From positions 620,001 through 684,000 of the forward strand of contig NZ_AP027130.1 in assembly GCF_027925145.1 (NCBI RefSeq): a stretch of DNA of 64,000 nucleotides, written 5' to 3'. Within the stretch, counting starts at the first letter, position 1; the number at the start of each line of letters is the position of its first letter. This DNA is from Thermodesulfomicrobium sp. WS. GTDB lineage: Bacteria > Desulfobacterota > Desulfovibrionia > Desulfovibrionales > Desulfomicrobiaceae. Below are positions 1 through 64,000 of this stretch, in pieces. A program made the translations under genes and the position numbers. The notes under the pieces are model-generated. The model worked only from the letters and a program-made list of their open reading frames with translations, was not told the origin of the DNA and did not search any database.

Positions 1-558
1 GTTGGTCTGCAGGAGTTCGGCGATGATGCGCAGCCCATGGGCCTTGATGGTGGTGCCGGTCTCGGTGATCTCCACGATGGCGTCGGCGAGCCCCTCCACC
101 ACCTTGGCCTCGGTGGCGCCCCAGGAATATTCCACCTCCACCGGGATGCCGGCCTCGGCAAAGTAGCGGCGGGTAAAGCCCACGAACTCCGTGGCGATCT
201 TCTTGCCAGCCAGGTCTTCCGGACGACGGTAGGGGGAGTCGCCGGCCACGGCGAGTACCCAGCGTGCGGGCCGGTTACTGGCCTTGGAGTAGATGAGATC
301 CGCCACCACCACGACGTCGGATTCGTTTTCCAGGATCCAGTCCTTGCCGGTGAGCCCAGCGTCCAGCACCCCGGACTCCACGTAGCGAGCCATTTCCTGG
401 GCCCGGCACAGGGCGAGGGAGAGTTCGGGGTCATCCACCTCCGGAAAGTAATTGCGGTGGTGGGAGGTGATCTTCCACCCAGCCTTGGCAAAGAGTTTGA
501 CGGTGGCCTCTTCCAGGGAACCCTTGGGGATTCCCAGACGCAAGCGGGGTTCGTCCAT
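1..558 (-). CDS. hisG: ATP phosphoribosyltransferase HisG (3' end outside window)
   Basis: First enzyme of histidine biosynthesis: it condenses ATP with PRPP to phosphoribosyl-ATP and is normally feedback-inhibited by histidine. The 186 visible residues begin [15 protein letters not shown], a typical HisG N-terminus, and also show GLTGKDWI and the ETGTT phosphate-binding segment near the cut edge. The C-terminal part is missing, so it cannot be said whether this is the long form with a regulatory domain or the short, HisZ-dependent form. Its ATG shares one base with the hisI stop codon (TAATG), so translation is probably coupled. It is the last visible gene of the minus-strand run that begins at pyrB. 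Confidence 0.95.
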
Positions 559-935
559 TATTGATATACCTCCTTGGGATCGAAGATGATGGGAGAGCAC
601 TTTCGCCACGAGCCATCGGGCAGGCGCTCGGTATAGAAACAGCTGCGGTGGCCGGTGTGGCAGGCGGCGCCGCCCACCTGTTCCACCACGAGCAAAACGG
701 TATCGGCATCGCAGTCCAGGCGGATGGCGCGGACCTTTTGCACGTGTCCGGAAGTGCCGCCCTTGTGCCAGAGTGTCTGGCGGCTGCGGCTGTAGTAGTG
801 GGCCTCTCCGGTGGCGAGGGTGGCCTCCCAGGCGGCTTCGTTCATATAGGCGAGCATGAGCACCTCGCCGGTGGCGGCGTCTTGGGCGATGGCTGGCACG
901 AGGCCGCCACACTTGGCAAAATCAGGTTTGTGCAT
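558..935 (-). CDS. hisI: Phosphoribosyl-AMP cyclohydrolase HisI
   Basis: Opens the adenine ring of phosphoribosyl-AMP in histidine biosynthesis. The 125-residue protein is a stand-alone cyclohydrolase without the HisE pyrophosphohydrolase domain. It carries the metal-binding [10 protein letters not shown] block and the [10 protein letters not shown] block of the family. The ATG at 935 was chosen over an in-frame start 30 bases upstream because AAGGAAC lies at good spacing before it and the protein then begins [11 protein letters not shown], a normal family start. It overlaps the end of rlmN by 14 bases and its stop shares a base with the hisG start, so it lies within a coupled operon. Confidence 0.96.
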
Positions 936-1974
936 GGGCGGTTCCTTGGGTGGCGAGTTGTCCACAGGCCGCGGCGATGTCCTGGCCCTTGCTCTTGCGC
1001 AGCGTCACCGTGAAGCCTTTGCGCCGCAAGAGGTCTTCAAAGGCGAGGACCGCGTCGGGGGCGGGGGCCTGGTAGGTCGCGCCGGGCGTGGGATTGTAGG
1101 CGATGAGATTGACCTTGCATTTGAGGTGGGAGAGCAGCCGCACCAAATCCCGGGCGTGGGCAAGGGTGTCGTTGACCCCGCCAAGGAGCAGATACTCGAT
1201 GGTGATGCGCTCCCGGGGCCGCAGGGGGTAGCGGCGAAGCGCCGCCATGAGCTCGGTGATCTCCCAGCCTGCCGCCTTGGGCATGATGCGCGCCCGCAGC
1301 TCTTGGGTGGGCGCATGGAGCGAGATGGCCGGCAGGGCGAGGTCTTCTTCGGCGAGAAGCTGAAGCGTACCGGGGATGCCGCAGGTGGAAAGGGTCACGC
1401 GGCGGCGGGAGAAGCTCAGCCCCTCGGGGTGCGTCAGGATGTGGAGGGCGCGGCGCACGTTGGGCCAATTGAGAAAGGGCTCGCCCATCCCCATGAACAC
1501 GAGGTTGGTGATGGGTTTTTGTGGGACGTTTTCCTCTGCCCAGAGGCGGGCGGCAAGCACCTGGGCGGCGATCTCGCCGCCGGTCATGTTGCGCCGAAGG
1601 CCCATGGTCCCGGTGGCGCAGAAGGTGCAGGCCATGGGGCAGCCCACCTGGCAGGACAGGCATTGGGTGAAGCGGTCGTCATCGGGGATGAGCACGGTCT
1701 CCACTTGGGCCCCGTCGTGCAGGGTCAGGAGGAATTTGACCGTGCCGTCCTGGCTTTGTTGGACCTGGGCGATGCGCGGCAAACGGGCGCTCGCCGTGGC
1801 GCTGAGCTCGGCGCGCAGGGCCTTGGCCAAGTTGGTCATGGCGGCCACATCCAGCTGGCCGCGGCGCCACAGCCATTGCCACAGTTGCCGGCCCCGAAAC
1901 GGAGGATGCCCGCGCCGGCTCACGAAATCCTCGAGCTCGGGGAGGGTGAAGTCCAGAAGGTTGGGGGTATCCAT
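922..1974 (-). CDS. rlmN: Dual-specificity 23S rRNA/tRNA adenine-C2 methyltransferase RlmN
   Basis: Radical-SAM enzyme that methylates C2 of A2503 in 23S rRNA and A37 in some tRNAs. The 350-residue protein has the CxxxCxxC cluster motif at Cys112, Cys116 and Cys119 within [12 protein letters not shown], and the C-terminal AACGQLA motif with the catalytic cysteine near residue 337. Cfr, the paralogue that methylates C8, is less likely given the overall RlmN-like N-terminus. AGAGG precedes the ATG. It starts 5 bases after the HD-domain gene and overlaps hisI by 14 bases, so it is co-transcribed with genes of unrelated function. Confidence 0.95.
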
Positions 1975-1979
1975 GGCCT

Positions 1980-3299
1980 CTACAGGCGGTTGAGCTCCTT
2001 GTAGCGCAGGACGAATTGCACCGCCTCGTCCACGGTGGCGACATCGCCGGAGATTTGCGCCTGAAGCAGGCTGTCGCGAATCAGCCCCACCGCGGGGCCG
2101 GGCTTGATGCCGGCGATGTCCATGATCTGCTTGCCGTTGAGCAGCGGCTCCAGCAGCTCTTCACGGATATCGGCCCGGTCGAGCATCTTCATGTTGTGGT
2201 TGAACTCGGTGTAGGCCGCGCCGCGGGCCTTGATGTTGGCTCGGGCGATCTCGATGAGCCGCGGGTACTCGTCCAGGGCCTTGAAGCGGCGGATGCCTTT
2301 GTCGGTGAGCATGAAATGGAAATGCATGTGGTGCCGCACCAGGTGGCAGATGAGGTCCACCTCGTCGGTGTTGAACCGCAGACGCTTGAGGATCTTGCGG
2401 GCCACTTTGGCCCCCACCCGATGGTGCTGGTAGAAGGTGATGCGTTCTCCCACGCTTTCACCGGTGTAGAGCTTGCCGCAGTCGTGGAAGAGGCAGGCCA
2501 GGGTGCCGTACCAGTCGTAGGGGAGTTCCTCGGGGTAGTGGCGCATGACCGCTACCGTATGCTCCCATACGGACTCGTGCTGGTCTTCGCTCTTGGTCTC
2601 GAAGATGCGCGACAAGGCAGCGAGCTCGGGCACCAGGCCGTGGAGGATCATGGTGTCGAAGAGCAGCTGCACGAAGCGCCACATGTTTTCCGCCTCCACC
2701 TTGCGCCACTCGTCCATGATGTCCGTGACCGAGACGTAGTCGAGTACGCGGCGGGAGGAGCGCACCAAGGCCATCCAGGTGTTGGCCTCGATGGGCAGGT
2801 GGTAGTTGGCGGCAAAGCGCAGGGCGCGGATGGCGCGCGAGTAGTCGTGCTTGAGGGTTTCGTCGGGAATGCCCTTGAGCTGCACCACCCCGCGATCCAG
2901 GGATTCGAAGCCGTCGTAGGTGTCCCGAGGTTGCGGGATGTAGGGGCAGGCCACGGAAAGGGGAAACTCTTCGCATTCCTGGAGGGAAAGGATCATGCGC
3001 GGGGTGAGCTGCGCCACACAGACCTCGGGATGCGAGGCGTCGAGGACGTCGGCGGCGTAGAAGTGGAAGACGGATTCCCCTTGGGTGAGGGTGGCGAACA
3101 TCGGCCCCTCGGCGGCTTTGACCTCGGGAAAGAGGCCGCGCAGACCGTCGAGGTCCAAATCGGTGCAGATATCCACGGTGGCGTCTTTGGAATGGGCGAG
3201 CAGGCGTTCATGCAGGGCGGCGCCAATGACGTAGGCGTCGTAGCCGTTGCGCATGATGGTTTTGCACAGGGAGGCGGCATCACGGATGGGTTGGGGCAT
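1980..3299 (-). CDS. HD-domain protein related to tRNA nucleotidyltransferase/poly(A) polymerase, active site degenerate
   Basis: This 439-residue protein has the layout of the CCA-adding enzyme/poly(A) polymerase family followed by an HD phosphohydrolase domain. The RNA-binding-like stretch RAIRALRFAANYHLPIE (from residue 155) matches that family. The HD domain is intact, with EHTVAVMRH near residue 247 and LFHDCGKLYT containing His272-Asp273. At the N-terminus, however, the glycine-rich GGxVRD signature reads VIGAALHERLL, and the acidic block is DICTDLDLD. Nucleotidyl transfer is therefore doubtful, while phosphohydrolase activity is plausible. AAGGAG precedes the start. The real substrate cannot be told from sequence. 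Confidence 0.8.
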   Translation of the reverse strand: MPQPIRDAASLCKTIMRNGYDAYVIGAALHERLLAHSKDATVDICTDLDLDGLRGLFPEVKAAEGPMFATLTQGESVFHFYAADVLDASHPEVCVAQLTPRMILSLQECEEFPLSVACPYIPQPRDTYDGFESLDRGVVQLKGIPDETLKHDYSRAIRALRFAANYHLPIEANTWMALVRSSRRVLDYVSVTDIMDEWRKVEAENMWRFVQLLFDTMILHGLVPELAALSRIFETKSEDQHESVWEHTVAVMRHYPEELPYDWYGTLACLFHDCGKLYTGESVGERITFYQHHRVGAKVARKILKRLRFNTDEVDLICHLVRHHMHFHFMLTDKGIRRFKALDEYPRLIEIARANIKARGAAYTEFNHNMKMLDRADIREELLEPLLNGKQIMDIAGIKPGPAVGLIRDSLLQAQISGDVATVDEAVQFVLRYKELNRL

Positions 3300-3334
3300 G
3301 AGAAGGCTCCTTATGGCACACGCAAAATCCCGGC

Positions 3335-4720
3335 TTATGGCTCGGAAGAGAAATCTTCGTCTTTTTCCATGGTCTTGGTCAAGCGGTAGCGCAGCTGCCG
3401 AAAACTGATTCCCAAGAGTTCCGCGGCCTTGCCTTTATGGCCGCCGGTCTTGGCAAGGGCCTCCTGGAGCACGGCACGTTCGTGCTCCAGGAGATACTGG
3501 TCGAGGTTGATCTGTCCGCTCCACAGGCGGGAAAGTTCCGGGTCGTGGGCGCGGGGGGCGCAGGTTTCATAAATGATAAGCGATTCTGGTCGGATGACCC
3601 GACCGGTCTCCAGCGCCACGGCGCGTTCGACGATGTTTTCCAGCTCGCGCACGTTGCCGGGGTAGGTATAGGAGAGCAGTTTGGTCCGGGCGCCTTCGGA
3701 AAAGGCGCTGATGGAGCGCTTCTGTTCGGCGCAGGCCCGACGCAGGAAGTGTTCGGCCAGGGGGAGGATGTCTTCCTGGCGCTCCCGCAGCGGCGGCAGA
3801 TGCACCCGCACGCCGCTCAAACGGTAGTAGAGGTCTTCGCGCAGGCTCCCCTGGGCCACTTCCTCCTCCACCGGGCGGTTGGTGGCGGCGATGATGCGCA
3901 CATCGGCGCTGCACTCTTCCGTGGCACCCAAAGGGAGAAAGCGGCGCTCCTGGAGAAAGCGCAGGAGCTTGACCTGCATGGCCGGGGCGAGCTCCGCCAC
4001 TTCGTCGAGAAACAGGGTGCCGCCGTTTGCCATTTCCACCAGGCCTTTTTTGGAGCGGTCGGCGCCGGTAAAGGCCCCTTTGCGGAACCCGAAGAGTTCG
4101 CTCTCCACCAGGTGTTCCGGGAGGCCGCCGCAATTGATGGCCAGAAACGGCCCGCCCCCCCGGGGGCTTTGGCGATGGATGGTGCGGGCGATGAGCTCCT
4201 TGCCGGTGCCGGATTCGCCGGTGATGAGCACGGAAATGGGCGTGGGCGCGATGCGTTCGGCAAGGCGCAGCACGTGGCCCATGGCCGGAGAGTGGGCGAT
4301 GACCGTGCCGTAGCGGTCGTGGAGCTCGCCTTTGAGCAGGGCGTTTTCCATCTCCAGGCGGGCGCTCTCCAGGGTGCGCTCCACGAGGAGCAAGAGTTCG
4401 TCCAGCTCGAAGGGTTTGGCGATGTAGTCCCGGGCGCCGAGGCGGATGGCCTCCATGGCGCTTTTGGTGTCCGCATAGGCGGTGATCATGACCGCCGGCG
4501 TGGGCAGACCGGCCTCGTGCATGCGCCGCAAGAGCTCCAGGCCGCTTTCCGTCCCCAGGCGCAGATCCACCAGGGCGAGATCCACGCTTTCCCGCTCCAG
4601 GATCTTCCAGGCCGAGGCAAGGTCTGCGGCCAGGCGCACCTGGTGGCGGGCGCGGGAGAGGGCGATTTCCAGCACCTCCCGCAGGCTGAGGTCATCATCG
4701 ACGATCAGGATGCGGGCCAT
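3335..4720 (-). CDS. Sigma-54-dependent response regulator, NtrC/PilR type
   Basis: Two-component activator of sigma-54 promoters, 461 residues. The receiver domain (about 1-120) has the acidic pair in ILIVDDD, the phospho-accepting Asp in VDLRLG and the Lys in AKPF. The AAA+ domain (about 140-375) has GESGTGKE and the sigma-54-contacting GAFTGA loop. A Fis-type helix-turn-helix ends the protein; GISFRQLRYRL resembles PilR. The ATG at 4720 was chosen because the receiver begins there. It lies 16 bases inside pyrC and has only a weak ribosome site, so translation probably depends on pyrC. No sensor kinase gene lies next to it, so its signal and targets are unknown. Confidence 0.92.
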   Translation of the reverse strand: MARILIVDDDLSLREVLEIALSRARHQVRLAADLASAWKILERESVDLALVDLRLGTESGLELLRRMHEAGLPTPAVMITAYADTKSAMEAIRLGARDYIAKPFELDELLLLVERTLESARLEMENALLKGELHDRYGTVIAHSPAMGHVLRLAERIAPTPISVLITGESGTGKELIARTIHRQSPRGGGPFLAINCGGLPEHLVESELFGFRKGAFTGADRSKKGLVEMANGGTLFLDEVAELAPAMQVKLLRFLQERRFLPLGATEECSADVRIIAATNRPVEEEVAQGSLREDLYYRLSGVRVHLPPLRERQEDILPLAEHFLRRACAEQKRSISAFSEGARTKLLSYTYPGNVRELENIVERAVALETGRVIRPESLIIYETCAPRAHDPELSRLWSGQINLDQYLLEHERAVLQEALAKTGGHKGKAAELLGISFRQLRYRLTKTMEKDEDFSSEP

Positions 4721-5991
4721 GGCGTGCGCTGGAACAAAAGGTGGCCGTCGATGAAGTGGGCAAGGACCTGGCCAGGGAGTTCCATGCCCAGGGCCGGGGT
4801 ATTGGTGCTCTTGGAGAGCATGGTCTTTCGGGACACGGTCCAGGTGGCGTCTTCCGCCAGAAGGAGGAAATTGGCAGGAGCGCCTTCCTCGATGCGTGCT
4901 TCCGGCAGGCGGAAGATGCGCGCCGGAGCCTCGGCCCAGAGGCGCACGACGTCGCTCCAGGAAAGCGCGTGTTCGCGCACCAAAAGGGTGGTGAGCGACA
5001 GGGCCGTATCCAGACCGCTGATGCCGAAGGGCGCTTCGTCGAAGGGGACGTCTTTTTCGTGGGCCGCGTGCGGGGCGTGGTCCGTGGCCAGGATGTCGAT
5101 GACTCCGGTGCGCACGGCCTCGCGCAGGGCCAGGACGTCGTCGGCGCTGCGCAGCGGCGGATTCACCTTGGCGGCGGTGCGGTAGCCTTCTACCAGGGTC
5201 TCGTCCCATACCAGGTAGTGGGGACAGGTCTCGGCCGTGACCGGCACCCCTTTGGCCTTGGCCTGGGCGATGATCTCCACCGAAGCGCGGCAGCTGATAT
5301 GGGCCAGGTGGATGGGGATGTGGAGATAGCTCGCCAAGAGGACGTCCCGCGCCACCTGGATGGCCTCGCTGATGTCCGGGATGCCTTTGATCCCCAGGCG
5401 GCCGGAGAGCGCGCCTTCGTTCATGCCTCCGCCAGCGCCCAGCGTGGGGTCTTCGCAATGGTCGATGACCACAAGTCCGAGGTCGGCGGCGTACTCCATG
5501 GCCCGACGCAGGATCTCCGTGGAGGCCACGGGTTTTCCGTCATTGGAGAGGGCCACGCATCCTGCCTCGGCCAGTTCGCCGGCAGGCGCCAGTTCCTGGC
5601 CGGCCAGGCCCTTGGTCAGGGCGCCGATGGGCCGAAGCCAGGGGCCGTGGGGGTGGCTTCCGCGGGCCCGCTCCAGCATGAAGGTGGTCACCGCAGCCGA
5701 GTCGTTGACCGGATTGGTGTTGGCCATGGCCATCACCTGGCCAAAGCCGCCCGCCAGGGCAGCGGCAAGGCCTGAGGCGATGTCTTCTTTGTATTCGAAT
5801 CCAGGCTCCCGCAGGTGCACATGGGCGTCGATGAGGCTCGGAAGCAGGCGGGCACCATGGGCGTCCAGGAGGCGTGCGCCTTCGTCCTGGAGGCTTCCTG
5901 CCGGGGCGATGGCAGCGATACGGTCTGCCTGGACGGCAAGGTCCACGGTGGCATCGTTCAGGCGGGCATGGCGGATGATCCAGGTGAGCAT
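4705..5991 (-). CDS. pyrC: Dihydroorotase, class I
   Basis: Cyclises carbamoyl-aspartate to dihydroorotate, the third step of pyrimidine synthesis. The 428-residue protein has the zinc-binding [10 protein letters not shown] motif (His57, His59), IDHCEDP, HLAHISC and ATDHAPH, all typical of class I amidohydrolase-type dihydroorotases. The start at 5991 is fixed by a strong AAGGAGA; longer versions of the frame read into the pyrB gene. It overlaps the end of pyrB by 34 bases and is overlapped in turn by the response regulator. The metal ligands look complete, so it should be active rather than a non-catalytic partner of PyrB. Confidence 0.95.
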
Positions 5992-6929
5992 GAAACTCTC
6001 CTTGAGGCGTTGCGGGTAAGCAGCAGGTGGAGCACGGCCATGCGCACGGCCACTCCCGCGGTCACTTGGTCGAGGACGCGGCTGGCCGGACCATCGGCCA
6101 CGGAATCGGCGATCTCCACGCCCCGGTTCATGGGGCCGGGGTGCAGGACTATGGCGCCCGGGGCCGCCTTGGCGAGCAGCGCACGCGACAGGCCAAAGCG
6201 CCGGGCATATTCGGCAAGGCTCGGGAGAAGCCCCGCCTGCTGGCGCTCCAATTGGAGGCGCAGACACATGATGGCGTCCGCCCCGGCCACCGCCGTGCCC
6301 GGGTCGGTGTACACCTGGGCGGGCCAGCTGGCCACCCCTGGGGGCAGCAGGGTGCGGGGCGCGCAGAGGCGGACACGCACGCCCAGGCGGGAGAGGAGGT
6401 CCACGCCGGAGCGCGCCACCCGGCTATGGGCGATGTCGCCGAGGATGCAGACGACCTTGCCGGCGAACGCCCCCTGCCAGGCCTGGCTCAGGGTGAAGGT
6501 GTCGAGCAGCGCCTGGGTGGGGTGGGCGTGCTGGCCGTCGCCGGCGTTGATGACCGCGCAGCACAGCCGCTCGGCCAGGTACTGGGCAGCGCCGCTTGCC
6601 CGGTGGCGGATGACGATGGCGTCCGGCCGCATGGCCTCCAGGGTGAGGGCCGTGTCCTTGAGGCTTTCGCCTTTTTGCAGAGAGCTGGTGGAGGCGCTGA
6701 TGCTGAAGCTGTCGGCGGACAGGCGCTTGGCCGCAACGTCAAAGGAGACCTTGGTGCGGGTGGAGGGCTCGGCAAAAAAGAGGACGACGCTTTTGCCTTT
6801 GAGAATGGGCGCTTTCTTGACGGGGCGGGTGTTGATCTCGGCAAAGCGCTCGGCCGTGCGCAAGAGAAAGAGCGCCTCCTCGGTGGTGAGCTGAGAGACG
6901 TCGAGCAGGTCTTTATGGGGCCATTGCAT
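5958..6929 (-). CDS. pyrB: Aspartate carbamoyltransferase catalytic subunit
   Basis: Joins carbamoyl phosphate and aspartate, the committed step of pyrimidine synthesis. The 323-residue protein has [11 protein letters not shown] (carbamoyl-phosphate loop, residues 54-64), AHPTQALLD and HPGPMNRG. No PyrI regulatory subunit gene is adjacent, so control at the enzyme level may be absent or may rely on the pyrC partner. The start codon lies only 24 bases after a hairpin followed by nine T residues, which leaves no room for a promoter between them. Expression must therefore come through that hairpin (see the leader entries). Confidence 0.96.
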
Positions 6930-7026
6930 GGGGACCTCGCTGGGCTAGGACGAAAAAAAAAGGGGCCTTCCAGCTGCGGAAGGGCCCCGTTGGCTTGAAA
7001 AGTTCAGCGGATTTTCGAAGAATCAT
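6913..7026 (-). CDS. Possible pyrB leader peptide, 37 codons, overlapping the attenuator
   Basis: A short frame starts at an ATG upstream of the hairpin, runs straight through both stem arms and the T9 tract (encoding APFFFVL), and stops 17 bases inside pyrB in a different frame. This is the same arrangement as the PyrL leader frame of enterobacterial pyrBI, where coupled translation behind a UTP-sensitive polymerase prevents termination. The ribosome site is poor. The frame could simply be open by chance, so confidence is modest; the arrangement rather than the sequence supports it. Confidence 0.35.
6953..6988 (-). terminator. Intrinsic terminator/probable attenuator in the pyrB leader
   Basis: On the minus strand a 10-bp stem with one bulged G (GGGGCCCTTCC paired with GGAAGGCCCC, loop of 6) is followed directly by nine T residues. 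It is a textbook Rho-independent terminator. It ends 24 bases before the pyrB ATG and about 110 bases after the stop of the upstream ABC-transporter gene, so it can serve both as the transporter operon terminator and as an attenuator for pyrB. Confidence 0.8.
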
Positions 7027-7067
7027 GGCGCTCGGCGGATGCTCGGTCCGGCGTTCCTCCGCAAAAT

Positions 7068-7096
7068 TTTCTAGCCGAGAGAGACGTGGCCGTCCA
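7068..7096 (-). promoter_or_regulatory. pyrB: Candidate sigma-70 promoter for the pyr operon
   Basis: TGGACG and TAGAAA on the minus strand are separated by exactly 17 bases, each matching the consensus at 4 of 6 positions. Initiation here would give a leader of about 130 bases that carries the terminator hairpin, which fits control by attenuation. This is a prediction from consensus only. Confidence 0.35.
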
Positions 7097-7100
7097 GGAC

Positions 7101-8111
7101 TTATATCCACCCCTCCTCCACCCCGTGGCAGGCCACGTGCGTGCCGGAGGGCAGGGCGTGGAGCCGCGGGATGTCCTGGCGGCAGCGCTCCCGGGCGTGG
7201 GGGCAGCGGCCGTGGAACACGCAGCCGGAAGGCAGGTGGATGGGCGTGGGTACGTCGCCGGTGAGTTTCACATGGGAAAAGCCCGTGGCGCCGATCTTGG
7301 GAATGGCGGAGATGAGGGCCTGGGTGTACGGGTGGCGTGGGGCCTGGAAGATCTCTTCGGCGTCCGCCAGCTCACACAGACACCCCAAGTACATCACTGC
7401 CACGCGGTTGGAGATATGGCGCACCACCGAGAGGTCGTGGCTGATGAAGAGGTAGGTCAGGCCGCGTTGCTCCTGAAGGTCCATGAGCAGATTGAGGATT
7501 TGCGCCTGAATGGACACGTCCAGGGCCGCGATGGGCTCATCGGCGACGATGAACTCCGGGTCCACGGCCAATGCTCGGGCAATGGAGACCCGCTGGCGCT
7601 GGCCGCCGGAAAATTCGTGCGGGAAGCGGTCCCCCCAGTCGGGGTTGACGCCTACCTGTTCCATGACTTCTGCCGCCCGCTGTGCGGCCTCGTGCGCGGA
7701 TAGATGCGGGTTGTGGAAGATGATGGGCTCGGTGATGATGTCGCGGATGCGCATGCGCGGGTTGAGGGAAGCGTATGGGTCCTGGAAGACCATCTGCATC
7801 TTGGTGCGGTATGGCCGCATGCGGTTTCGGGAGAGATTGTCGATGCGTTCGCCCCGGTAGCGGATTTCGCCGGAATTGGGCGGATAGAGGCGCATGACGG
7901 TACGGGCCAAGGTCGATTTGCCGCACCCGGATTCTCCCACCACGCTGACGGTTTCCCCTTCATGGATGGAGAAGGAGACATTGTTGACCGCATGGACGAT
8001 GGTGCGGCGTTGGGTGAGTTTGCCGTTCTGCCAGGAGATACGGTCCAGAAAGCCGCCGGAAATATCGAAGTGCTTGACCACGTTACGGAGTTCTACCAGC
8101 ACAGTCTTCAT
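7101..8111 (-). CDS. dppF: Peptide/nickel-type ABC transporter ATP-binding protein DppF
   Basis: Second of two ATPases powering a Dpp/Opp-family importer; cytoplasmic, attached to the permeases. The 336-residue protein has Walker A GESGCGKST, the FSGGQRQRVSIARAL signature, Walker B ADEPIAALD and the C-terminal oligopeptide-transporter cysteine block CVFHGRCPHARERC. The start at 8111 follows AAAAGGAG; the frame upstream of it belongs to dppD read in another phase. It is the last gene of the five-gene transporter operon and its stop is followed about 110 bases later by the hairpin and T-tract in front of pyrB. Confidence 0.95.
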   Translation of the reverse strand: MKTVLVELRNVVKHFDISGGFLDRISWQNGKLTQRRTIVHAVNNVSFSIHEGETVSVVGESGCGKSTLARTVMRLYPPNSGEIRYRGERIDNLSRNRMRPYRTKMQMVFQDPYASLNPRMRIRDIITEPIIFHNPHLSAHEAAQRAAEVMEQVGVNPDWGDRFPHEFSGGQRQRVSIARALAVDPEFIVADEPIAALDVSIQAQILNLLMDLQEQRGLTYLFISHDLSVVRHISNRVAVMYLGCLCELADAEEIFQAPRHPYTQALISAIPKIGATGFSHVKLTGDVPTPIHLPSGCVFHGRCPHARERCRQDIPRLHALPSGTHVACHGVEEGWI

Positions 8112-8124
8112 GGCAGTGCTCCTT

Positions 8125-9099
8125 TTAGTCCACGAGATGGCAGGCCACTGCCGTGCCGTCGGCAAGAGGGTGCAAACGGGGAGGAGTCGTGCGGCAGATG
8201 TCCGCAACCTTGGGACAGCGGTTGTGGAAGGGGCACCCTGAAGGAATTCGGGAGAGCGTGGGCATCGTTCCGGGAATCTGGTTGAGCCGACCGCGGCGCG
8301 CGGCGTTTTGCGGCAGGGCTGCGAGGAGCCCTTGGGTGTAGGGATGCTTGGGGGCGCGGATGATGCTCTCGGTGGGACCCATCTCCACGATGGTACCGGC
8401 GTACATGACGGCAATTTTTTGGGTGACCTGGGAGACCACGGCCAGGTCATGGGTGATGAGCAGAAGTCCCATGTGCGCGGTCTCGCACAGATGCAGCAAA
8501 AGCTCCATGATGTCCGCCTGGATGGTGACATCCAGGGCCGTGGTCGGCTCGTCGGCGATGATGAGTGACGGCGAGGTGAGCAGGGCGATGGCGATGACGA
8601 TGCGCTGGCGCATACCGCCGGAAAACTCATGCGGGTATTGGCGCAGGCGCTTTTCCGGCGAGGGGATGGCCACCTGCCGCAGTTTTTCCAGGGCCAGGGC
8701 CTTTGCCTCGGCGGTGCTCATGGGGAAGTGGGCGAGAAGGGTCTCCACCATTTGCGTGCCGATGGTCAGCACTGGATTGAGGGTCATCATGGGATCCTGG
8801 AAGATCATGGCGATGCGGTTGCCGCGGATTTGGCGCATCGCTTCCGGAGAGAGGACTGCCAGGTCTTGGCCTTCAAAGAGGATGGATCCGGAGGTGATCT
8901 GCCCGGGTTTGCTCACCAGATTGAGCAGGGCAAACCCGGTGACGGACTTGCCGGCCCCGGATTCGCCTACCAAACCCATGCGCTCGCCCTTGGCGAGGTC
9001 GAAGCTGACGTGGCGCACGGCAGGAAGAGGGCCGGTGCGGAGCTGAAAATCGACGCACAGGTCACGGACTTGGAGGAGTGCCGAGGATTCGTGGCTCAT
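8125..9099 (-). CDS. dppD: Peptide/nickel-type ABC transporter ATP-binding protein DppD
   Basis: First ATPase of the importer, 324 residues. Visible motifs are Walker A GESGAGKS, signature FSGGMRQRIVIAIAL, Walker B IADEPTTALD, and the C-terminal CPFHNRCPKVADIC block found in oligopeptide, dipeptide and nickel transporter ATPases. It is preceded by dppC (12 bases away) and followed by dppF after 13 bases, the usual gene order. The ribosome site is weak, which suggests translational coupling to dppC. The cargo cannot be decided from an ATPase. Confidence 0.94.
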   Translation of the reverse strand: MSHESSALLQVRDLCVDFQLRTGPLPAVRHVSFDLAKGERMGLVGESGAGKSVTGFALLNLVSKPGQITSGSILFEGQDLAVLSPEAMRQIRGNRIAMIFQDPMMTLNPVLTIGTQMVETLLAHFPMSTAEAKALALEKLRQVAIPSPEKRLRQYPHEFSGGMRQRIVIAIALLTSPSLIIADEPTTALDVTIQADIMELLLHLCETAHMGLLLITHDLAVVSQVTQKIAVMYAGTIVEMGPTESIIRAPKHPYTQGLLAALPQNAARRGRLNQIPGTMPTLSRIPSGCPFHNRCPKVADICRTTPPRLHPLADGTAVACHLVD

Positions 9100-9111
9100 G
9101 GGAAACGCAGG

Positions 9112-10029
9112 TTATCCTTTGTAGATCTTGGGGTTGAGATAGTCGCGCAGCCAGTCGCCCAAAAGATTGATGGCGAGGATGAGCACCACCAGGGCGATGC
9201 CTGGAAAGAGGGTGATCCACCACGAACCGCTGAAAATGTAGTCAAAGCCAGCCTTGATGAGGGAGCCCAGGCTCGGCCGGGTCACGGGCATGCCGAGGCC
9301 GATGAAGGACAAGGCCGCTTCGGACATGATGGCGTTGGCGACCTGCACGGTGGAGATCACCAAGACTGGGGTCATGGTGTTGGGCAGAATATGGCGCCAC
9401 ATGATGCGACTGGTGGACAGTCCCCCCACGCGCGCCGCCTCCACATATTCTTTCTTCTTTTCCGCGAGGACCGAGGCCCGTACGGTGCGGGCGTACTGCG
9501 GCCATTCCGCCACGCCGATGATGACGATGAGCAGGGGAATGGCGAGGCGCTCATAGGTGCCCATGCCAAATGCGGACTGAAAGATGGCGCCGAAGAAGAT
9601 GGCCACCATGTAGGTGGAGAAGGAGAGCTGCACATCCGTCATCCGCATGAGGAAGGCGTCGAGTTTTTTCCCGAAATAGCCTGCGGCCATGCCTACGAGG
9701 ATCCCCAGGGCGGCCTGGAGGACCACGGCGCCGATGCCGATCACGAGCGAAACCCGCATGCCGTAGAGCATGGTGGAGAGCATATCACGGCCCTGGGTGT
9801 CGGTGCCGAGGAGGAAACGTGCGTCCCCGCCGGCCATCCAAATGGGGGGGATTTCGCTGTCTAAGATATCCACGGAGGAGGGATCGTAGGGATTGTAGGG
9901 GGCAATCCATGGGGCGCCCACACTGACGACGAGGAGGATGAGAAGGACGACCGCACTGCCCACCGCCAGGGGGTCCTGGAGAAAGGAATGGACGAGAAGA
10001 GATCGCCGCAGCCGTTGCCACCAGCCCAT
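9112..10029 (-). CDS. dppC: Peptide/nickel-type ABC transporter permease DppC
   Basis: Inner-membrane permease of 305 residues with about six membrane segments. It has an N-terminal helix preceding a periplasmic stretch (the OppC-N region) and the permease loop EAARVGG facing the ATPase. The first segment lies near residues 20-40. The ATG shares one base with the dppB stop (TAATG) and GGGGAGGAAA precedes it, so the two permeases are translated in a fixed ratio. It pairs with DppB to form the channel. Confidence 0.94.
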   Translation of the reverse strand: MGWWQRLRRSLLVHSFLQDPLAVGSAVVLLILLVVSVGAPWIAPYNPYDPSSVDILDSEIPPIWMAGGDARFLLGTDTQGRDMLSTMLYGMRVSLVIGIGAVVLQAALGILVGMAAGYFGKKLDAFLMRMTDVQLSFSTYMVAIFFGAIFQSAFGMGTYERLAIPLLIVIIGVAEWPQYARTVRASVLAEKKKEYVEAARVGGLSTSRIMWRHILPNTMTPVLVISTVQVANAIMSEAALSFIGLGMPVTRPSLGSLIKAGFDYIFSGSWWITLFPGIALVVLILAINLLGDWLRDYLNPKIYKG

Positions 10030-11006
10030 TATTTCCTCCCCGCGATACGGATCATGGGATTGACCAGGCCGTAGATGAGATCCACCACCGTGTTCACCAC
10101 CACAAAGACAAAGCCGACGAACACCATGTAGGCTACCGTGAGCGAGGTGTCGGCGCGGTTGATGGATTCAATGAACATGGAGCCCATGCCCTGCCAATTG
10201 AACACGGTCTCCGTGAGGATGGTGAAGGCGATCATGGTGCCGAGCTGCACACCGCCCACGGTGATGACCGGAAGCAGGGTGTTCTTGAAGGCGTGCACCA
10301 AGAGGATGCGCCGTTCGCGCAATCCTTTGGCGCGGGCGAATTTGATGTATTCGGCTTCGAGCACCTCTTTCATCTCCGCCCGAATGAGGCGGATGAAAAG
10401 CGGCAGCATGATGGAGGACAGGGCGATGCTCGGCAAGATGATGTGGAGCAGCCCGTCCGCGGTGACCAGCCCGGACTGCCAGCCGGGAAAAATCTCCACC
10501 AGTTCTCCGCGCCCGTAAGCGGGCAGCCAGCCGAGTTGCACCGAGAAGACGTAGATAAGCAAAATGGCTGTCAAAAATACCGGAATGGAGACCCCGACGA
10601 TGGACGCCCCCATGCATATCCGTGAGAGCCAACTGGTGGGCTTGACCGCGGCGTAGATGCCAATGGGCACGGAAAAGACGATAACGATGATGGAAGCGAC
10701 GAACACCAACTCCAAGGTGGCGGGCGCCTTGCTCAAAATGACTTCCATGGCCGGGCGTTTGAAGTAGAATGAGTTGCCCAGGTCTCCATGGACGGCGTTT
10801 GTGACGAAGCGCGCCCACTGCACCACAAAGGGGTCGTTGAGCCCCAATTGCTGGCGCAGGGCTTCCCGTTCAGTCTCGGAGACCGAAATGCCCGTGAGCT
10901 CACGAATGGGGTCCCCTACGGACTGCTTGATGCTGAAGCCCAGGACGCTGATGACCAGCATCACGAACATGGCTTGAACAATACGGCGGATGGCGAAAGC
11001 AAACAT
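10029..11006 (-). CDS. dppB: Peptide/nickel-type ABC transporter permease DppB
   Basis: Inner-membrane permease, 325 residues and about six membrane segments, with the N-terminal hydrophobic helix (IRRIVQAMFVMLVISVLGF) and the DppB-type ATPase-contact loop EYIKFARAKGL. The family includes dipeptide, oligopeptide, glutathione and nickel permeases; substrate cannot be deduced. It starts 60 bases downstream of dppA, with a stable hairpin between them, and ends in a one-base overlap with dppC. Confidence 0.94.
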   Translation of the reverse strand: MFAFAIRRIVQAMFVMLVISVLGFSIKQSVGDPIRELTGISVSETEREALRQQLGLNDPFVVQWARFVTNAVHGDLGNSFYFKRPAMEVILSKAPATLELVFVASIIVIVFSVPIGIYAAVKPTSWLSRICMGASIVGVSIPVFLTAILLIYVFSVQLGWLPAYGRGELVEIFPGWQSGLVTADGLLHIILPSIALSSIMLPLFIRLIRAEMKEVLEAEYIKFARAKGLRERRILLVHAFKNTLLPVITVGGVQLGTMIAFTILTETVFNWQGMGSMFIESINRADTSLTVAYMVFVGFVFVVVNTVVDLIYGLVNPMIRIAGRK

Positions 11007-11020
11007 AGTCGTGATAGGGC

Positions 11021-11046
11021 GGGCCTGGGAGAAATCCCCCAGGCCC
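11021..11046 (-). other. Intercistronic hairpin between dppA and dppB
   Basis: A perfect 9-bp inverted repeat (GGGCCTGGG / CCCAGGCCC, 8-base loop) sits in the 60-base gap after dppA, with no T-tract behind it. Hairpins like this after binding-protein genes commonly protect the upstream mRNA and keep the binding protein more abundant than the membrane parts. That role here is inferred. Confidence 0.7.
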
Positions 11047-11066
11047 CGAGTGTCACAGGGGTGGAG

Positions 11067-12617
11067 TTATTCCATGATGAGGTCCCCAAAGTAGGGGAAG
11101 TCCATCACGTTGACGATTTTGTCGGCGTTTTTGAGCTTGGGCGAGCAGCCCCAGGAGAGCATCTGCCAGTGCAGCGGAATGAAGGCTGCGTCGTTGTAGA
11201 GGATGGCCTCCACCTCCTGGAGCATCTTGGCGCGTTTTTGCAGGTCGGTTTCCTTGTTGGCGGCCATGGTCAGCTCGTCCACCTTGGGATTGCAGTAGTT
11301 GGCGGAATTATACTGGCCTTTGCCGGTTTCCTTGTTGGGACACATGTTGAGGTACTCGAAGAAGTTGGCGGAGTCTTCCGTGTCCGAGTGCCAACCGATC
11401 ATCTGGATATCCGCCACCTGGGCATCGAACTGGTCCCAATACTGGGCCTTGGGCATGGTCTTGAGCTCTACCTTGATGCCGATTTTGGCGAGCATCCCCA
11501 CCACGGCCTCGGCGATCTTCTCGTCGTTCACGTAGCGGTTGTTGGGAGCGATCATGGAGACCGTGAAGCCCTTCTCATATCCGGCTTCCTTCATGAGGGC
11601 CTTGGCCTTTTCCAGGTCGTAGCGGGGGGTGAGGGCCGGATTGTAGCCGGCGTAGCCTTCTGGCGAGTTTTGGCCCGCGGCCTTGGCGCGGCCTTTCATG
11701 ATCTGTTTGACGATGCCTTCGTTGTTGATGGCCAGGTTGAGGGCGGTGCGCACCCGCACATCCTGGAATTCCGGCCGGCGTTTCATATTGGCCTGCAGGG
11801 TGATGATGCGCGTGCCGTCCATGGTGATGAGCTTGGCGTTTTTGGCAGCCTCGATGCGGTCGTAGTCCTGAGGCGGCACCGGTGCGATGAAGTCCACGTC
11901 CCCTGCCAAGAGTGCAGCCACGCGAGTGGCGTCTTCGGGGATGGGAGTCAGGATGATCTCGTCGATGTTGCCGCTCTTCTTGTCCCAATAGTCGGCGAAA
12001 CGTTTGAGAATCCACTTCTGTCCAGGCTCGCGCAGAGTCACAGTGAAGGGGCCGGTGCCGGACTCGTGCTCATTGGCAAAGGACCACTCGGTTTTGACGA
12101 TGGCGTCTTTGGGTTTACCTTTCTCATCTGTGCCCGTGTAGAACTTGGAGTCCATGGGGAAGATGTAGGTGGCCATGTTGAGGAGCAGGCCGTAGGGCTC
12201 GCGGGTGGAGATATCCACCGTGTACTTGTCCACCGCCTTGGCCGAGAAGCCTTCGAAAAGGCCTTTGAAGTCCGTGCTCCGGAGGAGTCGATTCAGCGTC
12301 CAGACCACGTCCTCGGCGGTGAGTTCGTTGCCCGAGTGGAATTTGACCCCGTGGCGCAGATGGAACCGCATGGTCAAAGCATCGATGCGCTCCCATTTTT
12401 CCGCCAGGCGTGGCTCGAACTGCATGTCCTGAGTCCAGCGCACCAAGGGGTCGAAGACCAGGTGCGAGTACTGGAGCATGCCGCCGGAGAGCTGCACATG
12501 GGGATCCATGGATACTGGGTCCGAGTCCAGGGCCAGCCGGAGCACTTTGGGGGCGGCCATGGCCGGCGATACGGCAAGAAGCATCGCCGCCAACAGCAAA
12601 AGGGGGAACCGTCGCAT
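11067..12617 (-). CDS. dppA: Periplasmic solute-binding protein, family 5 (DppA-like)
   Basis: Extracytoplasmic receptor of the importer, 516 residues. The N-terminus is a classic signal peptide (MRRFPLLLLAAMLLAVSP, cleavage likely after AMA near residue 21) with no lipobox, so the mature protein should be free in the periplasm. The body has SBP-family-5 features such as LRLALDSDPVSMDPH, RLAEKWE and FHLRHGVKFHSG. Family members bind di- or oligopeptides, nickel chelates, glutathione or opines; no residue seen here decides between them. AGGAGG precedes the ATG. It leads the operon. Confidence 0.93.
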   Translation of the reverse strand: MRRFPLLLLAAMLLAVSPAMAAPKVLRLALDSDPVSMDPHVQLSGGMLQYSHLVFDPLVRWTQDMQFEPRLAEKWERIDALTMRFHLRHGVKFHSGNELTAEDVVWTLNRLLRSTDFKGLFEGFSAKAVDKYTVDISTREPYGLLLNMATYIFPMDSKFYTGTDEKGKPKDAIVKTEWSFANEHESGTGPFTVTLREPGQKWILKRFADYWDKKSGNIDEIILTPIPEDATRVAALLAGDVDFIAPVPPQDYDRIEAAKNAKLITMDGTRIITLQANMKRRPEFQDVRVRTALNLAINNEGIVKQIMKGRAKAAGQNSPEGYAGYNPALTPRYDLEKAKALMKEAGYEKGFTVSMIAPNNRYVNDEKIAEAVVGMLAKIGIKVELKTMPKAQYWDQFDAQVADIQMIGWHSDTEDSANFFEYLNMCPNKETGKGQYNSANYCNPKVDELTMAANKETDLQKRAKMLQEVEAILYNDAAFIPLHWQMLSWGCSPKLKNADKIVNVMDFPYFGDLIME

Positions 12618-12653
12618 AGGGAACCTCCTGCAAGGGGTTATTGTGTGGGGCGG

Positions 12654-12688
12654 CCCATCCGCCCCGTCCAGCCGGCAAAGCGGATGGG
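12654..12688. repeat. Inverted repeat upstream of dppA
   Basis: CCCATCCGC and GCGGATGGG form a perfect 9-bp inverted repeat with a 17-base spacer, 37 bases ahead of the dppA start and about 110 bases ahead of the divergent flavoprotein gene. It could be an operator or an RNA stem in the dppA leader; nothing visible decides. Confidence 0.5.
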
Positions 12689-12795
12689 GGAATTAGCCAA
12701 ATTGCGCCGTCAAGGCAACTATGGCATGTTTTGCGAGGTGCCCCATTGGGATCACTGCGTGTGTGGAATCGTCATCAACCATGAGGAGTGGAGGT

Positions 12796-13401
12796 ATGTA
12801 CGCAGTCGCTGTGAATGGGAGCCCCCGGAAGGGGGGGAATACGGAAATCTTGTTGCGTCATGTGCTCGAACCCTTGGCCGAGGCCGGCTGGGAGACTGAG
12901 CTGATTCAGGTGGGCGGGCAGAAGATCCGCGGGTGTCAGGCCTGCTACCAATGCTTTGAACGCAAGGATGGGGCCTGCGCCTTCCGTGATGACGTCTTTG
13001 CCGAGATCATGCCCAAGCTCTTGCGCGCCGATGCCATGATCTTGGGATCGCCCACCTATTTTACCGATGTATCGGCGGAGATGAAGGCCCTTCTTGACCG
13101 TGCTGGCCTGGTGGCCATTGCCAACGACCGCGCCTTCAAGGGCAAGATCGGCGCCGCAGTGGTGGCGGTGCGCCGGGGCGGCGGTACGCATGTTTACGAC
13201 ACCATCAACCACATGTTCCTGATGAACCAGGTGATCGTGCCCGGGTCCTCCTATTGGAACTTGGGCTATGGCCGCAACAAGGGCGAGGTCCTCTCCGACG
13301 CCGAAGGGCTGGCCAACATGCGCAACCTCGGCCAGGTCATCGCCTGGCTTGGGGCAGCCATTGCCCCGCACCGGGAGCAGTTCCCGGTGCTGAAGCTCTA
13401 G
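12796..13401 (+). CDS. NADPH-dependent FMN reductase/iron-sulfur flavoprotein-like protein
   Basis: A 201-residue flavodoxin-fold protein of the NAD(P)H-dependent FMN reductase family. The FMN phosphate loop is NGSPRKGGNTE at the N-terminus, and a compact cysteine set (Cys47, Cys50, Cys53, Cys61 in CQACYQCFERKDGAC) resembles the cluster region of iron-sulfur flavoproteins of anaerobes. The start at 12796 is fixed by GGAGG immediately upstream; longer frames lack a site. It is the only plus-strand gene in the first 26 kb, divergent from dppA and convergent with the molybdoenzyme pair. It probably passes electrons from NAD(P)H or ferredoxin; partner unknown. Confidence 0.88.
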   Translation: MYAVAVNGSPRKGGNTEILLRHVLEPLAEAGWETELIQVGGQKIRGCQACYQCFERKDGACAFRDDVFAEIMPKLLRADAMILGSPTYFTDVSAEMKALLDRAGLVAIANDRAFKGKIGAAVVAVRRGGGTHVYDTINHMFLMNQVIVPGSSYWNLGYGRNKGEVLSDAEGLANMRNLGQVIAWLGAAIAPHREQFPVLKL

Positions 13402-13411
13402 CAGGCACCGG

Positions 13412-13437
13412 GTTCCGCCTCCGTTTGGGGGCGGAAC
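13412..13437. terminator. Hairpin between convergent genes
   Basis: GTTCCGCC and GGCGGAAC form an 8-bp stem in the 39-base gap between two converging genes. There is no strong T-tract on either side, so it is at best a weak bidirectional terminator. Confidence 0.5.
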
Positions 13438-13440
13438 AGT

Positions 13441-13899
13441 TTAGGATGCCGATTTCTTTTTTTCAAAGCGCAGGGCATGGGTCGTGCATGAGGTCACACA
13501 TGCAGGAAGCAGTCCTGAGTCCAACCGGTCCATACAGTAGTCACATTTTCCAACTACATTGCGTTCTTCGAAATACACTGGAATATGCCATGGGCATGCT
13601 TCGATGCATTCCTTGCAGCCGATGCAGATGTCCGTTTGCACGTAGACGAGTCCGTCAGACTCCCGTTTGGTCATGGCTCCAGTGGGACAGGCTTCCACGC
13701 AATTGGGATTTTCGCAGTGGTAGCAGCTGCGAAATGCGGTGCGGATGACGACCTTGCCGTCTTTGAGTTCTGGTCCGCAACTTGTCTGCATCGCGTATTT
13801 GATGCCAATGGGCAGATCGTTTTTCACCTTGCAATGGACCTCGCACGCCTTGCAGCTGATGCAGCGATCCTTGTTGAGTTTCATGACGTAGATGCTCAT
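13441..13899 (-). CDS. Four-cluster Fe-S electron-transfer subunit (PsrB/PhsB/DmsB-like)
   Basis: Electron-transfer partner of a molybdopterin oxidoreductase, 152 residues. Four [4Fe-4S] cysteine groups are visible: CISCKACEVHC (Cys13 to Cys23), CYHCENPNCVEACP, CIGCKECIEACP and CDYCMDRLDSGLLPACVTSC, the arrangement of PsrB/DmsB-type subunits but on a short frame. The ATG at 13899 overlaps the stop of the molybdoenzyme gene (ATGA), so the two are translated together. No PsrC/DmsC membrane anchor follows, so where the electrons come from is unclear; the divergent flavoprotein is one possibility. Confidence 0.92.
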   Translation of the reverse strand: MSIYVMKLNKDRCISCKACEVHCKVKNDLPIGIKYAMQTSCGPELKDGKVVIRTAFRSCYHCENPNCVEACPTGAMTKRESDGLVYVQTDICIGCKECIEACPWHIPVYFEERNVVGKCDYCMDRLDSGLLPACVTSCTTHALRFEKKKSAS

Positions 13900-15998
13900 A
13901 TACTGCCCTCCACTTTGCGCACGCGCACGAAATGTTCCTGGAGGCTTAAGCCACTGCCGCCCTTGTCCCACAGTTCCAGTCCTCCAGGCATGCAGCGATT
14001 GTCGGCCGCCCCTTTGCCATACGCCCGGGATTCCACGGGGAGTTGGTGTCCAAAGCCATGCACCATGAAGAGGGCCTCTGGATGGATGCATGGGGTGACC
14101 AGGGCGCGCAGGCGCTGGACCGCACCGGTTTTGGCGATCACTTCCACAAGCTCGCCGTCGGCAATCCCCAGGGCCGCGGCCCGGTCGGTGTGGATCCAGG
14201 CGCGGTTTTCGGGCATCTGTTCTGCCAGGAGGGGGTTGTTGACGGTATGCCCTTGGGTGTGCACCCCCACGCGGCCAAAGGTCACGCGGAACATATCATC
14301 ATCCGGCGGGGCAGCGGGGGACTGGTACGGTACCAGGGTCGGCTGTCCGGCCTTGGCCCATTTGCCGCTCACCATTTCGAGCTTTCCCGAGGGCGTGGGA
14401 AGCGTCACCTGCGCTATTGGCCGGTACAGAGGCGCGTCGGCCAGCTCCACGAAGCCTTTGGCCGCGAAGTCCGCCATGGTGACGCCGGTGCCTTCCAATT
14501 GGTAGTCCCAGATGTCCTCGATGCGGGAAAAGGAAAACCCGGAAAGCTTCAGGCGCCGGGCCAGGCCGCAGAGGATTTCCCATTCGGCCTTGGAGTCGAA
14601 GGTGGGCTCTTGGGCGCGGCGGCGCACGAAGAACTGCGGTTTGAGGCCGGACTTGCTGGCAATGATGCTCTCGCGCGCCAGGTAGGTGGAAAGGGGGAGC
14701 ACCACGTCGGAATGCCACGCCGTATCGGACCAGGAGAAGGTAATGCTCACCAACAGATCCAAGCCTTCCCATTTGCGTTGGACTGCCTCTGGGTCTGGCA
14801 GGGCCATGAGCGGATCGTGGCGGAAGCAGAGGTACGCCTTGACCGGATAAGGGTCGCCGGTGGCGATGGCGTCGTAGGCCAGGTTGACGAGGCCAGGGCC
14901 GGCATCGAATTGGGGGTACTTCCAGCCCACGCCGTCGGCGCGCTTCTCTTCCGGCTTGGGAAAGAGGTCCACCAATTTTTTCAGTCCCTTGCGGCCGACG
15001 TCCTTGGGGGTGTTGGCAAAGGGCAGCCCGCCTTTGGCGCCAATGGACCCGAGCAGGGCATTGATGATGTAAGCGGTGCGGCTCACCTGGAAAGAATCGT
15101 TGTAGCGGGCCACCATCCAGCCAGGGTGCCAGATGACGCTTGGGGCTGCGGCGGCCAGCTCCCGGGCAAAGGCCACTATGTCTGCCGCCGCCACCCCGCA
15201 CTCCGCCGCGGCCCATTGCGCCGTGTAGGGTTGGATAAAGGCACGCAGCTCGTCGAAGCCCGTCACGTATTCTCCAACGAACGCCTCGTTGAAGAGGCCT
15301 TCCGTGATGAGGGTATGGATGACCCCGAGGTTGAAGGCGTAGTCGGTCCCGGGGCGGATGAGGAAGAAGCGGTCCGCCTTGCTTGCCGTGATGGTGCCGC
15401 GGATATCGATGACCGTGAGTTTCGCCCCGGATTGCATGCCGTCCAAGACGGCGTTGACTTCCGCGACGTTGATGGCCTCCATGATATTGCGGGTCTGGAG
15501 GATGATGTGTTTGGCGTTTTTGAAGTCGTAGACCACCATCTTGCGTCCGATGCCCATCACGGATTGCGCGCCGTGCTGGACGTTGCGGGCGCAGGAGACG
15601 TCGTGGTTGCAGTAGTTGGGGGATCCCAGGGCGCGGAGAAACGCCTGATGCAGATCCACGAAAGGACCGCCGCGATCGGACCAGAGCACGGACCTGCCGC
15701 CGTACTGGCCCATGATGGATTCCAGACGTCCGGCCACGTAGTCTAGGGCCTCATCCCAGGAGACCGCCCGCCATTTGCCTTCTCCCCGGGCGCCGGTGCG
15801 GATGAGAGGGGTCTGGGGTTTTTCCGGGTCCCGCTCCAGGGCAATGCCTGCCGCGCCCCGGGCGCACAATGCCCCTTTGAGGGCGCTATGGGGGTTGCCT
15901 TGAATGCGCACGGCCTTGCCGTCGCGCACGTCCACTTGGATGGGGCAGCGCACGGTGCACATGCCGCACACACTGTACACAGAGGTGGTTGCTGTCAT
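13896..15998 (-). CDS. Molybdopterin oxidoreductase catalytic subunit, PsrA/PhsA-like, without Tat signal
   Basis: Catalytic Mo/W-bisPGD subunit of 700 residues in the DMSO-reductase superfamily. The [4Fe-4S] cysteines are Cys11, Cys14, Cys18 and Cys45 (CGMCTVRC and LCARG). The probable metal ligand is Cys136 in NHDVSCARN, like polysulfide and thiosulfate reductases. The protein starts directly at the cluster domain: there is no twin-arginine signal, so it should be cytoplasmic, unlike periplasmic PsrA/PhsA. GGGAGAAG precedes the ATG. The gene is followed only by the Fe-S subunit. The substrate cannot be assigned; sulfur-compound reduction is just one option. Confidence 0.88.
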   Translation of the reverse strand: MTATTSVYSVCGMCTVRCPIQVDVRDGKAVRIQGNPHSALKGALCARGAAGIALERDPEKPQTPLIRTGARGEGKWRAVSWDEALDYVAGRLESIMGQYGGRSVLWSDRGGPFVDLHQAFLRALGSPNYCNHDVSCARNVQHGAQSVMGIGRKMVVYDFKNAKHIILQTRNIMEAINVAEVNAVLDGMQSGAKLTVIDIRGTITASKADRFFLIRPGTDYAFNLGVIHTLITEGLFNEAFVGEYVTGFDELRAFIQPYTAQWAAAECGVAAADIVAFARELAAAAPSVIWHPGWMVARYNDSFQVSRTAYIINALLGSIGAKGGLPFANTPKDVGRKGLKKLVDLFPKPEEKRADGVGWKYPQFDAGPGLVNLAYDAIATGDPYPVKAYLCFRHDPLMALPDPEAVQRKWEGLDLLVSITFSWSDTAWHSDVVLPLSTYLARESIIASKSGLKPQFFVRRRAQEPTFDSKAEWEILCGLARRLKLSGFSFSRIEDIWDYQLEGTGVTMADFAAKGFVELADAPLYRPIAQVTLPTPSGKLEMVSGKWAKAGQPTLVPYQSPAAPPDDDMFRVTFGRVGVHTQGHTVNNPLLAEQMPENRAWIHTDRAAALGIADGELVEVIAKTGAVQRLRALVTPCIHPEALFMVHGFGHQLPVESRAYGKGAADNRCMPGGLELWDKGGSGLSLQEHFVRVRKVEGSI

Positions 15999-16179
15999 GG
16001 GCTTCTCCCGCGTTGACGCGTTGCACGAGCAGGCGAGACCGAAAGATCCCGGCCAACGGATTTGGTCCCTCTCTTTAGCTCCAAGGTCCGTTTTTCCGCA
16101 AGGGGCGGCGGGGAGGTGGCGTCTGGTGATCGGTGAAGGCGTGCGGAAAGTAGGGAGTCAAAAGTCCTCCCGGTAGATA

Positions 16180-17754
16180 TCACGCCAAGGCCACCTCCCA
16201 GCCCACGATCTGGCGTTTTGCCGTGCTGAACTCCACGCCCACCTCGATGACGGTGATCCCCGGGGCGCGGTATTTGGCGGCGTAGTTTTTGGCCCGGAGC
16301 TGGGTAAGGGCTGCGCCGGTGGGGGCTTCGCCGTCCACCACTTTGAATTCGAACACCCAGACGGTGTGTTCGTAGCGTACGGCAAGGTCGCAGCGGCCAT
16401 GGGAGCTTATGTCCTCGGGGATGATGGAAAGCCCCAGGGAGGCCAGGTGGCTGTAGAAGACGCTGGCAAAATAGCCCTCGTACTGGGCGATGGGGCTTTT
16501 GCGGTACCAGTCCGCCGGGATGCTCGCAAAAAGGCGCTGGAAATGCCCGTGCACGGCCTCGGTGTCGCCTTGGGCCAGCCAGTCGTAGAGGTCGAGCCCT
16601 GCTTCCCGCACCCGGGTCGGCGCAGGCAGCCAGGCGGTGAGCAGGGCCTCGTTGAGGGCGGTGCGGACTTCGTGGTTGGGCACCCCAAGAAAGTACGCCG
16701 GCCCGGCAGGGGTGGGTCGGGAAGCGTGAATGGTGAGGTATCCGGTCTGCCAGAGCAGGGCCTCGGGCTCGATGCGGTCCACGTCGAAGGCCGAAAGCAG
16801 GGCCTCGCTGGCATAAAGGCGCTCGAGACGCGGGGTGAAAAACTGGTGGCGCATGAGCCACTCTACGAGAAAGGTGGGCGTGGCGGTCTCGAACCACCAG
16901 GCGCGAAATTCCCGTTGGCGCAGGAGCAGCAGCACATCGAAGGGATTGTAGACGCTCGCTTCGCTTCCCCAGCGGTAGCCGTTGTACCAGGCGCGCACTA
17001 TTTCCCGGGAAAGAGGCTGGCCGTCTTGGGCGGCCGCGGCGAACTCCGGGGCAAAGACCGTGTCCAGATCGTCTTCAGTGTAGCCGCAAATGGTGGCCAC
17101 CGAGGCATCCAAGGTAAGGTCATAGAGGTTGTTGAGCCCGGAAAAGAGGCTCACCTTGCTGAACTTGGAGACTCCGGTCAAAAACACGAAGCGCAGGTCC
17201 GCATCCCGGCCCTTGAGCACGGAGTAGAGGTTGCGCAGTCCCTCGCGCATGGCCCGCGCCGTGTCTGGATCGGTGAGGTTGTCGAGGATGGGTTTGTCGT
17301 ATTCATCGACGAGCACCACGGCCTGGCGCTTGTGCTTCTCCGCTGCACGGGTGATGAGCTGACCGAAGCTGCCAGAGGTGTCGTCCAGGTCATCGAGCCC
17401 CACCTGAAGACGCTCGGCGTTTTCGCGCAGGATGCCGCGGATACGGCGGTCCAAATCCGCCCGGCACTCCAATCGGCCCTCGGCAAAGCTGATGCGGATC
17501 ACCGGATGGCGCGAATCCCAATCCCAATGCTCTTGGAGATAGAGGCCGGTGAAGAGCTCCCGGCTCCCGGCAAAGGCCTCGGCCAGGGTGTCGAGAAACA
17601 GGGATTTGCCGAAACGCCGGGGGCGGGAGAGAAAATAGTAGCCGCCGTCTTCGGCGAGCCGTGCCACGAATGGTGTTTTGTCCACGTAGTAGCAGTGTTC
17701 GCGCCGGATCTTGGCAAAGGTCTGGATGCCGATGGGCAGTTTCTTGCGCTCCAT
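16180..17754 (-). CDS. AAA-ATPase-like and PD-(D/E)XK nuclease-like domain protein
   Basis: A 524-residue protein of the widespread AAA-ATPase_like/PDDEXK_9 (DUF1703) family. The N-terminal part begins IGIQTFAKIRREHCYYVDKT and has an ATPase P-loop in SRPRRFGKSL (residues 43-52) and a Walker B VVLVDEYDKPI. The C-terminal part has the nuclease-like core: GRCDLAV supplies the Asp and VFEFKVV the Glu-x-Lys pair. Such genes occur singly and patchily in anaerobes and archaea and their role is unproven; defence or mobile-DNA functions have been suggested. It has its own candidate promoter and is not coupled to either neighbour. Confidence 0.88.
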   Translation of the reverse strand: MERKKLPIGIQTFAKIRREHCYYVDKTPFVARLAEDGGYYFLSRPRRFGKSLFLDTLAEAFAGSRELFTGLYLQEHWDWDSRHPVIRISFAEGRLECRADLDRRIRGILRENAERLQVGLDDLDDTSGSFGQLITRAAEKHKRQAVVLVDEYDKPILDNLTDPDTARAMREGLRNLYSVLKGRDADLRFVFLTGVSKFSKVSLFSGLNNLYDLTLDASVATICGYTEDDLDTVFAPEFAAAAQDGQPLSREIVRAWYNGYRWGSEASVYNPFDVLLLLRQREFRAWWFETATPTFLVEWLMRHQFFTPRLERLYASEALLSAFDVDRIEPEALLWQTGYLTIHASRPTPAGPAYFLGVPNHEVRTALNEALLTAWLPAPTRVREAGLDLYDWLAQGDTEAVHGHFQRLFASIPADWYRKSPIAQYEGYFASVFYSHLASLGLSIIPEDISSHGRCDLAVRYEHTVWVFEFKVVDGEAPTGAALTQLRAKNYAAKYRAPGITVIEVGVEFSTAKRQIVGWEVALA

Positions 17755-17786
17755 GGAAAGGCCTCCTGGCGGTCAGGATGGAAAAA

Positions 17787-17815
17787 AGAGTAGCGCGAGG
17801 AGCGCGGGGAGTCAA
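17787..17815 (-). promoter_or_regulatory. Candidate promoter for the AAA-ATPase/nuclease gene
   Basis: On the minus strand TTGACT and TACTCT are 17 bases apart, 33 bases before the ATG at 17754. The -35 box matches at 5 of 6 positions and the -10 box at 3 of 6. Confidence 0.35.
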
Positions 17816-17922
17816 AAGCGACGGGGTGTCTCCAGGGGGCTCGCAATGGGGGCAGGGGGGCCAAACTTGCCGGGAGGGTATCCTCCGTGGGGATCCCTCT
17901 CCGGGGCAGGCGTGGGAATTGC

Positions 17923-18807
17923 CTAGCCCCGGCACGCCTCGGGGCTTACCAGGCGCTGCAGGTACTGGCCGTAGGCGTTCTTGGCGAGGGGCTTGGCGAG
18001 GGCGTGCAAGGCCTTGGTGTCGATCCAGCCGTGGCGCCAGGCGATCTCTTCCGGGCAGGCGATCTTGAGCCCTTGACGGCGCTCCATGGTGGCCACGAAC
18101 TGCGAGGCATCGAGCATGCTTTCAAAGGTGCCGGTATCGAGCCAGGCATATCCTCGGCCCATGAGCTCCACGCGCAGCTGGTGATCGTGGAGGTAGAGGC
18201 GGTTGAGGTCCGTGATCTCCAGTTCGCCCCGGGCCGATGGCTGTAGGGTCCGGGCGCGCCTTGGGGCGCTTTCGTCGTAGAAATAGAGGCCGGTGACCGC
18301 GTAGTTGGATTTGGGGCAGGCGGGTTTTTCCTCCAGGCTGAGCACCTGGCCTGCGGCGTCGAATTCCACCACGCCGTAGCGGTGCGGGTCGTGCACGTGG
18401 TAGGCGAAGACCGTGGCTCCATTGGTCTGCGCCATGGCCCGGGCAAGCAGGCGCTGCATGTCGTGGCCGTAGAAGATGTTGTCGCCCAGGATGAGGACGC
18501 AGGGGCTGCCTGCAAGGAAGTCTTCGGCGAGGATGAGGGCCTGGGCCAGACCGTCGGGGGAGGGTTGGACCGCGTAGGAGAGATGGATGCCCCATTGGTT
18601 GCCGTCGCCAAGGAGCTTTTGGAAGCGAGGGGTATCCTCGGGCGTGGAGATAACCAGGATGTCTCGGACCCCGGCGAGCATGAGGGTGGACAGGGGGTAG
18701 TAGATCATGGGTTTGTCATACACCGGCAAGAGCTGCTTGGAGACCGCAAGGGTTGCGGGGTAGAGCCGGGTGCCGGATCCGCCGGCCAGGATGATGCCTT
18801 TGCGCAT
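17923..18807 (-). CDS. rfbA: Glucose-1-phosphate thymidylyltransferase
   Basis: Makes dTDP-glucose, the first step towards dTDP-rhamnose and other deoxysugars for surface polysaccharide. The 294-residue protein starts [15 protein letters not shown] and contains the family stretch [16 protein letters not shown] and GDNIFYG. GTGAGGA precedes the ATG at 18807. No rfbB, rfbC or rfbD lies nearby, so it is separated from the rest of its pathway; it follows the helix-turn-helix/coiled-coil gene by only 7 bases at the end of the gyrase run. Confidence 0.94.
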
Positions 18808-18814
18808 GGAATCC

Positions 18815-19336
18815 TCACGAGGTTGGTGGGTTTTTGCTCGCCAGGTGGAGCATGAGGCGTTTGGACCAAAATTGACATTTTTCCATGTCTTCCCGCAGGG
18901 CGGCGATGGCCTCGCGCAGCTCGCGCTCCAAAAAGTGGATGCGCTCTCCTTGGCGGGCGAGTTCGTGCGCCAGGGATTGGACGCGGGCTTCGAGATCGTG
19001 GGCCGGAGCAGGGAGCTGCTCCTGGGCAACGGACGTGGGGCGCTGCTCCAGGGCCGCGGCCAGGCGTTCCATGACGCGGGCCTGGGTGTGGATGAGGTCG
19101 GTGAGCAGGCGGCGCTCTTCGGTGGCCGCTGCTGCCGGAGCGATCACCGCAGGGGGCAGACCCGGTGATGCAGGCAGCAGGGCCGACGCTACGGCCTCGG
19201 CCTCGGGCGGAAAGCGCAGGACCCTGCCTACACGCTGGTGCGGGATACGCTCGCCGTGGCGCTTGAGGAGCCGCCGCAGCCGCCGTTCACTGATGCCCAG
19301 TCGCTCGGCCAATTGTCGGGGCGAGAGGCCGTCCAT
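18815..19336 (-). CDS. Helix-turn-helix and coiled-coil protein of unknown function
   Basis: 173 residues. The N-terminus ([24 protein letters not shown], described in two parts: [13 protein letters not shown] then [11 protein letters not shown]) predicts a MerR/excisionase-type DNA-binding helix-turn-helix, followed by [12 protein letters not shown], which resembles the wing. An Ala/Pro-rich linker leads to a heptad-like, charged helix from about residue 70 to 160 that should form a coiled coil. It lies 14 bases after gyrA (AGGAGG site in the gap) and 7 bases before rfbA, so it belongs to the dnaA-gyrA transcription unit. It may bind DNA as a dimer; nothing more can be said from sequence. 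Confidence 0.75.
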
Positions 19337-19350
19337 GGTGCCCTCCTCGG

Positions 19351-21771
<2,421 letters not shown>

Positions 21772-21819
21772 GCGTGCCTCGTGCGGGGCCGGAATACGGC
21801 CGGCCGATACTCCTAACGT

Positions 21820-25349
<3,530 letters not shown>

Positions 25350-25359
25350 GGGGCATTCC

Positions 25360-26613
25360 TTACTCGGTTGAAGGGCTGGACGCGGGCCGGATGCGGCGGG
25401 TGATTTCGTGCACCTGGGCTTTGCGCCCCGGGTCTCGGGCCATGTCGCTCTCCACCTTGCGGCAGGCGTAGATGGCCGTGGTGTGATCCCGTCCGCCAAA
25501 GAGCCGGGCGAGTTCCGGGTACGAGAGGCGCAGGTGCTTGCGGCACAGGTACATGGCCACATGCCGCGCCCAGGTGATGGTCCGTTGGCGGCCATGGGCC
25601 ACCAGGTCTTCGCGGCGTATCCCCAAGGTCTGGCTCACGGCGTCCATGATGTCGTGGGTCGTGATGGGGGCGGCTTGGGCCGGTGTGGTGGAATAGCTCA
25701 GGATCTTGAAGAATTCGTCGTCGGAAATCTGTGGAGAAACGAGATCCGTGTAGGCCAGCAGCTTGAGCAGGCTCCCTTCGAGCAGCCGCATGTCTGTAAA
25801 CCGCTGGGCGAGCAGGACCTCCCGGTCGCGGGAGAGCGCCAGCCCATGGCGTTGGCGCCAGCGGTGGACAAATTGGAGGCGCACGTCGAGGTCCGGGGCC
25901 TTGAGGGCGATCATGAGCCCCCACTCCAGGCGGGAGCGGAGTTTGGGCTGGAGAAAGCTGCAGGCCGCAAGCGTTCCGGTGCAGGAGAAGACCATCTGGC
26001 GCCGGTGTGCGTGGAAACGGTCGAAGAGCAGGATGAGTTCCCCTTGGAGCGTGTCGTGGAACTCCAGGTCCTGGAGGTCGTCGAGGATGAAGACCTCATG
26101 GCTGAGTACCCAGGAGCGGGCGTCGCTGCGGCGGTCGTATTCCGTGGCCAGATCGGCCACGGTGCTGGCGAGAATCCGCTGCCCTTGCTTGGCCTTGGCG
26201 TTGGCAATGGCCCGCAGGAGAAAGGTCTTGCCGGAGCCGGATTCGCCGCACACGGTGAGCGGATTGAAGCGGGCGCTCTGGTCTTCGGCCACTTCCCGGG
26301 CCGAGGCCAGGGGAAAGGCGTTTTTGCTGTTGGCGAGGAATTCGTCCAGCCGGAATTCTTCGCCAAAGGGGAGTACCTGAGGGGCGAGACGCACCGTGAT
26401 CCCGTGCGGCGCGAAAGCTTGGGCAAGAAGCGGCAGGACGCTCTCGGAAAACCAGGGCGCCATGTCCGGCTGGCGGAGGCGCACGCAGAGTTCGGTCCCT
26501 TCCTGGGAGAAGTCCACGGTGTCGAACCACCCTTCCATCTCCGGCGCGGAGAGGACGGTCCGCAGCGCCTGGCGCACGCTGTCGCGCAAGGTATGGAGGT
26601 CTGGGGTCGTCAT
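25360..26613 (-). CDS. dnaA: Chromosomal replication initiator protein DnaA
   Basis: 417 residues. Domain III has the P-loop GESGSGKT (residues 123-130), which differs from the usual GGVGLGKT form, and Walker B VFILDDLQDL. Domain IV carries the DnaA signature GGRDHTTAIYACRKVE that contacts DnaA boxes. The N-terminal domain and linker are short. The ATG at 26613 was chosen because the protein then begins with a helix typical of domain I; the ribosome site is weak. It heads dnaA-dnaN-gyrB-gyrA and is divergent from the DUF39 gene 78 bases away. Confidence 0.95.
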   Translation of the reverse strand: MTTPDLHTLRDSVRQALRTVLSAPEMEGWFDTVDFSQEGTELCVRLRQPDMAPWFSESVLPLLAQAFAPHGITVRLAPQVLPFGEEFRLDEFLANSKNAFPLASAREVAEDQSARFNPLTVCGESGSGKTFLLRAIANAKAKQGQRILASTVADLATEYDRRSDARSWVLSHEVFILDDLQDLEFHDTLQGELILLFDRFHAHRRQMVFSCTGTLAACSFLQPKLRSRLEWGLMIALKAPDLDVRLQFVHRWRQRHGLALSRDREVLLAQRFTDMRLLEGSLLKLLAYTDLVSPQISDDEFFKILSYSTTPAQAAPITTHDIMDAVSQTLGIRREDLVAHGRQRTITWARHVAMYLCRKHLRLSYPELARLFGGRDHTTAIYACRKVESDMARDPGRKAQVHEITRRIRPASSPSTE

Positions 26614-26691
26614 GTTTACTCGCAGCAATAATTGCCGTAACACCGGTTTCCGAACGCCTGCATGCGGCAGCAACCAGCACGAGGAGGCCAT
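26614..26691. other. Divergent intergenic region at the gene-direction switch; expected origin vicinity
   Basis: Genes to the left are almost all on the minus strand and those to the right mostly on the plus strand, the pattern seen around a bidirectional origin, and dnaA is adjacent. The 78 bases hold the promoters and leaders of both divergent genes. No match to TTATCCACA is seen, and only a short AT-rich patch (CAATAATTG) is present, so oriC itself is not recognisable here. Confidence 0.4.
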
Positions 26692-27864
26692 ATGGGGACA
26701 CACAAAGTGCACCGGAGCATCGCGGAAATCAATGAGAAGATCCGTCAGGGCAAGGCCGTGGTCGTTACGGCGGCAGAAATGACCCGCCTAGTGCGCACGG
26801 AAGGGAAGGTCAAGGCCGCCCAAACCGTGGACGTGGTCACTACCGGCACTTTCTCGCCCATGTGCTCCTCGGGGTTGCTTTTCAATATCGGTCAAAAGAA
26901 CCCGCCTACCATCAAGGTGGCCAAAATGTGGCTCAATGGCGTGCCCTGCTACTGCGGGGTGGCGGCAGTGGACGCCTATATCGGCGCCACCGAGCCCACC
27001 GAAGAAGACCCTTTGAACAAGGTCCATCCCGGGCAGTTCAAGTACGGCGGCGGCCACGTCATCGAGGACTTGGTGCGCGGCAAGTCCGTGCACCTGCGGG
27101 CCACGGCCTACGGCACCGATTGCTATCCCCGTCGGGAGTTGGAAAAGGACATTACCCTGGCGGAGTTGCGCAATGCGGTGCTGCTCAACCCGCGCAACTG
27201 CTACCAGAACTACAACTGCGCCATCAACCGTTCCCGGCGCATCAAATATACGTACATGGGCCCGCTCAAGCCCGGCATGGGCAACGCCAACTACGCCACC
27301 GCCGGCGAGCTGAGTCCGCTTTTCAATGATCCGTATCTGCGCACCATCGGCCTGGGGACGCGCATCTTTCTCGGCGGCGGCGTGGGCTACGTCATCGGCG
27401 CCGGCACCCAGCACGTGGAGGCGCCGCCGCGCAATGCCCGGGGCATTCCGCTTGCGCCTTCAGCCACCTTGATGCTCAAAGGCGAGCTTGCGGGCATGAA
27501 TGCCCGCTATCTGCGCGGGGTGAGCATCTTGGGCTATGGGTGCTCCCTGGCCGTGGGCGTGGGCATCCCCATCCCCATCCTCGACGAGGACATGGCCTGG
27601 TTTACGGGCGTTGCCGATGCGGACATCCAGGTGCCGGTGGTGGACTATGGCGAAGATTATCCCAATTGTCGGCCCAGTGCCTACGGACACGTCACCTTTG
27701 CGGAGCTCAAAAGCGGGTCCATCACCATCGAAGGCAAACGCGTGCCCACCGTGCCGCTCACCAGTTATGCCTTGTCCCTGGAGATCGCCGGGGAGCTCAA
27801 ACGCTGGATCGAGGAAGGGCGGTTTCTGCTCACCGAGCCCCAGGAACCCATCATCTCCCGGTGA
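26692..27864 (+). CDS. Homocysteine biosynthesis protein (DUF39)
   Basis: 390-residue member of the DUF39 family, which in methanogens and Desulfovibrio is needed to make homocysteine by putting sulfide onto aspartate semialdehyde, bypassing acyl-homoserine routes. Conserved features include an N-terminal helix SIAEINEKIRQGKAVVV, the Cys-containing TTGTFSPMCSSG, NPRNCYQNYNC and the GLGTRIFLGGGVGYV block. The CBS domain found in some members is absent. GAGGAGG precedes the ATG. The gene is followed 5 bases later by a DUF362 ferredoxin-like protein, not by the NIL/ferredoxin partner usually quoted. Confidence 0.9.
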   Translation: MGTHKVHRSIAEINEKIRQGKAVVVTAAEMTRLVRTEGKVKAAQTVDVVTTGTFSPMCSSGLLFNIGQKNPPTIKVAKMWLNGVPCYCGVAAVDAYIGATEPTEEDPLNKVHPGQFKYGGGHVIEDLVRGKSVHLRATAYGTDCYPRRELEKDITLAELRNAVLLNPRNCYQNYNCAINRSRRIKYTYMGPLKPGMGNANYATAGELSPLFNDPYLRTIGLGTRIFLGGGVGYVIGAGTQHVEAPPRNARGIPLAPSATLMLKGELAGMNARYLRGVSILGYGCSLAVGVGIPIPILDEDMAWFTGVADADIQVPVVDYGEDYPNCRPSAYGHVTFAELKSGSITIEGKRVPTVPLTSYALSLEIAGELKRWIEEGRFLLTEPQEPIISR

Positions 27865-27869
27865 CCATC

Positions 27870-28979
27870 ATGGCCGCGGACGTCTGGTGGTGGAATCTGC
27901 GGGCAGCCCGGCGCTCGCCCTACGAAGTGCGCATGAAACGCCTGCTCAAGGCCGTTGGGCTGGGGGGCGTGGTGCGTTCCGGAGATCTGGTGGCCGTGAA
28001 GCTCCATTTTGGCGAGCAGGGCACCACGGCCCACGTGCAGCCCCTGGAGCTTGCCCCCATTGTGGCCTTTCTCCGCAAATGCGGCGGGGCGCCGTTTCTC
28101 ACGGACACCAACACCCTCTACGTGGGCCAGCGCGGCGAGGCCGTATCCCACGCCTTGCAGGCCGCCCGCCACGGGTTCGACCCCAATCTCTTGGGCGCGC
28201 CGGTGATCATCGCCGATGGGCTCAAAAGCGGCAACGAGCGCGTTGTGCCTGTGCGGGGCAAGCATTTTCAGCAGGCCTATCTGGCGGGCGATATCATGGA
28301 TGCGGATGTGCTTGTCACCGTGTCCCATTTCAAGGGGCATGAGTTGGCGGGTTTTGGCGGGGCCCTCAAGAACCTGGGGATGGGGTGCGCCACGCGGCGG
28401 GGCAAGATGCACCAGCACGGCGGCCTGGGGCCGGACGTCCATCCGGAGCACTGTGTGGGGTGCGGGCATTGTGAGGAAGTATGCGCGGCCAAGGCCCTGC
28501 GTCTGGACGCCCACAAGCGGATCACCTTCCATCGGGCGGCGTGCGTGGGGTGCGCGGCGTGTTTTCTCGTCTGCCGCCACAGCGCCCTGCACGTGGATTG
28601 GCGCACGGATATCACGGCGTTTTTGGAGCGCATGGCCGAATATGCGGCCGCTGCTTTGGTGTCGCGGCCTCGGCCTTCGGTGCATCTGGCCTTCGTGCGC
28701 GCCGTGACCCCAGGGTGCGACTGTCTCGGCTATTCCGACGCCCCCATTTGTCCGGACATCGGGGTGCTTGCCTCTACGGATCCCGTGGCCTTGGATCAGG
28801 CCTGCCTGGATCTGGTCAATGCCGCGCCGCCCTTGTACCCGAGCGCTTTGCCCGAGGGGCTGGCTCCTGGGGACGACAAGTTTCATGCCCTGCACCCTGG
28901 GGTGCACGGGGAGCGGCTTTTGGCGTATGCCGAAACTTTGGGCCTGGGGCAGCGGGAGTACCGTTTGCGGGAGATTTAG
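27870..28979 (+). CDS. DUF362 protein with a two-cluster ferredoxin domain
   Basis: 369 residues. The DUF362 part (HFGEQGTTAHVQP, VSHFKGHELAGFGGALKNLG) is interrupted by a 2[4Fe-4S] ferredoxin module: CVGCGHCEEVC followed by CVGCAACFLVC. DUF362 proteins are widespread in anaerobes and their reaction is unknown; low-potential electron transfer is likely. A GTG 9 bases upstream is an alternative start. It begins 5 bases after the DUF39 stop, so the two almost certainly share a message, which suggests it supplies electrons for homocysteine formation. That link is inference. Confidence 0.88.
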   Translation: MAADVWWWNLRAARRSPYEVRMKRLLKAVGLGGVVRSGDLVAVKLHFGEQGTTAHVQPLELAPIVAFLRKCGGAPFLTDTNTLYVGQRGEAVSHALQAARHGFDPNLLGAPVIIADGLKSGNERVVPVRGKHFQQAYLAGDIMDADVLVTVSHFKGHELAGFGGALKNLGMGCATRRGKMHQHGGLGPDVHPEHCVGCGHCEEVCAAKALRLDAHKRITFHRAACVGCAACFLVCRHSALHVDWRTDITAFLERMAEYAAAALVSRPRPSVHLAFVRAVTPGCDCLGYSDAPICPDIGVLASTDPVALDQACLDLVNAAPPLYPSALPEGLAPGDDKFHALHPGVHGERLLAYAETLGLGQREYRLREI

Positions 28980-29000
28980 GGCCGCCTGCCGTGTTGGGGC

Positions 29001-29030
29001 TGGACAAGGCGGTGAGGCTGTCTATATGAA
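29001..29030 (+). promoter_or_regulatory. Candidate promoter for the 39-residue basic protein and fmdB
   Basis: TGGACA (5 of 6) and TATGAA (4 of 6) are 18 bases apart, ending 38 bases before the ATG at 29068. It would separate the following two small genes from the DUF39-DUF362 unit. Confidence 0.4.
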
Positions 29031-29067
29031 CGCCGCTTCCGACGCACTTTTTGAGGGAGGATGGATC

Positions 29068-29187
29068 ATGGCTCATAAGAAGATTGAACGCCGCAAGGAA
29101 CTGGACCGTCGCCGCAAGCGCCGCGAGGAGCGGCTCAAAGCCCGTATCAAGGAAGCCAAAGCGGCTGCGGCCAAGGCCAAAAAATAA
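29068..29187 (+). CDS. Small, highly basic protein of unknown function (39 residues)
   Basis: The product, starting MAHKKIERRKELDRRRKRRE, has 19 Lys or Arg among 39 residues, an all-helical composition, no cysteine and no aromatic residue, and an Ala/Lys-rich tail like a histone end. GGGAGG lies upstream of the ATG and codon use fits the neighbours, so it is probably a real gene despite its size. Binding to RNA, ribosome or DNA is plausible. It resembles short basic proteins annotated as hypothetical in other bacteria (the DUF6800 type comes to mind), but that identification is uncertain. Confidence 0.7.
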   Translation: MAHKKIERRKELDRRRKRREERLKARIKEAKAAAAKAKK

Positions 29188-29216
29188 CTCTATCTGTAGA
29201 GGCGGAGGAACCGACT

Positions 29217-29486
29217 ATGCCCATCTACGAATACCGCTGCGAGGAGTGCCATCAAGTCTTCGAGGAGTGGCAGAAAGACTTCGTGGAGCGCACCATGCGC
29301 TGCCCCATCTGCGGAAGCGAATCCCATCGCGTGATCTCCAACACGTCGTTCATCTTGAAGGGCGGAGGATGGTACGCTTCCGGCTACTGCAAAGAGGGGG
29401 GCAACGGGCAGAAAAAGGCCGAGTCCGGGGCGTCGTGTTCGTGCACGTCGAGCTCGTGTTCTTCCTCGACATCATCGGACGCCTAA
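29217..29486 (+). CDS. FmdB-type zinc-ribbon protein
   Basis: 89 residues. The N-terminal half is a zinc ribbon of the FmdB/CxxC_CXXC_SSSS family: MPIYEYRCEECHQVFEEW, then CPICGSESHRVIS. The tail is extremely rich in Ser and Cys (SCSCTSSSCSSSTSS), as the family name implies. The family was named as a putative regulator but its function is not settled. GGAGGAA precedes the ATG. It lies 29 bases after the small basic protein and is followed by a terminator, so the two probably form a short unit. Confidence 0.9.
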   Translation: MPIYEYRCEECHQVFEEWQKDFVERTMRCPICGSESHRVISNTSFILKGGGWYASGYCKEGGNGQKKAESGASCSCTSSSCSSSTSSDA

Positions 29487-29500
29487 CCCCCCGCACCACG

Positions 29501-29528
29501 CAGGCAGCTTCGGCTGCCTGTTTCATTT
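29501..29528 (+). terminator. Intrinsic terminator after fmdB
   Basis: CAGGCAGC and GCTGCCTG pair as a perfect 8-bp stem closed by a UUCG tetraloop and followed by TTTCATTT. It lies in the 56-base gap before purB. Confidence 0.75.
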
Positions 29529-29542
29529 GCTAAGGACCTGCT

Positions 29543-30841
29543 ATGATTGAGCGCTACACCCGCCCGGAAATGGGCGCTTTGTGGAGTTTGGAGCGAAAAT
29601 TCCAGGCCTGGCTGGACGTGGAACTCGCCGTATGCGAGGCATGGTGCGAGCTGGGCGTCATCCCGGAGGCGGCCATGGCCGAGATCCGCGCCAAGGCCGG
29701 TTTCGATACGGCCCGCATCCTGGAGCTGGAAGAGACCACGCGGCACGATGTCATCGCCTTTCTCACGGCGGTGGAGGAGCGCGTGGGCGAGGCGGCGCGC
29801 TACATCCATTTGGGGTGCACTTCTTCGGACATCGTGGATACCGCTGGCGCCCTGCTCCTGGTGGAAGCCGGGCAGAAGATCCGCCAAGGGCTGGTGGCGC
29901 TGCTGGAGACCCTCAAGCGTCTGGCCCTGGAACACAAGGGACGGCTGTGCATGGGCCGCACCCACGGCATCCACGCCGAGCCCACCAGCTTTGGGCTCAA
30001 GATGCTCGGGTTCTACGCGGAATTTTCCCGGCATCTGACACGCCTCGACGCTGCGGTGGAAAACATGCGCGTGGGCAAGATCTCCGGCGCGGTGGGTACG
30101 TACGCCATGCTCTCCCCCGAGGTGGAGCGCCGGGCGCTGCATCGCCTCGGCCTGGCCGTGGACCCGGTGTCCACCCAGATCCTCCAGCGCGATCGTCACG
30201 CCCAGTTGCTCACGGCCCTCGCCCTGCTTGCCGGCGGCGTGGAGCGTTTGTGTGTCGAGCTCAGGCATCTGCAGCGCACCGAGGTCCTGGAGGTGGAAGA
30301 AGGCTTTGCCCCGGGCCAGAAAGGCTCTTCGGCCATGCCGCACAAAAAGAATCCCATCTCCGCCGAGAACCTGGCGGGCCTGGCGCGGCTGGTACGCACC
30401 AACAGCCTGGCGGCCATGGAGAACATGGCCCTGTGGCACGAGCGCGACATCAGCCACTCCTCTGTGGAGCGGGTGATCTTCCCCGACTCCACCATCCTTG
30501 TGGACTACATGCTCCACCGCCTGCGCCGGGTGCTCGAGGGCTTGCGCGTCATCCCCGAGAACATGGAGCGGAACCTCATGGGCTCCTACGGGCTCTTCTT
30601 TTCCCAGCGGGTGCTCCTGGCCCTGGTGGAGGCCGGCTGGCCGCGGCAAAAGGCTTACGAGGCGGTGCAGAAGGTGGCCATGGCCTGCTGGAACGAACGC
30701 CGCTCCTTTCCCGAGGCCGTGCGCGCCGACGCCACCTTGAGCGCGGCGCTTTCTGCCGAAGCCTTGGATGCCCTTTTCGATGCCCGGTTCTATCTGCGCC
30801 ACGAAGACGCCATCTTTACGCGCGTGTTGGGAGGGGCATGA
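29543..30841 (+). CDS. purB: Adenylosuccinate lyase
   Basis: Acts twice in purine synthesis, releasing fumarate from SAICAR and from adenylosuccinate. The 432-residue protein has [12 protein letters not shown] near the active-site His and the fumarase-superfamily signature [16 protein letters not shown] precedes the ATG. Its stop overlaps the pyrE start (ATGATG), tying purine and pyrimidine synthesis into one transcript. Length and motifs are normal. Confidence 0.97.
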
Positions 30842-31431
30842 TGCGCCGGCGCCTTGCCCAGCTCTTGCTGGAAAAGTCGTACCTGGAAGGGGAATTCACC
30901 CTCACCTCGGGCAAAAAGAGCGACTACTATTTCGACTGCAAGCCGACGGCCCTGCATCCCGAAGGGGCCTATCTCATCGGCCGGCTGCTGGTGGAGGAAC
31001 TCAAAAAACTCGGCGGTGTGGACGGGGTGGCCGGCATGACCTTGGGTGCGGATCCGCTGGTTTCGGCCGTGACCGTGGTGTCGTATCTGGAAGGCATGCC
31101 GCTTGCGGGCATTATCGTGCGCAAGAACCCCAAGGGCCACGGCACCAACCGCTATCTGGAGGGCCTGACCAACTTCGCCCCCGGCGCGCGGGTGGCCTTG
31201 CTGGAAGACGTGGTCACCACCGGCGGCACCTTGCTGACCACCATCGAGCGGGTGCAGGCCGAAGGGCTCACCGTGGCGGCGGTGCTCTGCGTGCTGGACC
31301 GCGAGGAAGGCGGCCGCGCCCGGCTTGCCGAGGCCGGCTTCGAGCTCCATGCCTTGTTCACCCGGGCCGAGCTCTTGGCGGCTGGCACAGGGGGCGGTCC
31401 CGAGGGGCAGCGCCTTGCGGAGGGGCGATGA
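30838..31431 (+). CDS. pyrE: Orotate phosphoribosyltransferase
   Basis: Makes orotidylate from orotate and PRPP. The 197-residue protein has the substrate segment FTLTSGKKSDYYFD near the N-terminus and the PRPP-binding motif LLEDVVTTGGTL. Two adjacent ATG codons (30838, 30841) are possible; the first overlaps the purB stop. It ends in the same ATGATG pattern with the next gene. The remaining pyr genes of the window (pyrB, pyrC) are far away and on the other strand. Confidence 0.96.
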   Translation: MMRRRLAQLLLEKSYLEGEFTLTSGKKSDYYFDCKPTALHPEGAYLIGRLLVEELKKLGGVDGVAGMTLGADPLVSAVTVVSYLEGMPLAGIIVRKNPKGHGTNRYLEGLTNFAPGARVALLEDVVTTGGTLLTTIERVQAEGLTVAAVLCVLDREEGGRARLAEAGFELHALFTRAELLAAGTGGGPEGQRLAEGR

Positions 31432-31844
31432 TGGTCGGCGGCGTGGATTGGGCGCTCCTTGGCCGGGCAGTGGCGGTGTGGGCGGTGCTCCTCGTGGTGG
31501 CGGTGGCAAGCGGCGGGGTGCGAGAACTTGTCCTTGCCCCGCGCCTGGGCGCTGCGCTGGCGCTCACGGTCGGGGGACTGTGGCTGTGTTTTGCCGTGGT
31601 TGCCGTGGCCTATGGAGCCGCGCCGTGGTTGGGGGTTCGTGAGGGACGTGGGCTGCTCCTCTTGGGCTTGGGCTGGCTGGGACTCACCCTGGCCTTCGAG
31701 ACCATCTTTGGCCTGGTGCGCGGCCAGACTCTGGCCGAGCTCGGTGCGGCATATTCTTTTCGGGGGGGCAATCTCTGGCCCGTGGTGCTCGTGGTGATCG
31801 TGTTTGCCCCGTGCTTGGCGGCCTGGATGCGGGGATGGCGGTAG
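31428..31844 (+). CDS. Small integral membrane protein of unknown function
   Basis: 138 residues with about four hydrophobic segments (roughly 10-30, 40-65, 70-90 and 115-133) joined by short loops that contain REL and FRGGNLWP. No known domain is recognised; similar short four-helix proteins occur as conserved hypotheticals in related bacteria. It overlaps the pyrE stop by 4 bases (ATGATG) so it is part of the purB-pyrE message. A gap of 153 bases with a promoter follows. Confidence 0.7.
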   Translation: MMVGGVDWALLGRAVAVWAVLLVVAVASGGVRELVLAPRLGAALALTVGGLWLCFAVVAVAYGAAPWLGVREGRGLLLLGLGWLGLTLAFETIFGLVRGQTLAELGAAYSFRGGNLWPVVLVVIVFAPCLAAWMRGWR

Positions 31845-31941
31845 GCCCCCTCAGGAAAGGCGCGTCCTGCTTGGGGCCCGAGAGGGCGCTTGGCCGCCGA
31901 GGGCATCGTGGCTCGCTGCGATGGACGTCCGTTTCCTGCAT

Positions 31942-31971
31942 TTGACAGTGCGCTTTTCCTCTCCCTAAACA
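31942..31971 (+). promoter_or_regulatory. Candidate promoter for the 32-37 kb operon
   Basis: A perfect TTGACA is followed after 18 bases by TAAACA (TA plus A match the -10 consensus), 27 bases before the ATG at 31998. The gap upstream has no other signal. Confidence 0.5.
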
Positions 31972-31997
31972 CGGGGCAGTCTGTGCAGGGAGGGCGT

Positions 31998-32618
31998 ATG
32001 CGTATTGAGACTTTGGCCCTTGGGCCGCTGGAAACCAATTGTTACGTGGTCGGGGACGACACCCGGGCAGTGGTCATCGACCCCGGCGGCGAGCCTGAAG
32101 TGGTACTGGCAGCGCTTGAGGGCCGGACCCTGGAGGCCATCCTCGCCACCCATTTCCACTTCGATCACATTCAAGGCATCGCTGGCGTGGCCGAGGCCAC
32201 GGGCGCCCCGGTCTGGGCCGATCCCCGTGAGGCCTCGCTTTTGGACACCGAACTCGGCGCCGGCGGCATGTGGGGCTTTCCCCGCACCCCCGCCTTTTCC
32301 TGGACGCCGGTGGAACCCGGCGAACACCAGCTTCTCGGCATCCCGTGCCAGATCCTGAGCACCCCCGGCCATAGCCCGGGCGGGCTCTCCTTCTATTTCC
32401 CCTCCTTGGGGGCAGTGTTCGTGGGCGACCTCCTCTTTTATCGCTCCGTGGGGCGCACGGATTTTCCGGGCAGCTCGGCTGCGGTGCTGGAACGCTCGGT
32501 GCGCGAGCGGATCTTCACCCTGCCGGAGGCGACCCGCGTCTATCCCGGCCACGGACCAGCCACCACCGTGGGCGACGAAATGCGCCACAATCCATTTTTT
32601 TCGCCTTTTCAGGCATGA
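31998..32618 (+). CDS. MBL-fold metallo-hydrolase, glyoxalase II-like
   Basis: 206 residues of the metallo-beta-lactamase fold. The metal site is THFHFDH (His52, His54, Asp56, His57), with further ligands in STPGHSPGG, the Asp in VGDLLFYRSVGRTD, and the His in YPGHGPAT. This is the pattern of the short YcbL/glyoxalase II-like hydrolases that act on thioesters, though specificity is not visible. GGGAGGG precedes the ATG at 31998; longer frames have no site. First gene of a plus-strand run reaching 36.9 kb. Confidence 0.92.
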   Translation: MRIETLALGPLETNCYVVGDDTRAVVIDPGGEPEVVLAALEGRTLEAILATHFHFDHIQGIAGVAEATGAPVWADPREASLLDTELGAGGMWGFPRTPAFSWTPVEPGEHQLLGIPCQILSTPGHSPGGLSFYFPSLGAVFVGDLLFYRSVGRTDFPGSSAAVLERSVRERIFTLPEATRVYPGHGPATTVGDEMRHNPFFSPFQA

Positions 32619-32670
32619 TGCGTGGGGGCTTATGGCGGAAATCGACCTGCGCCGCGTATGCTGAGGCTTG

Positions 32671-32877
32671 ATGCGGGATGCCAGTTGGCATCTGCGTTTT
32701 GCCACGGCGCCGGAAGTGGTGATGCTGGTGCGGCCCGAAGGCCTGGATGCGGTGCTGGAGGCGCGCTGGCTGGAGCCGGATTGGCAGGCGGACGCCGAGA
32801 CGGTCGCCCCGGACACGGTGCGGGTGGTGTGGCGGCGCAAAACGTATGGAACTGGTCCTGAGCCTTTCCCCGCATAA
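32671..32877 (+). CDS. Small protein of unknown function (68 residues)
   Basis: A 68-residue frame begins MRDASWHLRF after a GAGG and contains VRPEGLDAVLEARWLEPDW. It ends 32 bases inside the following flavoprotein gene, in a different frame. Its codon use is GC-rich in third positions like the neighbours, and such an overlap would couple translation of the flavoprotein, whose own ribosome site is weak. No domain is recognised. It may be a real small protein or a chance frame. Confidence 0.5.
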   Translation: MRDASWHLRFATAPEVVMLVRPEGLDAVLEARWLEPDWQADAETVAPDTVRVVWRRKTYGTGPEPFPA

Positions 32878-33388
32878 AGGGGGCACGACGGAGACCCTGG
32901 CTGCGGCCGTGGCGGGCATGCGCCAGGCGCGGTGTCTCTTTTTGCGGGATTTTCACATAACCCCGTGCCGGGGCTGCGGGGCTTGCCGTCAGGGGGTGTG
33001 TCCCCTGGCGGCAGGTGACGATGCCGAGGCGCTGTTTGCCCGAGTGGGTGCGGCTTCTCGGCTCATGGTGGCCGCACCGGTGTACTTCTACCATGTGCCG
33101 GCCTTGGCCAAGGCGTGGATCGACCGGGCCCAGAGCCGCTATTGGTCCGGGCCGCCTGCGGCAGCCCCCAAGCCCGCCGCCGCGCTGCTCGTGGCAGGCA
33201 GACCGCGGGGGGAGGAGCTTTTTTCAGGTATTGTGCGCACGCTGCGGTTTTTCTTGCCGTATCTGGGCTTTGCCTTGGGGCCTGTGGTGGAGTTGCGCGG
33301 CGTGGAAGGGCCTGGGGATCTGGATGCACGCCTTTGGGAGGCGGTGCGCGGGAGGCTTTCCGCCTGGCCGCACCCGGAGGGCGGATGA
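32846..33388 (+). CDS. Flavodoxin-fold NAD(P)H reductase with a cysteine cluster
   Basis: 180 residues. The N-terminal FMN loop is SLSPHKGGTTET and a CRGCGACRQGVCP group after the second strand suits an Fe-S cluster or a redox disulfide; VAAPVYFYHVPALAKAWIDRA is the usual FMN-reductase segment. It is related in type to the reductase at 12.8 kb but clearly divergent. The ATG at 32846 gives the expected family start. It overlaps the small protein upstream and the comF gene downstream (ATGATG). Confidence 0.85.
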   Translation: MELVLSLSPHKGGTTETLAAAVAGMRQARCLFLRDFHITPCRGCGACRQGVCPLAAGDDAEALFARVGAASRLMVAAPVYFYHVPALAKAWIDRAQSRYWSGPPAAAPKPAAALLVAGRPRGEELFSGIVRTLRFFLPYLGFALGPVVELRGVEGPGDLDARLWEAVRGRLSAWPHPEGG

Positions 33389-34065
33389 TGGGCAATTGGG
33401 GGGCGTGGCTTGGCCGTCGCTGCCAGGGCTGTGGTGCGGTAGTGGCCGAAGGCTGGCTGTGCGCGCAATGCTCTCGGCATATGCCGCGTCAGACGCATTC
33501 CTTTTGTCCGCGCTGTGGGGAGATCCGTGCGGGGGCGGCAGGGGCGCCGCTGGTGTGCGGCCGCTGCCGTCTGGACCCGCCGCCGTGGAGCGCGGTGGCC
33601 TTTTGGGGGGGATACGCCGGGCTTTTGCGCCGGCTTTTGGTGCGCTTGAAATTTGCCGGCGAGCTGGGCCTCGTGGGGGTTTTGGGCTGGATGATGGCCG
33701 AGGCGGTGCAGGAGCGGGGGCTTGTGGCCGATGTGGTGGTGCCGGTGCCCATGCGCCCCTCGGGGTTGGCGGAGCGTGGCTTCAACCAGAGTGTGGAGCT
33801 GGCCCGGGTGCTTTCCCGGCGCATGGGCTGGCCGATGCGCCAGCTACTCACCAAGATTCGGGACACCGAGCGCCAGGCACGGCTTTCGTGCGCCGAGCGC
33901 CAGGCGAACGTGGCTGGGGCCTTTGTATCGGCGCCGGTACCTGGGCTGCGCGTGGCCGTGGTGGATGACATCATGACAACCGGGGCCACGGCCCGGGCGT
34001 GTGCCTGGGCGTTGAAGGCCGCAGGGGCGCGGGAGGTATGGTGCGCGGTGGTGGCACGGGCATGA
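33385..34065 (+). CDS. comF: ComF-family phosphoribosyltransferase-like protein
   Basis: 226 residues. An N-terminal double zinc-binding region has Cys13/Cys16 with Cys26/Cys29 and Cys41/Cys44 with Cys58/Cys61. The C-terminal domain is a PRTase fold with the PRPP loop VVDDIMTTGAT and the ComF stretch RPSGLAERGFNQSVELA. In naturally competent bacteria ComF is needed for DNA uptake, but most bacteria with the gene are not known to be competent. It overlaps the preceding reductase and the following kinase-like gene by four bases each. Confidence 0.93.
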   Translation: MMGNWGAWLGRRCQGCGAVVAEGWLCAQCSRHMPRQTHSFCPRCGEIRAGAAGAPLVCGRCRLDPPPWSAVAFWGGYAGLLRRLLVRLKFAGELGLVGVLGWMMAEAVQERGLVADVVVPVPMRPSGLAERGFNQSVELARVLSRRMGWPMRQLLTKIRDTERQARLSCAERQANVAGAFVSAPVPGLRVAVVDDIMTTGATARACAWALKAAGAREVWCAVVARA

Positions 34066-36425
34066 GGGTGGGCAGCAGATGGTGGATCGGCGCCGGGCTG
34101 GGGCTGATGCTGGCCGCCCTGGTGGGGGCGCTGCTGGTGGCGCGGATGGCCGAGCGTGCTGCGGCCCAGCGGGTGGCATGGGCTCAGGTGGAAGCGGGAC
34201 TCGCCCACATGGAGGCGGCGGTGCGCCGTCTGGACGCAGAGGCGGTCATGCTGGAGGCCGCGGCCCAGCAGCCAGGCTTGCGCCTGCATATTCAGGGGGC
34301 GCTGGACGATGTCCTGGCCGGGCTGCTCCAGGGCATTCACCGCGTGCGGGTGGCTGCGGATCCGGTCTTGGGGGCGGAGGCGGTGCAGCTGGTGCTCAGG
34401 AAGGCCCTGGAGTTTGAGGACGCCTGCCGGCTCCTGGCTTCCTTGAAGGAGGGGGCTTCTACCGAGGATTGGCGGCACCAGGCAGGGCGCATGCTGGATG
34501 CCCGGCAAGGGTTGGTGGCTGCCATAGGGGAGGTGCGTCGCGGGGGGGCGGGGATGCAGGACTCCGAGGCGAGCTGGTGGCCGCTGCTGGTCCTCGCGGC
34601 AATGGGGCTGCTCTTTGGTGCATGGGGGCTGGGGCGCCTTGGTGGTGCAGATTTGCCCTCTGCCGGGGCGACGCGCCCCCTTGAGGACGTTTCGGTGCTC
34701 GACGCCCTGCCCGTGCCCGTGGTGCTGGTGGATGCGGCGGGCATGGTGCGCCGGGTCAATGGTGCGGCAGCGACCCTTTTGGGTGTCGAGCCTGCCGTGG
34801 ACCCAGGCTATCCGTGGTCCGTGCTTGAGGGGGGCGGATCGGCATTGGATTTGGGTTCGTTTCTCACGCGGGAGGTGCGCCTGCTTCGGAGCGATGGGAC
34901 CGCGGTCTGGGTGATGCGCATGGTTGCTCCCTTTGGGGTGGGGGGCGAGCAGTATTGGCTCGTTGTGCTGTGGGACATCTCCCGGCGCCGGGATGTGGAG
35001 CAGACGCTTCGGGCCGAGGTGGAGCGGTGGCGGGGCATTGTCGAGAGCCTGGAGTGCGGTCTGCTCGCGGTGGATGGCTCCCGACAGGTGGTGGCCGCCA
35101 ATGCCGCTTGGGCCCGCCTTTTGGGGCGGGCGCCGGCGGAAGTCGCGGGGATGTCGGTGCGTAAGGCAGCCCCGTGGCTTCGCGATCATGACCCAGGGGT
35201 ATGGGTGGGGGAGTGCAGTGGCGCGTGGGTGCTGGGCCGCGTCGCCCCGTGGCCTCAGGAGGGAGACGGCGCTCGGGTGCTGGTGGCCATGGACGCGACC
35301 GCGGCCTATACGCGCGGCATGGACGCAGGGCGACGGCTGGTATTGGAACGCTGCCTTGGGATCTTGGCGCGTATCCAAGCGGAAGTGGCGCGTTTGGGCG
35401 AGGCGGAGATCTCCCTGCGGTGTCTTATCCAGACGCTGCAGGCGCTGGTGGAGTTGCGCCTTGGCTGGCGCCCTTTGGTCCTAAGCGAAGTGGTGTTGCG
35501 GCCTTTTTTACGGCGGTTTTTCGAGCAGGCGCGTGCGCAGGGGGAGCTTTGGGGCGTCTCGGTGCACGTGGGCCAAGGGCGATTGCCGGAAAGGTGCCGG
35601 GTGGATGCGGTCATGCTCCGGCAGGCCATGGAGCAGCTCTTTTGGGGCGCGTGCATGCGCGCCCGTGGGAGACGAGTGCTCATCAGCGTGGATGAGGCCC
35701 CCAGTGATAACCCGGGCACAGCCCTGGTGACTTTCGGGGTGCAGGCCCCTGGGGAGCCGCCGAACATCCCTCAAACCCTGGACATGCTTTTGGGGGACGA
35801 GCTCTTGGACGGCGAGGCACTTCATTTGGTGGTGGCGGAGCTTACCCTGCGCCGTCTCGGGGCTCGGGGGATCGCTCGCCATCAGGGTCCCTTGGGGACG
35901 GAGCTCGGATTTTCCGTGGAGCTGGAGGTGCTGCCTTCGCCGCAGGAGGAGGAATCCTTGCCCGGCCCATCGCCCGAAGCGCCTCGGCCCGCCGAAGCGA
36001 TGCCGCCGACTCCTTCGCCGGCCTTGAGACCTGCATCCGTTGCCTCAGGATTTCGAGTCCTGATCGCGGAAGACAACCCCTTCAATGCGGCGCTCCTGGA
36101 GTCGCTTCTGGTGCGGCTGGGGGCGCGGCGGACCATGATCGTGGAGGATGGGACGCGCTTGGTGGAGGTGGCGCTTCAGGACCTCACCGGCTTTGATCTG
36201 GCGGTGGTGGACGTGGAGATGCCAAAGCTTTCCGGTCCGGAGGCGGTGGCGCGGCTGCGGGCCCAGGGGGTGATGCTGCCGGTGGTGGCCATCACCGCCC
36301 ATGACGACCCGGCTATGGAGACGGCCTGCTTGGAGGCAGGGATTTCTGCGGTGCTCGCCAAGCCGTATGATGCTGTGCAAGTGGCGGCGGTGCTGCGTCA
36401 GCTGGGATTTGCGGTGGATGCATGA
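34062..36425 (+). CDS. Membrane hybrid sensor protein with PAS domains, degenerate kinase core and intact receiver
   Basis: 787 residues. Two membrane segments (about 9-28 and 171-190) flank a helical periplasmic region. PAS-like domains follow (LDALPVPVVLVDAAGMVRRV and VESLECGLLAVDGSRQVVAA). The kinase core is poor: the expected H-box helix near LERCLGILARIQAEVARL has no histidine, and the ATPase region lacks clear N and G boxes. The C-terminal receiver looks complete: acidic pair in IAEDNPFN, phospho-accepting Asp717, Lys767 in AKPYD. It overlaps comF (ATGA). It probably acts by receiving rather than making phosphate. Confidence 0.8.
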   Translation: MRVGSRWWIGAGLGLMLAALVGALLVARMAERAAAQRVAWAQVEAGLAHMEAAVRRLDAEAVMLEAAAQQPGLRLHIQGALDDVLAGLLQGIHRVRVAADPVLGAEAVQLVLRKALEFEDACRLLASLKEGASTEDWRHQAGRMLDARQGLVAAIGEVRRGGAGMQDSEASWWPLLVLAAMGLLFGAWGLGRLGGADLPSAGATRPLEDVSVLDALPVPVVLVDAAGMVRRVNGAAATLLGVEPAVDPGYPWSVLEGGGSALDLGSFLTREVRLLRSDGTAVWVMRMVAPFGVGGEQYWLVVLWDISRRRDVEQTLRAEVERWRGIVESLECGLLAVDGSRQVVAANAAWARLLGRAPAEVAGMSVRKAAPWLRDHDPGVWVGECSGAWVLGRVAPWPQEGDGARVLVAMDATAAYTRGMDAGRRLVLERCLGILARIQAEVARLGEAEISLRCLIQTLQALVELRLGWRPLVLSEVVLRPFLRRFFEQARAQGELWGVSVHVGQGRLPERCRVDAVMLRQAMEQLFWGACMRARGRRVLISVDEAPSDNPGTALVTFGVQAPGEPPNIPQTLDMLLGDELLDGEALHLVVAELTLRRLGARGIARHQGPLGTELGFSVELEVLPSPQEEESLPGPSPEAPRPAEAMPPTPSPALRPASVASGFRVLIAEDNPFNAALLESLLVRLGARRTMIVEDGTRLVEVALQDLTGFDLAVVDVEMPKLSGPEAVARLRAQGVMLPVVAITAHDDPAMETACLEAGISAVLAKPYDAVQVAAVLRQLGFAVDA

Positions 36426-36922
36426 TGGTGCTCGACGCCCTCTGGAGTCTTGCCTTGATCGCGGCCTTTGGTCTGCACGTCTTTTCCTTGCCAGCCAATT
36501 GGATTCTACTTGGGCTTTTTGCCCTGGCGGCCGTGATGGAACCCCATACGGTGACCGTGGGAGTGTGGGTGGTGCTGGTGTTTGTAGCCGCGGCTGGGGA
36601 AGCGGCGGAATGGCTCCTGCAGGATCGCGAGGCCCGTCGCGCTGGGGCCTCTGCCCAGGGAAGCATCTTTGCTATGGTGGGGGCAGTGGTGGGCGCCATT
36701 ACGGGCGCGCCTGTGGCCTTTGGTCTGGGAGCGCTTTTGGGAGCAGTACTGGGGGCCTATGGCGGGTGCCTATTGGGGGAGATGATGCGTGGAGTGCCCT
36801 TGGCTCAGGCCCGCACGGCTGCCTGGGGGGCCATGCGTGGCCGGGTGGGCGGCATGGTGGTGAAGATGTCCTTGGGCGCGGGTATGCTCGTTTTCATGCT
36901 TCTTCGCCTCTGGGAGACCTAG
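36422..36922 (+). CDS. DUF456 family membrane protein
   Basis: 166 residues, mostly hydrophobic, with Gly/Ala-rich helices such as GAVVGAITGAPVAFGLGALL and the conserved LPANWILLG near the N-terminus, typical of DUF456. Function unknown for the whole family. It overlaps the upstream hybrid protein by 4 bases. Its stop overlaps the stop of the convergent EamA gene in the sequence CTAG, so no terminator fits between the two operons. Confidence 0.82.
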   Translation: MMVLDALWSLALIAAFGLHVFSLPANWILLGLFALAAVMEPHTVTVGVWVVLVFVAAAGEAAEWLLQDREARRAGASAQGSIFAMVGAVVGAITGAPVAFGLGALLGAVLGAYGGCLLGEMMRGVPLAQARTAAWGAMRGRVGGMVVKMSLGAGMLVFMLLRLWET

Positions 36923-37776
36923 TGTCGATTGGCCAGCCGCACGCCGCAGAGCACCAAGATTCCACCAACCACAAGGGAGAAGTCGATGGGTTCTCCCAAA
37001 AGCATCCAGGCCAGGAATACCGCACATACCGGCACGAGGTTGATGAATACCCCTGCCCGGGGCGCGCCCACCACCTGGATGCCCCGGACATACCAGGTAA
37101 AGGCTACCCCTGTGGCCAGGACTCCCAAAAAGACGATGTTGGTCCAATCCAGGAGCGTGGCCGTAAGGGCGTGTTCGATAACGCCGCTTTGGAGTGCCGG
37201 TAGGGTGAGGAACACAGTTCCGGCCACGCATGCCCAGGTGACAGCAGTAAGGGGTTCCATACGTCGGGTGGCCCGGACATTGAGGATGGAATAGGCGCTC
37301 CAGCTCACCACACATCCGAGGATATGCAGGTCCCCTGCCGTAAGGCCGGTGGAAAAAAGGCGCCACGGGACCCCGTGGGCGAGCACGGTGCCCGCCCCGG
37401 TAAGGGCCACAAGCGCGCCGCCGATCACCTGCGGCCGCCAGCCCTGGGGGCTGGCTAGGGTGATCACCAGCGGTGCGGTGGCGATGATGAGCGCTGCCCG
37501 GCCCGCTGGCACGCTGGCAAGACCGGTGAAAAAGAAATAGTTGTAGGCAAAGATGCCCGTGGCCCCCAAAAGGGAGATCACCCCCAGGTGACGCGGCGGT
37601 TTGGGGATGGCGCCGGTGCGCCACCAGGTCCAGCCCAAAAGAAAGATCGAAGCCACTACAAAGCGCAACAAGGCCGCGGAAAACGAGGGCATGCTTTGGG
37701 CAAGCAGCCGGCCGGAAATCCACGTTCCGCCCCACAGCACCACGGAACCCACCAATTGGGCATACACACGCAGCAT
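36919..37776 (-). CDS. EamA/DMT-superfamily metabolite exporter
   Basis: 285 residues, ten predicted membrane segments in two five-helix repeats, with LWGGTWISGRLLA at the start and PVCAVFLAWMLLGEPIDF in the second repeat, the usual EamA signatures. Such proteins export amino acids or other small metabolites; the substrate cannot be told. GCGGAGGGT precedes the ATG. It is monocistronic and convergent with the DUF456 gene, divergent from sahR across 213 bases. Confidence 0.9.
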   Translation of the reverse strand: MLRVYAQLVGSVVLWGGTWISGRLLAQSMPSFSAALLRFVVASIFLLGWTWWRTGAIPKPPRHLGVISLLGATGIFAYNYFFFTGLASVPAGRAALIIATAPLVITLASPQGWRPQVIGGALVALTGAGTVLAHGVPWRLFSTGLTAGDLHILGCVVSWSAYSILNVRATRRMEPLTAVTWACVAGTVFLTLPALQSGVIEHALTATLLDWTNIVFLGVLATGVAFTWYVRGIQVVGAPRAGVFINLVPVCAVFLAWMLLGEPIDFSLVVGGILVLCGVRLANRH

Positions 37777-37939
37777 GGCACCCTCCGCAAAGGCCGCTCC
37801 CTAGACCTGGAATCGTGTAGGGGCAAGCAGAATCCATGGTTGGCGTCGTGCCCGGAGGTCTGTGGTGGGAAACGTAGGCCGTGCCCCAGGGCCGGCATCT
37901 TTCAAAGTCCGTACAGACGCATGAGCGTGTGGTGGGCGC

Positions 37940-37968
37940 TTGACACGGGTCGGGGCCTTCGTTAGGTC
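37940..37968 (+). promoter_or_regulatory. sahR: Candidate sahR promoter
   Basis: A perfect TTGACA is followed after 17 bases by TAGGTC, a weak -10 box. Initiation would fall inside the palindrome just downstream and only about 15 bases before the sahR ATG, so the leader would be very short. Confidence 0.45.
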
Positions 37969-37970
37969 TT

Positions 37971-37992
37971 CATATCAAGATATTTTGATATG
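37971..37992 (+). promoter_or_regulatory. sahR: Probable SahR operator overlapping the sahR start codon
   Basis: CATATCAA-GATATT-TTGATATG is a 22-bp palindrome with perfect 8-bp arms lying directly over the expected transcription start and including the ATG of sahR. Position and sequence suit autoregulation by this ArsR-type repressor. The assignment rests on position and on the known self-control of SahR, not on a binding result. Confidence 0.7.
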
Positions 37993-38948
37993 AGCACTTC
38001 TTGGATCGAACCTCTTCTGCTGCAGACCAAGTCCTTGGCCGATGTGACCCGCCTGCGGTTGGTGGCCATCCTGGCTGCCCATGAACTCACTGTGGGGGAG
38101 ACGGTGGCCGTGCTCGGCATGGGGCAGTCGCGCATCTCCCGCCATCTCAAGATCTTGGTGGATGCGGGGCTGTTGACCTGCACGCGCAGCGGCGCATGGG
38201 CTTTGTACCGGGTGTCGGACCCGGTGCCGCCGGTGTTGGCCTCGGTCCTGAAGCTTCTCGAAGAAGACCCCGAAGTGCAGGCGGACCGGCAGCGGGCCGT
38301 GGCCGTGCTCGCCGAGCGTCGCGGCCGGGTAGTGCGCTTTTTCGACGCCGTGGCCCAGGATTGGAAGAGCCTCTCTCAGGAGATCCTGGGGGATTTCGAC
38401 CTGGACGGCGCGGTGTTGGCGCGTTTGGACGGGGCTTCGGTGGTGGTGGACTTGGGCTGTGGCCCTGGATTTTTGCTGGAGCGCTTGGCCGCAGCAGGCA
38501 AGCAGGCCGTGGGCGTGGATCATTCGCCGCGGATGCTGGAGGCAGCGGCCCGGCGGGTAGGTGCGTACTCCACCATCAGTCTGCGCCTGGGAGACCTGGC
38601 CCACCTGCCGGTGCGTGATGCCGAGGCGGACGGCGCGGTGCTCTCGTTGGTGCTCCATCACCTCTCGCATCCCCAGGAGGTCCTGGCTGAGGCAGCGCGG
38701 GCCGTGCGTCCGGGCGGGCGGCTGGTGCTGGCGGACTATCTTTCCCATGGCGAGGAGCGGCTGCGCCGGCGCCATGGCGATCATTGGCTTGGATTCCGTC
38801 TCGAAGACCTGACCTCCTGGGTGGAGGCCGCAGGGTTTTTCGTGGAGACGGTGGAGGAATATCCTTTGCCCAGCCGTGTGCGCCTGGTGGTACTGGCGGC
38901 CGAGCGGCGTGGGCCACGCGTTGGGGGCGTATCCCTCAAGGAGCACAC

Positions 38949-38952
<4 letters not shown>
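37990..38952 (+). CDS. sahR: S-adenosylhomocysteine-responsive ArsR-type regulator SahR with methyltransferase domain
   Basis: 320 residues: an ArsR winged helix (about 1-95; [30 protein letters not shown]) fused to a class I SAM-binding domain ([15 protein letters not shown] near 150, [11 protein letters not shown]). In Proteobacteria SahR senses S-adenosylhomocysteine through such a domain and represses SAM-recycling genes. Here it directly precedes ahcY and metK and overlaps ahcY by four bases (ATGA), which makes the assignment firm. No metal-binding ArsR cysteine pair is seen. The ATG lies inside its own operator and has no good ribosome site. Confidence 0.9.
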
Positions 38953-40370
<1,418 letters not shown>

Positions 40371-40380
40371 GGAGCGCGCC

Positions 40381-41550
40381 ATGATCCTCAATGCTGATCA
40401 CTATCTGTTCACGTCCGAGTCCGTCACCGAAGGCCATCCCGACAAGGTGGCGGACCAGATCTCCGATGCGGTGCTCGACTGCCTCATCGCCCAGGACCCG
40501 CATGCCCGCGTGGCCTGCGAGACCATGGTGACCACCGGCATGGCCATCATCGCCGGCGAGATCACCACCACCGCCTATGCCGACCTGCCGGAGATCGTCC
40601 GCACCACGGTGCGCGAGATCGGCTACGTGAGCTCGGACATGGGCTTTGACGCCACCACCTGCGCCGTACTCTCCTCCATCGACAAGCAGTCTCCGGATAT
40701 CGCCATGGGCGTGGACCGCTCCCGGCCCGAAGACCAGGGCGCGGGCGACCAGGGCATGATGTTCGGCTACGCCACCACCGAGACCCCCACGCTCATGCCC
40801 GCCCCCATCTACTTTGCCCACGCCCTCTCCCGCCGCCTGGCCGAGGTGCGCAAATCCGGGGTGCTGCCTTTCCTGCGGCCGGACGGCAAGACCCAGGTGT
40901 CGGTGGAGTACCGCAAAGGCAAGCCGGTACGCATCGACAACGTGGTGGTGTCCTCCCAGCACAGCCCGGATGTGGCCTATGCGGACCTGGCCGCAGCCAT
41001 CGAGGCCGAGGTCATCCGCAAGACCCTGCCCGCCGGGATGCTCGACGACCAGACCCGCATCTACATCAACACTACGGGCCGGTTCGTGGTGGGCGGTCCC
41101 TTGGCCGACTGCGGGCTCACGGGCCGCAAGATTATCAACGACACCTACGGCGGCATGGGCAACCATGGCGGCGGCGCCTTTTCGGGCAAGGATCCTTCCA
41201 AGGTGGACCGCTCCGGCGCCTACATGGCCCGCTACGTGGCCAAAAACGTCGTGGCCGCAGGTCTGGCGCAGACCTGCGAGGTGCAGATTGCCTACGCCAT
41301 CGGCGTGGCCGAGCCGGTGTCGGTTTTGGTCACCACCGGCGGCACCGGCGTGGTGCCCGACGAGGTGCTCACCCGGGCGGTGCGCGAGGTCTTTGACCTG
41401 CGCCCGTACTTCATCATCAAGCGCCTCAACCTCATCCAGCCCATCTACAAGCAGACCGCCTGCTACGGCCATTTTGGCCGCGAGGACGTGACCTTCCCCT
41501 GGGAAGTGACCGACGCCGTGGACGACCTGCGCACTGCCGCGAAAGTCTAG
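40381..41550 (+). CDS. metK: S-adenosylmethionine synthetase
   Basis: Makes SAM from methionine and ATP. The 389-residue protein has [32 protein letters not shown] and [16 protein letters not shown], the three best-known MetK signatures. TAAGGAGC lies just before the ATG and 10 bases separate it from ahcY. A terminator follows the stop. Confidence 0.97.
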
Positions 41551-41555
41551 CACGT

Positions 41556-41583
41556 GGGCCGGGGAAACCCGGCCCGTGTTTTT
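41556..41583 (+). terminator. Intrinsic terminator after metK, abutting the glk ribosome site
   Basis: GGGCCGGG and CCCGGCCC pair with a GAAA loop, extended by flanking CAC/GTG, and are followed by TTTTT. The T-tract runs straight into GGGAGGCCCT and the glk ATG, so glk can only be transcribed by read-through unless its promoter lies inside metK. Confidence 0.75.
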
Positions 41584-41593
41584 GGGAGGCCCT

Positions 41594-42526
41594 ATGGCGA
41601 TGCTTGTGGCGGATATCGGCGGCACCCATGCCCGCTTTGCGGTGGCAGAAGCGGTGGACGGCGCGGCTCCGCGCTTGGCGCGCACTGTCACCGTGCCCAC
41701 GGCCGCGGCTGCGGATCTCGCAGGACTCGTGGCATTGGCCCTGGAGCGCGGCTTGGGGCTGCACCCCCAGGATGCCCAGGGCACGGTCCTGGCAGTGGCC
41801 GGCGCGGTGCAGGACGGCCGGGCCTGGCTGCCCAACGCCGGGCTCACGGTGGACGCCCAGGATGCGTGCCTGGCAGGGCGGGCGGTGGTCCTGAACGACT
41901 TCGTGGCCCAGGCGTACGCCACCCTGCATCCGGAGGTCTGGGCCTCGTGCCAGGTGCTCCAGGAGGGGGTGGCGCGGTCGGGCCCCCGGGCCGTGGCTGG
42001 CGCGGGTACGGGGTTTGGCGCCTGCGTGCTGGTGCCTGAGGAGGCCGGCTGGGTGCCGCTTGCTACCGAGATGGGGCATACGCCCTTTCCCTTCCTCCCT
42101 ACGGAACAGGACCTGCAGGAGCGCATCCTCGCCGAGGCGGGCGAGGCCATCCTGGACGCCGTGGTCTCGGGCCCGGGCCTTTCCCGGGTGCACGCCTGGT
42201 GCACGGGCAAGACCATGGCCCCGGCAGCCGTGGCAGAGGCCATCTCTCCCACGCACCCCACGTGTGCGGCCTTTGCCCGGCTCTATGGCCGCGCCCTGCG
42301 CATCCTTGCCCTCACGAGTCTGCCGACCTCCGGCCTCTTTGTGGCCGGCGGCGTGGCGGCCAAAAATCCCTTTCTGGTGGAGCATCCGGCGTTTCTCGAG
42401 GAGTTTTGCGCCTGCCGGGGCTACGAGGTTATGCTTGCCGCTTTCCCGGTGCGGCTTGTCACCCATCCTGATGCCGGGCTCTTGGGCGCGGCGGTGGCGG
42501 GGTGCAAGCGGCGCTGGGTGGTCTGA
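41594..42526 (+). CDS. glk: Glucokinase
   Basis: 310-residue ATP-dependent glucokinase of the Glk family (not ROK). It begins MAMLVADIGGTHARF, the ATP phosphate-binding motif, and has LNDFVAQAYA, GAGTGFG and GGVAAKNPF. GGGAGGC precedes the ATG at 41594. It converges with the Fe-S/winged-helix gene 14 bases away. Confidence 0.9.
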   Translation: MAMLVADIGGTHARFAVAEAVDGAAPRLARTVTVPTAAAADLAGLVALALERGLGLHPQDAQGTVLAVAGAVQDGRAWLPNAGLTVDAQDACLAGRAVVLNDFVAQAYATLHPEVWASCQVLQEGVARSGPRAVAGAGTGFGACVLVPEEAGWVPLATEMGHTPFPFLPTEQDLQERILAEAGEAILDAVVSGPGLSRVHAWCTGKTMAPAAVAEAISPTHPTCAAFARLYGRALRILALTSLPTSGLFVAGGVAAKNPFLVEHPAFLEEFCACRGYEVMLAAFPVRLVTHPDAGLLGAAVAGCKRRWVV

Positions 42527-42540
42527 GCTGCGGCGCACCG

Positions 42541-43794
42541 CTACGCGCTGTGCTTGCGGAGGAATCCAAGAAAGCGCGAGCGCAGCACCTCGCTCATGAG
42601 CGCCTGTTTGACCCCGGGCAGGCGCAGAAAGCCTCCGGTCAGCGCGCGCAGGAAGGCGTGATCCAAGCGTCTTGGATGGTCGAAGAGCAGGTGCTGGAGC
42701 GTTCCCCGCTCCAGGGATTGCAGCAGGATGCGCTCGAAGATGTCTTCGGGAAGCAGGGTGCGCTTGGGACGGGAGACCAAGTGGATGGCCTGGGCAGGAC
42801 AGCGCAGGGCGCAGACGCCGCAGCCCAGGCAAAAGGCCTCGTGCAGGCGGGGAATTTCTCCGGGCGGTGCCGTGATGGCGTGCACCGGACACACCTGGGC
42901 GCAGCGGCCGCAGCGGCGGCAGCGGGCCTCGTCCACGGATGCCATGAGGCTCGAGGAGACGATGACCCCGGGATAGCCGCTTTCGCGCACTCCCCGCAGC
43001 AGATGGCAGCAGCACGCGCAGCAATGGCACAGAAACCCCGGCGCCTTACGCACATTGTCCGTGGAGAGGACGAGCCCAAGCTCTCGGGAGCGGGCAAGGA
43101 GCTCTTCCACAGCCTGCCGCGGCACCTCGCGGGCAAAGCCGCGGCGGATGAGAAAATCTGCGGTCTCTCCGAGGGACGTGCAGGTGGCAAGCCCTGCGGC
43201 GCATATCTTGCCGTCGGTGTGCAGTCGCTCATGGCGGCAGGCGCAGGTGCCGATGGCAAAGCGTTTGGCTTCGCGTACCATGGCGCTGGCGGATTCATGG
43301 TCCAGGATGGTGACCTGGGGCGCCTGGGTGCCGTCGTGCGGCAGGGCGCGCATGACGGATACCTGTTCTTGGCCTCCGAAATTGGCCTCGAGGAAGGCTT
43401 TTTCTCCGAGGAGATAGGCGTGGAAGGCCTCGGCCAATGGGCGGATGGGAAGCCCCTGGGGGGCGCGCATGAAGGTGAATTCGAAAAAGCCGATGACCAT
43501 GGGGCTGAGCATATACTGGACCGTATCGCCGTCCCACAGGTCCATGACCAGACCTTTGGCGCAGAGCCCTTCGAGCAGGGGCCGAAGCTCGGCCTCGGTC
43601 CTTTGGGTGATGCGGGCGATACGCGCCAGGGACGACGGCCGGTGGGGCATGGCCACCACGAGTTCGGCCTCGGCCTCGGTGTAGAGCAGGGTGAGGATGC
43701 GGCGCAGGGTGGGCGTCCACGGCGTGCGCACCGAGGTTTGATCGAGTTTGCGCCCCAGGGCGCGGAAGATGTCTTTGGCGCTCGAGTGTCCCAT
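42541..43794 (-). CDS. Winged-helix and two-cluster ferredoxin-type Fe-S protein of unknown function
   Basis: 417 residues. An N-terminal helix-rich part (about 25-115, RILTLLYTEAEAELVVAMPH, ARITQRTEAELRPLLEGLC) looks like a winged helix. A central region has the groups CACRHERLHTDGKIC, then GLATC, and CHCCACCCH; the C-terminal half carries a 2[4Fe-4S] ferredoxin module (CRRCGRCAQVCP, CLGCGVCALRCP). Comparable proteins are conserved hypotheticals in anaerobic Desulfobacterota. It might link redox state to DNA binding, but this is inference. The start MGHSSAKDIF at 43794 lacks a good ribosome site. It follows the azgA-like permease by 49 bases. Confidence 0.8.
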   Translation of the reverse strand: MGHSSAKDIFRALGRKLDQTSVRTPWTPTLRRILTLLYTEAEAELVVAMPHRPSSLARIARITQRTEAELRPLLEGLCAKGLVMDLWDGDTVQYMLSPMVIGFFEFTFMRAPQGLPIRPLAEAFHAYLLGEKAFLEANFGGQEQVSVMRALPHDGTQAPQVTILDHESASAMVREAKRFAIGTCACRHERLHTDGKICAAGLATCTSLGETADFLIRRGFAREVPRQAVEELLARSRELGLVLSTDNVRKAPGFLCHCCACCCHLLRGVRESGYPGVIVSSSLMASVDEARCRRCGRCAQVCPVHAITAPPGEIPRLHEAFCLGCGVCALRCPAQAIHLVSRPKRTLLPEDIFERILLQSLERGTLQHLLFDHPRRLDHAFLRALTGGFLRLPGVKQALMSEVLRSRFLGFLRKHSA

Positions 43795-43843
43795 AGGGGG
43801 CCTGGGGCAAGCCGCCGTGCCGCGCTTGCCGCATTTTTTTGGG

Positions 43844-45133
43844 TCAGCCCACGAACTTGAGCATGGAAAAGGCCGCGACCGCGTAGGTGAAGAGGGAGAG
43901 TTCGCGGCCGCGTCCGGTGAGCAGCTTGAGGGCGGTATACGACAGGATGCCGAACACGATGCCATCGGCGATGCTGTAGGTAAGCGGCATGGCGATGATG
44001 GCGAGAAAACCGGGGATGGCCTCGGTGGGGTCATCTAGGTCCATGTCCTTGATGGGCGAGAGCATGAAGAGCCCCACCAGGATCAGGGCCGGGGCGGTGG
44101 CCGCGCTGGGCACCATGAGAAAGAGCGGGGAGAGGAACAGGGCGAGGCAGAAGAGGGCCGCGGTGGTGAGCGCCGTGGCCCCGGTGCGGCCGCCTTCGGC
44201 AACGCCAGCGGCGCTTTCGATGTAGGTGGTCACGGTGGAGGTGCCGAGCAGTGCGCCCACGGTGGTGCCGATGGCGTCAGCGAGCAGCGCCTGCTTGGCC
44301 CGAGGCACCTGGCCTTCCGGGGTGAGCATGCCGGCCTTGGTGCAGACGCCCACCAGCGTGCCGATGGTGTCGAACATATCCACCAGCAGGAAGGTGAGGA
44401 CCACCATGATGAGCTCGCCTGAGGCCAGGGCGGAAAAATCCATCTGCAGGGCGATGGGCGCAAGGGAAGCGGGGAGGGAAACGAGCTGCGAGCCGTGCCA
44501 TTGGGTCACGCCCAGGGGGATGCCTATGAGGGTGGCGGCGAGGATCCCCAAAAGCAGGGCGCCCTTGACGCGCCAGGCAAGGAGCAGCCCGGTGAAGACA
44601 AGCCCCACAAGGGCCACCAAGGCCGGGCCTTGGGTGATGTCGCCCAAGGTGACCAAGGTGGCGTCGTGCTGCACCACGATGCCGGCGTTGTGCAGGCCGA
44701 TGAAGGCGATGAAGAGCCCGATGCCCACGGAGAGGGCGCGTTTCAAGTTGAGGGGGATGCAGGCGATGATGGCCTCGCGGACATTGATGGCCGAGAGCAC
44801 GATAAACAGGATCCCTTCCAGGAAGACCGCAGCCAGGGCCGTTTGCCACGAATACCCAAGGCCAAGCACCACCGAGTAGGCGAAAAAGGCGTTGAGTCCC
44901 ATGCCCGGGGCCAGGGCGAAGGGCAGGCGGGCCATGAGCGCCATCACCAGGGTGGCGATGATGGACGAGACGGCCGTGGCCGTGAACAGGGCGTCCTTGG
45001 GCATGCCGGTGGCCGAGAGGATGGCGGGGTTGACGGCCAGAATATAGGCCATGGTCATGAAGGTCGTTGCCCCGGCGACGAGCTCGGTGCGCACCGTGGT
45101 GCCATGTTCAGCAAAGCGGAAAAAGCGTTCCAT
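43844..45133 (-). CDS. NCS2-family purine (adenine/guanine/hypoxanthine) permease, AzgA type
   Basis: 429 residues with about 12-14 membrane segments. It begins with the AzgA/PbuG-type segment ELVAGATTFMTMAYILAVNP and contains ALAPGMGLNAFFAYSVVLG and TYIESAAGVAEGGRTGATAL, both highly typical of this subgroup. Uptake of adenine, guanine or hypoxanthine is therefore likely. AGGAGA precedes the ATG. A 167-base leader with several hairpins lies upstream but lacks the known purine riboswitch core. Confidence 0.92.
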   Translation of the reverse strand: MERFFRFAEHGTTVRTELVAGATTFMTMAYILAVNPAILSATGMPKDALFTATAVSSIIATLVMALMARLPFALAPGMGLNAFFAYSVVLGLGYSWQTALAAVFLEGILFIVLSAINVREAIIACIPLNLKRALSVGIGLFIAFIGLHNAGIVVQHDATLVTLGDITQGPALVALVGLVFTGLLLAWRVKGALLLGILAATLIGIPLGVTQWHGSQLVSLPASLAPIALQMDFSALASGELIMVVLTFLLVDMFDTIGTLVGVCTKAGMLTPEGQVPRAKQALLADAIGTTVGALLGTSTVTTYIESAAGVAEGGRTGATALTTAALFCLALFLSPLFLMVPSAATAPALILVGLFMLSPIKDMDLDDPTEAIPGFLAIIAMPLTYSIADGIVFGILSYTALKLLTGRGRELSLFTYAVAAFSMLKFVG

Positions 45134-45300
45134 GGGGGTCTCCTGAGACGATTGGGGGTGTCCGTGGTGGTGCCTGGTGGAGTCCGTACGGCGGCTTGGC
45201 CTTCAGGGCAAGGCATGCGGCCTGGGGACCGATGGACGGCCGGCCTCAAGAAGCAGGCCGGTGCCCTTCGCCTTCAGGGCAGATGTCACGGCCCAAGTCT
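45134..45300 (-). other. Structured leader region of the purine permease gene
   Basis: On the minus strand three stems can be drawn: TGCCC-10-GGGCA, CCGGCCT-8-AGGCCGG and GCCTT-6-AAGGC. The 12-base segment GCCTTCAGGGCA occurs twice (45199-45210 and 45270-45281). A leader this long and structured before a purine transporter suggests RNA-based control. No recognised riboswitch core was found. Confidence 0.4.
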
Positions 45301-45341
45301 TGACAGGGGTGCGGGTTTGGCGGGAATTGGTCTGACCAATT
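45300..45341 (+). promoter_or_regulatory. TSUP gene promoter with a GntR-type operator
   Basis: A perfect TTGACA (45300-45305) is followed, at the -10 position and start region, by AATTGGTC-T-GACCAATT (45325-45341), a perfect 8-1-8 palindrome. The TTGGT-n3-ACCAA core is that of FadR-subfamily GntR regulators such as PdhR and LldR. Binding there would block the -10 region. No GntR gene lies in the window. Confidence 0.65.
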
Positions 45342-45360
45342 TCGGCGCAGGAGATGATAT

Positions 45361-46161
45361 ATGCTGGAAATTTTTGCAGTCTATCTGGCGGTGGGTGCCG
45401 TGGCCGGGGTGTTGGCCGGGCTTTTTGGTATCGGCGGGGGGCTGGTCATCGTGCCCATGCTGGTAGTGTGCTTCACCTGGCAGGGGGTGGACGGGGCGAT
45501 TATGATGCAGCTTGCTCTGGGGACCTCCATGGCCAGCATCATGTTTACCGCGGTTTCCAGCTTTATGGCCCACCATCGCCGGGGGGCGGTGGCCTGGGAT
45601 GTCGTGCGGCGCATCTGTCTGGGGATCCTGGCGGGGACCTATGCGGGGACGTTCGTGGCCGCCGTGCTTCCCACCCGGGTGCTCAAGGTGGTGTTTGTGG
45701 TCTTTCTCGTTTTCGTGTGCTGGCAGATGCTTTCCGGCAAGCGGCCCAAGCCCACGCGCCAGATGCCCGGCCTGGCGGGGACGAGCCTGGCGGGGGTGGT
45801 CATCGGCGCGGTTTCGAGTCTGGTGGGTATTGGCGGCGGCACACTCTCGGTGCCGTTTATGGTGTGGCACAATATCCCGCTGCATCGGGCCATCGGTACG
45901 TCCGCGGCCATTGGGTTTCCCATCGCCGTTGCCGGCACCTTGGGCTACGTGGTGCATGGTTGGGGCGTGCCGGCCCTTCCGGAGTGGTGTCTTGGCTTCG
46001 TTTCGCTGCCGGCGCTTTTGGGCATTGTGCTGGCGAGCGTGTGTACCGCGCCGCTCGGGGTGCGGCTGGCCCACGCCTTGCCTGTGGATCGTCTGAAAAA
46101 GATCTTTGCCGTCCTGCTGCTCATGGTGGGCTTGCGGATGCTGTGGGGCGTGGTGGCATAG
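45361..46161 (+). CDS. TSUP (TauE/SafE) family membrane transporter
   Basis: 266 residues, about eight membrane segments in two repeats, each with the family motif (GLFGIGGGLVIVPML and SLVGIGGGTLSVPFM). Members move sulfonates, sulfite, thiosulfate or organic anions; in sulfate reducers the cargo could be a sulfur compound or an organic acid. AGGAG lies 8 bases before the ATG. A GntR-type operator over its promoter suggests induction by a carboxylate. It is monocistronic and convergent with nikO. Confidence 0.9.
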   Translation: MLEIFAVYLAVGAVAGVLAGLFGIGGGLVIVPMLVVCFTWQGVDGAIMMQLALGTSMASIMFTAVSSFMAHHRRGAVAWDVVRRICLGILAGTYAGTFVAAVLPTRVLKVVFVVFLVFVCWQMLSGKRPKPTRQMPGLAGTSLAGVVIGAVSSLVGIGGGTLSVPFMVWHNIPLHRAIGTSAAIGFPIAVAGTLGYVVHGWGVPALPEWCLGFVSLPALLGIVLASVCTAPLGVRLAHALPVDRLKKIFAVLLLMVGLRMLWGVVA

Positions 46162-46340
46162 CCTTACCCCAGGGCGATCACGGTGAGCTGGCTGGGGGCC
46201 AGGCACGTCCCCGGGGTGTTGGCAAGGACCTCCATGGCATTGCATCCGGCGAGGCTGGTGAGGCGTTGGGCGGGTGGCCCTGCTACGAGGACATGCGGCT
46301 GCCTCTGCCATGAAGATTTGCGCAGAGCCCTGGGATTTGC
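46162..46340. other. Gap between TSUP gene and nikO; coding-like remnant on the minus strand
   Basis: No gene with a start codon is seen. On the minus strand, in the same frame as nikO and straight after its TAG stop, 57 codons stay open with GC-rich third positions (ending in LTVIALG). It could be the decayed end of nikO or a remnant of another gene, or chance. Confidence 0.3.
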
Positions 46341-47102
46341 CTATGGGCGACCGCTATGATTATCGGGTGAGTCCGCAGTTCTCGGATGTTCGTGCGGGAC
46401 GCTTCCCAGGGGATGGGCGTGCACGTGGGCGTGGGGATGGAGCTGAAAGCCGTCGTGCATCCGTCCTGCCTCAAGGAGGAGAAAGCGGTCGCAGGTGGCT
46501 TCGAGAAAGTCCCAGTCATGGGAGATGACCAAACGAGCAGTGGGGAGCGCCTGGAGGATGGCGATGAGGCGCTCTCGGGTGGCAGGGTCCAGACCGGTGG
46601 TGGGCTCGTCGAGGAGCAGGAGTCTTGGCTGCATGGCCAGGACCCCGGCCAGGGCCACGAGGCGCATCTCGCCGCCGGAGAGGCGGTGGGTGAGACGCCC
46701 GGCAAAGTCCGAGAGCCCGAGCATGGCGAGGGTGGCTTCGGCGCGGCTTCGGGCCTCTTGGGGCGAGAGCCCGAGGTTCAGCGGGCCAAAGGCCACGTCG
46801 TCGAGCACCGTGGGATAGAAGAGCTGGTCTTCGGCGTTTTGCAGGGCAAAGCCTACGGCCTGGCGCAGGCGGCGAAATCCCTCCTCGGAGGTGACTTCTT
46901 CTCCGTCAAAGAGGATGCGGCCTGCGCTGGGGCGGGTAAGGCCGGTGAGCAGCCGCAGGAGTGTGGTCTTGCCGCTGCCGTTGGCGCCCACGAGACCCAC
47001 GCGGTCCTGGGCGGTGAGGCGGAGATGGATGTGGTCGAGGAGCAGCGGCCGGCCAGGGTAGCCAAAAGAAAGGTCTTCGGTGGCGAGGATGGGTGTTGGC
47101 AT
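46341..47102 (-). CDS. nikO: Nickel ECF transporter ATPase NikO
   Basis: Energising ATPase of the NikKMLQO nickel importer. 253 residues from the ATG at 47102; an in-frame TTG at 47138 is an alternative and neither has a clear ribosome site. Motifs: Walker A GANGSGKTT, Q-loop LQNAEDQLFYPTV, signature LSGGEMRLVALAG, Walker B LLLLDEPTTGLD. The C-terminus is rich in histidine (HPHAHVHAHP and further His), a common nickel-binding tail. It follows nikQ by 41 bases and ends with TAG. Confidence 0.9.
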   Translation of the reverse strand: MPTPILATEDLSFGYPGRPLLLDHIHLRLTAQDRVGLVGANGSGKTTLLRLLTGLTRPSAGRILFDGEEVTSEEGFRRLRQAVGFALQNAEDQLFYPTVLDDVAFGPLNLGLSPQEARSRAEATLAMLGLSDFAGRLTHRLSGGEMRLVALAGVLAMQPRLLLLDEPTTGLDPATRERLIAILQALPTARLVISHDWDFLEATCDRFLLLEAGRMHDGFQLHPHAHVHAHPLGSVPHEHPRTADSPDNHSGRP

Positions 47103-47143
47103 GGGCGGCGTTGTGGCAGAAGGGGCTGGCCCTGGCAAGGCGT

Positions 47144-47905
47144 TCAGCGCCCAGGAAGGCCCCAGATATCCATGCAGGTGAGCGCAGCGCTGATGGCCGC
47201 TATGGTCAGGCCGAAGGCGACGTCCTGCCAGGAGGCGCGAAAGGTGGTGACGCTGGTGAGCGTTCCGGAAAATCCCCGAAGCAGCATGGCTTCATGGGCG
47301 CGTCCGGCATGATCCAGGGCCCGCACCACCACGAGTCCGAGCATGGTGGCAATGGTGCGGTAGGAGTGGGCGTCGGTGCGGGGGACAAAACCGCGCAGCC
47401 GGGCGGCGTCCTTGAGGCGGGTCCACACCTGATGGAGTAGGAACACCTGCCGGTAGGTGAACAGAAGCAGCATGGCCACTGGGGTGGGGACGCCCAGGCG
47501 GCACAGGGCATGGCCGAAGGTGGCCACGTGCATGGTGGCCACCAAGGCGATGAGGGCCAGGATCATGGCCAGCCCTTTGAGGGTGACGGCGGCGGCCAAA
47601 TGGATGCCCGGCCAGGAGAGGTGCAGCGGCCCCCAGGCCCAGGCCGTGGGACCCGGCATGGTGAGGGGGATGGTGAGCCAGAGGAACCCGAAGAAGAGGC
47701 TCACCGAGGCCAGACGGCGCCCCAGGGGCCGTATGGGCGGGGCCGCGCCCATGACGAGGAGCAGGGCGACGCCCAGGGCTGCCGCCGCGGCCGCAAGCTG
47801 CTCCATGGCGGCGACGCTGGCGCTGAAGACCACCGCTGCAAGGATGCGGGCGCGGGGGTCGATGCGGTGCATAAGGCCCCGGCCATGGGCAAAGGGCTCA
47901 TCCAC
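47144..47905 (-). CDS. nikQ: Nickel ECF transporter transmembrane protein NikQ
   Basis: CbiQ/NikQ-type coupling protein, 253 residues from a GTG at 47905 that is preceded by GGGAG and overlaps the nikL stop by 8 bases. About five membrane segments are predicted. The conserved DPRARI near the N-terminus and the ATPase-contact helix containing RGF are family features. Together with NikO it forms the energy-coupling module; NikM is the substrate-capture part. Confidence 0.9.
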   Translation of the reverse strand: MDEPFAHGRGLMHRIDPRARILAAVVFSASVAAMEQLAAAAAALGVALLLVMGAAPPIRPLGRRLASVSLFFGFLWLTIPLTMPGPTAWAWGPLHLSWPGIHLAAAVTLKGLAMILALIALVATMHVATFGHALCRLGVPTPVAMLLLFTYRQVFLLHQVWTRLKDAARLRGFVPRTDAHSYRTIATMLGLVVVRALDHAGRAHEAMLLRGFSGTLTSVTTFRASWQDVAFGLTIAAISAALTCMDIWGLPGR

Positions 47906-48503
47906 GGCGGCGGCTCCCAAAGTAGGCGGCCACCCCAATGAGGCCGAAGATCCAGCCGATGCCGCCGAGGACATCCTGCAGCCGGGGGCCGCTGTCCTCC
48001 AGCAGGGCGCGGCGCAGCGGCGCCAGCTTGGCGTCGAGCTCGGCGCTCACGGCGGCGCGCACGATCGCCTCCAGCTCGGCCGGGTTGATCGTCTGCGTGG
48101 TCCCGGCGCTGGTCTGTGGTGCGGCCGCTACGGGGGGCGCATCGGCCTTGGCGGTGGATGGGGAGACGGCCGTCGGGGTCCCTCCAAACTCGGCAGGCTC
48201 CATGCGCCATTCGTTCTGGTGGCCTTCGCCGGCAAAGAGCACAAGACGCAGTCCATGCTGCCGCGCAGCTTCGGGCACGGGGAACCGGAACACGCCGGCG
48301 TCGGTGGTTGTCCCCTCCAGGAGCACGGCGTCGGTGGCGCCGTCGAGCACCTGGATGCGGCCTCCCATGACGGGTTTGGATTTACTGTAGGAACACTCCA
48401 CCACGACCTCCTGGCCTTCCACCAAAGCAAAGATATTGACGCGGTGAGCAGGTGCCGCGGTGGCGCAAAGCAGCCACACCAGGCTGGCGATGACGATCCG
48501 CAT
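47898..48503 (-). CDS. nikL: Nickel transporter accessory component NikL
   Basis: 201 residues. A signal peptide (MRIVIASLVWLLCATAAPA) should be cut to leave a mature protein beginning HRVNIF; a beta-rich domain with VECSYSKSKPVMGGRI follows, then an Ala/Pro-rich linker and a single C-terminal membrane helix (about 180-197) ending in Arg. This is the layout of NikL in NikKMLQO systems. AAAGGAGG precedes the ATG. An N-terminal histidine could bind nickel. Confidence 0.88.
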   Translation of the reverse strand: MRIVIASLVWLLCATAAPAHRVNIFALVEGQEVVVECSYSKSKPVMGGRIQVLDGATDAVLLEGTTTDAGVFRFPVPEAARQHGLRLVLFAGEGHQNEWRMEPAEFGGTPTAVSPSTAKADAPPVAAAPQTSAGTTQTINPAELEAIVRAAVSAELDAKLAPLRRALLEDSGPRLQDVLGGIGWIFGLIGVAAYFGSRRRG

Positions 48504-48514
48504 GGTTTCCTCCT

Positions 48515-49120
48515 TTAGGGCGAGACGATACCGAAGGTTTCCGGCCGCACGCGGGCAAGGAAGCGCACCAGCAGGGCGGTGACCACTCCTTCGGCCACGG
48601 CCACGGGCAGGTGGGCCAGGAAAAGGATTTGGGCGGCGCGCAGAAACCCCTCGTCAGTGAAAGTGAGGGAAAGCGCCGTCAAAAGTCCGGCCCCAAGCAC
48701 GCTCCCAAAGCCGCAGACAAACGCCGCCATGGCACGAGCTCGTCCTGGCCGAAGGATCCACGGCCGAGCGATCAGGCCCAGGAAGACCGCCGGGGCGGCC
48801 ATGTTCCAGGTGTTGATCCCCAGCACCGTGAGGCCGCCGTACTGAAAGAAGAGCGCCTGCAAGACCAGCCCCATGAGGATGGCGGGAAAGGCCCCCCAGC
48901 CGAGGAGCATGCCCAACGCGCCGTTGAGGATCAAATGGGCGCTGGTGGGCCCGATGGGGACATGGATGAGGGAGGCTACGAAAAAGGCAGCGGCCATGAG
49001 CGCCATGAGCATCAGCTCCTCGTGGCGCAGACGCTTGAGGCCCATGGCGGTGCCGCCTGCGGTGAGCAGGGCGCCGCCCACCAGGATGGCGGGAGAAAGG
49101 ACCCCTTCGGCGATGTGCAT
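48515..49120 (-). CDS. nikM: Nickel ECF transporter substrate-capture protein NikM (CbiM family)
   Basis: 201 residues and about six membrane segments. It starts MHIAEGVLS: in this family the N-terminus folds into the protein and His2 is a nickel or cobalt ligand, so the start codon is well fixed. HVPIGPTSAHLILNG is another family block. GGAG precedes the ATG. The neighbours NikK and NikL point to nickel rather than cobalt. Confidence 0.92.
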   Translation of the reverse strand: MHIAEGVLSPAILVGGALLTAGGTAMGLKRLRHEELMLMALMAAAFFVASLIHVPIGPTSAHLILNGALGMLLGWGAFPAILMGLVLQALFFQYGGLTVLGINTWNMAAPAVFLGLIARPWILRPGRARAMAAFVCGFGSVLGAGLLTALSLTFTDEGFLRAAQILFLAHLPVAVAEGVVTALLVRFLARVRPETFGIVSP

Positions 49121-49135
49121 GGTAGGTGCTCCGTG

Positions 49136-49165
49136 GGGCGGCGGACCGCTCTTGGGCCGCCGCCC
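49136..49165 (-). other. Intercistronic hairpin between nikK and nikM
   Basis: GGGCGGCGG and CCGCCGCCC form a perfect, very GC-rich 9-bp stem with a 12-base loop in the 54-base gap, with no T-tract. It probably protects the nikK part of the message, which would favour the periplasmic component over the membrane parts. Confidence 0.6.
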
Positions 49166-49174
49166 GGATGCGGG

Positions 49175-49945
49175 TTAGCGTTTCTGGGGTGCCACGAACT
49201 CGGCCCAGAGCACGGCGCCCTGCTCCACAGGTTTGGGCTTGCCGTCGTGGGCAATTTTCTCCTTGGCCGTGGTGAGGGCCGCAAAGCCCCACCAGCCCGG
49301 GAAAGGCACGGCATAGGTGAAGACGCCGTTCTTGTCCGCCTTGACCACCTGGGTCACCATGAGCTCATTGGGCGCTTCGTACGCCTTGTCTTGATTGTAG
49401 TGTTCGATCTCCACCGTGGCCCCGGGCACGGGCTTGCCATCCGCCAGCACCTGACCCTGGAAGACATTGCCGGCGTAGTTCCCGAAGGGCCGGGTGAGGG
49501 GCACGATCTCGGTCTTGAGCCCTGCGGGTTCGTCCCAGCCTTCTTCTTCCCCAAAGGCAGACACGTAGGTCTTGGTGTAGTGGACGATGTAGCTGTCTTC
49601 GGCAGGCTCGAAATACGGCGTGGGTTCGAGCACGAACTGGTACACCCCGGGCTTTTTGACGGCGTAGCTGACCTTCCACGCCTCTTTATCCATGACCGTG
49701 GTGGGGGTGAGCTGCGTGGTGAGGTCCTCGGCCTTGCCGCCGGCGATGACACGCACGGCTTTGGGCTTGGCCATGGTCATGCCCACCATTTCCATGGGAT
49801 GGGAAAAGCTGATCTGGAGGTCTACGGTGGCCTGGTTTTTGTCTTCCACCACCGGGGTCGAGGGGATGACCATGCCGAAGTGCGCCAGAGCAGGAGAGGC
49901 GAGCGCCGTCAAGGCCGCGCCAAGGAGAAGAGAGCGAAGCTGCAT
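49175..49945 (-). CDS. nikK: Periplasmic nickel-transport component NikK (DUF4198)
   Basis: 256 residues. A signal peptide (MQLRSLLLGAALTALASPALA) leaves a mature protein beginning HFGMVIPS. The rest is a beta-rich DUF4198 protein (ISFSHPMEMVGMTMAKPK, then later an Ig-like domain with GKPVPGATVEIE). DUF4198 proteins at the head of nikMLQO clusters are NikK, thought to help present nickel to NikM. AAGGAG precedes the ATG. Divergent from purA over 263 bases that contain a promoter and palindromes. Confidence 0.88.
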   Translation of the reverse strand: MQLRSLLLGAALTALASPALAHFGMVIPSTPVVEDKNQATVDLQISFSHPMEMVGMTMAKPKAVRVIAGGKAEDLTTQLTPTTVMDKEAWKVSYAVKKPGVYQFVLEPTPYFEPAEDSYIVHYTKTYVSAFGEEEGWDEPAGLKTEIVPLTRPFGNYAGNVFQGQVLADGKPVPGATVEIEHYNQDKAYEAPNELMVTQVVKADKNGVFTYAVPFPGWWGFAALTTAKEKIAHDGKPKPVEQGAVLWAEFVAPQKR

Positions 49946-49994
49946 GGAAGACTCCTTATGCGGTTGAAGGAAAAAAACGCTGCAAACCGGGGGA

Positions 49995-50032
49995 ACTGTA
50001 TGTTTTTGCGTAATACTTATCAAGGTTTGATA
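49995..50032 (-). promoter_or_regulatory. nikK: Candidate nikK promoter with overlapping palindromes
   Basis: On the minus strand TTGATA (50018-50023) and TACAGT (49995-50000) are 17 bases apart. GTAT-n11-ATAC (49998-50016) spans the spacer and TATCAA-GGT-TTGATA (50018-50032) covers the -35 box. GTAT...ATAC recalls NikR half-sites, although the spacing differs from the E. coli operator. Either palindrome could carry nickel-dependent repression. Confidence 0.45.
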
Positions 50033-50128
50033 GCAAGAAAGTCTCTGGAATTTTTTTATTCGTCGTCTTTGCTGGGCTACGGGAGCGGGAGGGTGTTCGG
50101 GTCCGGGGGTTTGCTTCGGGTCGGTAAA

Positions 50129-50157
50129 TTGACTTGCCCTTGGGGGTTCCGTAAGCG
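50129..50157 (+). promoter_or_regulatory. purA: Candidate purA promoter
   Basis: TTGACT (5 of 6) is followed after 17 bases by TAAGCG (a weak -10 box), 51 bases before the purA ATG. Confidence 0.35.
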
Positions 50158-50208
50158 GTAGTGCCATTTGCGCGCAGCGCTGGTGAGATTTTCTTGAAGG
50201 AGACAGCC

Positions 50209-51486
50209 ATGGCGGGAATCGTGGTGGTGGGCGCCCAATGGGGCGATGAAGGCAAGGGCAAGATCGTGGATCTGCTGACCGCTCAGGTGAGCGCCATCGT
50301 GCGCTTTCAGGGCGGCAACAACGCGGGTCATACGTTGGTGGTGGGGGGCGCAAAGACGGTGCTTCATCTCATCCCCTCGGGGATCCTGCACCCGGGCAAG
50401 CTCTGCCTCATTGGCAACGGCGTGGTCCTGGACCCCTTCGTGTTCTGCCAGGAGCTCGACAGCCTGGCCGCCTCGGGCGTGGATGTGAGCCCGTCCCGGC
50501 TGCGGGTGAGCCGCAAGGCCCATATCATCATGGAATACCACCGGCTCTTGGACGCCGCCCGGGAGGCCTTCAAGAGCGGCGCGGACAAGATCGGCACCAC
50601 GGGCCGGGGGATTGGGCCGTGCTACGAAGACAAGGCCGCGCGCGTGGGCATCCGGGCCGCGGACTTGGCGGACGAGGCGCTTTTGCGCCGCAAGATCGAA
50701 AAGGCCTTGGTGGAGAAAAACGCTTTGTTGACTGGCCTTTACGGTCAGGATGCCGTGGACGCCGAGGCCGTGTGGCAGCGGCTTGTGCCTGTTGCCCGGC
50801 GTATCGTGCCCTATTTGGACGACGTCTCCGAGCAGGTGGCCGCCGCTCTCCCCCAAGGGGTGCTCTTTGAAGGCGCCCAGGGCACCCACCTCGACATCGA
50901 TCACGGCACCTACCCCTTTGTCACGTCCTCCAACACCGTGGCGGGTAACGCCGCGGCCGGGGCGGGGTGCGCGCCGGCGGCCCTTTCCCGCATCATCGGC
51001 ATCGTCAAGGCGTACACCACCCGCGTGGGCGCCGGTCCCTTCCCCACGGAGCTCACGGACACTGTGGGCGACCTGCTCCAGGCGCGTGGCCAGGAGTTCG
51101 GCGCCACCACCGGCCGCCGCCGCCGCTGTGGCTGGCTCGATGCCGTGGTGCTGCGGGAGTCGGTACGGGTCAATGGTCTTACCGAGATCGCCCTCACCAA
51201 GCTGGACGTGCTCTCCGGCATCGATCCGCTGCGCATTGCCGTGGCCTACCGGGCTGGCGGCCGCGAGGTGGCCTATCCGCCGCAAGGAGAGAACGCCCTG
51301 GCTACGGTGGAGCCGGTGTACGAGACCTTGCCCGGCTGGCGCGAAGACATCGCTGGCTGCCGCAGTTTCGCGGAGCTTCCTTTGGCGGCGCAGAACTACG
51401 TGCGCCGCATCGAAGCGCTGGCGGGGATCCCGGTGCGCCTTATCGCCGTGGGCCCGGATCGGGAGCAGACTATCACGGTGGCCTGA
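50209..51486 (+). CDS. purA: Adenylosuccinate synthetase
   Basis: Joins IMP and aspartate with GTP on the way to AMP. The 425-residue protein begins [20 protein letters not shown] and has GGNNAGHT and [13 protein letters not shown], all diagnostic. GAAGGAGA precedes the ATG at 50209; an earlier in-frame ATG lacks a site. It heads a run purA-holB-serB-ubiD of closely spaced genes. Confidence 0.97.
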
Positions 51487-51493
51487 GGGAGCG

Positions 51494-52321
51494 GTGGACG
51501 TTTTCGCCGGAGTGCACACGCAGGAGCGGGTGGCGCGGATTCTGCGCCGCTTGGCGGCCCATGCGCCAGCGCTCGTGCTTTTGGAAGGGGGAAGTGCTTT
51601 TTCCCGCCGGCAGGTGGGGCTTTTTTGGGCTGCTGCCGTGCACTGTCGGGAGCTTGATCCCCCGTGCGGCGCGTGTGCCGCGTGTCGTGCTGTCATTCAG
51701 GATACCAGCCGCGACCTCGTGTGGTTGCGTGGCGAGGAGGGAGAGATCAAGGTGGCCGACGCCCGGGCTCTGCGCCAGATCGCTTGGGACCCGCCTGCGG
51801 CCGCACCCCGGCGGGTGGTGCTCGTCACCGAGGCCCAGGCCATGAATGTGGAGGCGCAAAATGCGCTCCTCAAAATCCTCGAAGAGCCGGGGCCGTCCAC
51901 GGTGTTCTGTGTGACCGTGCCGCATCGGGACGTGCTCCTTTCCACCGTGGTCTCCCGTGCCTTTCCGCTGACCCTGGCCGCTGCTTCCTGGGAGCCTGCC
52001 GAGGAGGTGGCGGCGTGGGCCGCTTCCATGGCGGAGTTTGTGGCCACGGGCGGCGGGGATCTCCTTGCCCGCACCGGCGGTTTGGTGGACGCGGCCTTGG
52101 CGCAGGAAGTGGTGCTCGAGGTCTTGCGGGCGGTGCTCGCCACCATGCGCGGTGTCCCCTATGGGCAGTTGGCGGATGTCTTCACCCGCCGCATGGATGT
52201 GGTGACGGTGCGCGAGGCCCAGGTGCTGGCGGAAGATGCGCTCCAGCGCCTGCGTTTGGGAGTGAATCCGGCCTTGACCCTGGAGGCCCTGGCCGTTGGA
52301 CTGTGGAGGCTGTGCGCATGA
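51494..52321 (+). CDS. holB: DNA polymerase III delta-prime subunit (clamp loader)
   Basis: 275 residues from a GTG at 51494 with GGGAG just upstream. The clamp-loader zinc module is CRELDPPCGACAAC, and the sensor stretch NALLKILEEPGPSTVF is characteristic of DnaX/HolB proteins. The P-loop is degenerate (EGGSAFSRR), as in delta-prime. The SRC arginine-finger motif reads SRAF here. It begins 7 bases after purA and overlaps serB by four bases. Confidence 0.88.
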   Translation: MDVFAGVHTQERVARILRRLAAHAPALVLLEGGSAFSRRQVGLFWAAAVHCRELDPPCGACAACRAVIQDTSRDLVWLRGEEGEIKVADARALRQIAWDPPAAAPRRVVLVTEAQAMNVEAQNALLKILEEPGPSTVFCVTVPHRDVLLSTVVSRAFPLTLAAASWEPAEEVAAWAASMAEFVATGGGDLLARTGGLVDAALAQEVVLEVLRAVLATMRGVPYGQLADVFTRRMDVVTVREAQVLAEDALQRLRLGVNPALTLEALAVGLWRLCA

Positions 52322-53574
52322 AGCGGGAAATCATCTTGGTGCAGCTGGCCGGCGAAGACCGGCCAGGTTTTTTTGCCGCCATCTTGGGAAGTATTGCGCA
52401 GTTCGGGGTGCGGGTGGTGGACATGTGCCAGTCGGTCATCCATGAGACCCTCTCCTTGGGCTTCGTGCTGGAAGTGCCGCCGGGGGCGGCCTCGGCCCCC
52501 ATCCTCAAGGAGCTGCTCTTTTGCGCCCATGGCCTTGGGCTTTCGGCCAAGTTTACGCCCATCCCGGAGGACGCCTACGAGGAATGGGTGGCTGGTCAAG
52601 GCCGGCCCCGGCACATCGTCACCTTGCTCGGTCGCTCGCTCACCGCCCAGCACCTGGCACAGTTAGGCCAGCTGCTCGCCCAGCAGGGGCTCTCCATCGA
52701 CACCGTCACCCGGCTTTCGGAGCGGGTTTCCCTGGCCCGGCCGTCGGCCTCCCCCCGGGCATGCCTGGAGTTTTCCGTGCGCGGCACGCCTCAGGACCGC
52801 TTTGCCATGCGCGCCGCCTTGCTGGAGTTTTCCCGCGACCTGGGCGTGGACGTGGCCTTTCAGGAGGACTCGGTCTTTCGCCGCATCCGCCGCTTGGTGT
52901 GCTTTGACATGGACTCCACCCTCATCGAGGCCGAAGTCATCGACGAGTTGGCCGCCCGGGCCGGTGTGGGGCCGCAGGTGGCGGCCATCACCGAGGCGGC
53001 CATGCGCGGGGAACTGGACTTTCGCCAAAGCCTTACCGAGCGGGTGCGGCTCTTGGCCGGGCTGCCGGAGTCGGTGCTCGCGCAGGTGGCCGCGTCCCTG
53101 CGGCTTACCGAAGGGGCCGAGCGCTTGGTGCGTACCGTGAAAGCCCTGGGCTACAAGGTGGCCATCCTGTCGGGAGGGTTCACCTACTTTGGCCGGGTGC
53201 TTCAGGAGCGTTTGGGCATCGATTTCGTCCACGCCAATGTCTTGGAGGTGAAGGACGGCCGCCTCACCGGGCGCTTGGTAGGGGATATCGTGGACGGCCC
53301 GGGCAAGGCGGCGCGCCTGCGGGCCATTGCCGCGGCTGAGGGCATTTCCCTGGATCAGGTCATTGCCGTGGGCGACGGTGCCAATGACCTGCCCATGCTG
53401 CAGATCGCCGGTCTGGGCATCGCCTTCCACGCCAAGCCCGTGGTGCGGGAAGGGGCCAGCCAGGCCATCTCCAACCTGGGCCTCGACGGCGTGCTCTACC
53501 TTTTGGGCCTGCGTGACCGGGAGATGGCGGCCCTGGAGGGCATGATGCAGCGCGCCCAGGAGGCGCATCGATGA
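52318..53574 (+). CDS. serB: Phosphoserine phosphatase with N-terminal ACT region
   Basis: Last step of serine synthesis. 418 residues: two N-terminal ACT-like domains (from EIILVQLAGEDRPGFFAAIL) that may bind serine, then a HAD domain with DMDSTLIEAE, SGGFTYF and GDGANDLPML. The length agrees with long SerB proteins. The start overlaps the holB stop (ATGA), and the stop overlaps the ubiD start. Confidence 0.95.
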   Translation: MKREIILVQLAGEDRPGFFAAILGSIAQFGVRVVDMCQSVIHETLSLGFVLEVPPGAASAPILKELLFCAHGLGLSAKFTPIPEDAYEEWVAGQGRPRHIVTLLGRSLTAQHLAQLGQLLAQQGLSIDTVTRLSERVSLARPSASPRACLEFSVRGTPQDRFAMRAALLEFSRDLGVDVAFQEDSVFRRIRRLVCFDMDSTLIEAEVIDELAARAGVGPQVAAITEAAMRGELDFRQSLTERVRLLAGLPESVLAQVAASLRLTEGAERLVRTVKALGYKVAILSGGFTYFGRVLQERLGIDFVHANVLEVKDGRLTGRLVGDIVDGPGKAARLRAIAAAEGISLDQVIAVGDGANDLPMLQIAGLGIAFHAKPVVREGASQAISNLGLDGVLYLLGLRDREMAALEGMMQRAQEAHR

Positions 53575-55406
53575 TCCATCGCACCTTGGCCGAGGCCGTG
53601 GCCGACCTGGAGGCAGCGGGAGAACTGATCCGCCTGGACGTGCCGGTGGACCCGCATCTGGAGGCCGGGGTCATCCAGCGCCGCCTCTACGCCGCCGGAG
53701 GGCCGGCGGTGCTCATGACCCGGGTGCGGGGGACGCGCTTTCCCATGCTGGCCAATCTCTTTGGCTCCCGCCGGCGCATCCGCTACCTTTTTCGCTCCAC
53801 CTTGCGCCTGGTGGAGGCCATGCTCACGGCCAAGGCCGACCCTATGACCTTTGTGCGCTCGCCGCGCTTGTGGCCCAAGGCCCTGCGGGCCGCGATCTGC
53901 ACCCAGCCCCGCTGGGTGCAGCAAGGGCCGGTGCAGGCGCACTCCTGCCGGCTCTCGGATCTCCCGCAGCTCGTGTCCTGGCCCAAGGACGGCGGCGCCT
54001 ACGTCACCCTGCCGCAGGTGTACTCCGAAGACCCGGGCCGGCCCGGGCTTTGGGGGTCCAATATCGGCATGTACCGGGTGCAGATTTCCGGCGGCGCCCT
54101 GGAACCGGACGCCGAGGCCGGGCTGCACTACCAGATCCACCGCGGCATCGGCCCGCACCATGCCCGGGCTCTGGCCTTGGGCCGGCCGTTTCCGGTGAGC
54201 GTGTGGGTGGGGGGGCCGCCGGCCTTGACCCTGGCGGCGGTAATGCCCCTTCCCGAAGGCATGCCCGAGATCCTCTTTGCCGGGGCCCTGGCTGGCCACC
54301 GGCTGCCGCTGGTGCGCGGCGTCAACGGCCTGCCTGTGCCGGCGCAGGCGGATTTTTGCATCATGGGCGAGGTGCCTGCGGGACTGCTCAAGCCCGAGGG
54401 GCCCTTTGGCGACCATCTGGGCTACTACAGCCTGGCCCACCCCTTCCCGGTGCTGCGGGTGTACCGCGTCTGGCACCGGCCGGACGCCATCTGGCCCTTT
54501 ACCACCGTGGGGCGGCCGCCCCAGGAAGACACCGAGTTCGGGGCCTTCATCCACGAGCTTACCGGTGCGCTCGTGCCCCGGGTCTTTCCCGGGGTACACG
54601 AGGTGCACGCCGTGGACGCCGCCGGGGTGCACCCCCTGCTTTTGGCCATCGGCAGCGAGCGCTACGTGCCCTATGCCGGAGAGCGCATGCCCCAGGAGCT
54701 CCTCACCAACGGCATGGCCCTTTTGGGCGCCACCCAGACGTCGCTTTCCAAGTACGTGCTCCTCGCCGCCCGCGAGGACGACGCGGAGCTGTCCTGCCAC
54801 GACGTGCCGCGGTTTTTCGCCCACGTGCTCTGCCGGTTGGATTTGTCCCGGGACCTCCACTTCATCACCCGCACCACCATGGACACCCTGGATTACTCGG
54901 GCATCAGCCTCAATCAGGGCTCCAAGGTGCTCTGGGCCGCGGCCGGGCGCCCCAAACGCGTCCTTGCTTCGGCCTTGCCCGCGCTGGGGGCGCTCCCCGC
55001 AGGCTTTGGACCGGTGCGGCTCTTTGCCCCAGGCATTGCGGTGCTGGGGGGCCCTGCCCATGCCCAGCCCCGGGACACCCAGGACCCGGCCATGGAGGAG
55101 CTGTGCCGCCATCTTGCGGCCGTTGACGTCTCGGGCCTTCCCCTGATTGTGGTGGTGGACGACGTGGACTTTGCCTGCCGCCATTGGGACAACTTCCTGT
55201 GGGTGACCTTTACCCGCTCCGACCCGGCCACGGACACCTATGGCGTAGACGCCCAGATGCACGGCAAGCATTGGGGATGCCGGGCCATGGTCATCGACGC
55301 CCGGCTCAAGACCTACCATGCCCCGCCCTTGGAAATGGACCCGGAGGTGGAAAAACGCGTGGACGCCCTTGCAGCCCCGGGCGGCCCGCTGTATGGCCGC
55401 ATCTAG
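53571..55406 (+). CDS. ubiD: UbiD-family decarboxylase, menaquinone-type
   Basis: 611 residues. UbiD enzymes use prenylated FMN, made by UbiX, to decarboxylate aromatic acids. Family features include NIGMYRVQI, the catalytic region GEVPAGLLKPEGPFGDHLGYY and SGISLNQGSKVLWAA. The long form fits the menaquinone-associated subgroup found in Desulfovibrionales, so a role in futalosine-route menaquinone synthesis is likely, but the substrate is inferred. No ubiX gene is in the window. Overlaps serB by four bases. Confidence 0.88.
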   Translation: MIHRTLAEAVADLEAAGELIRLDVPVDPHLEAGVIQRRLYAAGGPAVLMTRVRGTRFPMLANLFGSRRRIRYLFRSTLRLVEAMLTAKADPMTFVRSPRLWPKALRAAICTQPRWVQQGPVQAHSCRLSDLPQLVSWPKDGGAYVTLPQVYSEDPGRPGLWGSNIGMYRVQISGGALEPDAEAGLHYQIHRGIGPHHARALALGRPFPVSVWVGGPPALTLAAVMPLPEGMPEILFAGALAGHRLPLVRGVNGLPVPAQADFCIMGEVPAGLLKPEGPFGDHLGYYSLAHPFPVLRVYRVWHRPDAIWPFTTVGRPPQEDTEFGAFIHELTGALVPRVFPGVHEVHAVDAAGVHPLLLAIGSERYVPYAGERMPQELLTNGMALLGATQTSLSKYVLLAAREDDAELSCHDVPRFFAHVLCRLDLSRDLHFITRTTMDTLDYSGISLNQGSKVLWAAAGRPKRVLASALPALGALPAGFGPVRLFAPGIAVLGGPAHAQPRDTQDPAMEELCRHLAAVDVSGLPLIVVVDDVDFACRHWDNFLWVTFTRSDPATDTYGVDAQMHGKHWGCRAMVIDARLKTYHAPPLEMDPEVEKRVDALAAPGGPLYGRI

Positions 55407-55446
55407 AATCCGGACTGTCGTTCTCTACCCTGCAAGGAGGCCCCTT

Positions 55447-56865
55447 ATGCAGACCAAGATCGTGGCCACCCTCGGTCCCGCGTCCCTGGAACCTGGTGTA
55501 TTGCGTGCCATGGTGCACCATGGTGTGCGCATCTTTCGCCTCAATTTTTCCCACGCCGATGCCGCCCATTTTGGCCCGGTGATCCAAAAGATCCGCGCCG
55601 TGGAGGCGGAGACCGGGGTGCTGCTCACGGTCATGGGGGACTTGTGCGGTCCCAAGATCCGCATCGGCGAGGTGGCGGGCTCTCCCTTGCAGATCCGCAA
55701 AGGCGCCTACGTGTGCTTGGGCGCTCCGGGGGAGAAGCCGCAAGAGACGGACATCTTCATCAGCCTCGAGGCGGTGCAGCTTCTCGAAGGTCTTGGCGAA
55801 GGCATGCCCGTGTCTTTGTCCGACGGCATGCTCCAGTTCCGGGTGGTCAAGGTCTTGAAGCCGGACCGGCTCTTCCTCTTGGAGGCGCAAAACGGCGGGA
55901 TGCTCACCTCCAACAAAGGCATCGCCTTTCCCGGAAAAAGCCTGCGCGTGGCCGCACTCACGGACAAGGACCGCCGAGACCTGCACGAGGGGCTGGACAT
56001 CGGCCTGGACGCTGTCGCCCTGTCCTTTGTGCAGAGTCGTGACGACATCGATGACATCAAGGCGGAGATCGCCCGGCATGGCACCTGGATCCCGGTGGTG
56101 GCCAAGGTGGAGCGCCGCAACGCCGTGGACGACATCGACGCCATCGTGGATGCCGCGGACGCCATCATGGTGGCCCGGGGTGATCTGGGCCTGGAATGCA
56201 GTCCGGCGGAGCTGCCCATCATCCAGAAAAAGCTCCTTCGCGCCTGCCGCCACGCCCAGAAACCGGCCATCGTCGCCACCCAGATGCTCCTTTCCATGGT
56301 GAAGAACCCCGTGCCCACCCGGGCCGAGGCTACGGACGTGGCCAATGCCATGCTCGACGGCGCAGATTGCGTCATGCTCTCGGAAGAGACCGCCATCGGT
56401 TCCTACCCGGTGGAGGCCGTACGCTTCATCCAGGAGATCGCCCAGTACGCCGAGCCTTACTACCTGGAGCGCATCGGCGGCCCCTACCGGCCCAAGGAAG
56501 AGAAGAACCCGCCCAAGTTCATCGCCTATTCCGCCTGTCTGATCGCCGACAACGCCGAGAGCGTTGCCATCGTCTGCCATTCCACCACCGGCGCCACGGC
56601 GCGGTACATCTCCAGCCGTCGGCCGCGCCAGCCCATCTACGGCATGACCACCGACGCCCGGGTGCTGCGCTGGCTCAACTTTTTCTGGGGCGTGACTCCG
56701 GTGATGAGCGATGCCTCCATCCCCAGCCACCAGAAGCGGGCGGAGCGGTTCGTGCAGTCTTTTGCGGGCTTCCGCCATGGCGAGAGTGTGGTCATCGCCA
56801 GCGGCCAGGCCACTCCGGGCATGCCGGCGGTCATGACCAATGAGATCAAGGTGTACTCCAAGTAG
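55447..56865 (+). CDS. pyk: Pyruvate kinase
   Basis: Final glycolytic step, ATP from phosphoenolpyruvate. 472 residues with [11 protein letters not shown] at the start, [12 protein letters not shown], the metal/PEP region [11 protein letters not shown] and [19 protein letters not shown] sits before the ATG at 55447. It lies 40 bases after ubiD and is followed 22 bases later by the chemoreceptor gene, which may be co-transcribed. Confidence 0.96.
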
Positions 56866-56887
56866 CTTGGGAAATAAGGAGGAGAAG

Positions 56888-58815
56888 ATGGTGCGCATTT
56901 CGTGGGGGATGATTTTGGTTGCAGTCACGGCCCTGGCCGCGGGTCTGGGGATGTGGATCCCTGCCCCGTGGGGGGGCTTGCCCCATTGGTGCTGGCTCTC
57001 GTGGCGGTGGCCGTCCTGTGGTGGGAGCGGGGCCGCAGCGGCCCAGCGGCCCGGCAGGCAGACGGAGACGAAGACGGCGAACTGGCGGCCATGGGCCAGA
57101 CGCTCCATGCCGTCGCCACCGGACGCTTCCATCATGCGCTGGAATTCTCCGGCCGCATCGCGCAGGTGATCCAGAAACCCATCAATGCCCTTCTGGCCTT
57201 TGTGGTCGGACTCATCGGTTCGGTGGACGGACAAAACCGCATCCTCGGGGAAGTGCAGCAGTTCTTGAGGAACTTGAACGAGCGTCTGCAAGACCAGCTC
57301 TCCCGCACCGCGACCATGGCCAAGGACGTGCAGGGCGCGGCCACCCAATCCCTGCACGATGCCGAGACCATCTACCAGTCCATGGAGGACATGTCCGTGG
57401 CCACCACGGAGATCGCGACCTCGGTGGCCAAGACCGCCCAGAAGACTGCCGAGGCCCGGGAGCAGGCCGAGAGCGCCGCGGCCTCCATCGCCAAGCTCAG
57501 CGAGAGCTCGCGCAACATCGGCGACGTAAGCCAGGTGATCCGCGCCATTGCGTCGCAGACCAATTTGCTTGCCTTGAACGCCACCATCGAGGCCGCCCGC
57601 GCCGGCGAGGCGGGCCGCGGTTTTGCCGTGGTGGCCAACGAGGTCAAGGAACTGGCCCGCCAGACCGCTGAGGCCACGGAAAAGATCACTGCCCTCATCG
57701 AAGGTATCCAGGCCGATGTGGCCGGGGCCATTGCCCAGGTGCAGGGCATCACCGGGGCCGTGGCCGAGGTGAACGAGCTCGCCACCACCATCGCCAGCGC
57801 CACGGAAGAGCAGACCGCCACCATGGCCGAAATCACGAACAACGTGCGCCGCACCAAGGAAGCGGCCACGGTGGTGAAAGAGCGTGCCGACGCCCTCATG
57901 GCCTCTACCGAAGACTTCGCCGCCATCGCACCGCAGGTCTCCATCGCCAGCGAGGCCACCAGCCGTATCGTCAAATCCAACGCCGTGGTCCTTTCCAAGG
58001 TGGGGGCGAGCCCGGGGCTGGCGAGCCGTCTCGAGGCGCATCTTGCCCCTGCGGCCCGCCTCAAGAGCGTCCTGTTCAAGCACATCGGCTGGGGCAACGA
58101 GGTCATCAAGGCCATCGTGACCGGTGTCCCGCCCGAGGTGGAGATGGATCCCAAAAAATGCGCCTTGGGCAAGTTTCTGGAGACCTACCAGCCGCAGAGG
58201 CCTGAGGCCCGGCGCATCCTGGAGCAGCTGCATCCCCTGCACGACAAGCTCCATGCCTCGGCTGGTCTGGTGCGGCAGGCCACGGCCGAAGGGCGAAGCG
58301 CGGTCGAGATCATGCGCCTTTTCACCCAGGACATCTCGCCCATCCTCAGCCAGGTGCTCGAGCTGCTCTCGCAATGGATCACCGTGGAGGAAGGCGGGGC
58401 GATGCACAGCGGCGAGTTCATGCCGTGGACCAAGGACCTCGAGCTCGGCATCCCCAGCATTGACGAGCAGCACCAAAAGCTCGTGGCCATGGTCAACCGG
58501 CTGCACCGTTCGTTGGAGCGCAGCGATACCGCCGCCGCTGGCCGGGTGCTCCAGGAACTCATCGAGTACACGGGCTATCACTTCGGCACGGAAGAGAAGT
58601 TCTTCGACCAGTACGGCTACCCCGAAACCGATGCCCACAAGACCATCCACAAGAAGCTCGTGGACAAGGTCCTGGCCTTCAAGCGCAAGTTCGATGCCGG
58701 CGAAGAGTTTCTGTCCCAGGAACTGCTCAACTTCCTCAAGGACTGGCTCATCAACCACATCGGATTTACCGACCGCAAGTATGCGCCGTTCTTGCAGAGC
58801 AAGGGAGTCCGATAG
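56888..58815 (+). CDS. Chemoreceptor with CZB and hemerythrin domains; frameshift at a G7 tract
   Basis: The ATG at 56888 has a strong AAGGAGG site and encodes a membrane helix ([16 protein letters not shown]), but the rest of the protein is in another frame, open from a GTG at 56902. The two join if the G7 run at 56970-56976 gains one G, giving a hairpin of two membrane helices (second: [15 protein letters not shown]). Then come the MCP hairpin tip ([20 protein letters not shown]), a CZB zinc domain ([16 protein letters not shown]) and a C-terminal hemerythrin with a full iron-ligand set (DEQH, YHFGTEE, HKTIHKK, NHIGFTD). A DcrH-like oxygen or redox sensor is likely. Confidence 0.82.
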
Positions 58816-58904
58816 GCTTTTGCCAGACGTGCCGCCGCGGGGCGCCGCAGTCTTGCCAAAGGCCGGCGCGTCTGGGTGAGCGCGTCTTCGGTCCGGTTCT
58901 CATG

Positions 58905-58931
58905 CCAACGCCCCCATTTCGGGGGCGTTGG
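58905..58931. terminator. Perfect hairpin between convergent genes
   Basis: CCAACGCCCCC and GGGGGCGTTGG form an 11-bp perfect stem with a 5-base loop between the chemoreceptor and purL, with no T-tract on either side. It may act as a bidirectional terminator or mRNA end. Confidence 0.6.
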
Positions 58932-58961
58932 TCGTGGAGGGGGCCTGAAGGCGGCCGAGGT

Positions 58962-61934
58962 TCAGCGTTGGCTGCCCCAGTCCAGGGGAGATTGCCAGGC
59001 GTGACGTAGGGTGGAGAGCGTCGCCTGGGCAAGGAGGGTGCCGGCGTGGGTGAGGCGCAGCGTGGGTTCGGCGCACGTCTCTCCGATGCGGGCGGCGTCT
59101 GCGCCCATGAGGGCCTCAAAGGCGTGGGTGCGGTCTTGGGGCACACTCACCACCAGGCGGCTTGGGCTTTCGCTGTAGAGGACTTCTTCGGGGTGCTGGC
59201 AGCCGCGCGCCGGGATGGCGGAGACGTCCACCACCGCGCCCAGTGCCCCGCCCAAGGCCATTTCCGCCACCGTGACCGCGATGCCGCCGTCGGAGACGTC
59301 GTGGCAGGCGGAGATGAGCCCCTCGCAGATGGCGGCATAGAGGCGCTGGTAGCGCTGCCGGGCCGAGAGGGCGTCCACGTGGGGGATGGCGCCGGAAATC
59401 CCCAGGGCCTGGGCGTACTCCGAGCCCCCGAGATCGCCGTGGGTCATGCCCAGTACGTAGAGGGCCTCGCCGGACTTTTTGAAGTCCGCGGACACGGCCA
59501 GGGTCACGTCCGGCATGATGCCGAGCACGGTAAAGAGCACCGTGGGCGGGATGGAGATCTTGACGCCGCCGCCCAGGTAGTCGTTTTTCATGGAGTCCTT
59601 GCCGGAGATGCACGGCACCCCGAAGGCGTGGCAGAAGTGGGACAGGGCCCGGGCCGAGCGTACGAGCTGGGCGAGCTTGAAGGCGCCGTCGGGGTTTTTG
59701 TCCGAGGCGATGGGGTCGCACCAGCAGAAGTTGTCCACCCCCACCAGTTGGTCGGGGTCCGCGCCCACGGCCACGGCGTTGCGGATGGCCTCGTCCATGG
59801 CGTTGGCGGTCATCCAATAGGTGTCGAGGTCGCTCAGCTTGGGGCAGATGCCGCAGGCGAGGACCGCCCCGCGCAGGCTGTCCAGCCGCGGCCGCAGCAC
59901 TGCGGCGTCCGTGGGGCCGCCCGCTCCCATGAGGGGTTTGATGACGCTGCCGCCCTGCACTTCGTGGTCGTATTGGCGGATGACGTATTCCCGCGAGCAG
60001 ATATTGAGGCGGCCGAGCATGGCGAGCAAAAAGTCGGTGCCGTTTTCCACCCGCGGCCGGGAGGTGGCGGCTGCGGCCGCCGGCGGGGTCCAAACGGCGG
60101 AAAGCTCCATCTGCGGGGTGCCGCGGTGCAGGAAGTCCATGTCCAGGGCCGCCACCACGCGCTCCCCGTGGCGCACGAGCAAGACGCCGGAGTCGGTGAA
60201 TGCCCCCAGGTCCGTGGCCTCCACGTCCATTTCCCGGGCCAGGTCCAAGAAAGCGCCGAGCTTGTGCGGCGGCACGGCCACGGTCATACGCTCCTGGGCC
60301 TCGGAGACGAAGATCTCCCACGGCGCAAGCCCCGGATACTTGAGGGGGGCGCGCGCCAGGTCCAGATCGCAGCCGCCGGTGTCCTGGGCCATCTCGCCCA
60401 CGGAGGAAGAAAGGCCGCCGGCGCCGTTGTCGGTGATGGCGTTGTAGAGCCCCTGGTTTCGGGCGCGCATGAGAAAGTCGTACATCTTGCGCTGGGTGAT
60501 GGGGTCGCCGATCTGTACTGCCGTGGCCGGAGATCCTTCGTGAAGCTCTTCCGAGGAGAAGGTGGCGCCGTGGATGCCGTCTTTGCCGATGCGGCCGCCC
60601 ACCATGACGATGCGGTCGCCCACCTGGGCCTTTTTCTCGTGGCTGGCTCGGCCGGCCACGGTGGCCGGCATCTTGCCCACGGTGCCGCAGAAGACCAAGG
60701 GTTTGCCGAGGAAGCGTTCGTGGAAGACGATGGCGCCGTTGACCGTGGGCACGCCGCTCTTGTTGCCGCCGTGCTCCACCCCTTCGCGCACGCCTTCGAA
60801 GATGCGGCGCGGGTGCAAGAGCCGCGGCGGCAGCTCGCCGTCGTAAAAAGGCGAGGCAAAACAGAATACATCGGTGTTGCACACCAACTCCGCCCCCATG
60901 CCGGTGCCCATGGGGTCGCGGTTGACGCCCACGATGCCGGTGAGCGCCCCGCCGTAGGGGTCCAGGGCCGAGGGGCTGTTGTGCGTCTCCACCTTGATGC
61001 AGAGGTTGGTCTCGGCGTCGAAGCGGATGACGCCGGCGTTGTCCTTGAAGACCGACAGACACAGGTCGTCCGCCCCACGCAGGGCGCGCAGGCGGGCGGT
61101 GGTGGCCTGGATGCAGGTCTTGTAGAGGCTGTCGATGGTGCTTGCATGCCCGGTGGCCGTATCGCGGTAGTGGATGCGGGCGCTGAAAATCTTGTGCTTG
61201 CAATGCTCGGACCAGGTTTGGGCCAGACATTCCAACTCGGCGTCGGTGGGCGCCGGGCCCAGGCCATGGCGGCTGCGGCGGGCAGCCACCTGCGGGTCCG
61301 CGAAATAGGCGCGGATGGCCTGCATCTCGGCAAGGCTCAAGGCCAGGGTGCGGGCGCGGCTCAGTTCCACAAGCCCCGCGTCATCCAAGGAGGCAAGTTC
61401 CATGATCTCCACCGCGGCCGATGCCGTGGCCGCCACCACCGCCATCTGCGGGGCAAATCCCGGTTCCTGTTCCCATTCCTGGCGGCTTTTGATGCGCAGG
61501 CGCTGGATGAGCTCGTTGGCCAAGAGGTCCCGGCCGATGTGCTCCACCTGCGCCCGGGAGAGTGTGCCGAAAATGCGGTACTGGGTGGCGGTGGAGACCT
61601 GGACGCCGTCCACCCCCAAGGCCAGGGACAAGGTCTCCCGGGCGGTGCGGCCTTCGTTGTCCGTCACGCCGGGGCGAAAACCTACCTCCAGCGCCCAGTC
61701 CGGGGTCGGCCCCAGGGGGGTGAGGGAGGCGGTATGGAGCACCGGATCATGGAGCAGGGCGGCATCACAGGCCGCGGTGGCCGCCTCGGCACTGAGGCCG
61801 TCGATGGTGTAGACCTTCACCAGGCGTACGGCATCCACCGCGAGTCCCAGTTCGGTGCGGATCTTGTGCGCCACCCGGGCGCCTTGGGTATCGGGCAGGT
61901 CGGCGCGGGTGCCGACTTCCATGCGAACGATCAT
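58962..61934 (-). CDS. purL: Phosphoribosylformylglycinamidine synthase, PurS-PurL fusion
   Basis: Makes FGAM from FGAR using ammonia passed on by a separate glutaminase (PurQ). 990 residues: an N-terminal PurS-like region (MIVRMEVGTRADLPDTQG, then VKVYTIDGLSAEAA), then the PurL synthetase with WSEHCKHK, VETHNSPSALDPYGGA and DNGAGGLSSSVGEMA. No glutaminase domain follows, so it is larger than small PurL (about 740) but lacks the tail of the large fused form. AAGGAG lies before the ATG at 61934. Confidence 0.93.
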   Translation of the reverse strand: MIVRMEVGTRADLPDTQGARVAHKIRTELGLAVDAVRLVKVYTIDGLSAEAATAACDAALLHDPVLHTASLTPLGPTPDWALEVGFRPGVTDNEGRTARETLSLALGVDGVQVSTATQYRIFGTLSRAQVEHIGRDLLANELIQRLRIKSRQEWEQEPGFAPQMAVVAATASAAVEIMELASLDDAGLVELSRARTLALSLAEMQAIRAYFADPQVAARRSRHGLGPAPTDAELECLAQTWSEHCKHKIFSARIHYRDTATGHASTIDSLYKTCIQATTARLRALRGADDLCLSVFKDNAGVIRFDAETNLCIKVETHNSPSALDPYGGALTGIVGVNRDPMGTGMGAELVCNTDVFCFASPFYDGELPPRLLHPRRIFEGVREGVEHGGNKSGVPTVNGAIVFHERFLGKPLVFCGTVGKMPATVAGRASHEKKAQVGDRIVMVGGRIGKDGIHGATFSSEELHEGSPATAVQIGDPITQRKMYDFLMRARNQGLYNAITDNGAGGLSSSVGEMAQDTGGCDLDLARAPLKYPGLAPWEIFVSEAQERMTVAVPPHKLGAFLDLAREMDVEATDLGAFTDSGVLLVRHGERVVAALDMDFLHRGTPQMELSAVWTPPAAAAATSRPRVENGTDFLLAMLGRLNICSREYVIRQYDHEVQGGSVIKPLMGAGGPTDAAVLRPRLDSLRGAVLACGICPKLSDLDTYWMTANAMDEAIRNAVAVGADPDQLVGVDNFCWCDPIASDKNPDGAFKLAQLVRSARALSHFCHAFGVPCISGKDSMKNDYLGGGVKISIPPTVLFTVLGIMPDVTLAVSADFKKSGEALYVLGMTHGDLGGSEYAQALGISGAIPHVDALSARQRYQRLYAAICEGLISACHDVSDGGIAVTVAEMALGGALGAVVDVSAIPARGCQHPEEVLYSESPSRLVVSVPQDRTHAFEALMGADAARIGETCAEPTLRLTHAGTLLAQATLSTLRHAWQSPLDWGSQR

Positions 61935-64000
61935 GCGAAACTCCTTGGTGGCTCTGGAGGGGCAAGAAAGACGAAGGCGTTCCCGCCCCCTTGTTTGGCT
62001 TGATAATTGGCGGCGTCGGCGCGGGAGATGAGGGACTGCACCGAGTCGTTTGGGGCAAGCAGGGTGGCGCCGATGCTCAGGGTGCACTCCGAGGTGATGG
62101 CCGCCACCTGTTTTTGGATGCGGGAGGCAAGGAGGGAGAGCCCTTCGGCCGATGCCTCGGCGCAGAGCACCAGGAATTCGTCTCCGCCGAAGCGGAAGGG
62201 ATAGTCCATGCCTTTGCGGAGATTTTCGCGCAGCACGGCGCCGATGCCGGCAAGGAGCTCGTCCCCGGCGCTATGGCCGTGGCGGTCGTTGTACTGTTTG
62301 AAGCGGTCCACGTCGAAGAAGAGCACTCCCAGGGGTTTGCCCGTGCGTTGGCTGCGGTCTATTTCCCGTTCGGTGATGCTGGTGAGGTGGTGGCGGTTGA
62401 AGACGCGGGTGAGGGCATCGAGCAGGGCCTGGTCCTTGATGGCGCGCTCCAGGCGGCGCACCGCGGTCATGTCCCGGCCCACGAGCACGGCGTGGTAGCG
62501 GGGCGACTGCACCCGGATGCCCAAGAGCTCCAGCACGAACTCGCGGTTGCTCAACGCAGTGCGCACTTCCACGGGTTCGCGGCGGTCGAGAAGGGCGCTT
62601 AAGTCCCAATGCGGGTCGAGGGGGTTCATGGACGTGCCCAAGTCCAGGATGTTGCGGCCCACCAAAGCCTGGGCGTAGGGCTTGGACACGAAGCCGATGA
62701 CCCCGGTCTCGTCGATGGTCATGACGATATCGGGCATGACGCGCAGAAGCCCTGCGAGAAAGTCGCGCTGTTCCACGGCCTCGAAGCCGTGGAAATGTAC
62801 GGCGGAAAGGTCCTGGACGAGGAGCAGGATACGCCGGGGGCCGTTTTCCTGGCTCGCCATGCGGTAGGCGCTGACGCTGATGCAGGGCGCGGATTCCGCC
62901 ATCTGGGGGTCCAGGGGGCAAAAGGCCGTGCAATGGCAGTCCTGCGCAGGGGTGTCCAGAAAATGGCGCCACTCCTCCACCTGCACCGGGTGCGGCAGCA
63001 GGGTGATGAGGTCGGTGAGCAGGGCGTCTTGGGGTGCGGCCGTGGTGAGGTAGCGGTTGAGCGCCGTGTTGGCGGCGATGAGGCGGCCGCTGCCATCGAA
63101 CAGGGCCACGCCCACGGGCAGGCTCTCCAAGAGGGCGGCCTTGGCGCGTTGGGGGGCCTGATAGGTGAGATAGCGGCGGTAACTGGCAGCGGCCAGACGG
63201 GCGTAGAGCTCGGCGGCGGCGGATTTTTCCCCGCAGTCGGGCTGGGAGAGGCGTAGTTCTCCCAGGGGCTCGTCGTGGTCCGTCATGAGGATGGGGGTGA
63301 GGCTTGCCGGAAGGGGCATGGTGGCAAGCAGGTTGCCTCGGCCGAGAAAGGTCGCTCCCATGGGAGTGAGGGCGAAGCGCTGCCACCCCGGCACTTCCGG
63401 GTCGCGCAGGATCACTTCCGCGGTCTGGCAGCCCCAATTCCAGCGGACGTGGCGGCCCATGACCGTGGCCACGGCGGATACGTCCCCGGTGACGGCCTCG
63501 ATCTCCCGCGCCTGGGCAAAAAAATCCTGGATATCGTCCACGGCGTAAGGCTTGAAGGACCATGTCTGGCGCCAGTCGACGCGCATCACCGTGCACATGG
63601 CATCGAAGCGCTCGCTCACGGTGGCCCGAAGTGTCTCCAGGGTCGCTGCGTCCAGACCGATGGCGCGCTTGATGAGCAGGTGCACCTGGCCAAGGGCCTC
63701 GGGCTTGGGGTGGGGGGCGAATTCCGCCTCTGCCCAGGCGGTGGCCAGGATGACCAGCTGGGTGAGCGGCGGGTGTTCCAGGACCCCGGCGAGATCGTGG
63801 TGGTGCTGCACCGCCTCGATGACCGGGCGCGGCAGATTCCAGAATTCGAGAAGTTCGGCGGTGAGCGCTTGGTGCTCCATGGCCTCCGGCAGTCCCGGGC
63901 CCACCAAGTCCGCGGGGGCGCCTTGAGGCAGACGGCCGGCCACGGTGAGGATGAGGATGGCCATGTCTTTGAGCAGCGTGGCCAGATAGGCTTCTTGCAC
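61931..64000 (-). CDS. HDOD, PAS and GGDEF domain protein (N-terminus outside window)
   Basis: Predicted diguanylate cyclase; 689 residues visible. The first part (HQALTAELLEFWNLP, EAVQHHHD) matches an HDOD domain, then a PAS region (LLESLPVGVALFDGSGRLIA), a second PAS-like stretch, and a GGDEF domain with FFDVDRFKQYND and the active site FRFGGDEFLV. The inhibitory RxxD site upstream of GGDEF is not canonical (KGMD). Cyclic di-GMP synthesis is likely. The stop overlaps the purL start (ATGA), so the two share a message. Confidence 0.88.
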   Translation of the reverse strand: MQEAYLATLLKDMAILILTVAGRLPQGAPADLVGPGLPEAMEHQALTAELLEFWNLPRPVIEAVQHHHDLAGVLEHPPLTQLVILATAWAEAEFAPHPKPEALGQVHLLIKRAIGLDAATLETLRATVSERFDAMCTVMRVDWRQTWSFKPYAVDDIQDFFAQAREIEAVTGDVSAVATVMGRHVRWNWGCQTAEVILRDPEVPGWQRFALTPMGATFLGRGNLLATMPLPASLTPILMTDHDEPLGELRLSQPDCGEKSAAAELYARLAAASYRRYLTYQAPQRAKAALLESLPVGVALFDGSGRLIAANTALNRYLTTAAPQDALLTDLITLLPHPVQVEEWRHFLDTPAQDCHCTAFCPLDPQMAESAPCISVSAYRMASQENGPRRILLLVQDLSAVHFHGFEAVEQRDFLAGLLRVMPDIVMTIDETGVIGFVSKPYAQALVGRNILDLGTSMNPLDPHWDLSALLDRREPVEVRTALSNREFVLELLGIRVQSPRYHAVLVGRDMTAVRRLERAIKDQALLDALTRVFNRHHLTSITEREIDRSQRTGKPLGVLFFDVDRFKQYNDRHGHSAGDELLAGIGAVLRENLRKGMDYPFRFGGDEFLVLCAEASAEGLSLLASRIQKQVAAITSECTLSIGATLLAPNDSVQSLISRADAANYQAKQGGGNAFVFLAPPEPPRSFA

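Follow-up and report, generated by a model that had tools for sequence, protein, structure and literature searches.

A gene pair in Thermodesulfomicrobium sp. WS raises the question of what a molybdoenzyme does, and where it obtains its electrons, when it carries neither a Tat signal nor a membrane anchor. An earlier note on the window (the whole stretch of DNA analyzed, 64,000 nucleotides) had described a PsrA/PhsA-like catalytic subunit with a cysteine metal ligand that begins immediately with its Fe-S domain and is followed by only a four-cluster subunit. It had taken the complex to be soluble and cytoplasmic, with a convergent Fe-S flavoprotein as a candidate electron partner, and had called the reaction unknown. 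The features concerned are as follows.

13896-15998, minus strand: catalytic subunit gene, 700 aa, ATG start, Pfam domains PF04879, PF00384 and PF01568
13441-13899, minus strand: gene of the four-cluster Fe-S subunit (PhsB/PsrB-like), 152 aa, Fer4_11 domain (PF13247)
13400-13440: intergenic region separating the Fe-S gene from the convergent flavoprotein gene, with the inverted repeat GTTCCGCC...GGCGGAAC
12721-13401 (ORF; probable start at 12796), plus strand: convergent FMN_red-family flavoprotein gene, PF03358, CX2CX2CX7C motif

The anatomy of the pair agreed with that description. The [4Fe-4S] domain of the catalytic subunit occupies residues 5-52, right at the start of the protein, and is followed by the molybdopterin and C-terminal dinucleotide-binding domains (Pfam). 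A 4-bp overlap (ATGA) joins the ATG of the Fe-S gene at 13899 to the stop codon of the catalytic gene; a 216-aa ORF from 14091 was rejected as the Fe-S gene because it reaches upstream into the catalytic gene, and the ATG at 13899 is the true start. Four four-cysteine motifs take 16 of the 17 cysteines of the Fe-S subunit, for which no signal peptide was found and whose best PDB match was PsrB (2vpw_B). Downstream, the inverted repeat is possibly a terminator shared by the Fe-S and flavoprotein genes; the consensus terminator scan listed nothing at 13400-13440. Directly upstream of the catalytic gene lies an AAA-ATPase/PD-(D/E)XK nuclease-type gene (16180-17754, minus strand), a similar C-terminal part of which occurs at 306.5 kb of the same genome (L192:1-720). 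Recoding of in-frame TAG, TGA or TAA codons in many relatives was also considered and dismissed, as these were, where checked, ordinary stops lying three or four codons short of the query's end.

The catalytic subunit belongs to the PsrA/PhsA/SrrA family, since the tree, the cysteine ligand, the four-cluster partner, and the HMM and fold scores agree. Its best NCBIfam model was PhsA (NF012032), whose score of 498.9 bits stays below the equivalog cut-off of 694, while the ArrA equivalog model gave 146 bits (cut-off 1600). Thermus PsrA (2vpw) was the best PDB relative by both sequence and profile, with a profile score of 446 bits versus 241.9 for acetylene hydratase. The AlphaFold model (mean pLDDT 89.7) likewise matched PsrA best, with a Z score of 42.4 over 682 residues at 30% identity, ArrA being next at 36.6. 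The cysteine metal ligand described in the earlier note was confirmed as Cys136 (Mo/W ligand), which lines up with Thermus PsrA Cys173 and does not vary among 23 aligned orthologues. His145 and Arg332 of PsrA correspond here to Arg109 and Trp294, both again invariant among the 23 orthologues, and because of these replacements the substrate could differ.

In a maximum-likelihood tree, 29 Tat-less sequences formed one clade with a support of 100/100, which was joined at 99/99 by a second Tat-less clade about 42% (41-43%) identical to it. This group was set apart from the Tat-bearing PsrA-like paralogues, enterobacterial PhsA, TtrA, DmsA, the formate dehydrogenases, and acetylene hydratase of Pelobacter, the last forming a separate long branch with which the catalytic subunit did not group. 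The likeness to PsrA and PhsA was borne out by the clade's position beside the PsrA, Tat-PsrA and PhsA lines, the branching order among which is not firm. Because several reference branches were long, we relied on the unity and the separateness of the Tat-less group only; ArrA was absent from the tree and was judged by HMM and fold.

A missed upstream start with a twin-arginine signal, named beforehand as a finding that would overturn a cytoplasmic location, was looked for and was absent. Upstream of the catalytic ATG, the frame meets a stop within 53 codons and offers no further ATG, GTG or TTG, and its translation contains neither an RRx(F/L) signal nor a hydrophobic stretch. As a loose RR pattern matched several artificially extended upstream frames, a stricter pattern was used together with a hydrophobicity check. 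Only 1 of the 155 orthologues matched this pattern upstream, and that one had no hydrophobic segment, leaving 0/155 with a credible signal, whereas pattern and hydrophobic segment were both present in 12/12 periplasmic PsrA/PhsA-type relatives; the strict pattern was found in 0/4 members of the sister Tat-less clade. The lack of a signal thus characterizes the whole lineage and does not stem from a misannotation of this genome.

The search for an anchor gave a matching picture. With five anchor queries, tblastn found no NrfD/PsrC/PhsC-type gene in the window, and anchor genes (four NrfD types and PhsC) were located near none of the 42 loci from the order, near 2/80 named loci and near 2/32 phylum-level loci; the two named loci had Hmc- or Qrc-type matches several kilobases off. 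The genome itself encodes four NrfD proteins, situated beside dsrA, in Hmc, in Qrc and in a TtrBCA-like set, of which those in Hmc and Qrc passed the HmcC and QrcB models. This genome-wide search covered anchors of the NrfD type, as distinct from those of the DmsC and cytochrome-b types, and the NrfD_2 family (PF14589), matching nothing in control genomes either, was of no use as a probe. The TtrBCA-like set (469.5-475.8 kb; L187:1-6314) comprises a Tat-bearing TtrA-like molybdoenzyme of 1067 aa, far under the TtrA equivalog cut-off, its dedicated Fe-S and NrfD subunits, and a neighbouring FmdE-like gene. The catalytic/Fe-S pair has an HmcC-like NrfD gene and a further Fe-S gene directly upstream in two related phylum-level genomes of small size (1.8 Mb; L231:5544-10256, L240:4427-9143); this is the only lineage seen with an adjoining anchor-like gene. 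Collectively, these data support the prediction that the enzyme is a soluble, cytoplasmic, two-subunit complex with neither Tat signal nor anchor, and that this holds for the whole lineage.

The lineage is widespread in sulfate-reducing bacteria and is of an already named kind. Close relatives of the catalytic subunit (E <= 1e-200) were present in 133/247 genomes of the order and in 56 of the 296 genomes sampled over the phylum, and the 80 named loci came from Desulfomicrobium, Nitratidesulfovibrio, Pseudodesulfovibrio, Solidesulfovibrio, Desulfosarcina, Desulfopila, Desulfamplus and others. One genome (G023) shows that members of the sister clade (L058, L059, L060, L061) and of the first clade may occur together. 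The organism of the window, whose genome is a complete 2.36-Mb chromosome with Desulfomicrobium-named records among its nearest relatives, encodes DsrA and is thus probably a sulfate or sulfite reducer.

The neighbour genes of the relatives revealed two linkages. First, Pfam-checked genes of the TauE/SafE sulfite-exporter family were found at 30/80 named, 18/42 order and 12/32 phylum-level loci, frequently sharing a run with the Fe-S gene or immediately preceding the catalytic gene, versus 0/10 loci of Tat-bearing paralogues; this enrichment is a matter of counts only, as the controls are few (10 loci) and related genomes are not independent. Eight such genes exist in the whole genome of the window's organism. 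Second, outside the order, the Fe-S gene is followed by a gene for an approximately 720-residue flavoprotein that combines a GltD-type FAD/NAD(P)H module with Fe-S clusters, present at 18/80 named and 6/32 phylum-level loci. Several loci have the order SafE, catalytic, Fe-S, GltD-like, and in the sister clade the TauE/SafE, Fe-S and GltD-like genes were together at 4/4 loci, although in one of them (L059) the GltD-like match was partial and at the end of the locus. Genes with FmdE/molybdopterin-binding domains were frequent, too (22/80 named loci). In some Desulfobacterota, a formate dehydrogenase alpha-like subunit appears as two open frames upstream of the thiosulfate-reductase-like gene (L129:5136-7817, L141:4113-6869), possibly split by a selenocysteine codon.

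As for the reaction, the earlier verdict appears too pessimistic: the clade most likely represents the enzymes called PhsAB in sulfate reducers (PMC4215793), whose mutants have mild, thiosulfate-specific phenotypes, and genes of the sulfite-exporter family are overrepresented at its loci. In Desulfovibrio alaskensis G20, mutants of the presumed orthologue Dde_1076:Dde_1075 were slightly less fit on lactate/thiosulfate, with a fitness below that under every other energetic condition, and a phsA mutant of D. vulgaris, again a presumed orthologue, grew more slowly on lactate/thiosulfate (PMC4215793). PhsA of Oceanidesulfovibrio, a presumed orthologue, when expressed in Escherichia coli, increased H2S production from thiosulfate (PMC10989961). 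PhsAB-1 and PhsAB-2 of Desulfolithobacter also lack a subunit C, and the paper that described them noted in 2022 that PhsAB had until then not been studied functionally (PMC9751629). The published mutants of presumed orthologues support thiosulfate as the substrate.

We consider it probable that the gene pair encodes a soluble cytoplasmic thiosulfate reductase of the PhsAB type, with sulfite going to cytoplasmic DsrAB. The catalytic subunit would hold Mo/W-bisPGD through Cys136 and would use two electrons to split thiosulfate at its S-S bond, yielding sulfite and sulfide. The electrons would be drawn from a soluble low-potential donor rather than from quinol and would pass through the four clusters of the Fe-S subunit and the N-terminal cluster of the catalytic subunit to the active site. 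The product sulfite would then be reduced by DsrAB or exported, and sulfite as product fits both DsrAB and the sulfite-exporter-family neighbours. We infer the electron donor, the direction of the reaction and the coupling to DsrAB. Points that weigh against this reading are the PhsA score under the equivalog cut-off, the two active-site replacements, the mildness of the phenotypes in mutants of the presumed orthologues and, for the donor, the rarity of the GltD-like gene in the order.

It is less likely, and on balance improbable, that an enzyme of the same architecture serves as a cytoplasmic polysulfide or sulfur reductase converting polysulfide or protein-bound persulfide to sulfide. Such a function would suit Thermus PsrA being the closest solved relative in sequence and fold, as well as the published phylogeny that places PsrA, PhsA and SrrA in one family (PMC10100899). 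However, His145 and Arg332 of PsrA are not kept, the sulfite-exporter-family linkage suits a sulfite-producing reaction better, and the reported mutant phenotype concerns thiosulfate (PMC4215793). Even more doubtful is a main role in disproportionation or in the reverse, oxidative direction, by which the enzyme would run a thiosulfate shunt between the sulfite and sulfide pools. G20 does release thiosulfate during sulfate reduction (PMC4215793), and PhsA-type orthologues occur in disproportionators and non-disproportionators alike, but PhsA was scarce during thiosulfate disproportionation in Desulfolithobacter (PMC9751629) and the mutants were impaired in growth by thiosulfate reduction.

If the pair reduces thiosulfate in the cytoplasm, as we propose, the donor in the related Desulfobacterota would most likely be NAD(P)H, acting through the GltD/Nfn-type flavoprotein encoded right after the Fe-S gene. 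The best PDB relatives of this flavoprotein were 9bov and 8oh5 (large subunits annotated as molybdopterin oxidoreductase/formate dehydrogenase), NfnA-type proteins, dihydropyrimidine dehydrogenase and glutamate synthase; the first two belong to what we take to be Stn-type bifurcating complexes. Across the order, a strong relative of the GltD-like protein was detected in just 6 of the 150 genomes. As it is missing from the other 144, that of the window's organism included, the NAD(P)H proposal does not carry over to this organism, whose donor, like that of most of its order, would probably be ferredoxin or a pyridine-nucleotide enzyme encoded elsewhere. Within this genome, the search for a GltD-like partner returned only an NfnB-type protein (the best match, 40% over 404 residues, beside an NfnA-like gene) and, second, a glutamate-synthase-type protein, and neither was accepted as the partner. 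With much reserve, one might go further and regard the Tat-less lineage as a distinct class of NAD(P)H- or ferredoxin-driven cytoplasmic reductases of thiosulfate (or of another sulfur compound), with Arg109 and Trp294 as a signature, which in some Desulfobacterota would form part of a larger Nfn/Stn-like complex that could link thiosulfate reduction to pyridine nucleotides and ferredoxin.

The convergent flavoprotein at 12.8 kb, by contrast, is very unlikely to be the dedicated donor that the earlier note suspected. Its ORF is a real gene, it adjoins the pair and encodes a compact cysteine motif, and the genome has no GltD-like partner. Nevertheless, it lies on the opposite strand and is absent at all of the 42 loci of orthologues from the order, among them Desulfomicrobium-type loci whose enzyme is 75-80% identical; the conserved linkage looked for in close relatives was not found. 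Elsewhere, only weak matches (34% over about 102 aa) occurred, at 1/80 named and 1/32 phylum-level loci, and on this genomic evidence the flavoprotein is probably unrelated to the molybdoenzyme. Although clearly assigned to PF03358, the protein itself (12796-13401, plus strand) matched no PDB sequence at E 1e-5. Finally, Tat complexes with a signal on one subunit only do exist, but it is scarcely credible that this complex is co-exported with a different Tat protein and uses a membrane subunit whose gene lies elsewhere, as neither subunit carries a signal, none of the 155 orthologous catalytic subunits has a credible one, and all four NrfD genes of the genome are assigned to other operons.

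A cytoplasmic thiosulfate reductase would hand over sulfite where DsrAB works and would sidestep the energetic problem of driving thiosulfate reduction (reduction potential of about -0.4 V) with menaquinol across the membrane. This analysis adds the absence of Tat signals throughout the lineage, two gene linkages and differences at the active site; together they make the electron-donor question testable, with the sulfite-exporter-family gene and the GltD/Nfn-type flavoprotein pointing to the product route and the donor, respectively.

Among known systems, the closest counterparts are the PhsAB enzymes of sulfate reducers (G20 Dde_1076:Dde_1075, Desulfolithobacter PhsAB-1 and PhsAB-2), with which orthology is presumed: they share the two subunits, the lack of a C subunit, the occurrence in sulfate-reducing Desulfobacterota and thiosulfate as the presumed substrate. 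The window's pair has the features of such a soluble PhsAB, namely a Tat-less catalytic and a four-cluster subunit, no C subunit, and conservation in sulfate reducers. Enterobacterial PhsABC resembles it in its catalytic subunit (33% identical), the cysteine ligand and the four-cluster partner PhsB (41% identical), but it differs in its Tat signal (SRRSFL) and in having PhsC as a membrane subunit. The enzyme of the window has neither and thus falls outside the respiratory type, no PhsC/NrfD gene being found in the window or near the 42 order loci. PsrABC of Thermus thermophilus (2vpw), in which PsrA is exported and anchored by PsrC, offers the best fold match (Z 42.4 over 682 residues) and the equivalent ligand (Cys173 for Cys136), and differs in having His145 and Arg332 in place of Arg109 and Trp294. 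The Nfn/Stn-type and GltD-type NAD(P)H flavoproteins, in turn, are the PDB matches of the flavoprotein encoded beside the relatives' enzyme, a partner gene absent from the window and from most genomes of its order.
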